Part shown: piece after piece, positions 1-43,630 of the stretch
Position numbering within the stretch: position 1 is the stretch's first letter
How the letters are laid out: every line of letters begins with the position of its first letter
Virus record (IMG/VR): IMGVR_UViG_3300047548_000676
Location: 1 to 43,630 of that record
Source of the DNA: a virus
Strand: one strand, 5' to 3'
Length of the DNA stretch: 43,630 bases
Notes under the pieces: model-generated
What the model was told of the DNA's origin: nothing
Database searches by the model: none
Seen by the model: the letters and a program-made list of their open reading frames with translations, nothing else
Translations under genes and position numbers: made by a program

Positions 1-1114
<1,114 letters not shown>

Positions 1115-1124
1115 CGTTTACTCC

Positions 1125-1523
1125 TTAGAAGTCGCCACCAAAGGCAATCACGTTGAAGGTTTCCGCGTTGTTGGTCGATGCGCGAAGCGAAAACCCGTTT
1201 GGCAGGATGATCGGCAGAAAATGCGCCATCGTGTTGGTGTTCAGGTTGACCTCAAACGATGGCACGGTTGCGCTTGGCGTGGTGGCCAAAACAGGCACCT
1301 CATCAATCAGGCGCGAGGTGCTGCCATCATGGATGAACAGGCGGATCATGCCCGCCGTGGTCGTGCCGGTCGCCTTGATGTTGATCGCGTCAATGCGCGA
1401 TCCGGTCGCAGCGGCAGTGAACACCGTGCCGATGGTTCCGGTGCCGTCGCGGGCCGTGTTGGCTGTGCTGATCTGCGCGATGCCGCATTTGGGCGCCGCG
1501 GCGTATGAAGGTACTGCTGCCAT
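1125..1523 (-). CDS. Phage virion-associated hypothetical protein (132 aa)
   Basis: 132 residues starting MAAVPSYAAAPKCGIAQIS, with an AAGGAG ribosome site a few bases upstream of the ATG at 1523. It is rich in Thr, Ala and Asn, with alternating beta-type segments and no membrane span or signal peptide. It lies in the tail-tip/fibre cluster, between the fibre gene and the 194-aa gene, in one transcription direction. The position suggests a virion or fibre-base protein. I do not recognise a named domain, so the role is inferred from context only. Confidence 0.75.
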   Translation of the reverse strand: MAAVPSYAAAPKCGIAQISTANTARDGTGTIGTVFTAAATGSRIDAINIKATGTTTAGMIRLFIHDGSTSRLIDEVPVLATTPSATVPSFEVNLNTNTMAHFLPIILPNGFSLRASTNNAETFNVIAFGGDF

Positions 1524-1535
1524 GGTGAATCTCCT

Positions 1536-2120
1536 TTACACAATTCCAAGTGCCAAAGTTGGCTGTTGATCCGCGACGTAATCCCACCTTGCGGACGATC
1601 CGTCAGTAACAAGCGCCTTGAACGCATTGCCCGATTGTGATGGCAGTTCAGGCGGATTGGTGGGCGTGATCGACCATGATGCAAACGTGCCGCTGCCTCC
1701 GGTGTTTGTCACCACCACCGTCATGGCGCCGGTCGCTGGGGTGAATGCCGTGATGACACCGACCATCCATGCGGTCGAACTGTTAACGATTTCAACAAAC
1801 TGGTTCACCACAAAGCTTTTTCCGGTCTGCGCCAGCGTCAGCGATTTGGTGCCTAGGCCAATGGCCAGGCTGCTGGTGCTGGTGGCTTGCGTGCCTGGTG
1901 CGTTCAAAGCCGTTGCCGCGCTTGCTGCTGCCGCATTGGCGCTGGCCAGGGCTTCCTGTGCTTTGGTGACCGTGTTGCCAGCCACTGCAACCACTTGCGC
2001 CAGCGCGGGCACAAAGCGCGTGCGGTGCCCGCCGTTGGCCAGGCCCGTGCTCGGGTTTGAATCGTCGCTGACAGTCGTGCCGTTGCCGCCGACCGCTGGA
2101 TCAAAATAAACGCTACTCAC
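1536..2120 (-). CDS. Tail fibre/tip-associated protein with Ala-rich helix
   Basis: 194 aa. Residues ~40-75 are an Ala-rich helical stretch (VVAVAGNTVTKAQEALASAN...), often a trimeric stalk in fibre proteins. It is followed by a beta segment with the pattern ATGAMTVVVTNTGGSGTFASW, a motif seen repeatedly in phage tail/fibre proteins. Its start overlaps the stop of the 451-aa gene by 4 bp (ATGA at 2117-2120), indicating coupled translation. A tail-tip or fibre-connecting role is inferred. Confidence 0.75.
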   Translation of the reverse strand: MSSVYFDPAVGGNGTTVSDDSNPSTGLANGGHRTRFVPALAQVVAVAGNTVTKAQEALASANAAAASAATALNAPGTQATSTSSLAIGLGTKSLTLAQTGKSFVVNQFVEIVNSSTAWMVGVITAFTPATGAMTVVVTNTGGSGTFASWSITPTNPPELPSQSGNAFKALVTDGSSARWDYVADQQPTLALGIV

Positions 2121-3472
2121 AGCAGCTCCTTCACTTCAAATTTCACCGAGTACGCGGTGGGCTTGGGCTGCGTCACCGGGCCGATCTGTCGCAAGCGGCC
2201 CACAAACGAACGCAGCGGCTGTTGGCCAACATCCTGGCCGCCGTCAGGCATCACCAGCACCTCGCCGCTGATGCCGGCCACGCGCTGCAGGTCCAGGGCG
2301 TAGCTGTAGGCCTCGCTGTCGCTGATGTACTCCAGGTCAAAATTGAACACCCTGAACTTGGATCGAATGTCAAAATACTCCGCGCCGGACAGCGACATTT
2401 CCACGGGCGTGGGGTCTTGATACCCAAGTGCCGCGCCGTAGGTGTAATTGATGCTCGGGCTCCAGCCGCGTGCAATGAACAGCCGACCGATCTGAACGTA
2501 TCCAGCCGGGTTGGTCGTGTCGAAGATTTCTACCCTGACGTACCGGGCCGTCACGGTGTTCGTGATCCGATGGATGAACGGAGACTGGTATCCGGCCCGC
2601 TGCTCTTGGGTCAGCGTGCCAAGCCAGAAATTGTCGTCCTCCCATTCCAGCAGGTCTTGGGGGATGATGCCGTCAGGCCACGCGTCGATGTATGGACTCT
2701 CATAGGACGGCGGCTCAGTGCCCGACACAAAGGCGCCCCACACAAACAGCGTGCGGCCTGACTGGCGATTGCCGAAGCTGTAGCGAACCACGGTATTGCC
2801 CGCACTGGTGCCAGTGCCCGTGAGCACCACGCGCCACCAGCCATCCCCGCCATCGGTGGCGTATGCGGTGATCGACGATGCTGTGCCCGCGATGTTGCTC
2901 ACCATGCCGGTGGTTGCATCAAAATCGCAACTTGCCGTCTGCGTCGTGCCGCCCGTCATCCAGGTGATCTTCAGAGCACCCGCGCCGGTCGAGCCGGTTT
3001 TCATGTAGACGGCGTTGGTGACTGTTGACGTGCCCGCCAGAGCCACGTCACGCGTCACAAACCCGCCGTCCATCGAGAAGGCAAGCACTCCGTCTGCCGT
3101 GAGGGTTCCGTCTGGCGCAAGCGTTATGTCGCCGGTCACGCTGCAGTTGTCTTTGGTCCAGGCCGCGTTGGTGAAGTCGTTTTGAAAGGTCGTAAACAGG
3201 TTGGTGTACGCGGCAACAGAGCCGGCTGTGCTGATTTTGACCTTGGCGTCCACGCTCAGGTTGTGCACGATCAGCGCCAGCACGCCCACAATCTTGGGCG
3301 ATTGCAGGTCGATCTGAAATTGTGTCGCCGCCGTGGTGGCGTTGCTGGTGCGGCCCACCTTTTGGACTTGGCGGTTTTGCAAGTTGGTCAGGGGAAGCGC
3401 GGCCGTCCAAGAGCCGCCCGAGAGGATGCCCTCGTCGGTCCGGTTCTGCCACGCCAAGAAAATGTTTGCCAT
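2117..3472 (-). CDS. Tail tip protein with inserted carbohydrate-binding-like module (451 aa)
   Basis: The N-terminal ~90 residues and C-terminal ~190 residues (ending in YSVKFEVKELL) look like a conserved minor tail/tip protein. Between them, residues ~95-255 (TNLFTTFQNDFTNAAWTKDN ... GGDGWWRVVLTGTGT ... FVWGAFVSGTEPPSY) form a jelly-roll-like module of the type annotated in phages as head-spike/fibre carbohydrate-binding domains. The same module type is in the next gene at a different position. The gene starts 4 bp after the 699-aa gene ends. A receptor-facing tip protein is likely; specificity cannot be read from sequence. Confidence 0.75.
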   Translation of the reverse strand: MANIFLAWQNRTDEGILSGGSWTAALPLTNLQNRQVQKVGRTSNATTAATQFQIDLQSPKIVGVLALIVHNLSVDAKVKISTAGSVAAYTNLFTTFQNDFTNAAWTKDNCSVTGDITLAPDGTLTADGVLAFSMDGGFVTRDVALAGTSTVTNAVYMKTGSTGAGALKITWMTGGTTQTASCDFDATTGMVSNIAGTASSITAYATDGGDGWWRVVLTGTGTSAGNTVVRYSFGNRQSGRTLFVWGAFVSGTEPPSYESPYIDAWPDGIIPQDLLEWEDDNFWLGTLTQEQRAGYQSPFIHRITNTVTARYVRVEIFDTTNPAGYVQIGRLFIARGWSPSINYTYGAALGYQDPTPVEMSLSGAEYFDIRSKFRVFNFDLEYISDSEAYSYALDLQRVAGISGEVLVMPDGGQDVGQQPLRSFVGRLRQIGPVTQPKPTAYSVKFEVKELL

Positions 3473-3475
3473 GCC

Positions 3476-5575
3476 TCAGCCCCACAAGGTCAGTTCGTAC
3501 AGGTATCCGCGCATGTTTGTCGTGATACCGATTATCAGGAATTTCTTGCCTGCACTCATGCCAAAGCGGTTGATTTCCAGCTTCACGATCTTGCCCAGGT
3601 CAAGCACTGATGCCAGGTTTGCATCAACCCGAATCGTGACCTGGTACACGTCGCGGCGCTGTTTGTAGATGTCCAGCAGGCGCTCGGCTTCGCTGCCTGC
3701 GTTGGACTTGTTGACCAGCACCGTCTTGAATTCAAGCTCGGGGCTCAACAGGTTGGCCGTCTTGACGTTCACGTCGCTGGCCTGCGCCCGGCGGTATTCG
3801 CTGGCCGTAAATTGCTTGCGACCGGCCGGCACCGTGCTGCCCAGGTCCACCTGAACCGTGTGAATCTTCTCGTAGGCCACTTTGACGCGCCAGGCAGGCA
3901 CACCCACACCGGGATCGCGGCTTGCGATCCGCTCGATCTTGATGATGTCTGTTTTGGTGATCGTGCCCGCCTCGGTGCCGGTCGGCAGAACGATGCGGCC
4001 AATGCGAAACATGCCGCTGGCGTCCGCGCCATACCATGCGCCCACTGAAGCGCAAAGCTCATCAAGCATGTCAATGGCAGAACGGTCCTGGTTGTAGCCC
4101 GCATAAACGCCCACCTGGTAGTTGACGGCGGCGTCCAGGGCTGTCACGTCTGCCGATGAAATGTTGGTCGATGGCACCCCTGCCTTCAACAGGATGGCGT
4201 TGAACAGCTGGCCAACAGTCCGGGTGGCTCCCTGTGTCACGTCCGCCGTCACCGTGCCGGTGGGCGCAGACCCAAGGCGAATGAAGCATCCGGCTGTGGC
4301 GTCATTCCAGACCCGGTACTGCCCAGCGGCAGGGGCATTCGCTTCCATGTCCGCATGGCTGGCGTAGGCCGCGCCTGCGGTCAGCAATGCGCCCCGGTCG
4401 TAGGCCGCATTGACTGTGACCACCTGGCCGCCGCTGTGCAGCTGGAATATCAGCCGGCTGGTGTCTGTCTGCGGTGGCGCGATGTTGAACACCTGGCCAT
4501 AGACCAGTGGCTTGGGCTTGCCGGTGAGGTCATCCCCGCCTTCCAGCCCGCCCGTGCCCGCGTAGCGCACGTCCTGCAGGGGCTTGGCAATGTCCAGTTG
4601 CTTGTCGCGCACCCGGACAGTGACCTTGGACCAAGACAGGTCCACCTGCTCCATGGTGCCCGACAGGATCGTGGTCCAAGCAGGCGCAGGCATGTAGGGC
4701 AGCATCGTGCCCAAGGTAATCGTGATGCGCCGACCGGCAAAGCTGTAGTTCAGCAGGTCATCGAGCGCCCCGTCGTTGTTGACCAACACCAGCTCGCCGT
4801 AACCGATCTGGGTTGCGCCGAAAGTCCGCCCATCCCGGAAACACTCGCGCCGGATGTTCGCCGGCTGTTGGATGCGGTTGTCGTAAAACAGGAAGTCGCT
4901 GATCGCGGCGCCTTGCGTCTTGGTGTAGTTGCCAAGCAAACCCGGCTCGTACTGAGCGCCCCACGCCGTCACGCTTCCAGTGGCCGATGCACCCCCAGTC
5001 CATGACGCGCCCGCCCCCAATGCCGGAAACAAGGTCTGGTTTGCCGTGCTGGCTGCACTTGCCGATGCGGCAATGTGGACCCGCCACCAGTCGCCGCGAC
5101 TTTCGACGCCATGCGAATGCACCGTGATGGTCGATGTGCCATTCAGCGTTGCGAGCTGACTTTCTCCGGTGGCCGTGTCGAAATACAGTTCGGCCCGTCC
5201 GCCTGCACCCGCCGAGTCAAACGACAGTCGAACAGCCGGGAAGCGTGTGGCCCTGCCGATGCTGTCGCGCTTCACAAAAATTGACCAGCACATGACGCTG
5301 CCGGCGGTGTAGGTGATGCCCGTGCGCTGCAGGTAGCCGATGGCGGCGACATCGTTCTCGGTAAGCACGAACGCCGTGCTGTCGCCAATCGGTGACGCCT
5401 GGCCAGATGTAAGTGTGGTCTGAGCCTTGAGCCAATCCGCGTTGGAAAAATCCTCGCTCCATGCCAGCAGGTTGCGCCCGCCCGTGACGTAGGCCTGCGT
5501 CCCGTAGCGCAGCGTCCTAACCCCCGCGATGGCGGGGTCGTAGGCGTCAATCTCTGCAATGATGATCTGGGCCAT
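3476..5575 (-). CDS. Tail tip/baseplate hub-like protein with N-terminal carbohydrate-binding-like module (699 aa)
   Basis: Residues ~33-200 carry the module NLLAWSEDFSNADWLKAQTT ... WWRVHIAASAS ... VTAWGAQYEPG, again the phage spike-fibre carbohydrate-binding-like fold. The remaining ~500 residues hold mixed alpha/beta segments such as MLDELCASVGAWYGADASG and end in YLYELTLWG, resembling hub/tip proteins encoded directly after a tape measure. The start is 3 bp from the end of the tape-measure gene. The position directly downstream of the tape measure matches siphovirus order (tape measure, distal tail, hub). Hub assignment is inference. Confidence 0.75.
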   Translation of the reverse strand: MAQIIIAEIDAYDPAIAGVRTLRYGTQAYVTGGRNLLAWSEDFSNADWLKAQTTLTSGQASPIGDSTAFVLTENDVAAIGYLQRTGITYTAGSVMCWSIFVKRDSIGRATRFPAVRLSFDSAGAGGRAELYFDTATGESQLATLNGTSTITVHSHGVESRGDWWRVHIAASASAASTANQTLFPALGAGASWTGGASATGSVTAWGAQYEPGLLGNYTKTQGAAISDFLFYDNRIQQPANIRRECFRDGRTFGATQIGYGELVLVNNDGALDDLLNYSFAGRRITITLGTMLPYMPAPAWTTILSGTMEQVDLSWSKVTVRVRDKQLDIAKPLQDVRYAGTGGLEGGDDLTGKPKPLVYGQVFNIAPPQTDTSRLIFQLHSGGQVVTVNAAYDRGALLTAGAAYASHADMEANAPAAGQYRVWNDATAGCFIRLGSAPTGTVTADVTQGATRTVGQLFNAILLKAGVPSTNISSADVTALDAAVNYQVGVYAGYNQDRSAIDMLDELCASVGAWYGADASGMFRIGRIVLPTGTEAGTITKTDIIKIERIASRDPGVGVPAWRVKVAYEKIHTVQVDLGSTVPAGRKQFTASEYRRAQASDVNVKTANLLSPELEFKTVLVNKSNAGSEAERLLDIYKQRRDVYQVTIRVDANLASVLDLGKIVKLEINRFGMSAGKKFLIIGITTNMRGYLYELTLWG

Positions 5576-5578
5576 GCG

Positions 5579-8500
5579 TTACGCCCCCAAATCGGCGGTG
5601 TAGGTCGGCGCAACCGCTGCCAGCGATGCGCTGGTCGCAGCGTTTGCCGCCGCGCTTGCTGCAGCGCCTGCAGCTGCCGCAGCACTTTGCGCAGCTGCAA
5701 CAGCCGACTGCGAAATGCTGGCAATCGAATCGAGTTTCCCGCCGATGGACTCCAGCAGGGTGTTGCTCTTTTCGATGCCCGTGGCCATGGCCGTGGTGGC
5801 TTCTGCCGTTACCTCGGTGGGGTCAAGAATCTTGTTCAACACGGCTACCTGCGGGGCCGCCTCGATCAGCTCGGCGATGGTGGTGTCGTTTTCCTTGATG
5901 TAGTCAGCCACGCCGGCAAAGGCCGGGGCCAGGTCCAGCAGCGCGTTAAGCTGTTTGCGGCCTTCCTCGGTCTCTACGTTACGCGACTCGACAAGTGCCC
6001 GGAAGTCCTGGCGGGTAGCCAATGTGGTCGCGTCGATGCCCACGGCATTGAGCGCGTTCACGATGTCGCGGGCCATCATGCCGGCCTGCTCATCCTGACT
6101 GTAATACTCCTTCACGAACGCGGACGCCTTGGCCATCAGCGACTCGATGCCACCGGCCATGCCGATCAGCGCCTCGCGGGCATCGATGGACGACCCGGCG
6201 ATGGTCGAGAAGATGCCGCCCAGTTGGTTGATGCTGGCGCTAAATTCTTGCAGCACAATCAAGCGCCGCATGGTTTCAGCCAGTGTTTCAAAATACGTTG
6301 TAACTGTTTTTGTAACGCCAAAAATGCTTGTTGAAGTTTCTTCGGTTTTTTTTCTGAATGGCTCAAGAACGTCTGCGTATTGTGCGGAAAGCGATTCTTC
6401 GTAAGTTTGCAAGGCAGTTACGATTGCCTGCCGATCTTCTTCAGCTTTGCCGGTAACTTTAATGCGGAAATTTGTTGTTACAGAGGAAAGAACGTCACTT
6501 GGCAACTGCAAAGCTGCCGCGTAGTTTTTGATTTGTTCATAAATCTCACCAGCACCAATGCTCAAAACGTTTGCGATTTCTTTTGGCATATCTGCCCAAT
6601 CAGCCCGCCCATTTTCAAGAGTTCCACTTTTGTCGCTACGAAAATATCCACCTTTTTGACGCCATTCGGAATACATCTGGCCGGTGGCTTCTCCGCCGCC
6701 AAACGAACCGACCAATCCTTGCTCGATGACCTCCTTGGGCTTGCGACCAAAGGCCCGGTTCACCAGACCCGTAACCGCGCCAATGGCGGCGCCGACGATA
6801 GGGCCGCCAATGGCGCTGCCGACAGCCATTCCAATATCCTGGAACGTGTTGTAGCCCTTGCCGACGCTGTAGCCGCCGCTGATGGTGTTGCTGGCGAATT
6901 TGCCCAGGCCGTACCCGGCCATGGCGTTGCCGGCCATGCCAAGGTAGCTGCCCATCGCAGGGTTGGCCTGCATCCAGTCGCCCATGCCGGCCAGCGTGCT
7001 GTTGCTGCTGGTCGCCATCCAGTCGCCGGCGCGTGTCCACATGCCGGACGCGCCCGCGCTGATGGTCGAGCCGTTGAGGAAGTTCATGCCGCCGGTGATG
7101 AGGTTCGACAGGCCGCTCATGCCTCCGCCACCGCCGCCAGTCGATGCCATGGCGCTGCTAGGCATCCCGAACATTCCCATAACTCCATTAACCACGCCCA
7201 TAACTGGCTGCACAGCCAGCTTGACCACAAACGATTTGAAAGCGTTGACTATGTAATCCTTGAGTGAGTCCATCATGGACTTGCCAGATTCAAAACCTCG
7301 CATCAAAGAATCGGTCAAGGCTCGCTCAATGTTCTCGGCAGCGCGCTTCCACTCGTCCGCTGTATCCTTGGCGGCCTGCAGCACTTGGCCCTCGGCCAGC
7401 AGGTCAGCACGCACGCGCAACAGTCTGGCCTGTTCCTCAAGCGCCCTGTTGCCGCCCTGGTTGGCGGCTTCAAATTCCTTGTCGGTGGCTGTCGCACGCA
7501 GGACAGCAATTTCTCTATCTCGCACCGCCTTTTCGCCCAGGCGCAGCGCGTCGTTTTGTTCCATCAGCCGGACGTTGCCCTCGCGCAAGGCCTCCACCTC
7601 TTTCCATTCGGCCTCGGTCAGCTTTGTGCTGTGCTCGGCTACCTTGCGCTGGGCCTCCACCATGTCGCGGTTGGCGTCGATCCGCTTTTCCGTGGCGATC
7701 AGGTTTTCCAGGGACGCCACCAGTGCACGCTTTTCTGCGTCCGTCAGCTTGATGCGGCCCTGCTGCAGGTCTTGCATGACCTTCAGCGCCGTCTGTTCGG
7801 CCTTGGTCAGCTTGCCGTTGGCCTGTCCGTTGGCCAGCAAAGCGGCAGTCTGATCTTCCAGGCTGTCCATCAGCTTTTTGACCTCGGCCACCCGCTTCTG
7901 CTCGGCTTTGGTGGCTTCCTCGTTGGCGACTGCGGACTTGAGCACGGCGCCCTGAAGCGTGCCGTGCCGGGCCGTCAGCCGGGCCATTTCGTTGCTGTTC
8001 TCTGCAGCCGTCAGGCTGTGGTTCCTGAGCACGTCACGCGCCTGCAGCACGCGATCAGTGGCGCCGACCACGCTGGCCGTGAATCGGTTGTGCGCGTCCC
8101 GCGTGGCCTCGTTTTCAGCCCGCAGCGTCCGGTAGGCGACAGTCATGCCTTCCAGCCCACCTTCCTGGAAGGCCTTGGCCAGGGTCGCCACGTCGGAAAA
8201 CGCCTTGCCGATGCCCTTGACGATGTAGGCCACCTCGGCGCCGATGACGATCAGGGTCTCAAAGACCGTGCCCAGCACCCGGATGGCAATGCCGGCCAGG
8301 TCCAGCTGGCCGGTCGTGCCTTTGGTGGCCTCGCCCCAATCCTTGAAGGCTGCCGTGATCTGCTTCACCCAATCGGCCAAGCCGCCCACAATCACGGCCA
8401 GCCCGCTGGTGGCGCCGGTGGCGTTGTTGAGCTCGGTGGTGAACACCCCCACGTCGTTCTTGAGCCGGGTGAATGCGCCGCCCACCGTGTCGGGGATGCC

Positions 8501-9178
8501 CTGCGCTTCCTGCTGCAGCTGGCCCAGCGACTTCATCAGGGCGTTGCCCACCACGTCCGCTGTCAGCTTGCCCTCGCCGGACATTTTCTTCAGCTGCTCG
8601 ATGGGCACGTTCATGCCCTCGGCCAGCGCCTTCATGAACCTGGGGCTGGCTTCCGCGATGGAACGGAATTCGTCGCCGTTCAAGCGGCCCGATGCCATAG
8701 CCTGCGCAAACTGCAGGGTGGCGCTGGCCGCTTCGGTCGTGCTGGCACCGCCCACGCGCAAGGCCAGGGCAAAGGATTCGGTGATCTTGGTGGTCTCGGC
8801 AGTCGTGCCGCCCAGGCGTTTCACCGGGTCGTGCAGCTTGGCGTACAGCTGGCCCATTTCCTGTAGGCCGATGTTGTTCTGCTGCGCGATCCGGTACACG
8901 TCCTGCTGGACGCTCTCGAATTCCTTTTGGCCAGAGGTGACCAGCTTCAGCCGGGCCTGCATTTGGGACATGGCATCGGCGGTCTTGATGAACGCGCCGG
9001 CCAGGTCCATGGCCTTGTCGATGGCGAAAAAGCCGATCAGGGCATTGCGGGCCTGGTTGGCGACATTCTTGATGCCCTCCAAGCTGCCGCCGACCGTGCG
9101 CTCGGCCTGCTGCATCTGCGAGCGAAGCTGTGCCGTGTCAGCCGCAATGCGGATCAACATTTCACTGACAACAGCCAT
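5579..9178 (-). CDS. Tail tape measure protein (1199 aa)
   Basis: The longest gene of the window. The N-terminus (residues ~1-260: RIAADTAQLRSQMQQAERTV ... GEGKLTADVVGNALMKSLGQ) matches the tape-measure N-terminal domain that includes the ASGRLNGDEFRSIAEASPR motif. Central residues ~380-640 are coiled coil with many KxxE/AxxE repeats. Residues ~650-800 are Gly/Met-rich and hydrophobic (IGGPIVGAAIGAVTGLV), fitting the membrane-interacting part. The C-terminus is Ala-rich. Length implies a tail of siphovirus size. The tract encoding about residues 840-976 is markedly AT-richer than the rest. It follows the chaperone genes, as is usual. Confidence 0.93.
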   Translation of the reverse strand: MAVVSEMLIRIAADTAQLRSQMQQAERTVGGSLEGIKNVANQARNALIGFFAIDKAMDLAGAFIKTADAMSQMQARLKLVTSGQKEFESVQQDVYRIAQQNNIGLQEMGQLYAKLHDPVKRLGGTTAETTKITESFALALRVGGASTTEAASATLQFAQAMASGRLNGDEFRSIAEASPRFMKALAEGMNVPIEQLKKMSGEGKLTADVVGNALMKSLGQLQQEAQGIPDTVGGAFTRLKNDVGVFTTELNNATGATSGLAVIVGGLADWVKQITAAFKDWGEATKGTTGQLDLAGIAIRVLGTVFETLIVIGAEVAYIVKGIGKAFSDVATLAKAFQEGGLEGMTVAYRTLRAENEATRDAHNRFTASVVGATDRVLQARDVLRNHSLTAAENSNEMARLTARHGTLQGAVLKSAVANEEATKAEQKRVAEVKKLMDSLEDQTAALLANGQANGKLTKAEQTALKVMQDLQQGRIKLTDAEKRALVASLENLIATEKRIDANRDMVEAQRKVAEHSTKLTEAEWKEVEALREGNVRLMEQNDALRLGEKAVRDREIAVLRATATDKEFEAANQGGNRALEEQARLLRVRADLLAEGQVLQAAKDTADEWKRAAENIERALTDSLMRGFESGKSMMDSLKDYIVNAFKSFVVKLAVQPVMGVVNGVMGMFGMPSSAMASTGGGGGGMSGLSNLITGGMNFLNGSTISAGASGMWTRAGDWMATSSNSTLAGMGDWMQANPAMGSYLGMAGNAMAGYGLGKFASNTISGGYSVGKGYNTFQDIGMAVGSAIGGPIVGAAIGAVTGLVNRAFGRKPKEVIEQGLVGSFGGGEATGQMYSEWRQKGGYFRSDKSGTLENGRADWADMPKEIANVLSIGAGEIYEQIKNYAAALQLPSDVLSSVTTNFRIKVTGKAEEDRQAIVTALQTYEESLSAQYADVLEPFRKKTEETSTSIFGVTKTVTTYFETLAETMRRLIVLQEFSASINQLGGIFSTIAGSSIDAREALIGMAGGIESLMAKASAFVKEYYSQDEQAGMMARDIVNALNAVGIDATTLATRQDFRALVESRNVETEEGRKQLNALLDLAPAFAGVADYIKENDTTIAELIEAAPQVAVLNKILDPTEVTAEATTAMATGIEKSNTLLESIGGKLDSIASISQSAVAAAQSAAAAAGAAASAAANAATSASLAAVAPTYTADLGA

Positions 9179-9181
9179 GGC

Positions 9182-9532
9182 TCAACCCTTCTTCTTGCTT
9201 GCACGCCGAAGAAACGCGGCGTCTAGCTCGATTATCGTGTCCAACTCCCAGGCTGTCAGCCGCACATCGTACAAACGCTGCCAGGCCTCGATTTCCTGCA
9301 GGCTGATGCCTGAAGCGCCGAAGCCGGCAGGCCGCGATCTGGCGATCTGCACATAGGCTGTCCACAGGGACAGCCCGTCGCGGGGGCACTCGTTGAACAG
9401 TCGCTCGTCAATCCGCCCGGTCTCCGCTGCACGCTGCAGGTGGGTGCGCAGCGATGCGCCGTCCCCCTGCAACTCGGATAACTCCGCCTCGGTTGAGGCA
9501 AAGTCGATCAGGCGGCGGCGGAGACCCGCGTA
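9182..9532 (-). CDS. Tail assembly chaperone, frameshift extension (gpT-like part of G-T)
   Basis: This frame is -1 relative to the upstream chaperone and continues 116 codons beyond it, ending 3 bp before the tape measure. The product (RLIDFASTEAELSELQGDGA ... AFLRRASKKKG) has no convincing start codon or ribosome site of its own near the junction. By analogy with lambda G/GT it is probably made as a fusion. The only obvious slip site in the overlap is a T-run (GCT-TTT-ACG, 9529-9537) where a Phe tRNA can re-pair in the -1 frame. It is not a canonical XXXYYYZ heptamer, so the exact site is uncertain. The frame itself is open back to 9628. Confidence 0.7.
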   Translation of the reverse strand, partial: YAGLRRRLIDFASTEAELSELQGDGASLRTHLQRAAETGRIDERLFNECPRDGLSLWTAYVQIARSRPAGFGASGISLQEIEAWQRLYDVRLTAWELDTIIELDAAFLRRASKKKG

Positions 9533-9960
9533 AAAGCCTCGGCATCGTCGAAGGCCTCTTTGATGGCCTTGCGGAACCAGGCCCGCTTCTTGTCGTAGAG
9601 CAGCTTGGTCACGTTGTCGCGGGTGCAAGGCAGCGGCTGGCCTTGGAAGGCCACGCCACGCCAGCCCAGAATGCAGTCCGTGAGCAGGTCGTTTTCCTCG
9701 GCCTCGTCCTCTGCCGGGTCTCCGAATTCCATCTTGCCGGTCTTGGCAAGCTGCTTGCGAATCTTGCGCTGCTTCTCGAAGGCAAAACGCTTGCGCTTGG
9801 GGTGCTCAGGCCCGGCGATGGTGACAAAGATGGGCAGCGGCTGGCCGTTGCGCTTGAGCTGGATTTCTGCCGACTCGACATCCTCAACAGTGGACAGGTC
9901 GAACAGCTCGGCCTCAACAGGCACGGGAACGGGTTGGGGGGTGTGGACGATGTTTTCCAT
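9508..9960 (-). CDS. Tail assembly chaperone (gpG-like, 150 aa)
   Basis: The ATG at 9960 is preceded by GAGGTT and is preferred over the longer in-frame extension, which has no ribosome site. The protein is acidic and charged (MENIVHTPQPVPVP ... FEKQRKIRKQLAKTGKMEFG ... DDAEAFTRVSAAA). Size and position, directly before the tape measure and overlapping a second frame, fit the first of the two tail chaperones that keep the tape measure soluble during tail assembly. It is separated from the tail-tube gene by an HNH endonuclease gene, which is an unusual interruption. Confidence 0.8.
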   Translation of the reverse strand: MENIVHTPQPVPVPVEAELFDLSTVEDVESAEIQLKRNGQPLPIFVTIAGPEHPKRKRFAFEKQRKIRKQLAKTGKMEFGDPAEDEAEENDLLTDCILGWRGVAFQGQPLPCTRDNVTKLLYDKKRAWFRKAIKEAFDDAEAFTRVSAAA

Positions 9961-9967
9961 TTGAACC

Positions 9968-10019
9968 TCGCAGGTGGTTACAGTGATTTGCCCTTGCCCA
10001 GCGACTGCTCCACCTGCGA
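9968..10019. repeat. 10-bp inverted repeat in chaperone leader
   Basis: tcgcaggtgg (9968-9977) is the exact reverse complement of ccacctgcga (10010-10019), with 32 bp between. It lies between the HNH gene and the chaperone start, and the inner arm includes the bases next to the chaperone SD. It could form an RNA hairpin affecting chaperone translation, or be a leftover of HNH gene insertion. Function unknown. Confidence 0.6.
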
Positions 10020-10058
10020 AATGGAGACAGCCGCCGGGTAGGTGCCCTATTGTCAGGC

Positions 10059-10613
10059 TTACGCCTGAGAATCGTATTGCCAATGGTAGCCGTAGGCGCT
10101 AGGGACTTGCCCGCACAAAGCGGACTTGATGTTCCCCCACTTTCCTAGACCACCAAGGGCCAGCGCCGCATCTTTCGATGAAGCGAATTTCAATACATCA
10201 CCGCCAGCCTTTGGCTTGGCAATGACGGCGCGGACAGCAGCGACAAGACCTACCGCCCTTGCGTGCTGCATATTCTCGGCGCGGGTACACCACTCCAGAT
10301 TGGAGGCGGCATTGTTTGCCTTGTCGCCGTCAATGTGGTTCACATCCATGCCGTCGCGCTCGCCGTGGAAGGCCATCGCCACCAGCCGGTGAACGTTGAC
10401 CGCCTTCTGCTTCCCGCCGACACAGATGCGAACCGCAGCGTAACCATTGGAGTCGCGCCAGGGCTTGATGATCTTCCCGGCCAGCGCGACCGATACAACG
10501 GCGCCCCAGCGGCCCATCTTGAAGATGGTACGAGGCAGCGAGCGGATTTCGCCCGCATCGCTTGCCTCGTAAGCGCCACCCGTTCCAGGGATGGCCTTCC
10601 ACACCTTACTCAT
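10059..10613 (-). CDS. HNH homing endonuclease with NUMOD4-like N-terminus
   Basis: 184 aa. Residues ~2-30 (VWKAIPGTGGAYEASDAGEI) match the NUMOD4 motif of free-standing homing endonucleases. Residues ~75-120 carry the HNH core: VHRLVAMAFHG ... VNHIDGDKANNAASNLEWCT, with the expected His, Asn-His and Asn. Such enzymes nick phage DNA and spread themselves. Its start overlaps the tail-tube gene stop (ATGA, 10610-10613), so it is neatly fitted into the late operon between tail tube and chaperones. Composition is similar to neighbours, suggesting an old or same-host-range acquisition. Confidence 0.88.
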   Translation of the reverse strand: MSKVWKAIPGTGGAYEASDAGEIRSLPRTIFKMGRWGAVVSVALAGKIIKPWRDSNGYAAVRICVGGKQKAVNVHRLVAMAFHGERDGMDVNHIDGDKANNAASNLEWCTRAENMQHARAVGLVAAVRAVIAKPKAGGDVLKFASSKDAALALGGLGKWGNIKSALCGQVPSAYGYHWQYDSQA

Positions 10614-11845
10614 GCGGCACTGTCCTGCATCAAGAACGTGGTGCGCTCGGTCTTGACGCCAGTGCCGCCCGCTGTGTTCAGCAGGGCCTGGAAACTGAAG
10701 GTCTGCACCAGACCGCCGTCGCCGTCATCCTTGTTGGCGCTGCCCACCTTGATGCGGGGCAGGATGGTCGTCACAAAGTCGGCAGCGGCGCTGTTGTCGC
10801 TGGTGAACACGCCCAACAGGTCAATCTCGGTCTCGTTGACGAAGGCATTGCGCAGGTCAACGCTGTCGAAGTACGCCGTGAACTGGCCAGTCACCATCAC
10901 CTTGCCGGGGAACAGCTGGGGGATGGTGTTGGCACCCACCACCGGGTCGCCGGTGTAGTTGGTGTTGATGTCGATGGTCAGGCCTGTCACCGTGGCGACA
11001 GTCGAACCGGCCACGCGCAGGATGCCGTTCACCGCAGCCAGGGCGCCGGTCGTGGTGACCGCTGCCGGAGTGGTGAAGTACTGCGCGTTCTCGGCCACGT
11101 TGCCGCGCTTGGCCACGCTGGCCAGGTCTTGGCCCTGCACATCGAAGGCCACCGTGGCCAGGCCGGAAGGCGGCAGGCTCAGGCTGGCCTTGGTCAGCTT
11201 GTTGCCCAGGAACAGCTCGGACTGGCCGATGTCGCTGTACCAGTGCTCGAAAGCGATGGACTTGTCGGTGTGGCCAGTCGTGGGGATGAAGGTCTTTTTG
11301 CCAACCACCGTCACGGTCGTGGAGCTGATCGGGCCTTCGGCCACCAGGCTGGTGCCGTTGAGCACGATGACCGTGGCCACCGTGGCCGTCAGGTCCGTGA
11401 CCATCAGGTTCTTGGCAGCGTTGCCAGCATCGAGGCCAGCGCCGGACAGACGGATCACGTCACCAACCTTGACGCCAGCCGTCAGGAAGTCGCCAGCGCC
11501 ACGGGTCACCGTGTAGGTGGGGCCGGTACCGGCGATGGTCACCGACAGGCCGGTGATGGCCGACACCGCGGCAAAATCGCGCTTGAGCAGCACGCCGAAC
11601 ATGTCGGCATAGGTCTTGGGCGACAGCTCGCCGGTGACCTGGCCCTGCACGCGGCGCACGCCATGGCGATAGTCCGCGATCTGGAAGTCCGTCCGCTTTT
11701 CGTTCGCGGCATAGGCTTCCTTGGCGAGGTCAATCGTGCTTTGCACGCGACGCAGCAGCTGGCCGCCAGTCTGGCCCGGCGCCACGCCGAAAGAGGATTC
11801 GACCTTGTAGGCCAACTGTTTGAATAAACCGGCTGCAATCGTCAT
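10610..11845 (-). CDS. Major tail (tube) protein, 411 aa
   Basis: The N-terminus (MTIAAGLFKQLAYKVESSFG ... AANEKRTDFQIADYRHGVRR) matches the large phage tail-tube family in which a roughly 300-410 residue protein polymerises around the tape measure. The rest is beta-rich with Ig-like additions (~residues 110-200). The gene follows the tail-terminator-like gene and precedes the chaperones, as expected. A good ribosome site (GAAAGGAACG) stands before the ATG at 11845. No truncation seen. Confidence 0.85.
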   Translation of the reverse strand: MTIAAGLFKQLAYKVESSFGVAPGQTGGQLLRRVQSTIDLAKEAYAANEKRTDFQIADYRHGVRRVQGQVTGELSPKTYADMFGVLLKRDFAAVSAITGLSVTIAGTGPTYTVTRGAGDFLTAGVKVGDVIRLSGAGLDAGNAAKNLMVTDLTATVATVIVLNGTSLVAEGPISSTTVTVVGKKTFIPTTGHTDKSIAFEHWYSDIGQSELFLGNKLTKASLSLPPSGLATVAFDVQGQDLASVAKRGNVAENAQYFTTPAAVTTTGALAAVNGILRVAGSTVATVTGLTIDINTNYTGDPVVGANTIPQLFPGKVMVTGQFTAYFDSVDLRNAFVNETEIDLLGVFTSDNSAAADFVTTILPRIKVGSANKDDGDGGLVQTFSFQALLNTAGGTGVKTERTTFLMQDSAA

Positions 11846-11865
11846 GATGCGTTCCTTTCAAAAAA

Positions 11866-12303
11866 TCAGATGGGCGTGCCCACCACAGTCATTGTCACCG
11901 GGATGATAGCAATCGCTTGCTCGCCCATCGTTCCCTCATCCGTTGCGATTTGACCAATCTCGACCTTGTGGCACAAGCCGCCAAACGTGCAGGCATTCAC
12001 CATGGCGTTGTCGGGCGCAAACATGGCCGTGATGGCATCCATCAGCGGATTCATGATGGGGCCGGGCTCCTTGCCCTTCGGGTCGCGCACATAGACGTAA
12101 ATGTCCGCCGACAGCTCCCAGATGATCGTGCGGCCCGGCTGGTACAGCGGCACTTGACCGGTTTGCGCCAGGTAGATCGCAGGCTGTTGCGCAGGCGGCA
12201 CATCGTTGACGTGTTGCAGCCGGCGCGAAAACGTCCTGACGCCAGGAATGTTGCGCAGCTTGTCCGCCAGGGCGCCGTAATAGGTCTCGCGGGCGATGGT
12301 CAT
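11866..12303 (-). CDS. Tail terminator / tail completion protein (gpU-like)
   Basis: 145 aa, MTIARETYYGALADKLRNIP ... VCHKVEIGQIATDEG-type layout ending in AIAIIPVTMTVVGTPI. Length, alpha/beta pattern and location between the HK97-gp10-like neck gene and the tail-tube gene fit the tail terminator that caps the tail tube. The start overlaps the preceding gene by 4 bp (12300-12303). Assignment rests on synteny plus general resemblance, not on a diagnostic motif. Confidence 0.7.
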   Translation of the reverse strand: MTIARETYYGALADKLRNIPGVRTFSRRLQHVNDVPPAQQPAIYLAQTGQVPLYQPGRTIIWELSADIYVYVRDPKGKEPGPIMNPLMDAITAMFAPDNAMVNACTFGGLCHKVEIGQIATDEGTMGEQAIAIIPVTMTVVGTPI

Positions 12304-12776
12304 GCCGCGCTCCCGCTGTTGCCCTTGGCGATGGACTGGCCGACCACGCGGGCGATGCGCTGGTCAATGTCCTGGCGCATGTCCTGCAGGCTGCTACGCA
12401 AGAACGAACGCTCGGGCAGGTTCACGCGCCGGGTGTGGGCCTTCACGCTGTACTTTTGCTTGGCCCCGCGCATGTGCTCGCGCACGTTGACCGTGCCCTT
12501 GAAGCCAAACTCATGGATGCGGGCGTACTCGACATTGGTGCCGACACGGGCCTCGATGCCGGTGGCCGATTCGGTGACCTTGAAATTGACCGACCGGCGC
12601 AGGCGGCCCGTCTGCACCTTGAGCACCTGGCCGGACAGCTTGCGGTCTTTGACGTGAGCCGTCACATCGACAGCCACGCGGGTGATTTCTCGCTTGAGGT
12701 CGGTCAACAGTCGCGCCCTGGTGATGCCCAGGTCGCGCTGCAGCTGCTCCGCGTTGGGGACGGTGACTTCGATCAC
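12300..12776 (-). CDS. Neck / head-tail joining protein (HK97 gp10-like)
   Basis: 158 aa, starting at a GTG (12774-12776) that overlaps the previous stop as GTGA; the longer upstream frame lies inside the connector gene. The protein begins MIEVTVPNAEQLQRDLGITR. It has the helix-rich start, then GRLRRSVNFKV ... GTNVEYARIHEFG and a C-terminal helical end with RSFLRSSLQDM, features seen in HK97 gp10-type joining proteins. It links the connector to the tail and acts in virion maturation. Confidence 0.8.
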   Translation of the reverse strand: MIEVTVPNAEQLQRDLGITRARLLTDLKREITRVAVDVTAHVKDRKLSGQVLKVQTGRLRRSVNFKVTESATGIEARVGTNVEYARIHEFGFKGTVNVREHMRGAKQKYSVKAHTRRVNLPERSFLRSSLQDMRQDIDQRIARVVGQSIAKGNSGSAA

Positions 12777-13324
12777 AGCTTGCCCCAGACCTTGTACTGA
12801 TCCAGCACCCGCTTGACCGGATCGCTGAAGTCGCCCGTGTTGAAGCTGATCGACTCGCCGGCCAGGGTCTTGCTCGACACGCCCAGGCGGTCCAGCGTCT
12901 TGTAGCGCAGGGCCACGGTTTCGCAGCAAGCCAAATCCACGTCATCCGGCACCTCGGCCAAGCCAGCCGTGTAGGTCACCTCCACGTTGTCCAGCCCCGT
13001 GTCGAAGCGATACCCGGTCAGGCGCAGGCTGATGTCGTCATAGGTGAAGCCGTTGCCGGTGACGCTGGGGCGAGCCGGGATGGACTGACCGTTGACGCTG
13101 ACACTCGCCACAGAAATGATCGGGAAGTGGTTGAGCGTCATCTTGCGATTGCCGTTGCCGTCATGCACCTCGGTGCTGGTCTGCACCTCAAACTTGCGCG
13201 AACAGTAGACCTCGATGGTGGCGCTCGCCGCGTCGATCATGCGAGACAGCAGACCGTCCGCCGCCGAATCGGTCGGGTCGATCTGCAGGTACTGCTTGAC
13301 CTTGGCGAGCGTGGTGAGGGCCAT
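12773..13324 (-). CDS. Head-tail connector (gp6-like adaptor)
   Basis: 183 aa. MALTTLAKVKQYLQIDPTDS ... LLSRMIDAASATIEVYCSRK is the typical start of phage gp6-like connectors (helical bundle binding the portal ring). A beta insertion follows (residues ~60-120), then a C-terminal helix with DVDLACCETVALRYK. It lies 8 bp downstream of the small 68-aa gene and is coupled to the neck gene. Confidence 0.87.
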   Translation of the reverse strand: MALTTLAKVKQYLQIDPTDSAADGLLSRMIDAASATIEVYCSRKFEVQTSTEVHDGNGNRKMTLNHFPIISVASVSVNGQSIPARPSVTGNGFTYDDISLRLTGYRFDTGLDNVEVTYTAGLAEVPDDVDLACCETVALRYKTLDRLGVSSKTLAGESISFNTGDFSDPVKRVLDQYKVWGKL

Positions 13325-13332
13325 CGTCTACC

Positions 13333-13539
13333 TCAACCGGCGGTGTTGGCCTCCGGCGCCTTGTCGGCGTCGGCCTTGCTTTCGACTTTTCCCGTGACGG
13401 GCTCAAAGCCGAAGTCAGCCGCAGCGAGGGCGGCATCAGGCGTCATTTCGAACACGCCCTTTTTGTCAGCCACGAACATTTCGCCGCCGAAGCTAAATGA
13501 GCTGGCGGTGTCGTGCTTCATTTTGATGGTCTTGCTCAT
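13333..13539 (-). CDS. Small hypothetical head-region protein (68 aa)
   Basis: MSKTIKMKHDTASSFSFGGE ... ends EANTAG. No recognised domain, no membrane span. It lies between the capsid gene (beyond a strong terminator) and the connector gene. The leader CCACCTGCGAGAGGTTCAC resembles that of the tail chaperone gene. Possibly a minor head or head-completion factor, but this is only context. Confidence 0.7.
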   Translation of the reverse strand: MSKTIKMKHDTASSFSFGGEMFVADKKGVFEMTPDAALAAADFGFEPVTGKVESKADADKAPEANTAG

Positions 13540-13564
13540 GTGAACCTCTCGCAGGTGGATTTAG

Positions 13565-13591
13565 AAAAAGCCCCCAGCCGAAGCCGGGGGC
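13565..13591 (-). terminator. Rho-independent terminator after the major capsid gene
   Basis: On the minus strand GCCCCCGGC-TTCG-GCTGGGGGC is followed directly by TTTTTC. The stem is GC-rich with one mismatch-like G/T position and a stable UUCG-type tetraloop. It sits 33 bp after the capsid stop and before the next late gene, so it probably reduces, but does not abolish, downstream transcription and makes capsid mRNA the most abundant. Confidence 0.9.
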
Positions 13592-13624
13592 AAGTTGGCA
13601 ACTACCAACAGGAGGAGTCAACCG

Positions 13625-15088
13625 TCAAACAGCGATGTTCTTCAGCAGGCCAAAGGCCGGGGTGAAGTACATCTGCAGCAGGCCGTCGCAGTACACGCCG
13701 AACTCGTACTTACGGGTGCGGCGCGGCCACTCGATCTGGTAGTAGTCCTGGCGCATTCTCATTTGCGTCAGGGCGCCCACGTTGGCGACCGGGTAGGGCA
13801 CGCTGTCCGACCAGAACATGATCTGGCCATCAGCCATGTCGGGGTGCACGCGCACCGCGATCTGCTGGTTGGTGATCTTGTTCAGGTAGGTGCCGATCAC
13901 GGAGCCGGCAGCGATGGTCTGGTTGCCGCCGTTGTCCATGTTGAAGCGGATCAGGGGAGCGCCACCGTTGGCGATGACCAGCTTGTTCATGGCCAGCATC
14001 GTCTTGGCAGAGCACCACATCACGCTGGGCGACAGTCGGCTGTTGTCCCAGAACTTGGCCAGCTCGGTGTCCACCTGGCTGATGCCGCCAGCGCCGTCGC
14101 TGGTCAGGGCAGTGCCGGTGCCGGGCGTGCCGGTGGCCAGGTCGGTGACCACAGAGCCAGAGCCCGAGGTCATGATCTGGGTCAGCAGGCCGTCGTAGAC
14201 CAGGCTGTCGCGGCTGTCATCGGCAGCGGGCAGGGCCGAGGCCAGCTGCGTGCCGGCAGCGTTGGCGGTGATCGACACGCTGTTGAGCGTGGTGATCGCG
14301 CCCAGGGCTTCCGAACCTGCAGCACCCCAGAACCAGGCGTAGGCGACAGCGCCGGCAACCGGCGTCACGCTTGCGGCGATGGAGCCGGTGGAACCGGAGG
14401 CCACGGTGGCGGTGGCAGCAGCCGACTTGCGAGCCAGGCCGGACTTCACGGTGTCGGTCGAGCCGTCAGCGTTGGTGCGGGTGGCGTTCAGGACCAGGCC
14501 GCCGGTCACGGTGCCGTATTTCCAGGCGATGTGGGTCAGAGCGACACAGATCACGCTGTAGGTGGCAGCGGCCAGCGAGCCGCCACTGTTGCTGCCAGCG
14601 GCAGTCGGGGTCGGGGTCGTGCCCAGGGCCAGGCTGTTGTTGCCGCCCAGAATGACCTGTTCTTCCTGGATGAAAAGGCTGTTCAGCAGGGACTGCGAAG
14701 CGCGAGCGCGTGCGTCGTCGAAGTTTTCGGCGGCGTAGTCGGCTTCATAGGTCACGCTGTTTTCCAGGCCCAGGCCACGGTAGGCAGCGGTCTTGTCCTG
14801 CACTTCATCGGCGATCACGCCACCACGGTTGCCTTCAGAGACACCGGGGCGCATGTTGTTGGTGTTCACCTTGACGATCTGTTTCCAGTTCGTGGCGGTG
14901 CCACCGTTCGCACGATTGCGCGGGATGACGTTACGCAGGGGCGTCAGGACCGGGTAAAGGGTCTTGGCGGCGGGTTGCAGGTCATAAAAGACCAGGCCGG
15001 TGGCTTGCGAGAACGACTTGGCGATGTCCTCGGCAAGCTGTGTCGGCTGCATAGCCTTCAACAGGTCGATGGTTTGCTGGGTGCTCAT
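13625..15088 (-). CDS. Major capsid protein (HK97-fold type) with insertion domain
   Basis: 487 aa. It starts MSTQQTIDLLKAMQPTQLAE; residues ~40-160 resemble the N-arm/E-loop region (PVLTPLRNVIPRNRANGGTA ... YRGLGLENSVTYEADYAAEN). Residues ~165-310 are a Ser/Thr/Gly/Ala-rich insertion with Ig-like character (ASVTPVAGAVAYAWFWGAAG). The C-terminal part (QQIAVRVHPDMADGQIMFWS ... FGVYCDGLLQMYFTPAFGLL) looks like the conserved capsid core. It follows the prohead protease as usual and is followed by a strong terminator. A shorter, mature N-terminus after protease cleavage is possible. Confidence 0.88.
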   Translation of the reverse strand: MSTQQTIDLLKAMQPTQLAEDIAKSFSQATGLVFYDLQPAAKTLYPVLTPLRNVIPRNRANGGTATNWKQIVKVNTNNMRPGVSEGNRGGVIADEVQDKTAAYRGLGLENSVTYEADYAAENFDDARARASQSLLNSLFIQEEQVILGGNNSLALGTTPTPTAAGSNSGGSLAAATYSVICVALTHIAWKYGTVTGGLVLNATRTNADGSTDTVKSGLARKSAAATATVASGSTGSIAASVTPVAGAVAYAWFWGAAGSEALGAITTLNSVSITANAAGTQLASALPAADDSRDSLVYDGLLTQIMTSGSGSVVTDLATGTPGTGTALTSDGAGGISQVDTELAKFWDNSRLSPSVMWCSAKTMLAMNKLVIANGGAPLIRFNMDNGGNQTIAAGSVIGTYLNKITNQQIAVRVHPDMADGQIMFWSDSVPYPVANVGALTQMRMRQDYYQIEWPRRTRKYEFGVYCDGLLQMYFTPAFGLLKNIAV

Positions 15089-15128
15089 TTCTTCACTCCA
15101 AAGTTACAGAAACCCTTGCGGGCGGTTC

Positions 15129-16391
15129 TCAGTTCGCCGAGGACGGCTTGCTGATCGGGGAGCCGACCACCAAGGGACGCGCAAGCGCGGCCTTGAACAT
15201 GGACAGCGGATCGTTGGGGTCAGGCTGGAACGAACCACCGGCGGCCAGGCCGTCCTTGGTGTCGTCGTCCTTGTCGATGGTCGTCACGGCGGCCTTGGCG
15301 GGCTCGGGCTGGGCTTCCAGCTCCTTTACGCGGGCCTGGGCCTTGGTCAATTCGGCAACAGCCGCCTTTGCCAGGTCGGTCAAGGACTGTTTGTCGGCAA
15401 CAGTGAGGCCAGCGTCGGTCGCGGCCTTCTTCAGCTCGTCGTCAGCGGTGATGGTGCCCACCTGGGCCTTGGAAAGGTCTTGGCCTTCGTCGGCCTTGTC
15501 CATGTCGCCCTTGTCGTAACCCATGTCGCACATGGCTTTGTCGCAGTCGCGCAGCATCTTGTGGATGTTGGCCAACGCGGCTTTGGTGCCCTTGGAGTAC
15601 ATGGCACCGGCCTTGAGCACGTCCACGTTGTCGATGCCGTCAGCCATCGACATTTCGACGGGCTTGGCAGGCGGGTTCAGTTCTTCGCCCAGGTACTTCT
15701 GAGCCACTGCACCCAAGGCCAGGTAAGCGGCCTTCATGTCGGCCAGCATTTCGGGCGAGTGCTCGCCGTACTTCTGCTCATAGGCCGCATCGGACATCGC
15801 GGTCTTGATGCACTGCAGGGCTTCGATCAGGCGCTGCATGTTGTACATGCCCTTCTCGACCGATTCATCGACAGCCTTGGTAACCTCAGGAACATGCGTC
15901 GGCTGGGATTCCCCGGCCCCTGCGGACGGTGCGCCACCATCCTGATCCTGTTCGTCGGCGCCTTCGGCTTTCCAGACGGAAATCACGGCGTCTGGATTTG
16001 CCGGACGATCCACCAGTGAAATCTCTGTCAGTCGCAAAGAACTAATCACGCCGTCTGTTTTGCTCAATGCGCGGCCACCAACAGAAAAACCTTTGTAAGT
16101 GCCGGTCTGAACCTTTTTGACAGCAACGGGGTCAACCACGATGCACTCAATATAGGTCTTGCCGTCTGCGCCAATTTCCGCTTTGTCCACACGGCCAGCG
16201 GCGATCATCTGGTGCATTTCCCTCAAGTTGCCGCTGCCATGCTTGAAGAAGTCGGGCAGGGCTGCTTTCATGGCGTCAGAGGTTATTACTTCGCCTTGGC
16301 TGTCAACCGATTCGGCAGATGCAACGCCGGACACAAACAGCGTGCCGTCGTCGCGTTCCTCCATTTTAGTAATTGGTGCGTAAAGTTTCAT
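15129..16391 (-). CDS. Prohead protease with scaffold-like C-terminus (XkdF/S78 type)
   Basis: 420 aa. Residues ~1-150 form the protease: FVSGVASAESVDSQGEVITS, REMHQM (candidate catalytic His) and TYKGFSVGGRALS (candidate Ser), then LTEISLVDRPANPDA, the hallmark end of prohead proteases. Residues ~190-400 are Ala/Lys/Glu-rich helical and probably act as internal scaffold. Position between portal and capsid fits. The first ~130 codons (16000-16391) are less GC-rich than the rest and border the GIY-YIG endonuclease gene. Confidence 0.85.
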   Translation of the reverse strand: MKLYAPITKMEERDDGTLFVSGVASAESVDSQGEVITSDAMKAALPDFFKHGSGNLREMHQMIAAGRVDKAEIGADGKTYIECIVVDPVAVKKVQTGTYKGFSVGGRALSKTDGVISSLRLTEISLVDRPANPDAVISVWKAEGADEQDQDGGAPSAGAGESQPTHVPEVTKAVDESVEKGMYNMQRLIEALQCIKTAMSDAAYEQKYGEHSPEMLADMKAAYLALGAVAQKYLGEELNPPAKPVEMSMADGIDNVDVLKAGAMYSKGTKAALANIHKMLRDCDKAMCDMGYDKGDMDKADEGQDLSKAQVGTITADDELKKAATDAGLTVADKQSLTDLAKAAVAELTKAQARVKELEAQPEPAKAAVTTIDKDDDTKDGLAAGGSFQPDPNDPLSMFKAALARPLVVGSPISKPSSAN

Positions 16392-16402
16392 CGCTTGTTC
16401 CT

Positions 16403-16975
16403 TTATGGCTGGACTAATGTTTCAAGTTTCTTGGCGGCCAGCGTTTTTGCACGCGATGCCTGAATTTTCGCAACCCACTCCGCAGATTTTGGCTTTCCAA
16501 TTCTGGCGGCTGACATTTTTTGCTTCACTTCCTCGCTCAAAGGCCGACCCTTGAGCTTGTTGCTGATGCGTGTCTTGACCTCATCCGGCAAAGTCGCGCC
16601 AAGCCGATAAGAATTGCCGCGCTTTGCATCACCAATAGCTTTGCACTGTTCGTCTGTCAGCTTGACGCCCAACTTTGAGTTGTCTGGGTTTGTGCTGACG
16701 TTGTACCCATTCCATGGCAGGTAAGACCCCATTGAAATGATCAGGTCTTTTTCAATTTCAAGAGATTCCGCAACCGACTCGCACCGATGCAAAACCTCAA
16801 AACTGAAAGCGCTTTCGCCGTACACATTCCACGCGTTTTGCAGGTGACGGTTCTTGTGCTGGTTCTTGTTCAACATTCTTCGATGCTCATACAGTCGCTT
16901 TGACAGGCAAGACGAAGACCCGACATATTTCTTGCCGTTCGACTTGTTTGTGATCAGGTAGACCGCGAGTTGCAT
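16403..16975 (-). CDS. GIY-YIG homing endonuclease with NUMOD3 repeats
   Basis: 190 aa from the ATG at 16975, which has AAGGAG 11 bp upstream; a longer start at 17011 lacks this. MQLAVYLITNKSNGKKYVGS carries the GIY-YIG-type motif, with R/H/Y/E catalytic candidates downstream (LSKRLYEHRRMLNKN). C-terminal residues ~120-170 contain NUMOD3-like units (RISNKLKGRPLSEEVKQKMS). The gene is clearly less GC-rich than the late operon around it, which indicates transfer. It sits between portal and protease and is a mobile intruder, not a virion gene. Confidence 0.9.
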   Translation of the reverse strand: MQLAVYLITNKSNGKKYVGSSSCLSKRLYEHRRMLNKNQHKNRHLQNAWNVYGESAFSFEVLHRCESVAESLEIEKDLIISMGSYLPWNGYNVSTNPDNSKLGVKLTDEQCKAIGDAKRGNSYRLGATLPDEVKTRISNKLKGRPLSEEVKQKMSAARIGKPKSAEWVAKIQASRAKTLAAKKLETLVQP

Positions 16976-17044
16976 TAAAAGAATTTCTCCTTGTTGCGGA
17001 TTATGTAGCACATTCAGGTCGCTTGGATAGCCAGCGGGTAGCCA

Positions 17045-19225
17045 TCACTTGCGCGACTGTTTCTTGGTGACCGGCAAAACGTCGCACCGGCAACGTGGAT
17101 GCGCCGGGGGCGCCAGGCGGCCAGAGGCAAACGCCTTGTCGAACGGGATCACGCCCTGGGCGGCATTGCCGGCGCAAATTTCGCACAGCTTTTCCGCGCT
17201 GCCAACGATCCACCGCTTGCCCACCACCACGCCTGATTCCTCGTAGGCGATCATGTTGCCGGCCACGTCCGCGAATGCCGTTTCCGTCACCGCGATCAAC
17301 TCGGCCCGGCTGGCGCTGAAGGCGTAACTGTCCTTCAGGGCTGCGGCCAGGCGATCATTGCTCCAACCTTCATTGATGGCCTGGGTCACCAGCGACTGCA
17401 CGCCGTCACGGGTCACCGTGTCGATCCGGTACGCGGCATTGGGGTTGTCCACCAGCTTGCCGTTGACCCATCGCTTGCCCACCAGTTCGGCAGCGTGCTC
17501 ACGCGCCCACTCGACCGCCCGGTCGTTGACCAGCGCCAGCAATTCCGGCGTGTTCATGTCGATCTGGGTCAGCGCCTGCTTGCCGGCGTCCTTCACCAGG
17601 TCCGTGAAAATCTCGGCCAGCGCGTCGGCCAGCGTTTCAAACCCGGCCAGGCGCAGGGCCTGGGCGATTTGCTCGCCCTCGTTGGCGGCCTTGCCGATGT
17701 TGGCCGTGGCCTCCAGCGCCTCATCAAGCACGCTGGCAAACCAGGCCTCAGTAGCAGAACGTATGGCCTTCTCGGCACGCTTGGCAGCCCTGCGATCCCG
17801 GTTGATGGGCGCAGGGCTCTTGGCTTTTGGGCGGGGGGCGCTCCGCTTCATCAGGTTGCCCAGATATGCGCCCTTAGCCTCGTCCTCGTCCTCATCGTCG
17901 GGTTCTTCCTCGTCGCCCGGCGGCGCCTTGCCCTGCCTGGCGGCCATGCCTTCCTTTTCCCGGTCGGTCAGAGGGTCGCGGCCCAATTCCTCGCGCACCT
18001 CGTCGGGGGTGATGACGCCAGCCGTGATGTAGGCGGAATGCACGCGGGCCTTGACCTCGGGGTCCAGGTTCACTTCCTCGACCCAATCGAATTCCAGGTC
18101 AGGCGCGTTGAAGTGCTGGGTCAAGATGGCGTCCATCGTGCCCTTGATCCACTGCAGCACCGGGCCTAGACCTTCCTCGATGGCCGTTGCCTGCGAGACC
18201 TCGGCTGTTGCCCGGTTGACTTGGGCGATGAAGGCATTGGGGCTCACGCTGAAGGCAAAGCACACGATCCGGGCCAGCCATTCGTCGTACATGTCCTTGA
18301 GCACGCTGTCTTTGGTCGGCTGGTACTCCATGCCGCCAGGGACGAACTTGGCGTGCCGGCGCTTGGCCGTGTTGCCCTCCATGAGGGCGTCCCAATACTC
18401 CTGGAACTGGCGAATCTGCTCGGTCGTCCAGGTCTCAGGAACGCCGATCAGGGCCTCGGGGACGTTGCCCTCGGTGTAGTACTGCAGCTGGTGCATCTGC
18501 CGGCGCAGGGCAATGTTCACCGTGGTAATGACCTGCTCGACAGGGCTGTACCCGTAGATGCGATGAACGCGCCAGTTACGCATCCGGTACAGGATTTCGC
18601 CCGGCATGAAGTTGCCGGCCACCACGCCCTTGAGCACCTGCTGGTAGGCCGGGCCTTCCAGAGGCGTGCGGCCATCCTCGGCGATCACGCGCTTGATGGT
18701 GGCGCCGTCAATTAGGTCCAGGGAATAGACCTCGCCGCCTCGGGTCTTGCGCGGGTAGATCGTGGCCGCGTCGATCACCAGCATGTCCTCGACCAGGGCG
18801 CGAATCCAGGTGTCCCAATCGTGTTCACGGTCGGGCTGGCGCAAAAACACGTTGATCTTGTCAGTGCGCCCGTCCGAGTCCTTCTTGGGATCGCGGTACT
18901 TGACGTTCCACTTCATGCGCGATACCTGATCCTTGCGGGTCTCGATGATGAGGCGCATGAGGTCGTAGGCATCGGCCAGCGTGCGCAGGTGCGAAAAGCT
19001 CACCGGCTCCAGGGCACGCGGGGACAGGTTCTGGTTGTAGCCGGTCTGGTAGTCCAGCGCCCGGCCTGCCACGTCCGGCGGGGCCACCGGGGGCATGGGG
19101 TCACGCGGGCCGAACCAGTCCGACTTGCCCGTGCTGACAAACTGATACGCCACGCGCAAGCGATCCATCAGTCCGGGCTGCACCGGCGTCACCGTGCCGC
19201 CGCCGTTGTTTGCTCGTTGATTCAT
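17045..19225 (-). CDS. Portal protein fused to a MuF-like head morphogenesis domain (726 aa)
   Basis: Residues ~40-400 are a phage portal (SHLRTLADAYDLMRLIIETR, IYGYSPVEQVITTVNIALRR, FSVSPNAFIAQVNRATAEVS). A DEDEDEAKGAY acidic linker follows near residue ~450. Residues ~560-720 match the Mu gpF/SPP1 gp7 minor head domain, with VTRDGVQSLVTQAINEGWSN and the C-terminal metal-binding-like LCEICAGNAAQG ... PPAHPRCRCDVLPVT. Usually these are two genes; here one polypeptide carries both, placing the morphogenesis domain inside the DNA-entry ring. Start ATG at 19225 follows GGAGAAG. Confidence 0.9.
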   Translation of the reverse strand: MNQRANNGGGTVTPVQPGLMDRLRVAYQFVSTGKSDWFGPRDPMPPVAPPDVAGRALDYQTGYNQNLSPRALEPVSFSHLRTLADAYDLMRLIIETRKDQVSRMKWNVKYRDPKKDSDGRTDKINVFLRQPDREHDWDTWIRALVEDMLVIDAATIYPRKTRGGEVYSLDLIDGATIKRVIAEDGRTPLEGPAYQQVLKGVVAGNFMPGEILYRMRNWRVHRIYGYSPVEQVITTVNIALRRQMHQLQYYTEGNVPEALIGVPETWTTEQIRQFQEYWDALMEGNTAKRRHAKFVPGGMEYQPTKDSVLKDMYDEWLARIVCFAFSVSPNAFIAQVNRATAEVSQATAIEEGLGPVLQWIKGTMDAILTQHFNAPDLEFDWVEEVNLDPEVKARVHSAYITAGVITPDEVREELGRDPLTDREKEGMAARQGKAPPGDEEEPDDEDEDEAKGAYLGNLMKRSAPRPKAKSPAPINRDRRAAKRAEKAIRSATEAWFASVLDEALEATANIGKAANEGEQIAQALRLAGFETLADALAEIFTDLVKDAGKQALTQIDMNTPELLALVNDRAVEWAREHAAELVGKRWVNGKLVDNPNAAYRIDTVTRDGVQSLVTQAINEGWSNDRLAAALKDSYAFSASRAELIAVTETAFADVAGNMIAYEESGVVVGKRWIVGSAEKLCEICAGNAAQGVIPFDKAFASGRLAPPAHPRCRCDVLPVTKKQSRK

Positions 19226-19644
19226 TTCTTCTCCAGGGCGGCCATGATGAGCATTTCAGGCGTGACGCGAAATGACGGGACCACTCCCGTCATTGCTGCC
19301 CAGCACCACTCGAAACAGTAGAGGCGGCTGGAATCTCGGACGCGAAACCCAACAAACGCCAGCAGGCTCAACCAGTCGTAAGCAGCGCCTGCGTGGCGAA
19401 CCCACATGCGCCAAGCGGCGTCGCGGTCGGCGCTGACCTCAATCAGATGCCAGTTGTCAGGATTCCATTCTCCGGGCTTGAGGACGTGCAGGCCGCGTGC
19501 TGATGTACTGTGGTAAAGACAACCGTCGATGACGATTCCGCCATGACAAAAGTGGCTGACCAACCGGACTTTGATGATCCAGCAGGCAAACCGTTGCCAG
19601 AGCGTGGCGCCCTTGGGCGGGTCTTTACGCAGCGCCAGCAGCAT
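19222..19644 (-). CDS. Permuted papain-like (NlpC/P60-type) enzyme candidate, 140 aa
   Basis: The ATG at 19644 has GAGG 6 bp upstream and is preferred over the ATG at 19659. The motif order is His first (SHFCHGGIVIDGCLYHSTSA), then Cys (SRLYCFEWCWAA), the order of circularly permuted papain-fold enzymes (LRAT/YiiX/YaeF-like). These cut amide or thioester bonds, e.g. in peptidoglycan or lipids. There is no secretion signal. It overlaps the portal start by 4 bp and the 114-aa gene by 20 bp. A virion peptidase or a maturation enzyme is possible; activity is inferred. Confidence 0.6.
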   Translation of the reverse strand: MLLALRKDPPKGATLWQRFACWIIKVRLVSHFCHGGIVIDGCLYHSTSARGLHVLKPGEWNPDNWHLIEVSADRDAAWRMWVRHAGAAYDWLSLLAFVGFRVRDSSRLYCFEWCWAAMTGVVPSFRVTPEMLIMAALEKK

Positions 19645-19969
19645 TGTCGGCCTCGGCATCGCGGCGCAACTGGTCGGCCCGCAGATAGGCCAGCAGCCCC
19701 AGCATGACCTGCCGTTTTTCAGCGGTCTGCCCTGGGATCGGCTGGCCAGTTGCCGGGTCGGGAATTTGCACCGGCTCGGTGATTGCAGTCAGGTCCATGA
19801 CGTGGCGCGTCGCGCCTCGGTCAAGGTGTTGCACTTGTCCGGTGGCATCCACGATGGCCATGACTTCCGTGTACTCCACGACCGGCAAGCCCGATTCGGG
19901 GTAGCGAAGCGTGACCTCCGTGATGCGCGGGTAAGGGATGCGCTTGGTGGTGTCGTAATTGCGTGGCAT
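19625..19969 (-). CDS. Hypothetical head-region protein (114 aa)
   Basis: MPRNYDTTKRIPYPRITEVT ... ends RRDAEADNAAGAA. It contains a proline-rich centre (EPVQIPDPATGQPIPGQTAE) and a C-terminal helix. GGAGG precedes the ATG at 19969. It lies between the autotransporter-like repeat protein and the papain-like gene and overlaps the latter. No known domain recognised. Confidence 0.7.
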   Translation of the reverse strand: MPRNYDTTKRIPYPRITEVTLRYPESGLPVVEYTEVMAIVDATGQVQHLDRGATRHVMDLTAITEPVQIPDPATGQPIPGQTAEKRQVMLGLLAYLRADQLRRDAEADNAAGAA

Positions 19970-19984
19970 GGTGCCTCCTAAAAA

Positions 19985-21214
19985 TTACACAAGTGTCATG
20001 TTGAGCGTCTGGCCAGACCAAGAGAAGCTCACGGTTCTGCCTGACGAATTGGTCCCGAGCGTCGGTGTTGGTGTGCCGCTACTCGATACGAGAATCGGGT
20101 ACGTGCCTGCGTTCATTGCGCCAGAGACGTTGACCCTGAACCCGCTGGCCGCTGTCAAAGCGGCGCAAGTGAGTTTGCTTGCGCTCGATGTCGTGATCGG
20201 GTTGACCGTAAGCACAGACGTTGCGGCTGCGAATGTCAGGCCATCCACGCTGCCCGTTGTGGTTGTGCCGGCGCTGATGCCAGCGCTGCCGCCTATGCTG
20301 TGAGCGCTGTTGTTGGAGCTGCCCGTGGCTGCCAGCGTGCCCGCGCTGATGGTGGTGGTTCCGCTGTAGGTGTTGACACCAGAGAGCGTGAGCGTGTTTG
20401 TGCCGTTCTTCTCTAAGTTAAACGCCCCGCTGATGACGCCACTGATAATGCCAGCGCCTTCGTTGCCGATGAGCGTATTGCCGCTTAACGTGACGGTGCC
20501 AGTCATCACGTTCCCTGTATTTTGGAAACGGATGGCGCCAATACCGTCCGCATTCCAGCCCGTGCCGGCCAGGGTAAGGTTGTTTGACAGCGTGTAGCCC
20601 TGGCTGAGGTAGAGCTGCGCACCAGATTGCACCGTGACCGCCGCCGATCCGAGCGCGGACGCATTGAGGGGGCGCAGGCGAGAGCCGCCGCCGATAATTA
20701 GGCTGCCGGTAAATCCGGTGTTTGCGTTGCTCCAGACGTATGCACCCTGATTGGTAACACCTGTGCCAAGCAGCGAAACCGTGCCGGCTCCGCTGACGGT
20801 GGGGTTGCCAGCGCCATCGCTGCGGAAATACGCCAGCGTTCCTCCGGCATTGACTGTTGGTGCGCTGGCAATTGACCCGACTGTCCCGCCATTGCCGACC
20901 TGCACCGTGCCCGAGTTGATGGTGCAGCCGCCGCTCCAGGTGTTTGCAGCGGTCAGGATTACTGTGGTGCCTGGGTCGAGCGAAAAAGTGAGGCTGAACC
21001 CGCCGCTGATGACGCCCGAAAGGATGTAGGTCTGCCCGCCTCCACCTGTGATGGTCGAGTTGGAAGTCAGACCAATCGCTGCCGTCAGGTCGGTGATCGC
21101 CGCGCCGTTGAGGGACAGACCAGCAGAAACTTGGTTGACGATTCGGCGCGACAGCGAGCCGATGCGCCCGCCGTAGCGTTGAAGCGATCCGATATTGACG
21201 AAGATGCCGCTCAT
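19985..21214 (-). CDS. Beta-helical surface protein with autotransporter-associated (PATR) repeats, 409 aa
   Basis: Repeated strands of the PATR type are visible, e.g. LTLSGVNTYSGTTTISAGTL (residues ~285-305) and VILTAANTWSGGCTINSGTV (~85-105), with further degenerate copies between. In bacteria these repeats build the passenger beta-helix of autotransporters. Here there is no signal peptide or beta-barrel, so the protein is most likely virion-attached. The first ~50 residues (MSGIFVNIGSLQRYGGRIGS) are different and may be the virion anchor. The gene lies in the head cluster rather than with the tail fibre, suggesting a capsid decoration or head fibre. Confidence 0.75.
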   Translation of the reverse strand: MSGIFVNIGSLQRYGGRIGSLSRRIVNQVSAGLSLNGAAITDLTAAIGLTSNSTITGGGGQTYILSGVISGGFSLTFSLDPGTTVILTAANTWSGGCTINSGTVQVGNGGTVGSIASAPTVNAGGTLAYFRSDGAGNPTVSGAGTVSLLGTGVTNQGAYVWSNANTGFTGSLIIGGGSRLRPLNASALGSAAVTVQSGAQLYLSQGYTLSNNLTLAGTGWNADGIGAIRFQNTGNVMTGTVTLSGNTLIGNEGAGIISGVISGAFNLEKNGTNTLTLSGVNTYSGTTTISAGTLAATGSSNNSAHSIGGSAGISAGTTTTGSVDGLTFAAATSVLTVNPITTSSASKLTCAALTAASGFRVNVSGAMNAGTYPILVSSSGTPTPTLGTNSSGRTVSFSWSGQTLNMTLV

Positions 21215-21216
21215 GG

Positions 21217-22239
21217 TCAGGCAGTGAAGGCTTCGGCTTGCAGGGTGACCTGGGTATTGCTGGTGTCGGTGCGCCGCACGTCAATCTGATTGGCGTTCGT
21301 GATGCCAATGACCATGCGGGCCGCGCCATTTGGAATCTGCATCGCCGTGCCCGTGGCGCCACGGCGGTACTCAATGGTCACTCCGGTGTTGTTCACGATG
21401 TCGAGCGCCACACAAGCTTGGGCTTGGAAAGCCACATACGTTGAGCCGGTGGTGCTCGTTTGCAGTTGCAGGATCGTGCCGCTGCCAGTGGTGGGGATGC
21501 TGCTGTTGACGGGCACACGGCCAGACACCGATGCGGGGATCCTGCCGAGCAGCGTCGTCCAGTTGGTCAGGCTGCGCTTGACCAAGGCGATCAGGCTGAA
21601 TGTGCCTGTGTCGGTGGTGGCGGCTGCATCCGTCGTGAGACCCAGGTCGGTGTCGATGCTGGCCAGACTGGCCACGCCAGGGCTGTCGTTGCCCAGTGCC
21701 ACACGCTGGGTGTTGGCGTCAACGGCACCCGCACCCTTGGCCACATTGGGATCAACGGGCACACGGTTGCTGACGAGTGCGGGCAGGCGCTCGTAAATCC
21801 CCCGCAGCCAGCCGCGCACGCCGGTGCCGGCAATGGTCGGCGGCGCTGCGCCGTCGGTGCCCAGGGCGGTGTTGGTGGCTTGCACGGTAGCGTCCAGCGC
21901 AAGCCCAGCGGCTGCAAGCTCGGCAGCGGTCAGCGGGCCAGACACCGCCTGCGTGGCCGGGAAATTCGACACCGCGACACTGGTGTCCGCATCCGGCGTA
22001 AGCGGAAATGCAGGCGTGCCGGCGGCACCGGTGGCAAAGTTGACGTAGGTGCTGGCGCTAGACGCGGCGTCGTACACCCACAGCCAGCGCACACCAGAAG
22101 CGTCAATGACAGGCGCACCACCGGCAGCAGCTCCACCGCCGCCACCGCCACCACCGGAAGCCCTATACGGCAGGCCAGTGGTCGGGTCAATCAAAATGGC
22201 CGTCTGGAATTCGACGCCATTGATGTTTTTCGTGCTCAT
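21217..22239 (-). CDS. Virion structural/decoration-like protein (340 aa)
   Basis: MSTKNINGVEFQTAILIDPT then a Gly run (residues ~29-42), an Ala-rich middle, and a beta-rich C-terminal ~110 residues (TILQLQTSTTGSTYVAFQAQ ... TNTQVTLQAEAFTA). The last part looks like a small beta-sandwich found in phage surface proteins. Ends 2 bp before the PATR gene start, so both are co-expressed. A role as head fibre base or decoration is inferred from position. Confidence 0.7.
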   Translation of the reverse strand: MSTKNINGVEFQTAILIDPTTGLPYRASGGGGGGGGAAAGGAPVIDASGVRWLWVYDAASSASTYVNFATGAAGTPAFPLTPDADTSVAVSNFPATQAVSGPLTAAELAAAGLALDATVQATNTALGTDGAAPPTIAGTGVRGWLRGIYERLPALVSNRVPVDPNVAKGAGAVDANTQRVALGNDSPGVASLASIDTDLGLTTDAAATTDTGTFSLIALVKRSLTNWTTLLGRIPASVSGRVPVNSSIPTTGSGTILQLQTSTTGSTYVAFQAQACVALDIVNNTGVTIEYRRGATGTAMQIPNGAARMVIGITNANQIDVRRTDTSNTQVTLQAEAFTA

Positions 22240-22304
22240 GTTTGGCCTTTCCGTTAACTGTTGAGCTGATTATCACTTCATCCAAAAAAACCGACCACCA
22301 TCCA

Positions 22305-22856
22305 TCATCGGACTTGCGTCACAGTCAGAAACACGCCCGGCGTGCCTGGGCGCATGGGGCTGATTTCAGCGGCCAGCGTTTCGATGGATACGGTCACCGA
22401 ATCAGCCACCCAGAACAGTTGCAGATCGTCGCCAACGTTGAAGGTCCGCACCATGTTGACCGTGGCGATCAGGTGGCCATTCTTGCCGCCGTGTGCACCG
22501 GGCACATCAAAGCGGCTGTTGCTGTCCGGAATGGCCGCGCCATTCACCACATGCCACACGTCAGCCGTGCGGATCGTGTTGTTGTCAGCGTTGGCAAACT
22601 GGATCGACCAGGTGACGCTGTAGACGCCGGTCGTGCTAAAGGTCACCGCGTTGCCGGCCAGCGTGATCCCGTCCGCCTCCAGGCTGGTGCCCAGGGCCAC
22701 CGCCTGCCCTGCCGTCGTGCTGGCCAGGGCTTGGTCGGTCGTGTCGATGATGCTGGCGTAGTAGCCGGCGCTGGGGTCACCCTTCTCGCCGGGTGTCGCA
22801 ATGGCGACTTCGACGGCCACGCCGCTGCTGTCGAGGATTTCGATTGTCGTGCTCAT
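22305..22856 (-). CDS. C1q/jelly-roll-like head fibre protein (183 aa)
   Basis: Short collagen-like triplets (PGEKGDP, residues ~22-30) precede a C1q/TNF-like beta-sandwich pattern: FSTTGVYSVTWSIQFANADN, NTIRTADVWHVVNGAAIPDS, VGDDLQLFWVADSVTVSIET. Such domains form trimers on phage fibres. ATGA overlap with the preceding gene at 22853-22856 shows coupled translation. Together with the two downstream genes it makes a block of three surface-type proteins between terminase and portal. Confidence 0.75.
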   Translation of the reverse strand: MSTTIEILDSSGVAVEVAIATPGEKGDPSAGYYASIIDTTDQALASTTAGQAVALGTSLEADGITLAGNAVTFSTTGVYSVTWSIQFANADNNTIRTADVWHVVNGAAIPDSNSRFDVPGAHGGKNGHLIATVNMVRTFNVGDDLQLFWVADSVTVSIETLAAEISPMRPGTPGVFLTVTQVR

Positions 22857-23182
22857 TTGGTGATGTCCTCAACAACGGGAACGGCAAAGGTGACGGTCGA
22901 GCGAATCACGCCGCCACTGGTGATCTGGATATCGCACTGCAGCCGTCCGGTCGGCCAGGCTGTCGTGGCTGGCGTGCTGGGCGACAGGTAGAACAGTCCC
23001 GGCGACACCGACTGATTGGCCAGGGTAGCCGTCAGGGTGGCCACCAGGGAGCCCAGCTCGTCCCGGATCTGCGAAGCGATGGCGAAACCGGTGACCGAGG
23101 TCGCCACATCGTTGACCTTGTGCGTGCAGGCAAGCTGGAAGGTGTCGCCTCGCTTGAACTCGGACAGGGTGGGCATGGTCAT
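22853..23182 (-). CDS. Small virion-associated protein (109 aa)
   Basis: Start chosen at the ATG at 23182 because GAAGGAATCACC precedes it; a longer frame to 23218 lacks a ribosome site. MTMPTLSEFKRGDTFQLACT ... RLQCDIQITSGGVIRSTVTF is a single small beta-sandwich of a kind common in phage head modules. It is translationally coupled to the C1q-like gene. Probably a partner of that fibre; no specific family recognised. Confidence 0.7.
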   Translation of the reverse strand: MTMPTLSEFKRGDTFQLACTHKVNDVATSVTGFAIASQIRDELGSLVATLTATLANQSVSPGLFYLSPSTPATTAWPTGRLQCDIQITSGGVIRSTVTFAVPVVEDITK

Positions 23183-23214
23183 GGTGATTCCTTCGGGGTT
23201 GCCGTATTGTCGCT

Positions 23215-24714
23215 TCAACCGAACAGCCCGGCTACCCGCAAGATCTCCGATGGGGTATCAGTCTGCGGCGCCTGCCCGGCCTCGCGCAGCGCCTTTTCCT
23301 CCCGCGCCCGGTCGGCGTAGAAGTCCAGCATCGAGAAGTTGGTGCCCGTCAGCTCGTCAAAAGCGGTTGACAGGGCGTCGATCTGGTCGTCGTTTGCGCC
23401 GTTGGGGAAGTTGCGCATTTCCTCGATCAGGGGTTGATTCCAATCCCCGCGCACCATCAGCACGTTTCCCACGTTGACCTGGGCGGCAAATGGCCGTGCC
23501 CGCTGCACCTTGTCGCCGGTGACGGGCTTGCTGCTGACCGGGTAGCCGGACAGTAGCCGGGTCAGCGCACGCACCTGCGACTTTCCCGCTTGGCCGGGGT
23601 CTTGGGGAATCGCTACCCCGGTCAGGTTGCCGTCGCGGGTAGCCGTGGCTTTCATGATGGCCTCGACCCCCTCCGGGGATTCGCGCACGCGCTCCATGCC
23701 GCCGATGACGTAGCGGCCCTCGGGCGTGACACCCAGCAACCCGCCAGCGGTCCAGTCGCCGCCGTCTTTGGTTCCGGCCAAGTCCCAGCCGCGCACCCAG
23801 CGCACATTGGCCGGGGCCGCGTCGATCACCTCGATCTTGCCGGGCTTGAACTCCCCGCCTGCCAAGGGGGCCGGGCGCTGCTGGTACTGGCCAGCGAAAA
23901 CATACGGGTTCGCCTGTTCCATGATGCGGAGCTGGTCAATCGTGTGCTTGGCCGGCCACAGGGCCGAGCCGTCAGGCTGGATCGCCTCGATGCACAGGTG
24001 TTCCCACTTTTCCCCGTTGCCGCCGGCCAGAAGGAACCCGGCCAGGTCGGATTCATGCAGGCGCTGCATGATGAGGATGATGGGGGTCTTGGCCGGGTCG
24101 TTCTTTCGGCTTTCGAGTGTGTTGCCGAACCACTCGATGACGTTCTTGCGCATGGTGTCGCTGCGCGCTTCGTCGGCCTTGTGCGGGTCGTCGATGATGA
24201 TGGCGCCGCCGAAGCCGGTGCGCATCTTGCCGGCACCGAAGCCGGTGATGGTTCCGCCCGAGCCTTGGGCGTAAACGACCCCGCCCGCCGTGGTTTTCCA
24301 GTGGTCTTTGGCCCTGCTGTCGTCCCGGATGGCGACCTGGGGAAAAACAAACCGGAAGAAGTCGCTGCGGACTAGATCGCGGATTTCGGCGGCGTTCTCG
24401 GTGGCGAGTGTGCTGCTGTAGCTGGTGTGGATGAACTCGCTGTCCGGGTTGTGCCCGAGCGACCAAGCGATAAAGTTCTTGACCGCCAACTCGGTCTTTG
24501 AGTACCGGGGCGGCACATTGATGATGAGCCGGGTGGTTTCGCCGTTGAACACTCGCTCAAGCGCATCGCAAATAACGCGATGGTGCCAGTTGTGCGCCCA
24601 TCGGAACCCTTTGCGCTCGTAGAAGCTCGACCGGCTGAAGGCGTAGAGGCTCTGCCGGCTCAGGTCTTGCAGCGCCTTACGGTCGCTTGGGTCGGTGAGG
24701 TTGCGCAACAGCAT
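23215..24714 (-). CDS. terL: Terminase large subunit (packaging ATPase/nuclease)
   Basis: 499 aa. ATPase: Walker A NVPPRYSKTE (residues ~66-75, with RYSKT replacing the classic GKS/T signature), Walker B GGAIIIDDPHK (~165-175), and the coupling-type LIMQRLHESDL. Nuclease: RGWDLAGTKDGGDWT (first acidic site) and NDDQIDALSTAFDEL near the C-terminus (last acidic cluster). It drives DNA into proheads through the portal and cuts concatemers. It overlaps the terS stop by 1 bp (TAATG). Length is normal for the family. Confidence 0.95.
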   Translation of the reverse strand: MLLRNLTDPSDRKALQDLSRQSLYAFSRSSFYERKGFRWAHNWHHRVICDALERVFNGETTRLIINVPPRYSKTELAVKNFIAWSLGHNPDSEFIHTSYSSTLATENAAEIRDLVRSDFFRFVFPQVAIRDDSRAKDHWKTTAGGVVYAQGSGGTITGFGAGKMRTGFGGAIIIDDPHKADEARSDTMRKNVIEWFGNTLESRKNDPAKTPIILIMQRLHESDLAGFLLAGGNGEKWEHLCIEAIQPDGSALWPAKHTIDQLRIMEQANPYVFAGQYQQRPAPLAGGEFKPGKIEVIDAAPANVRWVRGWDLAGTKDGGDWTAGGLLGVTPEGRYVIGGMERVRESPEGVEAIMKATATRDGNLTGVAIPQDPGQAGKSQVRALTRLLSGYPVSSKPVTGDKVQRARPFAAQVNVGNVLMVRGDWNQPLIEEMRNFPNGANDDQIDALSTAFDELTGTNFSMLDFYADRAREEKALREAGQAPQTDTPSEILRVAGLFG

Positions 24715-25274
24715 TAGATGATGCTTGCGATGCGCCTTAGTGCCGCCTGGTATTCCTCCAAGCTGCCGGCGACAGTTTCAACCGGCCCGCCGTCCGGGTT
24801 GCTGACCCCGGTGTTCTCGGTGGTTGCACCAAGGGCCAGGCGGACGACCTTCTGAATCTCGGCAGCCGCGCCTGCAAGCTGGCGGATTTCAACCGGGCGG
24901 AGCGGCTTCGCGTTCTGCGCGGCGCTGTTAATGGCCGCCACCACTTGGCCGCGCAACGCCTTTGCCACCCGCAAGTCCGCGTCGTTTTGCTGCGCCAACT
25001 CCTCCGCTCGTTTGGCCTCGATCTTTTCGTTGGCGGCCCTTCCGACCGCTTCCGACGCATCCCGACGCAGCTTTGCCCATCCCTCGCGCTCACATCGCTT
25101 CTCGACCGCCTCCGGCGTGACCCCGAACTCCTTTGCTACCTGGGCGAGCGTTTTGTTGCTGTGGAGGTAGGCCAAGCGGATGGGGTTCCAATCCGGGCGC
25201 GGTTTTTCCGCTTGCGCATCTGCTACCGTTGTGGTAGCATATGTTTCATCGTGTTTTTTGTTGGAGTGCTTCAT
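24714..25274 (-). CDS. terS: Terminase small subunit-like protein
   Basis: 186 aa from the ATG at 25274 (TTG at 25295 has no better site). Residues ~35-70 hold a helix-turn-helix (RLAYLHSNKTLAQVAKEFGV) as in phage small terminases that recognise the packaging site. The rest is helical with an Ala-rich oligomerisation region. Codons for ATTTVA near the N-terminus coincide with the dyad operator at 25221-25239. The start codon shares the CATG tetranucleotide with the oppositely oriented gene at 25273. Confidence 0.82.
   Translation of the reverse strand: MKHSNKKHDETYATTTVADAQAEKPRPDWNPIRLAYLHSNKTLAQVAKEFGVTPEAVEKRCEREGWAKLRRDASEAVGRAANEKIEAKRAEELAQQNDADLRVAKALRGQVVAAINSAAQNAKPLRPVEIRQLAGAAAEIQKVVRLALGATTENTGVSNPDGGPVETVAGSLEEYQAALRRIASII
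25212..25240 (+). promoter_or_regulatory. Early promoter with repressor-type dyad (site 1)
   Basis: TTGCGC (25212-25217), 17-bp spacer, TAGCAT (25235-25240). The perfect dyad TGCTACC-GTTGT-GGTAGCA (25221-25239) fills the space between -35 and -10. It drives the plus-strand gene at 25273 and lies inside the terS coding region. The dyad is the best copy of a motif found at four more early promoters. Confidence 0.7.
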
Positions 25275-25542
25275 GTGTGACACCAAAGTTTCCAAGGTTC
25301 GCGCCGCAATGGCTGCTGGTCATTGGCATGAGGCGATCCGCTTGGCTGCTCGGTTCCCGCGTTTAGGCGTTCACCGCTCCGACATTCTTGATGCCCATAC
25401 CGCCATCACCAACCCGCGCTGGACTGTCGGGCTGGGCCGGTCGGTCGAGGCTGATGTGTTGCGGGGCCGTCGCGCATTGGTGGCCGCCTACGGGCAAGCG
25501 CCCGCGTCGAAGTGCCCCGATGCTGCAGCTGCTGGCGTCTAG
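25273..25542 (+). CDS. Small conserved phage protein (89 aa)
   Basis: The ATG at 25273 follows TTGGAG. Product: MCDTKVSKVRAAMAAGHWHE then FPRLGVHRSDILDAHTAITNPR ... ALVAAYGQAPAS. The first ~75 residues fit a short helical phage protein family of unknown function that I recognise by its KVRAAMAAG and IxxAHxAIxNPR pattern. It is alone on the plus strand among late genes, has its own dyad-containing promoter, and its last ~180 bp are antisense to speD. Confidence 0.75.
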   Translation: MCDTKVSKVRAAMAAGHWHEAIRLAARFPRLGVHRSDILDAHTAITNPRWTVGLGRSVEADVLRGRRALVAAYGQAPASKCPDAAAAGV

Positions 25543-25830
25543 GGCGCCCAAGAGGTGGTTGATGGCGGCGTCCGGGTCGCCTTCGTCGCCGCAGGTGTAG
25601 CAATCGACGCTGATATACCCGTATTCCGGATAAGTGTGCAACGTGAAATGGCTTTCGGCAAGTATCCAGACTGCGGTTGTCCCGTGCGGCTCGAACCGCT
25701 TGGTTGTGCACGCGACGACCGTCATCTTGCTGTGCCGGATGGCCCGCTCACACGCATTCAAGACGGCATCGTCGCCGGGGTAGGCGCGCAGCAATGCGTC
25801 AGCGTAAACGTGGCGGCCTGCGTAGTTCAT
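25363..25830 (-). CDS. speD: S-adenosylmethionine decarboxylase proenzyme (SpeD-like)
   Basis: 155 aa; residues 1-~105 align with bacterial class 1B SpeD: GRHVYAD at the N-terminus, AESHFTLHTYPEYGYISVDC, then YTCG. The self-cleaving/pyruvoyl Ser60 (E-S-H), His65 and Cys80 keep the exact 5- and 15-residue spacing of characterised enzymes. It would convert SAM to decarboxylated SAM, the aminopropyl donor. No spermidine synthase is in the window. Start overlaps the upstream ParB/methyltransferase stop (ATGA), so the two are co-translated. The last ~50 residues leave the SpeD domain and are encoded antisense to the neighbouring plus-strand gene. A pyruvoyl amino-acid decarboxylase activity is the main alternative. 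Confidence 0.9.
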   Translation of the reverse strand: MNYAGRHVYADALLRAYPGDDAVLNACERAIRHSKMTVVACTTKRFEPHGTTAVWILAESHFTLHTYPEYGYISVDCYTCGDEGDPDAAINHLLGALDASSCSIGALRRGRLPVGGHQCATAPQHISLDRPAQPDSPARVGDGGMGIKNVGAVNA

Positions 25831-27275
25831 TTGTCGTCCTCGCGGTCGGGGTGCATGAAAGCCAGAACGTCCTCGGCCTCCACCTCGCCGAAGTTGCTGG
25901 GGATGGTTTTCGGGTCGCCTTTGTAGAAGACCAGAATGTCGTCGTGAAGCCGGATTGTCCTGGCGCGCTCGGCAAGGTCGAAGCCTTCTGTCGCCAGTAT
26001 TTCGTCGCCGAACTCCCCGCCCTTAAAAAACACCATCACCTCTTGGTGCGTCCGGGCCACCTTCCGGTTTTTCATGTAGTTGCCGGCCCGCATGCTGGCG
26101 CTGCCGACCGCGTTAAGCAGGATGATTTCGTTGTAAATATGCAACCCGTTGCGGCGCATGATGCTTCGTATGTCGCCGCAAATGTCCTGATAGAAGCCGC
26201 GCCGGTCGCGCACGTTGCTCATCACCACCACTGCGAACCTGTTTGGCTTGAGCGCCTTGGCGGCTCCCGTGAACGCCGTGTCAAGAATCTTTAGGAAATC
26301 GGAGTAGCTGCCTTGGTTGCTGGCGTCCCGTGGGTCGCTGCTGTAGACCTCCAAGTCGAAATAGGGTGGGCAACTGAAAAACAGGTCTTGGCTGTTGGGG
26401 GCGAAATGAAGGCCCGCGTTCTGCCCGTCGTCGTTGATGTAATGGGCCGGCAACTTCGCGTCTTGCACACGCTTGTTGTTGAGTGCTGCTTGCTCTTTTC
26501 GCAGTTCGATGCCTGCGAACTGTCGCCCCAGCATCCCGGCCACAAAACCGAACACTGTGTCGCCCGCGAATGTGTCGAACGCCCTTCCCCCCTTTGGGCT
26601 GAACCAACGAACCACGACCTCGGCCATGACGGGATCGAGAATGCTGACCGTTCCGATTTCGGCCATCTTCTGGCTGGCTTCGGTGTTGCCGGCCTTGAAT
26701 AGCGTTTCCTCGCGGCTTTCCCCGTTGTCGCCGATGACCTCCAGCCATTTGCGCTTTCGCTCTTGCCAGTAGCCCTGGCGGGTATCGAAAACGCTGAAAG
26801 GTGGAATGCCGAACCTTTCGCCCAAGAAGCCGGGCATATCCGGGCCGTCGTCATCGCCTTCTTTGACCTCTGGCATCAGATCGGCAAGCTCGTCATCGGT
26901 GAAGCCCAGCAAGGCAAGGTCGAAACCATCCTCGGCCAGGGTTTGAATTTCGACGGCCAACATTTCCTCGTCCCACCCTGCGTTCAGTGCCAGGCGGTTG
27001 TCAGCGATCACATAGGCCCGCCGCTGCGCGTCCGTCAGCCCGTGCAGGGTGATGGTGGGCACCTCGGGCAGCTTCAACTGCTGCGACGCCAGGACGCGCC
27101 CGTGGCCCGCGATGATCGTGCCCTCCTCGTCCACCAGGACGGGGTTGGTGAATCCGAACTCTCGGATGCTGGCCGCAATCTGGGCGACCTGTTCCGCGCT
27201 GTGGGTGCGGCTGTTCCGGGCATACGGGATCAGCTCGTCCGTTCGCAGGTAGGTGATTTTCAGGGGGTTGGTCAT
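25827..27275 (-). CDS. ParB-N / DNA methyltransferase-fold protein (482 aa)
   Basis: Start at the ATG at 27275 with GAGGAATCC upstream. Residues ~5-130: ParB/sulfiredoxin-like domain (TDELIPYARNSRTHS, GHGR at 57-60, VIADNRLALNAGWDEE). Residues ~210-470: DNA-modification methyltransferase fold with motif I variant FDTFAGDTVFG (233-243), the acidic motif II FAGIEL (E257) and motif IV SCPPYF (301-306), then VVMSNVRDRRGFYQD and a THQEVMVFFKG strand. Motif IV SxPPY is typical of amino-group (N4/N6) base modifiers. It is first in the minus-strand late direction and is coupled to speD. It probably modifies phage DNA; whether it uses SAM or decarboxylated SAM is open. Confidence 0.88.
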   Translation of the reverse strand: MTNPLKITYLRTDELIPYARNSRTHSAEQVAQIAASIREFGFTNPVLVDEEGTIIAGHGRVLASQQLKLPEVPTITLHGLTDAQRRAYVIADNRLALNAGWDEEMLAVEIQTLAEDGFDLALLGFTDDELADLMPEVKEGDDDGPDMPGFLGERFGIPPFSVFDTRQGYWQERKRKWLEVIGDNGESREETLFKAGNTEASQKMAEIGTVSILDPVMAEVVVRWFSPKGGRAFDTFAGDTVFGFVAGMLGRQFAGIELRKEQAALNNKRVQDAKLPAHYINDDGQNAGLHFAPNSQDLFFSCPPYFDLEVYSSDPRDASNQGSYSDFLKILDTAFTGAAKALKPNRFAVVVMSNVRDRRGFYQDICGDIRSIMRRNGLHIYNEIILLNAVGSASMRAGNYMKNRKVARTHQEVMVFFKGGEFGDEILATEGFDLAERARTIRLHDDILVFYKGDPKTIPSNFGEVEAEDVLAFMHPDREDDK

Positions 27276-27363
27276 GGATTCCTCGCAGGTAGCTTTTCGC
27301 CGGCCCCTATTTTGCGGCAGATGTTGCGTTGCCGCAGCCGTCACTGCGAACATTTCACAGCGC

Positions 27364-27389
27364 CACCGCCCTGCGCTCCGGTGTTTTTT
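27364..27389 (+). terminator. Candidate plus-strand terminator
   Basis: CACCG and CGGTG (27364-27368, 27379-27383) flank a 10-base loop and are followed by six T. It would stop rightward antisense transcription coming across the methyltransferase gene from the promoter at 25212. The stem is only 5 bp, so this is tentative. Confidence 0.4.
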
Positions 27390-27397
27390 GCGTTGGC

Positions 27398-27417
27398 ATG
27401 TTGTTCTTGTGCAACAT
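27398..27417. promoter_or_regulatory. Inverted repeat in the divergent late/early intergenic region
   Basis: ATGTTG-N8-CAACAT, perfect 6-bp arms, located between the divergent starts of the ParB/methyltransferase gene (minus) and the 107-aa gene (plus). It could be a binding site for a late activator or for the repressor's partner. No second copy seen, so function is open. Confidence 0.4.
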
Positions 27418-27423
27418 ACCCGC

Positions 27424-27452
27424 TTGGCGTACTGCTACCCCCGTGGTATCAT
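27424..27452 (+). promoter_or_regulatory. Early promoter with repressor-type dyad (site 2)
   Basis: TTGGCG (27424-27429), 17 bp, TATCAT (27447-27452). The dyad TGCTACC-CCCGT-GGTATCA (27433-27451) has one mismatch to the consensus and sits at exactly the same offset to -35 and -10 as at site 1. It precedes the leftmost genes of the early plus-strand run (27487 onward). Confidence 0.72.
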
Positions 27453-27486
27453 TTGCACCATCAACAAACCGAACAGGAGAAACACC

Positions 27487-27810
27487 ATGACCAAGTTCAA
27501 CAAGCATAACGTCACCAACGGCACCATCAAAGCCCGCGTGCATTACAGCCTCGACAACCGTTGGGATGGCCGGAAGTGCGTGACCTTGTATGCCAAGGAC
27601 TACAGCGACGAACTGGGGGCAATTTTTAGTGGTGGCGAATACAAAAACGACACCGACTGCATGACTGACTATTTTGAAAAGGGCCGTGTAGTGCTGTTTG
27701 AAGATCACCCGCTTTATGCAGCTGCCCGTGAACGTGCTGAATCAAACGAAGCGGAACGCATCGCCAAGGAAGCGATCAGGCGTGCCAACTGGGCTGGAGT
27801 TGCGGCCTGA
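27487..27810 (+). CDS. Conserved phage hypothetical protein (107 aa)
   Basis: The ATG at 27487 follows AACAGGAGAAACACC, a strong ribosome site; the longer in-frame extension overlaps promoter 27424 and is rejected. MTKFNKHNVTNGTIKARVHY ... DYFEKGRVVLFEDHPLYAAA is a phage protein of unknown function that I recognise only as recurrent in betaproteobacterial phages. N-terminal part is mixed beta, C-terminal part charged helix. First gene behind the dyad promoter, so probably repressor-controlled. Confidence 0.78.
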   Translation: MTKFNKHNVTNGTIKARVHYSLDNRWDGRKCVTLYAKDYSDELGAIFSGGEYKNDTDCMTDYFEKGRVVLFEDHPLYAAARERAESNEAERIAKEAIRRANWAGVAA

Positions 27811-27876
27811 CAGCACCAGCAGGAGGGCCACGGGTTGGCTTTCTTGCGGGGATTGTCCCGATTACAGGAGCACACG

Positions 27877-28059
27877 ATGAAACCCTCGCACATTCAGACC
27901 CCCCGCACCTTGGCGGACTGCACCTTCACATACGGCTACGCCAGCGTGCGGCCCATGGCCCACCGCGAGCCGACCTGGGAAAAGGTCGGCGGCGTTTTGC
28001 TTGCCACGGTGATCGGTGTCGGCTTGGCCGCGCTGCTGGTCGCCTGGTGGAGCAGCTGA
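27877..28059 (+). CDS. Small single-span membrane protein (60 aa)
   Basis: The ATG at 27877 has ACAGGAG upstream. MKPSHIQTPRTLADCTFTYG is a soluble N-terminus; residues ~36-58 (VGGVLLATVIGVGLAALLVA) are a clear transmembrane helix. It starts the run of tiny early genes. No function known; small phage membrane proteins often affect host envelope or superinfection. Confidence 0.65.
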   Translation: MKPSHIQTPRTLADCTFTYGYASVRPMAHREPTWEKVGGVLLATVIGVGLAALLVAWWSS

Positions 28060-28061
28060 CC

Positions 28062-28166
28062 ATGTGGCCATTCCCGCCCCCGACTGGCCCTGTGCCGTGG
28101 ACGCCTGCCCAGGAACGCGCCTACCAGCGCAAGCGCCTGGATGACGCCGACCCGGCGCCATTTTGA
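28062..28166 (+). CDS. Tiny proline-rich protein (34 aa)
   Basis: MWPFPPPTGPVPWTPAQERA continues to an acidic end and TGA. It begins 2 bp after the preceding stop and is followed 9 bp later by another small gene, as in a packed operon. Pro/Trp-rich start and no domain. Coding is plausible from gene packing but not proven. Confidence 0.5.
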   Translation: MWPFPPPTGPVPWTPAQERAYQRKRLDDADPAPF

Positions 28167-28175
28167 GGACGCCCC

Positions 28176-28304
28176 ATGAGACACGACATTTTTGATTTCC
28201 ACGCCGAGGGCATGACACCCGGCGACCGCGCTTGGCGCGTGATCTTCCTGCTGGCCGTGATCGCGGCCTGCGCCTATGACCTGTTCGTCGGGAGGCCAGG
28301 ATGA
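28176..28304 (+). CDS. Small single-span membrane protein (42 aa)
   Basis: MRHDIFDFHAEGMTPGDRAW followed by a hydrophobic helix (VIFLLAVIAACAYDLFV) and a short basic end. Its stop overlaps the next start (ATGA, 28301-28304), which supports it being a real translated gene. GAGGAC lies upstream of the ATG. Confidence 0.62.
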   Translation: MRHDIFDFHAEGMTPGDRAWRVIFLLAVIAACAYDLFVGRPG

Positions 28305-28963
28305 GCGCATACCAATGCAGCGAAGAGCGCGTACTTAAAGACCTGGCCAGCCACGAAATGCAGGTCATCCGTGATGAGGGCGTTCACCGTCATATCCGCT
28401 TCAAACGGCCCGACAGCGGCAGCTACTGGTTCGACCTAATCACATGGCCGGGCACGCTGTGCATCGACGGCGACTGCGGCACCTATGTGTTTCGCCGCCT
28501 GGACGACATGTTTGAGTTCTTCCGCACCGACCGCGAGTACCTCGAACGCAAAGGTTGCCAGCTCGCTATCAACCCGGGTTACTGGGGCGAGAAGCTGCAA
28601 TCGATCTCGAAGTTTGGGGAGGGCTTCAAAGAGTTCAGCGAGCAGCGCTTTCGCGACGCCGTGAAAGAAGAGTTCGATGCATGGGTTGAATCGGATGATC
28701 CAACCGATGATGCCAAGGCCGCGCTATGGGAAGAGCTGGAGGACCGCGTGTTGTCTTGCGCAAGCGACGGTCATATCCGGGCTGTCGACGCCGCAATCGC
28801 TTTTGAGCCGGACGACGGCGAGGTGATGTTTGAAATGCGCGACTTCTGGGAACACCGCCTTGAGGACTACACCTTCCATTTCATCTGGTGCTGCTACGCC
28901 ATCGCATGGGGAATCAAGAAGTACGACGAAGTCATGCAACTCGCACTGAAGGAGGCCGCATGA
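28301..28963 (+). CDS. Conserved phage early protein (220 aa)
   Basis: MSAYQCSEERVLKDLASHEM ... PDSGSYWFDLITWPGTLCID ... CGTYVFRRLDDMFEFFR, then a long acidic helical C-terminus ending MQLALKEAA. I recognise it as a recurrent phage early protein of unknown function. It is soluble and acidic (many Asp/Glu). Coupled on both sides by ATGA overlaps, so it is part of one early operon. No catalytic motif visible. Confidence 0.8.
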   Translation: MSAYQCSEERVLKDLASHEMQVIRDEGVHRHIRFKRPDSGSYWFDLITWPGTLCIDGDCGTYVFRRLDDMFEFFRTDREYLERKGCQLAINPGYWGEKLQSISKFGEGFKEFSEQRFRDAVKEEFDAWVESDDPTDDAKAALWEELEDRVLSCASDGHIRAVDAAIAFEPDDGEVMFEMRDFWEHRLEDYTFHFIWCCYAIAWGIKKYDEVMQLALKEAA

Positions 28964-29259
28964 GCAACCTGCACCCCGTCATGGCCAAAGCCCTCAAGCC
29001 GTTCGCGCCCAAGTCCTACCTGGCCGAGGTTCCGCACCGAATCCAAGGCATCCCCTGCCTGATCGGCGTCACGTACTACGAGTGCGTCCGGGGCAGCTAC
29101 TCGCGCAACGCCGCCAGCGACCTGGACTTTTACGGCTACAGCGAAAGCGAGTGGGAGGTGTTAGACCAGCGTGGCCGGCCCGCCCCCTGGCTCGAACGCA
29201 AGCTGACCGACGACGACCGCAGCGACATCGAAGCTGCAATTGCCAAACACATGGAGTGA
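28960..29259 (+). CDS. Hypothetical early protein (99 aa)
   Basis: The start at 28960 overlaps the previous stop (ATGA) and has GGAGG upstream. MSNLHPVMAKALKPFAPKSY ... GSYSRNAASDLDFYGYSESE ... AIAKHME; a small alpha/beta protein without recognised domain. Gene packing and ribosome site support it. Confidence 0.75.
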   Translation: MSNLHPVMAKALKPFAPKSYLAEVPHRIQGIPCLIGVTYYECVRGSYSRNAASDLDFYGYSESEWEVLDQRGRPAPWLERKLTDDDRSDIEAAIAKHME

Positions 29260-29264
29260 CCAAC

Positions 29265-29618
29265 ATGGGACGACAACATAGCCCCACCACAATCGCCGTG
29301 CTGAACCTGATGCACAAGCGCGGCAGCATGAACTACTTGGAAATTGAACGGGGCTTGGGCATCGCCAACGCCCTGAATCGGATCAGCCACCTGCGGGCAG
29401 ACGGCTACATCAAGGCGCTGCCCAAGGAGCGCGGACAACTCAAGCGGTACGTGCTGACGGCGGCTGGCGCCAGTGTGATCGGCCAGCACCTGCAGGAGCA
29501 GCAAAGCCTGTCCCGCAGCGTGATGACCTTCCCTGTCTGGACGCCCCCGGCCTTCAGCTGCCCGCGCCCTGGCGCGATGCAGGCGTTCCTGCTGCCGAGC
29601 CGTGGCTTCAGCGCATAA
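29265..29618 (+). CDS. Winged-helix DNA-binding protein (117 aa)
   Basis: MGRQHSPTTIAVLNLMHKRG then NYLEIERGLGIANALNRISH-type helix-turn-helix and a wing (LRADGYIKALPKERGQLKRY). The C-terminal ~40 residues are low complexity. Probably a small transcription regulator of early genes. It ends 11 bp inside the oppositely oriented small gene 29608-29769, a tail-to-tail overlap. Confidence 0.72.
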   Translation: MGRQHSPTTIAVLNLMHKRGSMNYLEIERGLGIANALNRISHLRADGYIKALPKERGQLKRYVLTAAGASVIGQHLQEQQSLSRSVMTFPVWTPPAFSCPRPGAMQAFLLPSRGFSA

Positions 29619-29769
29619 GCCCCTGCAGCACCCGCAAAACATCCAGCACGGCCTGCCGGTCTTTCACCGGCACGGCCTGCAACAGCGCAGCAAACTGGTA
29701 TTCCACATCCGGCAAGTCGGTAATCTGGTCATCGGCTTGCTGCTCTGGTGCGTCTGGGCCTTGCGTCAC
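29608..29769 (-). CDS. Small protein downstream of the repressor (53 aa)
   Basis: Start chosen at GTG 29769 because GAGGGAGAAA precedes it; a longer start at TTG 29799 is possible. Product MTQGPDAPEQQADDQITDLP then a helix EYQFAALLQAVPVKDRQAVL. It overlaps the repressor 3' end by 41 bp and is co-transcribed with it. The composition is protein-like and nothing else encodes this stretch. Possibly an accessory to the repressor. Confidence 0.5.
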   Translation of the reverse strand: MTQGPDAPEQQADDQITDLPDVEYQFAALLQAVPVKDRQAVLDVLRVLQGLMR

Positions 29770-30175
29770 TTTCTCCCTCGGGCATGGTGGCCGCGCCAAT
29801 CATTCGGTCGCTCATGTAGCGCAGTAAAACTGCCTGCGCCTCGACCGGTGACTCGCGGAACAGTTTGAGTGCCAGCTCCAGGTACTCGCGTTCTGCCCGA
29901 GTGCCCGGCGCTGGGCCGCCCAAGTGGTCCTGGTCCATCCACCCGTGTGGAAGCCTGAAGGCTTCTTCCATCCTGCGGCAGGAATCTGCGCCCAGGTGCT
30001 TGCGCCCGTTGTTGACGTGCGACAGATACCTGGGACTGATGCCCGTGTGCTCGCCAAAGCGGTTCAGCAGCCCTCGCTCTGGCTCGCCACGGTCAAGCGC
30101 CCTGGTGCGGAACTGCTGAACCAGGGTCTTGTAGTTGCGCATTCGGATTTCGTTGATGTCCACGCTGGCGCTCAC
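29729..30175 (-). CDS. Phage repressor-like HTH protein (148 aa)
   Basis: The protein has a DNA-binding region at residues ~30-75 (LNRFGEHTGISPRYLSHVNN followed by GRKHLGADSCRRMEEAFRLP), an XRE-like helix-turn-helix, and a helical C-terminus without a self-cleaving peptidase domain. So it would not be RecA-cleaved like lambda CI. It is divergent from the Cro-like gene, as in a lambda-type switch. The start is GTG at 30175 with no clear SD; GTG at codon 5 or ATG at codon 12 are alternatives, and leaderless translation is possible. It is the best candidate to bind the early-promoter dyads. Confidence 0.8.
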   Translation of the reverse strand: MSASVDINEIRMRNYKTLVQQFRTRALDRGEPERGLLNRFGEHTGISPRYLSHVNNGRKHLGADSCRRMEEAFRLPHGWMDQDHLGGPAPGTRAEREYLELALKLFRESPVEAQAVLLRYMSDRMIGAATMPEGESDARPRRTRAASR

Positions 30176-30205
30176 GGCTATCCGCAGATAGCCGTCAAGG
30201 TAGCA
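30176..30205 (-). promoter_or_regulatory. Putative autoregulatory operator at the repressor start
   Basis: A perfect palindrome GGCTATC-CGCA-GATAGCC (30176-30193) touches the repressor start codon. Overlapping it, the minus strand reads TGCTACC-TTGAC-GGCTATC (30205-30187), a perfect left half-site of the early dyad with a degenerate right half. The position fits negative autoregulation of the repressor. Inference from pattern only. Confidence 0.5.
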
Positions 30206-30330
30206 CAGTAACCCACCTGGAAGCTAGCGGCCCGGATGAAATCACAGAGCCAACTTGTACCGGCAGTGGACAGCGCAGCCGCCCGACGAATGGACTCGTT
30301 TTCTACAATAAGTTACGGACCACTGCCCAC

Positions 30331-30369
30331 TTGTGCGGCATGAAATCAACGGCTACCATACGGGTCACT
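30331..30369 (+). promoter_or_regulatory. Promoter of the Cro-like gene with repressor-type dyad (site 3)
   Basis: TTGTGC (30331-30336), 17 bp, TACCAT (30354-30359). The dyad GGCTACC-ATACG-GGTCACT (30351-30369) covers -10 and the start site, so a bound repressor would block the Cro-like gene. The rest of the 238-bp divergent region (30176-30413) holds a good -10-like TACAAT (30304-30309) without a clear -35, and an 8-bp inverted repeat GGCAGTGG/CCACTGCC (30262-30269, 30320-30327). Confidence 0.6.
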
Positions 30370-30413
30370 TGAATACCTGATTGACAGCATTACCGGCAAG
30401 GAAACACAGCAAC

Positions 30414-30740
30414 ATGAAACGCAAGCCCCTGAACCTCCGCGAGTATTGGGACGCGGTGGGTACCGACAACATCAAGAAGATCGTGGAAGAGCTGGGTAGC
30501 TCGCTGGCCTACTTCCGCATGATGCGCTACGGCATCAAGCGCCCCAGCGGCCCCCAGGCGCTGCGCATCATTGACCTGGCCCGCAAGCACACGGCGCCGT
30601 ATGAGCCGGACTTGGCGCTGCTGCTGCAGGGTGTGCCACGCGCCGGTCGCAATCCGGCCCAGCCGCTACCCCCGGCTACCGAGTTTGTCCGCGCCCGCAA
30701 GCGAATGCTGAAGAAGGACGCGGAGCCGGCAGAGGCGTGA
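30414..30740 (+). CDS. Cro-like early regulator (108 aa)
   Basis: The ATG at 30414 has AAGGAAAC upstream; an upstream in-frame start has none. MKRKPLNLREYWDAVGTDNI then KKIVEELGSSLAYFRMMRYG and SGPQALRIIDLARKHT, a Cro/CI-type small HTH pattern. The C-terminus is basic (RARKRMLKKD). Divergent from the repressor, with the dyad covering its promoter, so it is the likely lytic switch partner. Confidence 0.75.
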   Translation: MKRKPLNLREYWDAVGTDNIKKIVEELGSSLAYFRMMRYGIKRPSGPQALRIIDLARKHTAPYEPDLALLLQGVPRAGRNPAQPLPPATEFVRARKRMLKKDAEPAEA

Positions 30741-30768
30741 TTCTTGAGTGACATGTGGGGACTTTGCT

Positions 30769-30796
30769 TTGTGCTACCCCATGGGTCGCTTATGAT
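30769..30796 (+). promoter_or_regulatory. Early promoter with repressor-type dyad in front of the c4-like RNA (site 4)
   Basis: TTGTGC (30769-30774), 16 bp, TATGAT (30791-30796). The dyad TGCTACC-CCATG-GGTCGCT lies at 30772-30790, directly between the two boxes. Transcription would start near 30803 at the first base of the structured leader. Dyad right half is weaker than at site 1. Confidence 0.68.
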
Positions 30797-30802
30797 GGTG
30801 CC

Positions 30803-30888
30803 ATCGCTTGGCGGCGATGTTGAAGTAAGCCCTAGCCGGGACTCTGCAGGTTACTTCCCTGTCCGCCAACGCCAGCGCAATGCTGGCG
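30803..30888 (+). ncRNA. c4-like antisense RNA leader
   Basis: Nested stems: TTGGCGG/CCGCCAA (30808-30814, 30863-30869), GAAGTAA/TTACTTC (30822-30828, 30851-30857) and a 3' hairpin CGCCAGC-GCAAT-GCTGGCG (30870-30888). The central loop exposes GCCCTAG (30829-30835) and GGACTCT (30839-30845). These are complementary to CTAGGGC (30899-30905) and AGAGTCT (30889-30895) just downstream, before the replication gene. This is the layout of phage P1/P7 c4 RNA, whose two loop segments pair with the leader of the next gene. Matching to the c4 family is from memory of its architecture. Confidence 0.68.
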
Positions 30889-30910
30889 AGAGTCTCGACT
30901 AGGGCTTTTT
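30889..30910 (+). terminator. Attenuator/terminator and c4-type target site
   Basis: The 3' arm ending CTAGGGC is followed by TTTTT (30906-30910). If the leader arm 30829-30845 pairs here instead of staying in the c4 fold, a rho-independent terminator forms in front of the replication gene. The two folds exclude each other, so the site can act in cis (attenuation) or in trans (antisense pairing). Confidence 0.6.
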
Positions 30911-30925
30911 GTTTGGAAGAAAGCC

Positions 30926-31738
30926 GTGCACTACTACCCCCACCACATCGGGGATTTCACGCGAGAGACAGCGCAGCTGACTGACAGGCAGGCCATGTCC
31001 TACCTGCGGCTGATCTGGCTCTACTACGAAACCGAAACCCCCCTGCCAGACCGGCCCGACCTGCTCGCCTTCAAGATTGGAGGAGACGAGAAGGAGGTCG
31101 CTTTGATCCTCGAGTCGTACTTCAAGCGCGACGGTGACCAGTGGCGACACACCCGATGCGACAAGGAAATCCATACCTACCATCGGCGCTCAGAATCGGC
31201 CAGAAACGGCGCAAAGGTGAGGTGGAGCAATGCCGGAGCAATGCCGCAGCATAGCCAAAGCAGTGCGGACGCACCGAAAAGTGATGCTAACCAAGAACCA
31301 AGAACCAAGAACCAAGAACCACCAGTGAAACAGAGAGAGCGCACGCCTACCGGCTCGCGCCTTCCTGCCGACTGGTCACTGCCTGACGATTGGGCTGAAT
31401 GGGCACGGCAAGAGCGTCCCGACCTGATCCCTCAGCAGACAGCTCAACGTTTTGCCGACTACTGGCATGGCGTAGCCGGAGCCAAGGGCCGCAAAGCAGA
31501 CTGGCTGGCAACTTGGAGAAATTGGGTTCGTGGTGAGCGTGCAACAAACACGTCCAGGACGGCTACCCCAAAGGTCGCCATGCCCATGACCTTTGCCGAA
31601 CGCGACGAACAGGCGCGGCGCAAACGCTGGGAGGAAATGACCGGGCGCAAGTGGCCCGAGTCTGGCCAGCCAGAAACCATCGACATCACCCCAGACGTTT
31701 TGAGGATCGACCATGAGCCTGCCAGCCAAAGCGATTGA
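30926..31738 (+). CDS. Phage replication protein with DUF1376 domain (O-like)
   Basis: 270 aa from GTG 30926 (GGAAGAAAG upstream). Residues ~1-95 match DUF1376 (YYPHHIGDFTRETAQLTDRQ ... AMSYLRLIWLYYETETPLPD), found at the N-terminus of phage replication initiators. The middle is a low-complexity linker (NQEPRTKNQEP) encoded by 7-bp DNA repeats. The C-terminal part (LPADWSLPDDWAEWARQERP ... KADWLATWRNWVRGE) is the usual DNA-binding/initiator end. Followed with overlap by a second replication-type gene. Expression is likely controlled by the leader RNA upstream. Confidence 0.85.
   Translation: MHYYPHHIGDFTRETAQLTDRQAMSYLRLIWLYYETETPLPDRPDLLAFKIGGDEKEVALILESYFKRDGDQWRHTRCDKEIHTYHRRSESARNGAKVRWSNAGAMPQHSQSSADAPKSDANQEPRTKNQEPPVKQRERTPTGSRLPADWSLPDDWAEWARQERPDLIPQQTAQRFADYWHGVAGAKGRKADWLATWRNWVRGERATNTSRTATPKVAMPMTFAERDEQARRKRWEEMTGRKWPESGQPETIDITPDVLRIDHEPASQSD
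31289..31320. repeat. 7-bp tandem repeats, possible replication origin iterons
   Basis: aaccaag is repeated four times head to tail plus aacc. It lies inside the replication initiator gene, the place where lambdoid phages keep their origin. The repeat also encodes the NQEPRTK linker. Origin function is inferred; the AT content is locally raised. Confidence 0.6.
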
Positions 31739-32186
31739 CCGACTCTTTGAGCGCCTGGCGGCGACCTACGGGGCAGCGTGGACGCGCCAGTGGGCCGATG
31801 TGCCGATCAACGACGTGAAAAGCGCATGGGCGCATGAGCTGGCTGGGTTTACAGGCCGACTTGAGGCCATTGCCTGGGCCTTGGAAAACCTGCCCGAGAA
31901 ATGCCCCAACGTCATCGAGTTCAAGAACCACTGCCGCCGCGCTCCCATGCCGGAAGCGCCAAAGCTGCCAGAGCCCAAGGCAGACCCAGAGCGCGTCAAG
32001 GCCGAGTTGGCCAAGCTGAAGGTCATGGTCAACAAGCCGCAGCAAAAGTCCACGGTCGATCACAAGGCATGGGCCAAAGCCATCCTGGACCGCAAGGATG
32101 CCGGTGCACGAATCAACCCGACCACGCTGCGCTTCGCACAAGAAGCACTCCGCAAAAACCGAACTGAACAAGGAGAACCCCAATGA
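31713..32186 (+). CDS. Replication-associated protein (157 aa), possible helicase-loader partner
   Basis: MSLPAKAIDRLFERLAATYG then AWTRQWADVPINDVKSAWAH and AIAWALENLPEKCPNVIEFK, a recurrent phage protein found right after DUF1376 initiators. The middle is Pro/Lys-rich and the C-terminus helical. It overlaps the initiator gene by 26 bp. Position equals that of lambda P, so a helicase-recruiting role is possible but not shown by motif. Confidence 0.72.
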   Translation: MSLPAKAIDRLFERLAATYGAAWTRQWADVPINDVKSAWAHELAGFTGRLEAIAWALENLPEKCPNVIEFKNHCRRAPMPEAPKLPEPKADPERVKAELAKLKVMVNKPQQKSTVDHKAWAKAILDRKDAGARINPTTLRFAQEALRKNRTEQGEPQ

Positions 32187-32509
32187 CAACTGAAGCCATT
32201 GAACGCCGGGACGCCGGCCAAGCCCGTGCGCTGGCAAGAGCCGGGGGCAGATGGGTCGAAAAGGCACTCGACCACCTGCGCCAGTTTCTGTGCGACCGCA
32301 TGGACGACGGCTGCGAGCTGTTCACCTTTGAGCAGTTCCGCATCTACGCCGAGCAGGCCGGGCTGGAAGAACCGGCCAGCATCAACGCCTGGGGCGCCCT
32401 CACCAAGTCCGCCCAAGCTGCCGGCTTGTGCACGGCCACCGACACCTTCATCCGAGCAGGCCGACCCGAGTCGCACGCTCGCATGATCCGCGTGTGGAGG
32501 GTGGCATGA
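32183..32509 (+). CDS. Hypothetical early protein (108 aa)
   Basis: MTTEAIERRDAGQARALARA ... WVEKALDHLRQFLCDRMDDG ... ends SHARMIRVWRVA. Winged-helix-like layout in the middle (FEQFRIYAEQAGLEEPASIN). Start overlaps the previous stop by 4 bp. Its last 24 codons are duplicated at the 3' end of the chimeric gene 33175-33372. Confidence 0.75.
   Translation: MTTEAIERRDAGQARALARAGGRWVEKALDHLRQFLCDRMDDGCELFTFEQFRIYAEQAGLEEPASINAWGALTKSAQAAGLCTATDTFIRAGRPESHARMIRVWRVA
32437..32509 (+). repeat. Direct repeat, copy 1 of 2 (about 73 bp)
   Basis: From gccaccgacaccttcatccg through ggagggtggcatga; the partner copy is at 33298-33372. The copies differ at about ten mostly synonymous positions. Both encode TDTFIRA-RPESHARMIRVW and both end in an ATGA junction to the next gene. 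Product of a segmental duplication. Confidence 0.85.
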
Positions 32510-32757
32510 GCAATATCAACACAGGCGGGCCAGCTTTTCCCGTAGCAGACCCTTTCGCGGTCAAGTGCCCACCAACAGACGCAGAGGCGCTTCGTTTGCA
32601 GCAAGGCATGACCCTGCGCGACTACTTTGCGGCCAAGGCGATGCAGGCATACATCACAGCTTGGTCAATCAACAGACAGCATCCGTCACTTGATGAAGAG
32701 ACAGCGAGAGCTGCATACATGGCTGCCGACGCCATGCTGGAAATGAGGGACGCATGA
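32506..32757 (+). CDS. Hypothetical early protein (83 aa)
   Basis: MSNINTGGPAFPVADPFAVK ... GMTLRDYFAAKAMQAYITAW ... AAYMAADAMLEMRDA. The GGPAFP ... GMTLRDYFAAKAMQ pattern is a common small phage protein of unknown role. Coupled by ATGA on both sides. Confidence 0.78.
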   Translation: MSNINTGGPAFPVADPFAVKCPPTDAEALRLQQGMTLRDYFAAKAMQAYITAWSINRQHPSLDEETARAAYMAADAMLEMRDA

Positions 32758-32876
32758 AGTTCATCACCAACACCCTGGCCTTTGTTGCCGCGACGTGCGC
32801 GATCCTGATGGTCATGGGATTCGTGGCCAAGGTGTACTGGTTCTTCTTCATGCTGGGATGGGGGGTGCTGTCATGA
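32754..32876 (+). CDS. Small membrane protein, paralogue 1 (40 aa)
   Basis: MKFITNTLAFVAATCAILMV continuing with MGFVAKVYWFFFMLGWGVLS; nearly all hydrophobic, one or two membrane helices. ATGA overlaps on both sides. It is a paralogue of the gene at 33369 (shared FxAxTCAILxVxGxxAKxYW). Confidence 0.72.
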   Translation: MKFITNTLAFVAATCAILMVMGFVAKVYWFFFMLGWGVLS

Positions 32877-33178
32877 GCCTAGCTGAAGCCATGTACCCCA
32901 ACTGCGGCCCTGACTGCACTGCGTGCGGCATGTTGTGCAAGCGTGCTGACTTTATCGACAGCACTTACGCAAGCAAGCTGGCTTTCATGATGGAGTGCCT
33001 GATCGTGGACTACCACGGCAACTGGCGGGCTGCGTGCGATCTGCTCGACGAATACAAGCGCGAGTGGGAAAAGATCAATCCGTCGCCGCCGACGTTCATG
33101 GGCGAGCCGATGCCCGCCGAGCGCCGCGAACGGCTGAAGGACATGATCGAAGGCCGCAAGGCCAGGAGCGCATCCTGA
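32873..33178 (+). CDS. Cys-containing early protein (101 aa)
   Basis: MSLAEAMYPNCGPDCTACGM has four Cys in CGPDCTACGMLC spacing, possibly a small metal-binding site. Then helices (KLAFMMECLIVDYHGNWRAA) and a basic C-terminus (ERRERLKDMIEGRKARSAS). Start overlaps the small membrane gene. No family recognised. Confidence 0.72.
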   Translation: MSLAEAMYPNCGPDCTACGMLCKRADFIDSTYASKLAFMMECLIVDYHGNWRAACDLLDEYKREWEKINPSPPTFMGEPMPAERRERLKDMIEGRKARSAS

Positions 33179-33372
33179 CGCCGCAACAGCGCCACATGGG
33201 CCGCGTGGCGGCCCTTGGCTGCATCGTCTGTCGCAAGCTGGGCCTGGGCGCAACAGCCGCCGAGGTGCACCACCTGCGAGGCAACGGCTGGGGCCGGGCC
33301 ACCGACACCTTCATCCGTGCCAACCGGCCCGAGTCGCACGCCCGAATGATTCGCGTCTGGAGGGTGGCATGA
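33175..33372 (+). pseudogene. Chimeric HNH/Ref-like gene remnant fused to duplicated tail of the 108-aa gene
   Basis: Residues ~8-45 (HMGRVAALGCIVCRKLGLGA ... EVHHLRGNGWGRA) match the start of phage HNH/Ref-type proteins: MxRVAALGCxVC plus the conserved HH. The remaining HNH half is missing and is replaced by the 3' end of the 108-aa gene (33298-33372). The start is unclear: CTG at 33175 overlaps the previous stop exactly where an ATG would be, with AGGAG 7 bp before it; ATG 33196 is the first ATG. Probably non-functional. Confidence 0.7.
33298..33372 (+). repeat. Direct repeat, copy 2 of 2
   Basis: Second copy of the ~73-bp repeat described at 32437-32509. It forms the 3' end of the chimeric gene and is again followed by a small membrane protein gene, so the duplicated segment once extended further. 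Confidence 0.85.
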
Positions 33373-33506
33373 AGGCACTGACCACCGCGCTGCTGTTCGC
33401 AGCCACCACCTGCGCGATCCTGGTCGTGTTCGGCGTCATCGCCAAGTTTTACTGGACCGTGTTCATGTTTGGCTGGGGGTTGATTTGACATGGCTGAACT
33501 TGTAAC
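33369..33506 (+). CDS. Small membrane protein, paralogue 2 (45 aa)
   Basis: MKALTTALLFAATTCAILVV continuing with FGVIAKFYWTVFMFGWGFDL; paralogue of 32754-32876. It overlaps the chimeric gene by ATGA and runs 17 bp into the HNH-AP2 gene, consistent with the latter being inserted close to its original 3' end. Confidence 0.68.
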
Positions 33507-33981
33507 TCACCAGATGGCAGCACAGATGCTGCGCTACGACAGCAAAACTGGCTTGCTGTATTGGCTACAACGGCCATGCCACAACGTCTTTGCCGAAGAC
33601 ATTGCTGGAACCAAGACATCTAAAGGCTATATCCAGATTCAGCTGAACAAGCGGCTTTACAAAGCACATCGCATTGCTTGGCTTCTTCATTTTGGATCGT
33701 GGCCTAAAGGCGTGGTTGACCACATCAACGGGGAAAAAACCGACAACAGAATTGAGAATCTGCGCGATGTTTCAATCGCCGTCAACAGTCAGAACCAGCG
33801 CAGGCCCATGAGCACAAACAAATCGGGCTATCTGGGAGTTTCACCATTTAAAGGTCAGTGGTCCGCAGAAATTCTTGTTTCAGGCCGCAAGAAACACATT
33901 GGTTTGTTTGAAACGCCCGACGCTGCACACCGCGCCTACATCGAAGAAAAAAGAAAGTCTCATCATGGATGCACCTTGTGA
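33490..33981 (+). CDS. HNH homing endonuclease with AP2-type DNA-binding domain (163 aa)
   Basis: Residues ~50-100: YKAHRIAWLLHFGSWPKGVV then DHINGEKTDNRIENLRDVS, the HNH core (H, N-x-H-type DHINGxKxDNRIENLR). Residues ~105-150: NKSGYLGVSPFKGQWSAEIL, an AP2/ERF-like binding domain. The gene is less GC-rich than its neighbours, suggesting transfer. It interrupts the string of small ATGA-linked early genes. Confidence 0.9.
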   Translation: MAELVTHQMAAQMLRYDSKTGLLYWLQRPCHNVFAEDIAGTKTSKGYIQIQLNKRLYKAHRIAWLLHFGSWPKGVVDHINGEKTDNRIENLRDVSIAVNSQNQRRPMSTNKSGYLGVSPFKGQWSAEILVSGRKKHIGLFETPDAAHRAYIEEKRKSHHGCTL

Positions 33982-34193
33982 ATTGTCCAGCCTGCCTGAA
34001 ACACGAACAGAATCCACTCAGCGGGCACTACCGAATGCAGTGCCTCGCGTGCTGCACGCGCCTGGTGCTGTCGGCCTACCCCGACAAGCGCCAAGCATCG
34101 GCCATGCTGGCGGCCATCGAGCGCTTCAAAAATGCTCCTGGCCGGGAGCAAGTGTTGGCGTCCGTCGCCCAGATCCTTGGGAAACGCCCCTGA
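33969..34193 (+). CDS. Small zinc-ribbon-like protein (74 aa)
   Basis: CPAC ... CLACC spacing (VNCPACLKHEQNPLSGHYRM then QCLACCTRLVLSAYPDKRQA) suggests a metal-binding knuckle, followed by a helical C-terminus. The start is ATG 33969 inside the HNH 3' end, or GTG 33981, which may be the original start before insertion of the HNH gene. After its stop a 16-codon frame begins at CTG 34190 and ends at the next ATGA; too short to call. Confidence 0.66.
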   Translation: MHLVNCPACLKHEQNPLSGHYRMQCLACCTRLVLSAYPDKRQASAMLAAIERFKNAPGREQVLASVAQILGKRP

Positions 34194-34236
34194 GCTACCA
34201 CGAGGTGGCCTTTGCCGTCAGGGAAGGGCTTCTGCC

Positions 34237-34485
34237 ATGAACCAGACCCGCATTGGCTCCCTGATCGAAGCCTGCATCAACGTGCTGATCGGCTACGTCA
34301 TCAACTTCTGCGCCAATCTGCTGATCCTTCCCCTGATCGGGTTCCACATCACCGTCGCGCAAAACCTGTTCATCGGGTTGCTCTACACGGTGATCTCGGT
34401 GGCGCGAAGCTATGCCGTCAGGCGCTGGTTCAACGCCAGGCTTCACCGGGCGGCTCAGGCCATCGCAGCAAAGGTGGCGGCATGA
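34237..34485 (+). CDS. DUF7220-like membrane protein (82 aa)
   Basis: MNQTRIGSLIEACINVLIGY then INFCANLLILPLIGFHITVA ... TVISVARSYAVRRWFNARLH. Two membrane helices with a basic cytoplasmic end; this pattern recurs in phages as DUF7220. The function is unknown, and it is not adjacent to lysis genes, so holin activity is unlikely. ATGA overlaps with ninB. Confidence 0.82.
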   Translation: MNQTRIGSLIEACINVLIGYVINFCANLLILPLIGFHITVAQNLFIGLLYTVISVARSYAVRRWFNARLHRAAQAIAAKVAA

Positions 34486-34898
34486 GCGAGCGCCGCATCT
34501 TCATCTTGGCGCACCAACAAGCCCGCAACAACGCCATCGAGGCGATACGCACGGCCCCGGATGGCTACACGGTGACGATCCGCGATGCCAACCGGTCGCT
34601 CGACCAAAACGCGGCCATGTGGCCGATTTTGGACGCCTTCAGCAAGCAGCTGCAGTGGCCGGTCAACGGCCAGATGGTGCACATGACGCCGGACGAATGG
34701 AAAGATGTCATGACTGCGGCCTTTCAGCGCGAGACCGCCCGCCTGGCCATGGGCCTGGATGGCGGAGTCGTGATGCTTGGCCAGCGCACCAGCAAGTTTG
34801 GGAAGCGCAAGTTCAGCGAGTTCCTGGAGTTCCTTCACGCAGTGGCCGCGCAACGGGGTGTGGTCGTTTACCCGGAGCCGAGCCGTGCAGTCCAGTAA
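34482..34898 (+). CDS. ninB: NinB-like recombination protein
   Basis: 138 aa. IFILAHQQARNNAIEAIRTA ... NRSLDQNAAMWPILDAFSKQ ... HMTPDEWKDVMTAAFQRETA, the standard NinB (lambda Orf family) pattern, a single-strand DNA-binding mediator of recombination. It is coupled to the DUF7220 gene and overlaps ninG by 14 bp, as in lambdoid nin regions. Confidence 0.9.
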   Translation: MSERRIFILAHQQARNNAIEAIRTAPDGYTVTIRDANRSLDQNAAMWPILDAFSKQLQWPVNGQMVHMTPDEWKDVMTAAFQRETARLAMGLDGGVVMLGQRTSKFGKRKFSEFLEFLHAVAAQRGVVVYPEPSRAVQ

Positions 34899-35478
34899 CA
34901 CCCAGCCCAAGGTCGCCAAGTGCAAAGCCTGCGGCGACGAATACCTGCGCCTTCGCCCGCTGCAGAAGGTGTGCAGCCCGGCCTGCGCCATGAAGCACGC
35001 CCGCGAACGGGTGCAGAAGAAGGCCGAGCGCCAGGCCGCCGCCGAGCGCAAGGCCACCAAGGCACAGCTGGACGCGATGCGGACCAAGCCCCAGCTGACC
35101 AAGCTGGCGCAGGCCGCCTTCAACGCATTCATCCGGGCCAGGGACGCGGGCAAACCCTGCATTTCCTGCGGCACCCTGCTGCCACGCGAGCTGGTTGGCG
35201 GCGCTTTCGACTGCGGCCATTACCGCAGCGTCGGCAGCGCCCCGCACATGCGATTTGTGGAGGACAACGCCCACGGCCAGTGCAAGCACTGCAACCGGCA
35301 CCTGGCAGGTAACCATGTGGAGTACCGCAAGGGGCTGGTGGCCCGGATCGGCCAGCACGCCGTGGACCTGCTCGAGGCCGACCAGACGCTGCGCAAGTAC
35401 ACCAAGGAGGGGCTGCAGGAAATTGCCCGCCACTACCGGGCCGAAGCCCGCCGCATTTCCCGCCTGTCGCATTTGTGA
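34885..35478 (+). CDS. ninG: NinG-like (Rap) recombination protein
   Basis: 197 aa from GTG 34885, inside the ninB 3' end; the longer upstream frame is only antisense-like overlap with ninB. Two zinc-finger-like parts: CKACGDEYLRLRPLQKVCSP and CISCGTLLPRELVGGAFDCG, followed by CKHCNRHLAGNHVEYRKGLV with the conserved HLxGN. NinG/Rap is a structure-specific recombination endonuclease. Length is normal. Confidence 0.92.
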   Translation: MQSSNTQPKVAKCKACGDEYLRLRPLQKVCSPACAMKHARERVQKKAERQAAAERKATKAQLDAMRTKPQLTKLAQAAFNAFIRARDAGKPCISCGTLLPRELVGGAFDCGHYRSVGSAPHMRFVEDNAHGQCKHCNRHLAGNHVEYRKGLVARIGQHAVDLLEADQTLRKYTKEGLQEIARHYRAEARRISRLSHL

Positions 35479-35497
35479 CAAACGGCTCCCTGCCGAG

Positions 35498-35527
35498 TTG
35501 CATAGTTACCCGGCGGGTATGTATAAT
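35498..35527 (+). promoter_or_regulatory. Promoter of the recombination operon with repressor-type dyad (site 5)
   Basis: TTGCAT (35498-35503), 18 bp, TATAAT (35522-35527, perfect -10). The dyad AGTTACC-CGGCG-GGTATGT (35504-35522) lies between them. It precedes the 62-aa gene and the ERF-YqaJ-SSB run. Confidence 0.72.
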
Positions 35528-35595
35528 GGCTACGTGCAATGGGCGTGGCTTGGGGGCGTCGGCTACCCGGCCCGGAGCATCAACAGGAGAAACCG

Positions 35596-35784
35596 ATGAA
35601 CGAAGTAATCAAACAACTGAAGGCCGAGCGCATGGCCTTGATGCACTTCATGGACGCTTACGAATCCGCAACAACTGAAAACGGTCGGTGCGCGGCTCTG
35701 ATCGGGATCAGTGGCTGCATGGACAACATTGCCGAGCTTCGCGCTGCGTTTGTGAACGCGGTCGATGCCAAAGCAAATGGATGA
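35596..35784 (+). CDS. Small early protein (62 aa)
   Basis: The ATG at 35596 follows CAACAGGAGAAACCG. MNEVIKQLKAERMALMHFMD ... CMDNIAELRAAFVNAVDAKA; a short helical protein. First gene after the site 5 promoter. No family recognised. Confidence 0.7.
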   Translation: MNEVIKQLKAERMALMHFMDAYESATTENGRCAALIGISGCMDNIAELRAAFVNAVDAKANG

Positions 35785-35845
35785 CGACAACGACGGTGGC
35801 CTGCGCTGGTATGCGGAGGTCGGTCAATTTCAACAGGAGAAGCAA

Positions 35846-36418
35846 ATGCAAAAGATCGCAGCAGCACTGGTCAAGGCACAGCGGGAGTTTGGCCCGGCCC
35901 TCAAGACCAGCAACAACCCCCACTTTCGCAGCAAATACGCCGACCTTTCGGCCTGCGTGGAGGCTGTCATTGACGGGCTGAACAACAACGGCATCGCTTT
36001 GTTGCAGCCGACCCACCAGTGTGATTCTGGCGTCATGGTCGAAACGCTGTTTGTCCACGAATCTGGCGAAACCCTAAGCGCAGGAAAATTGCACGTTCCG
36101 GCCAGCAAGCAAGACGCCCAAGGCTACGGCTCCGCGCTGACATATGCCCGCCGCTACAGCTTGATGGCCGCTTGCGGCATTGCTCCCGAGGACGATGACG
36201 GCAACGCTGCCAGCCGCCGCCAGCCGCCACAGCAGGCGCAAGCGCAAGACGCAACACCCGAAGAATTGACCGCTGCCCGCGATGCGGCCATGCAGGGCAC
36301 GGACGCCCTCAAAGCCTTTTGGGAAAAGCAAACGCCCGACATCCGCAAGCGCCTTGCACAGCACATGCCTGGCCTCAAGCAAGCCGCCGCCACGGCCAGC
36401 AAAGGGGCGCAACAATGA
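35846..36418 (+). CDS. erf: ERF-family single-strand annealing protein
   Basis: 190 aa. The start at 35846 follows CAACAGGAGAAGCAA; the longer frame to 35765 overlaps the previous gene. MQKIAAALVKAQREFGPALK ... NNPHFRSKYADLSACVEAVI ... GYGSALTYARRYSLMAACGI is the ERF signature, including the YGSALTYARRY motif. ERF anneals homologous single strands in phage recombination. Stop overlaps the exonuclease start (ATGA). Confidence 0.93.
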   Translation: MQKIAAALVKAQREFGPALKTSNNPHFRSKYADLSACVEAVIDGLNNNGIALLQPTHQCDSGVMVETLFVHESGETLSAGKLHVPASKQDAQGYGSALTYARRYSLMAACGIAPEDDDGNAASRRQPPQQAQAQDATPEELTAARDAAMQGTDALKAFWEKQTPDIRKRLAQHMPGLKQAAATASKGAQQ

Positions 36419-37035
36419 TCGTCCAAGGTTCCCCCGAATGGTTCGCCCAGCGCTTGGGCAAGGTCACTGCAAGCCGTGTGGCCGATGTGATCGCCAAAAC
36501 CAAAACCGGCTACAGCACAAGCCGCGAAAATTACTTGGTCGAGCTGGCGCTGGAGCGAATCACCGGACAGCAGGCTGAATCGTTCACCAATGACGCGATG
36601 AAGTGGGGCACGGAAACCGAGCCGCTGGCCCGCGCAGCTTACGAGGCCAAAACCGGAGAGCTGGTCGAGGAAGTCGGGATGATTGCCCACCCAACCATTG
36701 AAATGGCCGGGGCATCGCCCGACGGCCTGGTCAGCTTGGACGGCTTGCTGGAAATCAAATGCCCCAACAGCGCCACGCACATCAAGACTCTGCGCAGCCA
36801 AAAGCCGGACGGCAAGTACATCACTCAAATGGCCTGGCAGATGGCCTGCACTGACCGGGCCTGGTGCGATTTCGTCAGCTTTGACCCGCGCATGCCCACC
36901 GGCCTGCAACTGTTTGTCACCCGCATCGAGCGCGACGACAAGCTGATCCAAACACTCGAAACCGAGGTGATCGTCTTTTTGACCGAGGTCGATGCCATGG
37001 TCGAGGAATTGAAAGCCATGCAACTGGCCGCCTGA
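36415..37035 (+). CDS. YqaJ/lambda-exonuclease-type recombinase nuclease
   Basis: 206 aa. MIVQGSPEWFAQRLGKVTAS is the characteristic start; catalytic acidic/lysine motif in GASPDGLVSLDGLLEIKCPN (Asp, then Glu-x-Lys). It resects double-strand ends for ERF. ATGA coupling with erf shows a two-component recombination unit. Confidence 0.93.
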   Translation: MIVQGSPEWFAQRLGKVTASRVADVIAKTKTGYSTSRENYLVELALERITGQQAESFTNDAMKWGTETEPLARAAYEAKTGELVEEVGMIAHPTIEMAGASPDGLVSLDGLLEIKCPNSATHIKTLRSQKPDGKYITQMAWQMACTDRAWCDFVSFDPRMPTGLQLFVTRIERDDKLIQTLETEVIVFLTEVDAMVEELKAMQLAA

Positions 37036-37052
37036 TTTTTGAAAGCAGCACC

Positions 37053-37541
37053 ATGCAAGACCAAGCAACACCCCGACCGCCGTTCAAAGTCTCCGGCGCC
37101 GCCACGATCAAGCACCTGAACGTCCGCAAGGAAGGCCCCGAGGACGACAAGATCATCGCCGTGGACATCAAGCTGGAAATCAAGCAGGTGGACCGCCGCT
37201 TGTGCGCCTACTTTGATGACGCGCTGGAGGCTTTCCTGTGGCGCGGCGACACGGACGCCCTGATCGCCCGCAACCTGTACCTGCAGCCGGTCGCGTTTTC
37301 AAACCTCATCACGGGCGCGACCTTCAACATCGAAAGCCAGACGTTTGTCGGCTGTGAGGTGAAGAAGTTTGCGATGGAACCCCGCGACGGTGGCGTGATG
37401 ACCCTCACCTGCGCCGTTTCTGTGTACCCCTTGGCATCGGAGGTGTCCGGCCTTGCCAAGCTGGTGCAGGACGACGCCCATGTGTCCATCGAAGGACCGC
37501 CCGATCTTTTCGCAGACCAACCCGCCAGCAGCAAGGAGTAA
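37053..37541 (+). CDS. Recombination-associated hypothetical protein (162 aa)
   Basis: [20 protein letters not shown] ... [20 protein letters not shown] ... [20 protein letters not shown]; mixed alpha/beta, acidic C-terminus ([12 protein letters not shown]). It sits between the exonuclease and ssb, so a role in recombination or replication is likely, but there is no named domain that I can confirm. Confidence 0.78.
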
Positions 37542-37546
37542 ACAGC

Positions 37547-37996
37547 ATGGCATCCGTCAACAAAGTCATCATCGTCGGCAACCTCGGTGCCGATCCAGAA
37601 GTGCGCTACATGCCCAGCGGCGATGCCGTCACCAGCATCCGCGTGGCCACCACCGACCGCTACAAGGACAAGCAAACCGGCGAGGTCAAAGAGGCTACCG
37701 AATGGCACTCCATCAGCTTCTTCGGGAAGCTGGCCGAGATCGCCAGCCAGTACCTGAAGAAGGGCAGCCAGGTCTACGTCGAGGGCAAGCTGCAGACGCG
37801 CAAGTACACGGACCGCGAAGGTGTCGAGAAGTACGCCACCAGCATCCGCGCCGACTCCATGCAGATGCTTGGCAGCCGTCAGCAGGCCGAAGGCGGCGAG
37901 CGCCGCGCACCGGCAGCACAGGGCCAGCAACGGGCTACAGCGCCCGCGCAGGCACCGTCGGGCTTTGACGACATGGACGACGACATTCCCTTCTGA
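37547..37996 (+). CDS. ssb: Single-stranded DNA-binding protein
   Basis: 149 aa. OB-fold (residues ~1-110): [20 protein letters not shown] ... [20 protein letters not shown] ... [16 protein letters not shown]. Gln/Ala/Pro-rich linker, then the acidic tip DDMDDDIPF that recruits partners. It completes the ERF-nuclease-SSB set. An AAACAGC-type spacer, 5 bp, separates it from the preceding gene. Confidence 0.97.
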
Positions 37997-38004
37997 GCAG
38001 TGCC

Positions 38005-38460
38005 ATGCCCCGCAGTACCAAGCCGCGCAAGAAGTACCGCCCGCGCTACGCCGAGGGCACGCTGCCGATCACGATCCGGCACAGCCGCGCCGCAGACACC
38101 GCCCTGCAGCTGGTCCCGCACTCTGAGCTGGAAAAGCTGCGCGACGGCACTGCCGACGAGGTCACCGTCAACACCCTGGCCTTCCGCCTTGATTGGGGCT
38201 ACGTCATGGCCGGGGAGGTGTTCGACACGCCAGAGGCCCGCACCATCACTGAGCGCGGCCTGGCCGCCATCCGAGCCGTCAAGGAACGTCACGCACGCCT
38301 GGGCAAGTACGGCGCCACCGGCGACGAATTCCACGCAATGGGCGATACCCTGAACGCCACCAACGACATGCAGCTGCAGGCCACCCGACGCGAACAGCGC
38401 GATGCCGTGCACCTGCTGAACCTCATCAACGACCACAAGCAACAGGAATCGAAAGCATGA
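38005..38460 (+). CDS. Hypothetical early protein (151 aa)
   Basis: A basic N-terminus (MPRSTKPRKKYRPRYAEGTL) is followed by helices (VTVNTLAFRLDWGYVMAGEV ... ATRREQRDAVHLLNLINDHK). It recurs in betaproteobacterial phages but has no assigned role known to me. Overlaps the MazG-like gene by ATGA. Confidence 0.75.
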   Translation: MPRSTKPRKKYRPRYAEGTLPITIRHSRAADTALQLVPHSELEKLRDGTADEVTVNTLAFRLDWGYVMAGEVFDTPEARTITERGLAAIRAVKERHARLGKYGATGDEFHAMGDTLNATNDMQLQATRREQRDAVHLLNLINDHKQQESKA

Positions 38461-38873
38461 ACACCCCCGAATTCACCGAACTGGCTCTTTTGATCCAGCA
38501 ATGGGCGCGTGACCGCAAAATCCTTTGGCGCAGCAACCCGAAGGCGCAGGCCATGAAAACGCTGGAGAAATGCGGCGAGCTACTGGAAGCCGCGACAGCC
38601 CTGCATGTGCTGGATAGATATCCGGTGGAAACGATGGAAGACAAGGACTGGATTGTCCAGGCGGACTGGCGCGACAAGTACCGCGATGCCGTGGGCGACG
38701 TGCTGGTCACCATCATCATCGGCTGCGCATTGGCCGATGTGGACCCGCTGGACTGCCTGGCTGCCGCCTACGACGAAATCAAGGACCGCAAGGGCCACAT
38801 GAACGAGGCCGGCATCTTTGTGAAGGATCAGCCGCAGATGCTGGCGTTGCCTCTTGTAGGAGAAGCGAAATGA
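38457..38873 (+). CDS. MazG-like nucleotide pyrophosphohydrolase
   Basis: 138 aa. Helical with the motif pair KTLEKCGELLEAATALHVLD (E-x-x-E) and DKYRDAVGDVLVTIIIGCAL (D-x-x-x-D), typical of all-alpha NTP pyrophosphatases. It would hydrolyse nucleotides or alarmones during infection. One helix pair is longer than in minimal forms. ATGA coupled on both sides. Confidence 0.82.
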   Translation: MNTPEFTELALLIQQWARDRKILWRSNPKAQAMKTLEKCGELLEAATALHVLDRYPVETMEDKDWIVQADWRDKYRDAVGDVLVTIIIGCALADVDPLDCLAAAYDEIKDRKGHMNEAGIFVKDQPQMLALPLVGEAK

Positions 38874-38947
38874 CTGAACAACAACTGGCAGCGATGGAAG
38901 TATTTCAATATTTGTTTGTTGTGTATTTGGTTTGGAGGCTAATGTGA
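38870..38947 (+). CDS. Very small membrane peptide (25 aa)
   Basis: MTEQQLAAMEVFQYLFVVYL, then VWRLM and TGA. A hydrophobic helix of ~15 residues. Start overlaps the MazG-like stop (ATGA); its end covers the ribosome site GGAGG and start (GTG 38944) of the next gene. May act mainly as a leader coupling translation. Confidence 0.5.
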   Translation: MTEQQLAAMEVFQYLFVVYLVWRLM

Positions 38948-39987
38948 GTATCGAAGCAATGAAGCAGGCGCTGGAAACGTTGGAGTACATCGACGGTAGC
39001 GATAAAGACAGAGATTTTCTTCTGCCTAACGAGTGCTACCAGCTTGATGAAGCCATCACCAACCTCCGCACCGCCATCGAGCAAGCCAAGCGCCAACAAG
39101 CCCTCGACAAGATGGCAGAGAACGAGCGTGAACTGGGGATTCAGATGCAGCCTGAGCCGGTGGCGTGGATGTACCCAGATGACTACGAACGAATGCTGAC
39201 CAGCGAAACCTTTTGCACTGTTTATTCGGTAGAGGTGGTCAGTCCAACAAGAGGCGAGTCAACCGTCGCCCTCTACACCACCCTGCCCGCAACCGACCAT
39301 ATTCCTGACGTCGGGGAAATGGTTGGGCCATGCAAATACCCAAAATGCCCGTATCCATGCCCCGATTTGCCTGACTGCAAGGATGCGGAGAAGCAGCAAG
39401 CACCCGCAGCAGTTGTAAACCAGCAGTTGACAACTGAGGCCGCAGCACCTGTGCAAGACAGCAACCACGAGTTCCAGAACTTTCACCGCCTGCTGTGCGA
39501 ACGCTTTGGCTACACACACGACGAAGTTGATTGGAAGCGAGATCAGATTTCCCTGATCGAATGGATCGCCAAGCAAGTAAAGCCAACACCTGTGCAGGAG
39601 CCTTGCGCCGAGTGTTTTGGACAAGGTATTCAAGGGGAAGATGGGGATGGAATCGTGTCGGGTGTCACATGGAAATGTGATGCTTGTAATGGATCAGGTA
39701 AAGAACACCCAGCACCCGCAGCACCTGTGCAGGAGCCGGTGGCGTTTATTGTTAATCCTGATGGCGAAGAACAACTGTCTTGGTGTCAGCCAACATATTC
39801 CAAAAGCACGCCCCTCTACACCACCCCACCCGCAGCACAGCGGCAATGGCAGGGGCTGACGGATGAGGAAGTCGCCGTTTTGATGATGGAGGCATGGGGA
39901 TGCGCCAGCATTGCGCCGCGCAATGCGCCCAACTTTGCCCGCGCCATCGAAGCCAAGCTGCGTGAAAAGAACGGAGGTGCAATGTGA
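38944..39987 (+). CDS. Mosaic early protein with zinc-knuckle and repeated PVQEP/LYTTP segments (347 aa)
   Basis: GTG 38944 has GGAGG 5 bp upstream. N-terminal helix MSIEAMKQALETLEYIDGSD; then repeated units joined by PVQEPVA..., VALYTTLPA and PLYTTPPAA; a DnaJ-like zinc knuckle CAECFGQGIQGE ... CDACNGSG (residues ~220-255); and an end typical of phage mosaic proteins (RQWQGLTDEEVAVLMMEAWG). Such proteins recombine in modules between phages. Base composition is less GC-rich than the early operon upstream. Function unknown. Confidence 0.8.
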   Translation: MSIEAMKQALETLEYIDGSDKDRDFLLPNECYQLDEAITNLRTAIEQAKRQQALDKMAENERELGIQMQPEPVAWMYPDDYERMLTSETFCTVYSVEVVSPTRGESTVALYTTLPATDHIPDVGEMVGPCKYPKCPYPCPDLPDCKDAEKQQAPAAVVNQQLTTEAAAPVQDSNHEFQNFHRLLCERFGYTHDEVDWKRDQISLIEWIAKQVKPTPVQEPCAECFGQGIQGEDGDGIVSGVTWKCDACNGSGKEHPAPAAPVQEPVAFIVNPDGEEQLSWCQPTYSKSTPLYTTPPAAQRQWQGLTDEEVAVLMMEAWGCASIAPRNAPNFARAIEAKLREKNGGAM

Positions 39988-40706
39988 CAACGCAACTTAT
40001 TCGCTCGTCCATGAAGCTGATGTCTGACGCTGGAGTCGATATTGTTGACATGAAATGGTTTGACATGACTGGGGCAGTTGAAGATAAGCAAAGAGCTAAT
40101 CTTGATCCTGTGATGACGCATCGACCACCGTTCGACAAATGTTTTGTTGCTTGGCAAGGCAAGACAAGCCATCACCCAAGCTACGAGGTTTTGATGTTGG
40201 TGGCGGGAGAAGATCCAGACGAAGGTATTTCTGTGTCCATGTGGAAAGGCCCATCTGGAACACGTTTGCGCCCCATCCCTGCAATGTTTTACTTCATTGA
40301 AGGTGACCAGATTCGATATGGTTCCGTCAACGAAGATGAACCCGTAGACAAAGAGCTTGCTGAGTTGATGTTGGCGCAACTTGGAGCGTGGTACGGGGCT
40401 ATGGATAGTCGCATGGAGGCATACACCCCATCAGTGCGCGACACGTTCACCAACCGCCGCAAGATTCAGCAAGGGAAATTGCCGACCTACGATTGGACAA
40501 CGGTCTGGATTGAGCCAGCAAAACCTCGATCAGAGGGTAAGGGGGGTACACACGCATCACCTCGCTTGCATGACCGCCGTGGGCATTTTCGCAGGCTTGC
40601 AAGTGGCAAGAATGTATGGGTCAAGTCCTGCAAGGTGGGTGACGCCAGCAAGGGCGTGATATTCCACGACTACGCCATCAAGGAGAAGAACGGGGGACAG
40701 GCATGA
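39984..40706 (+). CDS. Hypothetical early protein (240 aa)
   Basis: GTG at 39984 with GGAGG 6 bp upstream. MTTQLIRSSMKLMSDAGVDI ... VAWQGKTSHHPSYEVLMLVA ... LAQLGAWYGAMDSRMEAYTP. Mostly alpha/beta, C-terminus basic (RRGHFRRLASGKNVWVKSCK). Present in several phages; no motif that I can assign. Codon use as in the preceding gene, less GC-rich than the average. Confidence 0.75.
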   Translation: MTTQLIRSSMKLMSDAGVDIVDMKWFDMTGAVEDKQRANLDPVMTHRPPFDKCFVAWQGKTSHHPSYEVLMLVAGEDPDEGISVSMWKGPSGTRLRPIPAMFYFIEGDQIRYGSVNEDEPVDKELAELMLAQLGAWYGAMDSRMEAYTPSVRDTFTNRRKIQQGKLPTYDWTTVWIEPAKPRSEGKGGTHASPRLHDRRGHFRRLASGKNVWVKSCKVGDASKGVIFHDYAIKEKNGGQA

Positions 40707-40894
40707 ACCGCTACACCTGGCCCGATGGCACACCCAAAAGCCAAGGCAACGCATTTGACTGGCGAGGCAGGGCAAGTCTGTGGGCCAAGCCCACGGCAGC
40801 CGAGAAGGTCGCGCTGGCGCAAGCGGGGAAGCCGACAACACCTGGCAGGCCGATCACGATCTACAGCCGGGCCAAGGCCAAGGGGACGAAATGA
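40703..40894 (+). CDS. Small basic protein (63 aa)
   Basis: MNRYTWPDGTPKSQGNAFDW ... ITIYSRAKAKGTK. ATGA overlaps on both sides. The pattern TPKSxGNAFxW recurs in small phage proteins. Function unknown. Confidence 0.68.
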   Translation: MNRYTWPDGTPKSQGNAFDWRGRASLWAKPTAAEKVALAQAGKPTTPGRPITIYSRAKAKGTK

Positions 40895-41229
40895 GCACGC
40901 AAACCGTAGCCCTGCAACTGGCCGACGCAATGGATAACGCGCTTGTGTACGGCTTACGCGGCAGAGAAGCCGCTGCCGAGCTGCGCCGCCTGCATAGAGT
41001 CGAGGAAGCGTTCAACGAATGGATCGAAAAGACCGCTTGGGTGCAAGAGTCGGCCAGGACTGGCGAGCTGGGAATGCACCGCGCCGACGTGCTGAAGGCC
41101 CGCATCGACCGACTGGAGGGCGAGCTGCAGCAGCTGGCCGAAAGCGTGGCCAAGCGCCTGGAACAAGCAGGGGCCGGGATGCAAGCTGGCCTGATCCGCG
41201 AAGTGTTCATCGACAAGAGCCACCCGTGA
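40891..41229 (+). CDS. Coiled-coil early protein, last plus-strand gene (112 aa)
   Basis: MSTQTVALQLADAMDNALVY ... LKARIDRLEGELQQLAESVA is a heptad-like helix. It ends the early run 18 bp before the oppositely oriented tRNA. No domain beyond coiled coil. Confidence 0.72.
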   Translation: MSTQTVALQLADAMDNALVYGLRGREAAAELRRLHRVEEAFNEWIEKTAWVQESARTGELGMHRADVLKARIDRLEGELQQLAESVAKRLEQAGAGMQAGLIREVFIDKSHP

Positions 41230-41246
41230 ACATCAAGAGTAAAGGG

Positions 41247-41322
41247 TGGGGTGGCTGGTGGGGAACGATCCCACGACCCTCAGATCCACAATCTGATGCT
41301 CTACCACTGAGCTACAGCCACC
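41247..41322 (-). tRNA. tRNA-His (anticodon GTG), unusual T-loop
   Basis: On the minus strand: extra G at -1, acceptor GTGGCTG/CAGCCAC, D-arm GCTC-AGTGGTA-GAGC, anticodon stem TCAGA/TCTGA with loop TTGTGGA (anticodon GTG), T-arm GTGGG/CCCAC, discriminator C73 and encoded CCA. G-1 opposite C73 is the tRNA-His identity mark. The T-loop reads ATCGTTC instead of TTCGAAT, so positions 54 and 58 are A and T rather than T and A. It lies after the lysis genes in the late direction. Confidence 0.92.
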
Positions 41323-41341
41323 ATTGCTACCTGGCGGATCG

Positions 41342-41372
41342 CCGGAAACACAAAACGCGGGTTTGTGTCCGG
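41342..41372. other. Strong hairpin between tRNA and the 83-aa gene
   Basis: CCGGA-AA-CACAAA pairs with TTTGTG-TCCGG around a 7-base loop, with one 2-base bulge; no T-run follows on either strand. It lies in the 162-bp gap between convergent transcription units and may be a factor-dependent terminator or an RNA-processing site for the tRNA. The rest of the gap (41373-41484) shows no gene. Confidence 0.5.
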
Positions 41373-41484
41373 GACTCCAAAAACAGGGGGTTAAACCCTT
41401 GATTCCTTTGAGAGCATCCCGGCATCACAATCCGAAGGTCTTTGCGCTCCGTCAGGTACTTGCAGCGGCATGGCCGCCTCCTAG

Positions 41485-41736
41485 CTACGCTACCTTTTTG
41501 GTATTCCGGCTCCTGGCCGGGTTGTATTGGGCGCGAAGGTTTTGCAGGCGCTGGCCGTCCTCGGCCTCGATGCTGGCGTCGTGCTCGGCCATCAGCCGGC
41601 GGTCGATTTCGGTGAACAGCCGCCGGCTGGCGGCGATGGCCTGGCGCTCTGCCCGCACGCGCTTGGACTGCTCGATGATGAACTGGAAGCGGTTTCCGTC
41701 ATTTTCGGGGTCGTAGTCAGGGAGCCTGCCGTCCAC
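41485..41736 (-). CDS. Small hypothetical protein after the spanins (83 aa)
   Basis: MDGRLPDYDPENDGNRFQFI ... QSKRVRAERQAIAASRRLFT ... RNTKKVA, charged and helical. GTG at 41736 with GGGGAAG upstream; start overlaps Rz by 20 bp. It is the last protein gene of the late run before the tRNA. No family recognised. Confidence 0.68.
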   Translation of the reverse strand: MDGRLPDYDPENDGNRFQFIIEQSKRVRAERQAIAASRRLFTEIDRRLMAEHDASIEAEDGQRLQNLRAQYNPARSRNTKKVA

Positions 41737-42235
41737 TTACTTCCCCTGTGGCACCGTCAAGGCTGTCCTTGGCGGCCTGATACCCTGCCCGGCACTGGTC
41801 GAGGGCAAGCTGTAGTCGGGCTGCGTCGGCAAATGCCCGGACAAGAAACTCTGCATCTGGCCTAGCCAGTCCCGCGCCGGTACATCCGGCAGCTGCAGGT
41901 CCGGCAGCCTGGGGCACGTCAGCGGGGGCGAGGCGGGCCTCGGGGCGCTCGCGCAGGCTGTCAGCAAGGGCAGCAGCGCGGCGAGCAAGAGCGGCGTTTT
42001 CATGGGTTTTCTCCCTGAGTTTCTGGTCGGCCTGGCGCTGCAGCTCATGCTCGCGCTGGCGGGCCTTGGACTGTTCCGCAGCCCTGGCCTCGGCATCAGC
42101 AGCTCGCTGGCGGTCCCAGGCGGCCTGCACCTTGTCGCGGCCATGACCTTGGCCAACGATGTAGCCCCAGCCGAAGCTGGTGGCCGTCAGCAGCACAGCC
42201 GTGGCGATGGCGATCAGGGGGGATGGCAGGATCAT
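41717..42235 (-). CDS. Rz: i-spanin (Rz-like, 172 aa)
   Basis: The start at 42235 overlaps the endolysin stop (ATGA). Residues ~3-25 are an N-terminal membrane anchor (LPSPLIAIATAVLLTATSFG). Residues ~35-100 are a coiled coil rich in Ala, Arg and Glu, followed by a periplasmic end. It pairs with Rz1 to fuse inner and outer membranes in the last lysis step. Rz1 is nested inside it in another frame. Confidence 0.88.
   Translation of the reverse strand: MILPSPLIAIATAVLLTATSFGWGYIVGQGHGRDKVQAAWDRQRAADAEARAAEQSKARQREHELQRQADQKLREKTHENAALARRAAALADSLRERPEARLAPADVPQAAGPAAAGCTGAGLARPDAEFLVRAFADAARLQLALDQCRAGYQAAKDSLDGATGEVSGRQAP
41737..42003 (-). CDS. Rz1: o-spanin lipoprotein (Rz1-like), nested in Rz
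   Basis: 88 aa from ATG 42003. MKTPLLLAALLPLLTACASA is a lipoprotein signal peptide with lipobox LTAC; the mature part is Pro-rich (PRPASPPLTCPRLPDLQLPD), as usual for Rz1. It lies wholly inside Rz in a shifted frame, the classic overlapping arrangement. Confidence 0.87.
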   Translation of the reverse strand: MKTPLLLAALLPLLTACASAPRPASPPLTCPRLPDLQLPDVPARDWLGQMQSFLSGHLPTQPDYSLPSTSAGQGIRPPRTALTVPQGK

Positions 42236-42693
42236 GACTGCCCCATGCACTGTCGGAATTCCGACTGTCGGCGTTTCGTCAGGCCTGGCAGGGGCTGGCC
42301 GTTGAACTTGTCCCAGCGCAACAGCTCACGACAGGCGCCGGCATAGTCGCCAGCCTTCAGTCTGCGCACCAGGGTTGACTTGCAGGCAGCCGGGGTGCCC
42401 ACGTTGTAGGCCCAAGACACGATGGCGTCCCATTCGTGCTGGTGCATGGGCACGTCGCCGATGCACTGGCGCAGCTCGCGCTGGAAGGTCTCAGCGTGCT
42501 GGCCCAGGCGGATCAAAGCTCGGATCGGATCGGTCCTGTCCCCCATCTTGACCCCGTGGGTGTCGCCGAAGCCGATGGTGGGCACGTCGCCCTTGACCGG
42601 GATGTAGGCAGTGTCGCGGTAGCCCTCATGCACAGCCAGGCCGATCAGCGCAGTGGCGCTGAGTGACAGGGCGGCCAAGCGAATGCGGCTCAT
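42232..42693 (-). CDS. SAR endolysin, GH24 lysozyme
   Basis: 153 aa. The N-terminal weakly hydrophobic segment (AALSLSATALIGLAVHEGYR) is a signal-arrest-release anchor without a cleavage site. Catalytic Glu23 in HEGYRDTAY, then GDVPTIGFGDTHG with Thr39 as second GH24 residue; the Asp of the classic E-8-D-5-T triad is not at its usual place (Pro32) and Asp36 may substitute. It cleaves peptidoglycan glycan strands. ATGA overlaps with holin and Rz. Confidence 0.9.
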   Translation of the reverse strand: MSRIRLAALSLSATALIGLAVHEGYRDTAYIPVKGDVPTIGFGDTHGVKMGDRTDPIRALIRLGQHAETFQRELRQCIGDVPMHQHEWDAIVSWAYNVGTPAACKSTLVRRLKAGDYAGACRELLRWDKFNGQPLPGLTKRRQSEFRQCMGQS

Positions 42694-42896
42694 CGCTCGC
42701 AGCGGTCTTCGCGCACGTCCTTGTAAATGACGTAGACCTTGTGGCCGATCATCAGGACGGTATAGATCAGCGTGGCCCAGAGCAGGATTTCGGAGACCTG
42801 CACGCCCGCCACCGAGGCGATGCTGACTGACACTGGCGGGGCCGCCTTCGCTGCAATGGCGATCCCTGACTCGGTTGCGTGGTGCGTCGTGCTCAC
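42690..42896 (-). CDS. Holin-like single-span protein (68 aa)
   Basis: GTG 42896 with AAAGGA 6 bp upstream is preferred over the longer start at 42974, which would translate through a strong hairpin. Short polar N-terminus, then SVAGVQVSEILLWATLIYTV with a hydrophobic helix to ~residue 55 and a charged cytoplasmic end (YKDVREDRCER). With an SAR endolysin it is probably a pinholin-type or single-span holin. Assignment from position and topology. Confidence 0.75.
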   Translation of the reverse strand: MSTTHHATESGIAIAAKAAPPVSVSIASVAGVQVSEILLWATLIYTVLMIGHKVYVIYKDVREDRCER

Positions 42897-42926
42897 TTCA
42901 TGTCCTTTGCATCGGTTCATCCTTGC

Positions 42927-42977
42927 GCCATGGCGCTCTCTTGGGTAGCTATTGTCTCCGTAAGAAAGCGCCATGGC
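42927..42977. promoter_or_regulatory. 14-bp inverted repeat in the holin leader
   Basis: GCCATGGCGCTCTC (42927-42940) and GAAAGCGCCATGGC (42964-42977) pair over 14 positions with one G-T pair and a 23-base loop. It lies between the preceding tail gene and the holin start. No T-run, so a regulatory or processing hairpin for lysis-gene mRNA is more likely than a classical terminator. Confidence 0.65.
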
Positions 42978-42985
42978 CAGCCGCC

Positions 42986-43423
42986 TTATTGAGTTTGGCC
43001 GGCCAGGATTTCGTCCCGGCGCTCGGCGGTCAGGATGTCGATGCTCACCAGGTAAGCCAGCGCGTCCTTGGTGGACTGCAGGCCCAGATCGACCTGCGTC
43101 AATCGAGGGTCTTGCACGATGTCCATCCAGTCGTCGATCACCGGATCAGTGGACCGCGCAGCCTTGAGGGCCACACGTTCTGCGCTGGTGAACAGCAGCA
43201 TGAACTCGACCGGCGAGACCTTGGGCGGAACCGGCGCGACAAGCTCGGGTGCAGGTGCGGGCTCGGGCTTCACCAGTTGACCATTGACCCAACCGTCACC
43301 GTTTGCAGCATCGTCTGGCACCTCGGTGTCGTAGAACGCTGCGATGGTCGGGTGGTACAGCTCGGCAGGGTTGCCGGGTGCAATGTCGCGAATGCGGTCG
43401 TTTTCGATCCATGCATATTTCAT
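42986..43423 (-). CDS. Tail fibre-associated / assembly-like protein (145 aa)
   Basis: MKYAWIENDRIRDIAPGNPA ... IAAFYDTEVPDDAANGDGWV then a Pro-rich hinge (PEPAPAPELVAPVPPKVSPV) and a helical domain with FMLLFTSAERVALKAARSTD. The first part resembles small phage tail proteins that start MKYAxVxxGxI; the second part is found in the same kind of proteins. Located between fibre and lysis genes, so a fibre chaperone or accessory is plausible. ATGA overlap with the preceding 55-aa gene. Confidence 0.75.
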   Translation of the reverse strand: MKYAWIENDRIRDIAPGNPAELYHPTIAAFYDTEVPDDAANGDGWVNGQLVKPEPAPAPELVAPVPPKVSPVEFMLLFTSAERVALKAARSTDPVIDDWMDIVQDPRLTQVDLGLQSTKDALAYLVSIDILTAERRDEILAGQTQ

Positions 43424-43587
43424 TGTTCTTTCTCCTTGTGCTCACCGCACCATCCTTCAAACATCATGAAGGGAAACAGCGAGATAGTGCTTTCGTCGGG
43501 GCGCAGAAACACCTGCGGGGGGTTGCGTCGGCAAAGCCCTTGGGTGTCTGTCTGCGGCAGGAAGTATTGGCAGGTTTGACAGGTCAT
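43420..43587 (-). CDS. Small Cys-containing protein (55 aa)
   Basis: MTCQTCQYFLPQTDTQGLCR ... ends GWCGEHKEKEQ. Four Cys and one His (CxxC ... C ... CGEH) suggest a metal knuckle. The stop overlaps the next start (ATGA) and the ATG is 1 bp after the fibre stop. Similar tiny Cys proteins occur next to fibre genes in other phages. Confidence 0.72.
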   Translation of the reverse strand: MTCQTCQYFLPQTDTQGLCRRNPPQVFLRPDESTISLFPFMMFEGWCGEHKEKEQ

Positions 43588-43588
43588 A

Positions 43589-43630
43589 TCAGTAACCCTC
43601 TGTCCACATCAAAAACACAAGACCGTTACC
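43589..43630 (-). CDS. C-terminal end of a Gly-rich fibre protein (partial, enters at right edge)
   Basis: The minus strand from the right edge reads GNGLVFLMWTEGY and a stop. This hydrophobic/aromatic ending resembles the C-termini of polyglycine tail-fibre proteins. It is most likely the missing 3' end of the gene at 2-1114. A direct join of the two window ends is off frame by one base, as expected if the repeat array was cut or collapsed. Confidence 0.65.
   Translation of the reverse strand, partial: GNGLVFLMWTEGY

Follow-up and report, generated by a model that had tools for sequence, protein, structure and literature searches.

We think it likely that the SpeD encoded by a phage genome analysed here feeds decarboxylated S-adenosylmethionine (dcSAM) to a protein of phage DNA methyltransferase (MTase) descent that acts as a DNA aminopropyltransferase; the cationic bases so formed would resist restriction. 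The two genes lie side by side in the window, by which we mean the whole stretch of DNA that was analysed, a 43,630-nt viral record (IMG/VR record IMGVR_UViG_3300047548_000676, positions 1 to 43,630). The initial annotation of this DNA had proposed at its core that the phage makes dcSAM for its own MTase-like protein, and this pairing of SpeD, dcSAM and MTase is strongly supported at the level of sequence, by the co-variation of SpeD with motif I of the MTase and by the missing speE; the published S-adenosylmethionine (SAM) decarboxylase (AdoMetDC) activity of a related SpeD, that of phage P2559S, and a proposed equivalence of residues with spermidine synthase also back it.

A ParB-N methyltransferase gene overlaps speD

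The features of the window on which the analysis draws are as follows.

25827..27275, minus strand: ParB-N plus N4/N6-type DNA MTase-like protein, proposed DNA aminopropyltransferase, 482 aa, ATG at 27275 (phrog_498, Pfam)
26886..27275, minus strand: ParB-N-like N-terminal domain of the MTase, residues ~1-130 (Pfam, PHROG, AF2 pLDDT)
26715..26735, minus strand: MTase residues 181-187, IGDNGES, which lie ahead of motif I (alignment contrast of SpeD-linked and SpeD-less MTases)
26544..26576, minus strand: MTase motif I, residues 234-244, DTFAGDTVFGF, the glycine-rich loop of the cofactor pocket
26559..26561, minus strand: codon of MTase Asp239, the diagnostic acid (Gly in SpeD-less relatives)
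26550..26552, minus strand: codon of MTase Phe242, the diagnostic non-basic residue (in SpeD-less MTases, Arg in relatives and Lys within the same clade)
26361..26375, minus strand: MTase motif IV, SCPPY, residues 301-305, the catalytic motif of amino-methyltransferases
25827..25830, minus strand: ATGA overlap of the MTase stop and the SpeD start, coupling both genes
25363..25830, minus strand: SpeD, SAM decarboxylase class 1b, 155 aa (TIGR03330, AdoMet_dc, 1TLU alignment)
25591..25653, minus strand: catalytic stretch of SpeD with Ser60 (pyruvoyl site), His65, Pro68 and Cys80
24714..25295, minus strand: small terminase-like protein, the next gene downstream of SpeD (PHROG)
23215..24714, minus strand: terminase large subunit (Pfam, PHROG, NCBIfam)

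The initial annotation had described a ParB-N protein with a methyltransferase fold whose stop overlaps the start of a SpeD with intact Ser60, His65 and Cys80, in a window lacking a spermidine synthase, and each part of this description holds. The ATGA is read at 25827-25830, the first protein matches phrog_498 and Pfam N6_N4_Mtase with motifs I and IV read directly, and the SpeD residues are in register with those of 1TLU; neither the MTase nor the rest of the window matches PF01564, the spermidine synthase family profile. The pair is not a product of chance, because the same overlapping order is found again in Pseudomonas phage ZRG1, in Croceibacter phage P2559S and in viral contigs and prophages numbering in the dozens.

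Elsewhere in the window, positions 28888-29259 encode a protein with a Pfam YuA_Gp49 domain, which hints at kinship to YuA-like phages. Thymidine hypermodification occurs in some YuA-like phages; no genes for it were found among the scanned right-arm proteins of the window.

SpeD has the residues of a SAM decarboxylase

The window SpeD scores 94.1 bits against TIGR03330, the curated SAM decarboxylase equivalog of NCBIfam (cut-off 75.65), and 90.2 bits against Pfam AdoMet_dc. When it is aligned to the Thermotoga maritima AdoMetDC 1TLU, a class 1b enzyme, Ser60, His65 and Cys80 fall in register; the two proteins have all catalytic residues and homology over the whole domain in common and differ in gene context. 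Cassette SpeDs in general retain the Ser/His/Cys set (88/88), and 87/88 also retain a Pro diagnostic of AdoMetDC, a residue reported to be conserved among true AdoMetDCs but not among arginine decarboxylases (PMC10407285); we take it to be the Pro of HTxPE, which is Pro68 in the window SpeD. Experimental evidence comes from Croceibacter phage P2559S, whose SpeD restores spermidine in an Escherichia coli speD mutant carrying speE (PMC9992855). The main text of that report leaves methyltransferases unmentioned; the P2559S speD gene overlaps a cassette-type MTase.

Judged by these residues and by the P2559S enzyme, the cassette SpeD is very probably a SAM decarboxylase that has not been re-purposed. 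The initial annotation had listed as an alternative that SpeD acts as an ornithine or arginine decarboxylase, with putrescine or agmatine being put on DNA or used free, and to this we assign only a very small probability. Phage phiW-14, which has putrescinyl-thymine in its DNA, counts in favour of such a route. So do the re-purposed SpeDs that are known in phages (PMC10407285). Against it stand the near-universal retention of the AdoMetDC Pro and the activity of the P2559S enzyme, and an amino acid decarboxylase would leave unexplained the changes in the SAM loop of the MTase that are described below.

Cassette SpeDs come in a long form (TCG) and a short form (SSC), most being of the shortened form (IELSSC), which has no C-terminal part. 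In the window SpeD the conserved domain reaches to residue ~112 and is followed by an unconserved tail, of which the final ~43 residues (25363-25495) are missing in relatives.

The partner is a DNA methyltransferase homologue with an altered motif I

The window MTase matches the PHROG DNA methyltransferase family phrog_498 with E=6e-146 and Pfam N6_N4_Mtase with E=5e-10 (40.2 bits, cut-off 26.7); its match to Pfam ParB_N (E=1.6e-5) lies, at 25.3 bits, slightly below the cut-off of 26.3. It resembles the ParB-N/N6-N4 DNA methyltransferases of phrog_498 in domain order, in motif IV and in sequence, the best full-length matches having 42-52% identity. Motif IV, S/T/D/N-x-PPY, is present as SCPPY at residues 301-305, and S/TCPPY is found in 87/88 SpeD-linked MTases, the remaining one having SCPPF. 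Motif I, in contrast, reads GDTVFG in place of the SAM-binding GGSVRG that is canonical for the family, Asp239 and Phe242 replacing Gly and Arg. Canonical phrog_498 members differ from the window MTase in this motif and in their surroundings, SpeD accompanying 0/62 non-redundant MTases of the canonical clade.

An AF2 model of the window MTase has a mean pLDDT of 82.8, with values >90 over most of residues 11-130. In the model, residues 235-240 form the loop that follows beta1, so that residue 239 lies in the beta1-alphaA loop, and residue 242 sits in the first turn of alphaA, the helix next to that loop. A Foldseek search with the model returned as best matches only generic class I methyltransferase folds.

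The cassette is widespread and lacks speE

In a tblastn search of annotated phages, the MTase has its two best matches in ZRG1 (63%) and P2559S (41%), and in both phages SpeD overlaps the MTase stop in the same gene order as in the window. The pair is also present in the closest viral contig (L003) and in a contig with a SpeD relative (L083). An initial viral scan with the window SpeD alone returned two relatives, and alignments were used thereafter; scanning IMG/VR, in which the viral records are mostly partial, and 85,000 bacterial and archaeal genomes yielded well over a hundred further copies, among them prophages in Bacteroidota, Bacillota, Alphaproteobacteria, Lentisphaerota and others; one isolate with a prophage copy is Hymenobacter sp. 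M29. After removal of redundancy, SpeD lies directly downstream of 88 MTases in phages and prophages of several phyla. In almost all copies no more than a few tens of bases separate the SpeD start from the MTase stop. Conversely, the MTase is present at 71 of the 80 viral SpeD loci nearest to the cassette type.

The initial annotation had also asked how often this MTase family adjoins speD and not speE. Besides the 88 non-redundant pairs, a PF01564 search, run alongside positive controls, covered 37 viral records that carry either the cassette or a related SpeD, and speE was absent from all of them. Among 19 genomes with a cassette prophage, eight have no PF01564 match at all and two more have sub-threshold matches only; of the isolates, Dysgonomonas sp. 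PF1-14 has no match, and Phocaeicola coprocola DSM 17136 and Spirosoma spitsbergense DSM 19989 have sub-threshold matches only. The remaining hosts possess a spermidine synthase. Since the former hosts have no PF01564 match above threshold, a role of SpeD in making spermidine through host SpeE is unlikely in them.

These observations bear on a simpler reading, in which the MTase is an ordinary SAM-dependent enzyme and SpeD, as an auxiliary metabolic gene in its own right, boosts spermidine via host spermidine synthase. Phage SpeDs are able to supply E. coli SpeE (PMC9992855), and speD is common in phages, mainly in cyanophages, with relatives of the MTase in annotated phages occurring mostly in other phages. 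We nevertheless regard this reading as improbable: several hosts lack a spermidine synthase domain above cut-off, and it explains neither the constant overlapping order of the two genes nor the tie of SpeD to two residues in the cofactor loop of the MTase.

SpeD accompanies a two-residue signature in motif I

That tie emerged from comparing SpeD-linked with SpeD-less MTases. In a first sample, position 239 was Asp in 73/73 SpeD-linked MTases and Gly in 61/61 SpeD-less ones, and position 242 was Phe in 70/73 SpeD-linked MTases (Gly or Ile in the others) and Arg in 61/61 SpeD-less ones. Upstream of motif I, position 183 was Asp in 71/73 SpeD-linked MTases and mostly Lys, Gln, Asn or Arg in relatives. 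We define the signature as an acid at 239 together with no base at 242 in motif I (FxG-D-x-x-F). The early scan patterns contained motif I, which favoured the Asp type; a rescan with patterns outside motif I exposed SpeD-less lineages with Lys242 and with Gly239.

The combined set comprised 166 MTases after removal of redundancy at 85%. Among these, SpeD accompanies 88/91 MTases with Asp239 and a non-basic residue at 242, and 0/72 of those without the signature, whether canonical (GGSVRG) or reversed to Lys242 or Gly239. The same holds within the SpeD clade, where SpeD accompanies 0/10 MTases without the signature (Lys242, 0/6; Gly or Arg at 239, 0/4; Fisher test within the clade, p=1.5e-11 with relatedness ignored), and no SpeD was found anywhere in the partial records of these Lys242 and Gly239/Arg239 MTases. 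The three signature MTases for which the partial records hold no SpeD (L307, L361 and L341) may use host dcSAM, or SpeD may have been lost.

Two kinds of departure from the signature can be read within the SpeD clade. Seven SpeD-less MTases (L146, L349, L330, L326, L335, L337 and L356) keep Asp239 and have Lys242 (GDT[QYLM]KG), and this subgroup has probably gone back to SAM or taken up another cofactor. In four others (L344, L342, L347 and L338), also SpeD-less, motif I is shortened by one residue (FSGG[AS]FGF), and the acid is lost. As separate observations on gene content, a PP-loop ATPase-like gene (AFIAFSGGKDCLAAA; L330:5664-6812) lies directly 3' of one Lys242 MTase, in the place of SpeD, and could be another nucleotide-modifying partner, and a cytosine-C5-methyltransferase-like gene split across two overlapping frames (L125:6817-7948) comes after a SpeD-clade MTase that has neither SpeD nor Asp239.

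The counts overstate independence, since the clade carrying signature and SpeD has essentially one origin. When the motif I columns are left out of the MTase tree, six changes are required for the signature and eight for SpeD, four of each being forced by well-supported branches. Across the four supported independent contrasts in the signature, SpeD changes in the same direction in 3.9 on average and never in the opposite one; a sign test on four contrasts cannot reach 0.05, and the direction is uniform. The correlation thus reads, in the sequences, as a single main switch and a small number of reversals, SpeD being lost where the acid has disappeared or a base has been acquired. The long and short SpeD forms require eight switches on the best MTase tree, two of them forced by supported branches, and this distribution suggests that SpeD has been swapped between cassettes while the association persisted.

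The signature positions probably correspond to cofactor-determining positions of spermidine synthase

Within the GGGDGG loop of spermidine synthase, Asp103 makes a salt bridge to the amine of dcSAM and is believed to keep out SAM by repelling its carboxylate; the D103I substitution abolishes aminopropyl transfer and confers weak SAM-dependent methyl transfer, which rises strongly when Q79T and V106T are added (PMC3725402). From the motif register (FxGxG in amino-MTases, which places 239 and 242 in the window MTase) we infer that D103/V106 and D239/F242 match each other as positions x and x+3 in the GxG[x]G loop. The second place is hydrophobic in dcSAM users, namely Val in spermidine synthase and Phe in the window MTase as a proposed dcSAM user, whereas SAM users have a polar or basic residue, Thr (putrescine N-methyltransferase) or Arg/Lys (the SpeD-less MTases). 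An HHalign comparison of the MTase profile with spermidine synthases from host genomes, using a profile that held one synthase sequence only, was not significant. The SpeD/SpeE pair is alike in having a SpeD to make dcSAM and, by motif register, a Rossmann-fold partner with an Asp in motif I and a hydrophobic residue at +3; it differs in its acceptor, putrescine, the partner here being of the DNA N4/N6-MTase family with S/TCPPY and ParB-N and presumably acting on DNA.

The main rival to aminopropyl transfer is that the MTase moves the methyl group from dcSAM, SpeD serving mainly to drain SAM against host SAM-dependent defences, as phage SAM lyases do, and the MTase having become adapted to dcSAM. 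The methyl group is still present on dcSAM, so that this reading predicts identical co-variation, and phages are known to deplete SAM (mentioned in PMC12783734). We consider it unlikely all the same: in spermidine synthase the Asp orients the aminopropyl chain for transfer, and methyl transfer becomes possible only once this Asp is removed (PMC3725402); draining SAM would not by itself call for a coupled MTase in almost all of the phages.

A further order of events would have the MTase add a 3-amino-3-carboxypropyl group from SAM and SpeD then decarboxylate the DNA adduct. The microcin C proteins MccD and MccE, an MTase-fold enzyme and a decarboxylase that jointly add an aminopropyl group, provide a precedent (PMC10491745); they differ from the present pair in that the acceptor is a peptide-nucleotide phosphate, the decarboxylase is PLP-dependent and the order of steps is different or unsettled. 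The acid in the loop that binds methionine would be expected to work against the SAM carboxylate, and P2559S SpeD acts on free SAM in cells; we therefore think this order highly improbable.

A proposed DNA aminopropyltransferase and its precedents

In the mechanism that we favour, aminopropyl transfer from dcSAM, SpeD would convert SAM to dcSAM, and the donor for the coupled MTase-fold protein would be dcSAM in place of SAM. The bare amine of dcSAM would be held by Asp239 of the motif I loop, a residue that would also exclude the carboxylate of SAM, for which the lack of a base at 242 would have removed the anchor. The aminopropyl chain would then be aimed at the exocyclic amino group of a flipped base held by S/TCPPY, a motif that implies N4 of C or N6 of A as the target, with methylthioadenosine as by-product. 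The predicted product is N4-aminopropyl-C or N6-aminopropyl-A, and the phage DNA would carry aminopropylated, positively charged bases resistant to host restriction. Binding of dcSAM, aminopropyl transfer, the DNA target, the identity of the base and the anti-restriction role are all proposed, the last being assumed as the usual reason for such modifications.

The closest precedent is the CmoA/CmoX pair of Synechococcus phage S-B43, with which the use of a phage-made SAM derivative by a DNA methyltransferase homologue was shown in December 2025 (PMC12783734). Both are phage pairs of a SAM-derivative maker and a DNA methyltransferase homologue, which in CmoX uses only that derivative, and in both a charged residue of the pocket has changed (Arg350 in CmoX, for the added carboxylate). 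CmoA/CmoX differs in using carboxy-SAM, a non-homologous cofactor maker and a cytosine-C5 MTase with an acidic product, carboxymethylcytosine, whereas the present pair combines SpeD with an S/TCPPY amino-MTase and a predicted basic product and has no recurring further-modifying ligase. The principle is thus already known, and the predicted chemistry is new; the open-licence literature searched held no report of DNA aminopropylation, or of speD beside a DNA methylase in phages as a system. On balance these MTases probably represent the first family of DNA, or nucleic-acid, aminopropyltransferases, through which phages of several bacterial phyla have swapped methylation for aminopropylation from dcSAM in one switch with reversals, at the loop positions used by spermidine synthase. 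If so, they would add to the natural DNA bases a chemically new class, cationic and bearing a primary amine, and use dcSAM outside polyamines, and they would offer a clean evolutionary case of two residues governing a cofactor switch. The amine would be a handle for DNA labelling and could defeat many restriction enzymes.

A role in neutralising charge for packaging, which the initial annotation had suggested and found to fit the neighbouring terminase, is not borne out, as SpeD-less relatives adjoin terminase about as often as SpeD-linked MTases do: with a limited set of terminase queries, a terminase was detectable <=3 kb downstream in 21/60 SpeD-linked and 22/50 canonical SpeD-less cases. 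A recurring partner enzyme or ligase for further modification was sought around the cassettes and none was found. In ZRG1, a putative nucleotide modification protein of the Nmad5 family is encoded a few genes downstream of the cassette (L001:24041-24640).

What the first reader, a model, noticed from the sequence alone, without database searches (positions are those of the whole stretch)
30803..30910. c4-like antisense RNA with two mutually exclusive folds before the replication gene
The leader folds into nested stems that expose two heptamers. Both heptamers are complementary to the two segments 30889-30895 and 30899-30905, the latter followed by TTTTT. Pairing makes a terminator; the c4 fold leaves it open. 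In P1/P7 such RNA controls an antirepressor; here the target is a DUF1376 replication protein, so the RNA would set replication itself and could give incompatibility or superinfection control in trans.
Basis: partly seen in the sequence, partly recalled or inferred. Interest (0 to 1): 0.68.

Follow-up and report, generated by a model that had tools for sequence, protein, structure and literature searches.

The report
Phage RNA switch before replication gene
Just before its replication gene this virus of bacteria carries a small folded RNA that can either switch transcription off or let it through; about a hundred uncultured phages share it, and it looks like a compact, previously uncatalogued cousin of the RNA "immunity" switches of phages P1 and P4.

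Summary
The leader at 30802-30910 folds into a terminator (-56.9 kcal/mol, z -4.7) and its 5' part into an alternative fold. Four helices form two pseudoknots (97.4% of cells paired) and the alternative terminator is equally well supported (97.3%); 0 of 500 shuffles reach either. No Rfam family matches it, C4 included. Its layout is nevertheless that of the P1 C4/a1b1 and P4 seqA/CI leaders: a hairpin loop a1, then b1, then a hairpin with b' in its loop, then a'. Here they are fused into one ~105-nt unit whose terminator encloses the b'/a' part. Members have their own sigma-70-like promoter, often follow a small Cro-like gene, and precede unrelated replication initiators. Best reading: a co-transcriptional on/off attenuator of the early replication operon, probably tunable in trans by other copies of the same RNA. 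The trans step (immunity or copy-number sensing) is inferred; only 2 of 30 carrier contigs have a tyrosine integrase.

The parts
30769..30796 (+). sigma-70-like promoter: TTGTGC (30769-30774), 16-nt spacer, TATGAT (30791-30796); predicted RNA start at about 30802
   Evidence: read; most other members have a TATAGT/TATGAT/TAAAAT-type -10 element about 6-12 nt before the first helix, many with TTGNNN about 17 nt further up
30802..30819 (+). helix H1: 5' hairpin CATCGC / GCGATG; its loop is a1 (TTGGCGG, 30808-30814, the last G shared with H1)
   Evidence: covaries in 50-member alignment, 100% paired
30822..30828 (+). b1 (GAAGTAA), 5' arm of helix H3
   Evidence: 5 of 5 counted pairs of H3 have changes on both sides, 97.6% paired; 21 different versions in 50 members
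30827..30845 (+). 5' strand of the terminator (AAGCCCTAGCCGGGACTCT); single-stranded in the pseudoknot fold
   Evidence: terminator helices 98.4% and 97.3% paired, 14 of 18 pairs with changes on both sides
30847..30861 (+). helix H4: hairpin CAGG [TTACTTC] CCTG; the loop (30851-30857) is b', the 3' arm of H3
   Evidence: H4 4 of 4 pairs with changes on both sides
30863..30869 (+). a' (CCGCCAA), pairs with the H1 loop a1 to form helix H2
   Evidence: 99.0% paired; compensated versions TTGGCAG/CTGCCAA, TTGGTCG/CGACCAA, TTGACGG/CCGTCAA, TTGGCCG/CGGCCAA
30870..30888 (+). helix H5: hairpin CGCCAGC / GCTGGCG inside the terminator
   Evidence: 3 of 4 pairs with changes on both sides
30889..30910 (+). 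3' strand of the terminator (30889-30907) and T run (30906-30910)
30915..30923 (+). Shine-Dalgarno-like GGAAGAAAG
   Evidence: read
30926..31738 (+). regulated gene: DUF1376 / primosomal-type replication protein, GTG start, 270 aa
   Evidence: PF07120 1e-16; PHROG primosomal protein 2e-30
30414..30740 (+). small ORF directly upstream, in the place of cro; no family match in the window, but many other members have a Cro/YdaS-like HTH gene here
29729..30175 (-). divergent ORF with a weak helix-turn-helix match, candidate repressor
   Evidence: PF01381 E 0.006, below cut-off

Best explanation
A self-contained RNA attenuator of the C4 / P4-CI kind that sets transcription of the phage's early replication operon. 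Transcription starts at H1 (inferred from the promoter). As the RNA emerges, a1 pairs with a' (H2) and b1 with b' (H3), crossing the local hairpins H1 and H4 as two pseudoknots (pairings shown by covariation). In that state b1, fixed at the base of the terminator's 5' strand, is tied to b' in the H4 loop, and the long terminator helix cannot close (steric inference); polymerase reads on into the replication gene. If H2/H3 do not hold, the terminator helix forms around H4 and H5 and transcription stops at the T run. The ~105-nt stopped RNA then displays a1, b1, b' and a' unpaired. The likely next step, as in P4, is that such RNAs, or RNAs from a resident or sister genome, pair in trans with a1/b1 of a nascent leader, release its own b'/a', and so provoke termination: a dosage- and specificity-dependent brake on replication. 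Shown: family, folds, promoter position, association with replication genes. Inferred: exclusivity, switching and the trans step.
For: Covariation of both folds: pseudoknot fold 97.4% cells paired, 16 of 22 pairs with double changes, covariation score 0.431 against 0.153 shuffled and at most 0.065 when slid; terminator fold 97.3%, 23 of 29 pairs, 0.402 against 0.140; 0 of 500 shuffles each. A pattern confined to the terminator strand and H4 gave 64 hits, and the hits read carry the flanking H1, H2 and terminator partners. Members begin right after a promoter; 84 of 86 first downstream ORFs listed start within 20 nt of the T run. Downstream proteins are unrelated kinds of replication initiator, DnaD-like loader or primosomal protein in 9 of 10 tested, the tenth ParB-like. 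The order a1 loop, b1, b' hairpin, a' is that of P1 and P4 leaders, where the RNA stops expression of replication genes by premature termination (P4; PMC4825925). b1/b' varies most among the switching helices yet stays complementary: 21 versions in 50, 97.6% self-pairing against 64.6% between members, while a1/a' hardly changes. One phage contig holds three copies with different a1, b1 and terminator sequences, as expected if copies must not interfere. Folding order favours the open fold first.
Against: No expression data. Steric exclusion is argued, not modelled; folding tools here do not handle pseudoknots. No separate processed RNA fold like C4 (outer stem plus two hairpins) is present. Only 2 of 30 carrier contigs have a tyrosine integrase and none a serine recombinase, and none of 770 bacterial genomes searched nor the 80 DUF1376 loci from bacterial genomes carry it, so a role in lysogen immunity is not supported for most carriers. 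The terminator's only target in the window is itself. Some members precede HNH endonuclease, ParB-like or unknown genes.
Confidence: 0.7

Rival explanations
1. Purely cis-acting attenuator or riboswitch: the double pseudoknot is an aptamer that senses a small molecule, a protein or the speed of transcription, and the terminator is its expression platform; nothing acts in trans.
For: Terminator/antiterminator layout with own promoter, 5' fold complete before the terminator; most carriers lack an integrase, so immunity has no obvious use.
Against: No sizeable invariant unpaired core: apart from a few single bases (G30846, U30851, U30862) the constant positions lie in paired elements. The best-separated helix is hypervariable b1/b', which suits pairing specificity better than ligand binding. 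Layout matches trans-acting P1/P4 RNAs.
Confidence: 0.22
2. An RNA that protects polymerase or recruits an antitermination factor (HK022 put-like or nut-like site) between the cro-like gene and the replication gene, with the terminator being the one it overcomes.
For: Position between a cro-like gene and O-type replication genes is where lambda has nutR/tR1 (general knowledge).
Against: The terminator's 5' strand lies inside the structured element and covaries with the 3' strand, and each member has its own promoter at the RNA start, which a put/nut site does not need.
Confidence: 0.05
3. An ordinary long intrinsic terminator; the alternative pairings are chance.
For: The terminator fold is by far the most stable and the nested fold alone is not better than shuffled sequence.
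Against: H1-H4 covary across 50 distinct members and far exceed shuffles and slides.
Confidence: 0.02

Closest known systems
Phage P4 immunity leader: seqA (Rfam isrK RF01394 and c4-a1b1 RF03163) and CI RNA (Rfam C4 RF01695)
   Same: Order: hairpin with a1 in its loop, b1, intrinsic terminator, hairpin with b' in its loop, a' in the 3' flank; promoter just upstream; controls a replication operon (PMC4825925).
   Different: In P4 the terminator is a separate hairpin between b1 and the CI RNA, which lies more than 100 nt downstream with its own outer stem and second hairpin. Here everything is in ~105 nt and the terminator encloses the b'/a' part. Models do not recognise each other.
Phage P1/P7 C4 antisense RNA and its a1/b1 targets
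   Same: a1 UUUGACAG hairpin loop and b1 UGUUAGUG; hairpin CUGG..CCAG with b' in the loop, then a' CUGUCAA; members with TTGGCAG/CTGCCAA have almost the same a1/a' letters as the Rfam consensus.
   Different: C4 is processed from the leader and its a2/b2 targets lie by the ribosome site of icd/ant; no enclosing terminator; target is an antirepressor (PMC5320573).
IsrK of Gifsy-1 (RF01394)
   Same: Short leader RNA ended at an intrinsic terminator, with read-through giving the mRNA; described as a structural homologue of P4 SeqA (PMC4825925).
   Different: IsrK activates translation of the read-through mRNA in trans; different sequence, no b'/a' hairpin in the same unit.
int-alpA RNA (RF02996)
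   Same: Occupies the same slot before DUF1376 in other phages; L016 shows the same kind of upstream gene and promoter as window-type members.
   Different: Different fold; its loop pairs with the region by the start codon, no enclosing terminator. None of 30 carriers of the window type also has it.

Membership tests
Rfam C4 (RF01695) | covariance-model score at or above 45 bits | tested here: not met
   no match in window or in ten other members' loci at E up to 5; the same search finds P1 (68.8 bits) and P4 (74.9 bits)
Rfam C4 (RF01695) | long outer stem holding two hairpins | tested here: not met
   alignment A2 and its structures contain no such stem
Rfam C4 (RF01695) | hairpin with b' in the loop and a' in its 3' flank, complementary to b1 and a1 | tested here: met
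   helices H2, H3, H4 covary; same order in P1 and P4
Rfam C4 (RF01695) | discrete RNA of about 77 nt processed by RNase P and acting in trans | not testable with these tools
   no RNA data; definition from PMC5320573
Rfam c4-a1b1 (RF03163) and isrK (RF01394) | covariance-model score above the cut-off | tested here: not met
   no match in window or ten members; P1 and P4 leaders are found by these models (isrK in P1 and c4-a1b1 in P4 below cut-off)
Rfam c4-a1b1 (RF03163) and isrK (RF01394) | hairpin with a1 loop followed by b1, upstream of an intrinsic terminator | tested here: met
   the terminator here encloses b'/a' instead of preceding it
P4-type RNA immunity | RNA-dependent premature termination in the leader of the replication operon | tested here: inconclusive
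   terminator, alternative fold and replication genes present; dependence on RNA in trans untested
P4-type RNA immunity | temperate element | tested here: inconclusive
   integrase PF00589 in 2 of 30 carriers, not in the window; no PF00239; many contigs may be incomplete
int-alpA RNA (RF02996) | covariance-model match | tested here: not met
Riboswitch | conserved unpaired ligand-binding core | tested here: inconclusive
   few invariant unpaired bases; ligand binding cannot be tested here

The most novel reading that the evidence does not exclude
A widespread RNA-only copy-number or superinfection sensor of phages, many of them apparently non-integrating: each genome's terminated leader acts in trans on sister or incoming genomes of the same b1/b' specificity, throttling the replication operon; one phage can carry several mutually insulated copies. 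The same pseudoknot scaffold is exchanged between unrelated phages and coupled to different outputs (terminator, or ribosome-site blocking).
Probability: 0.3. Interest if true: 0.82.

Novelty: new variant of a known kind. Interest (0 to 1): 0.62.

Why it matters
It extends P1/P4-type RNA immunity, known from a few enterobacterial elements, to about a hundred uncultured phages and puts it before several unrelated types of replication gene. The family is absent from Rfam 15 and unannotated in deposited genomes (two Manatee Spring phages carry it). The compact design, with complete covariation data, gives a small and testable system for how an RNA made by one genome could stop transcription on another, and for how such specificities diverge.

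Tried and rejected
C4 membership by covariance model: rejected. Close DNA relatives in named phages and plasmids: none for the window, two metagenomic records for a consensus. First descriptor scans for 'hairpin plus complementary terminator' were too loose and were replaced by pattern scans and a covariance model. Prophage carriers among GTDB genomes: none in 80 DUF1376 loci, 5 handles, 369 and 401 genomes (the last two with strict filters, no positive control genome). A second target for the terminator strand elsewhere in the window: none. Reverse-strand model hits at 25-37 bits are the mirror image of the terminator stem and were ignored. A first count of a1/a' versions was faulty and was redone, where a few rows still picked a wrong partner. 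Literature on this RNA or int-alpA function: not found in the held library; the paper that described int-alpA is not held.

Full report
The window is a whole IMG/VR virus record of 43,630 bases: a tailed phage with terminase, portal, tape measure, endolysin, Erf and SSB genes. The gene after the feature is a DUF1376 / primosomal-type replication protein. Upstream lie a small ORF in the place of cro and a divergent ORF with a weak helix-turn-helix match.

Observation. The complete leader folds as a terminator with z -4.7; the 5' part alone is not unusual by energy. A fold of growing transcripts, without pseudoknots, has the nested fold as the minimum up to about nt 92 and the terminator from about nt 96.

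Relatives. A search with the DUF1376 protein gave viral contigs whose leaders fall into several types. L050, L266, L279, L285 and L286 have the window's architecture with different letters; L107 and L135 came from a 14-base pattern. A pattern on a' and the start of the target strand gave more than 60 further members. A pattern limited to the terminator strand and H4 gave 64 hits, and those read have the flanking H1, H2 and terminator partners, with H2 in compensated versions. In all, 91 distinct sequences were collected.

Structure. On an alignment of 50 distinct members (A2), helices H1-H5 have 97.4% of cells paired, 16 of 22 pairs with changes on both sides, and a covariation score of 0.431 against 0.153 for shuffles and at most 0.065 for slid partners. 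The terminator structure has 97.3% paired and 23 of 29 pairs with double changes. H1 with H2, and H4 with H3, cross each other, so the element is a double pseudoknot and not just nested stems. The members were partly chosen by patterns that fix a' letters, so H2 variation in A2 is understated; supply it. The shuffle control ignores relatedness, but 21 versions of b1 in 50 members are hard to obtain by descent alone.

Relation to known RNAs. Rfam 15 has no family for it. Reading the P1 and P4 leaders next to it shows the same four elements in the same order: a hairpin whose loop is a1 (P1 UUUGACAG, P4 CGUGAGAA, here UUGGCGG), then b1, then a hairpin whose loop is b', then a' (P1 CUGUCAA, P4 UUCUCAC, here CCGCCAA). 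In P1 and P4 these are spread over about 200 nt, with a separate terminator hairpin after b1 and a free-standing C4/CI RNA. Here they are fused and the terminator helix wraps around the b'/a' part. Whether this is common descent or convergence cannot be decided from layout, although the a1/a' letters of members with TTGGCAG/CTGCCAA nearly equal the C4 consensus. P4 CI RNA is known to stop expression of P4 replication genes by premature termination (PMC4825925).

Context. Most members have a sigma-70-like promoter immediately upstream, and many follow a small Cro/YdaS-like gene. The first downstream ORF starts within 20 nt of the T run in 84 of 86 listed cases. Nine of ten downstream proteins tested are replication initiation, O-like, DnaD-like or primosomal families of unrelated sequence; one is ParB-like. 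Others are HNH endonucleases or small unknowns. Window, L107 and L135 share the RNA at 82-84% but nothing else by blastn over the stretches compared, so the element moves as a module.

Mechanism. The helices needed to keep the terminator open (H2, H3) use only the start of the transcript; the terminator needs its end. H3 joins the base of the terminator's 5' strand to a loop that would sit at the far end of an 18-pair helix, so I infer that H3 and the terminator exclude each other. In the terminated RNA a1, b1, b' and a' are all unpaired or in loops, which would suit pairing in trans. b1/b' is the most variable of the switching helices and is rarely complementary between members (fully in 14% of pairs), whereas a1/a' is nearly universal (90%). 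Three copies in one contig differ in all elements. These facts favour RNA-RNA specificity over a ligand. Against a plain lysogen-immunity role, only 2 of 30 carrier contigs hold a tyrosine integrase, none a serine recombinase, and no bacterial genome searched has the RNA (weak negatives, because no positive control genome was available). A dosage-dependent brake on replication fits both facts but is inference.

Verdict. Real, well supported, not in Rfam; works like P4/C4 leaders, but not a member of the Rfam families tested; a new variant of a known kind.

Noticed in passing
L045:4870-5000, L057:4865-5000, L063:326-456, L064:4865-5000, L068:4867-5000; L043 similar: A sister leader type before DUF1376: the same a1/b1...b'/a' scaffold with covarying pairs (GTGAGAA/TTCTCAC, GTGGAAA/TTTCCAC, GTGGCG/TGCCAC), but the intervening strand CAGTCTCTTTCGG pairs with the Shine-Dalgarno region CCGAAGGAGATTG instead of a terminator; a1 equals that of phage P4 in L045, L063 and L064.
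   Followed up: partly
L006, L013, L034, L039 (leaders just before the DUF1376 start) and similar leaders in many other DUF1376 loci: int-alpA RNA (RF02996) lies directly before DUF1376, with a loop complementary to the start-codon region that varies together with its target; suggests that int-alpA is also an autoregulatory leader.
   Followed up: partly
L067 and L075 (about 4890-5000), L273 (about 330-470), L052/L053, L056/L070: Further leader types before DUF1376 with long hairpins whose loops look complementary to downstream terminator or start-region segments.
   Followed up: no
L463:1004-1110 (-), 3713-3814 (-), 7965-8068 (+): One phage contig with three copies of the RNA of different pairing specificity; copies 1 and 3 precede HNH endonuclease genes; copy 1 has a P4-type hairpin CGTGAGAA immediately upstream.
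   Followed up: partly
MW202462 and MW202544 (L459:914-1014, L460:7965-8065): Deposited Manatee Spring phage genomes carry the RNA and, after it, an unannotated replication-type gene; an ORF on the opposite strand is annotated instead.
   Followed up: partly
window 25827-27353 (-): ParB-like domain fused to a DNA methyltransferase (PHROG 498); closest named relative in Pseudomonas phage ZRG1 at 63% identity.
   Followed up: no
window 41250-41321 (-): tRNA gene in the phage.
   Followed up: no
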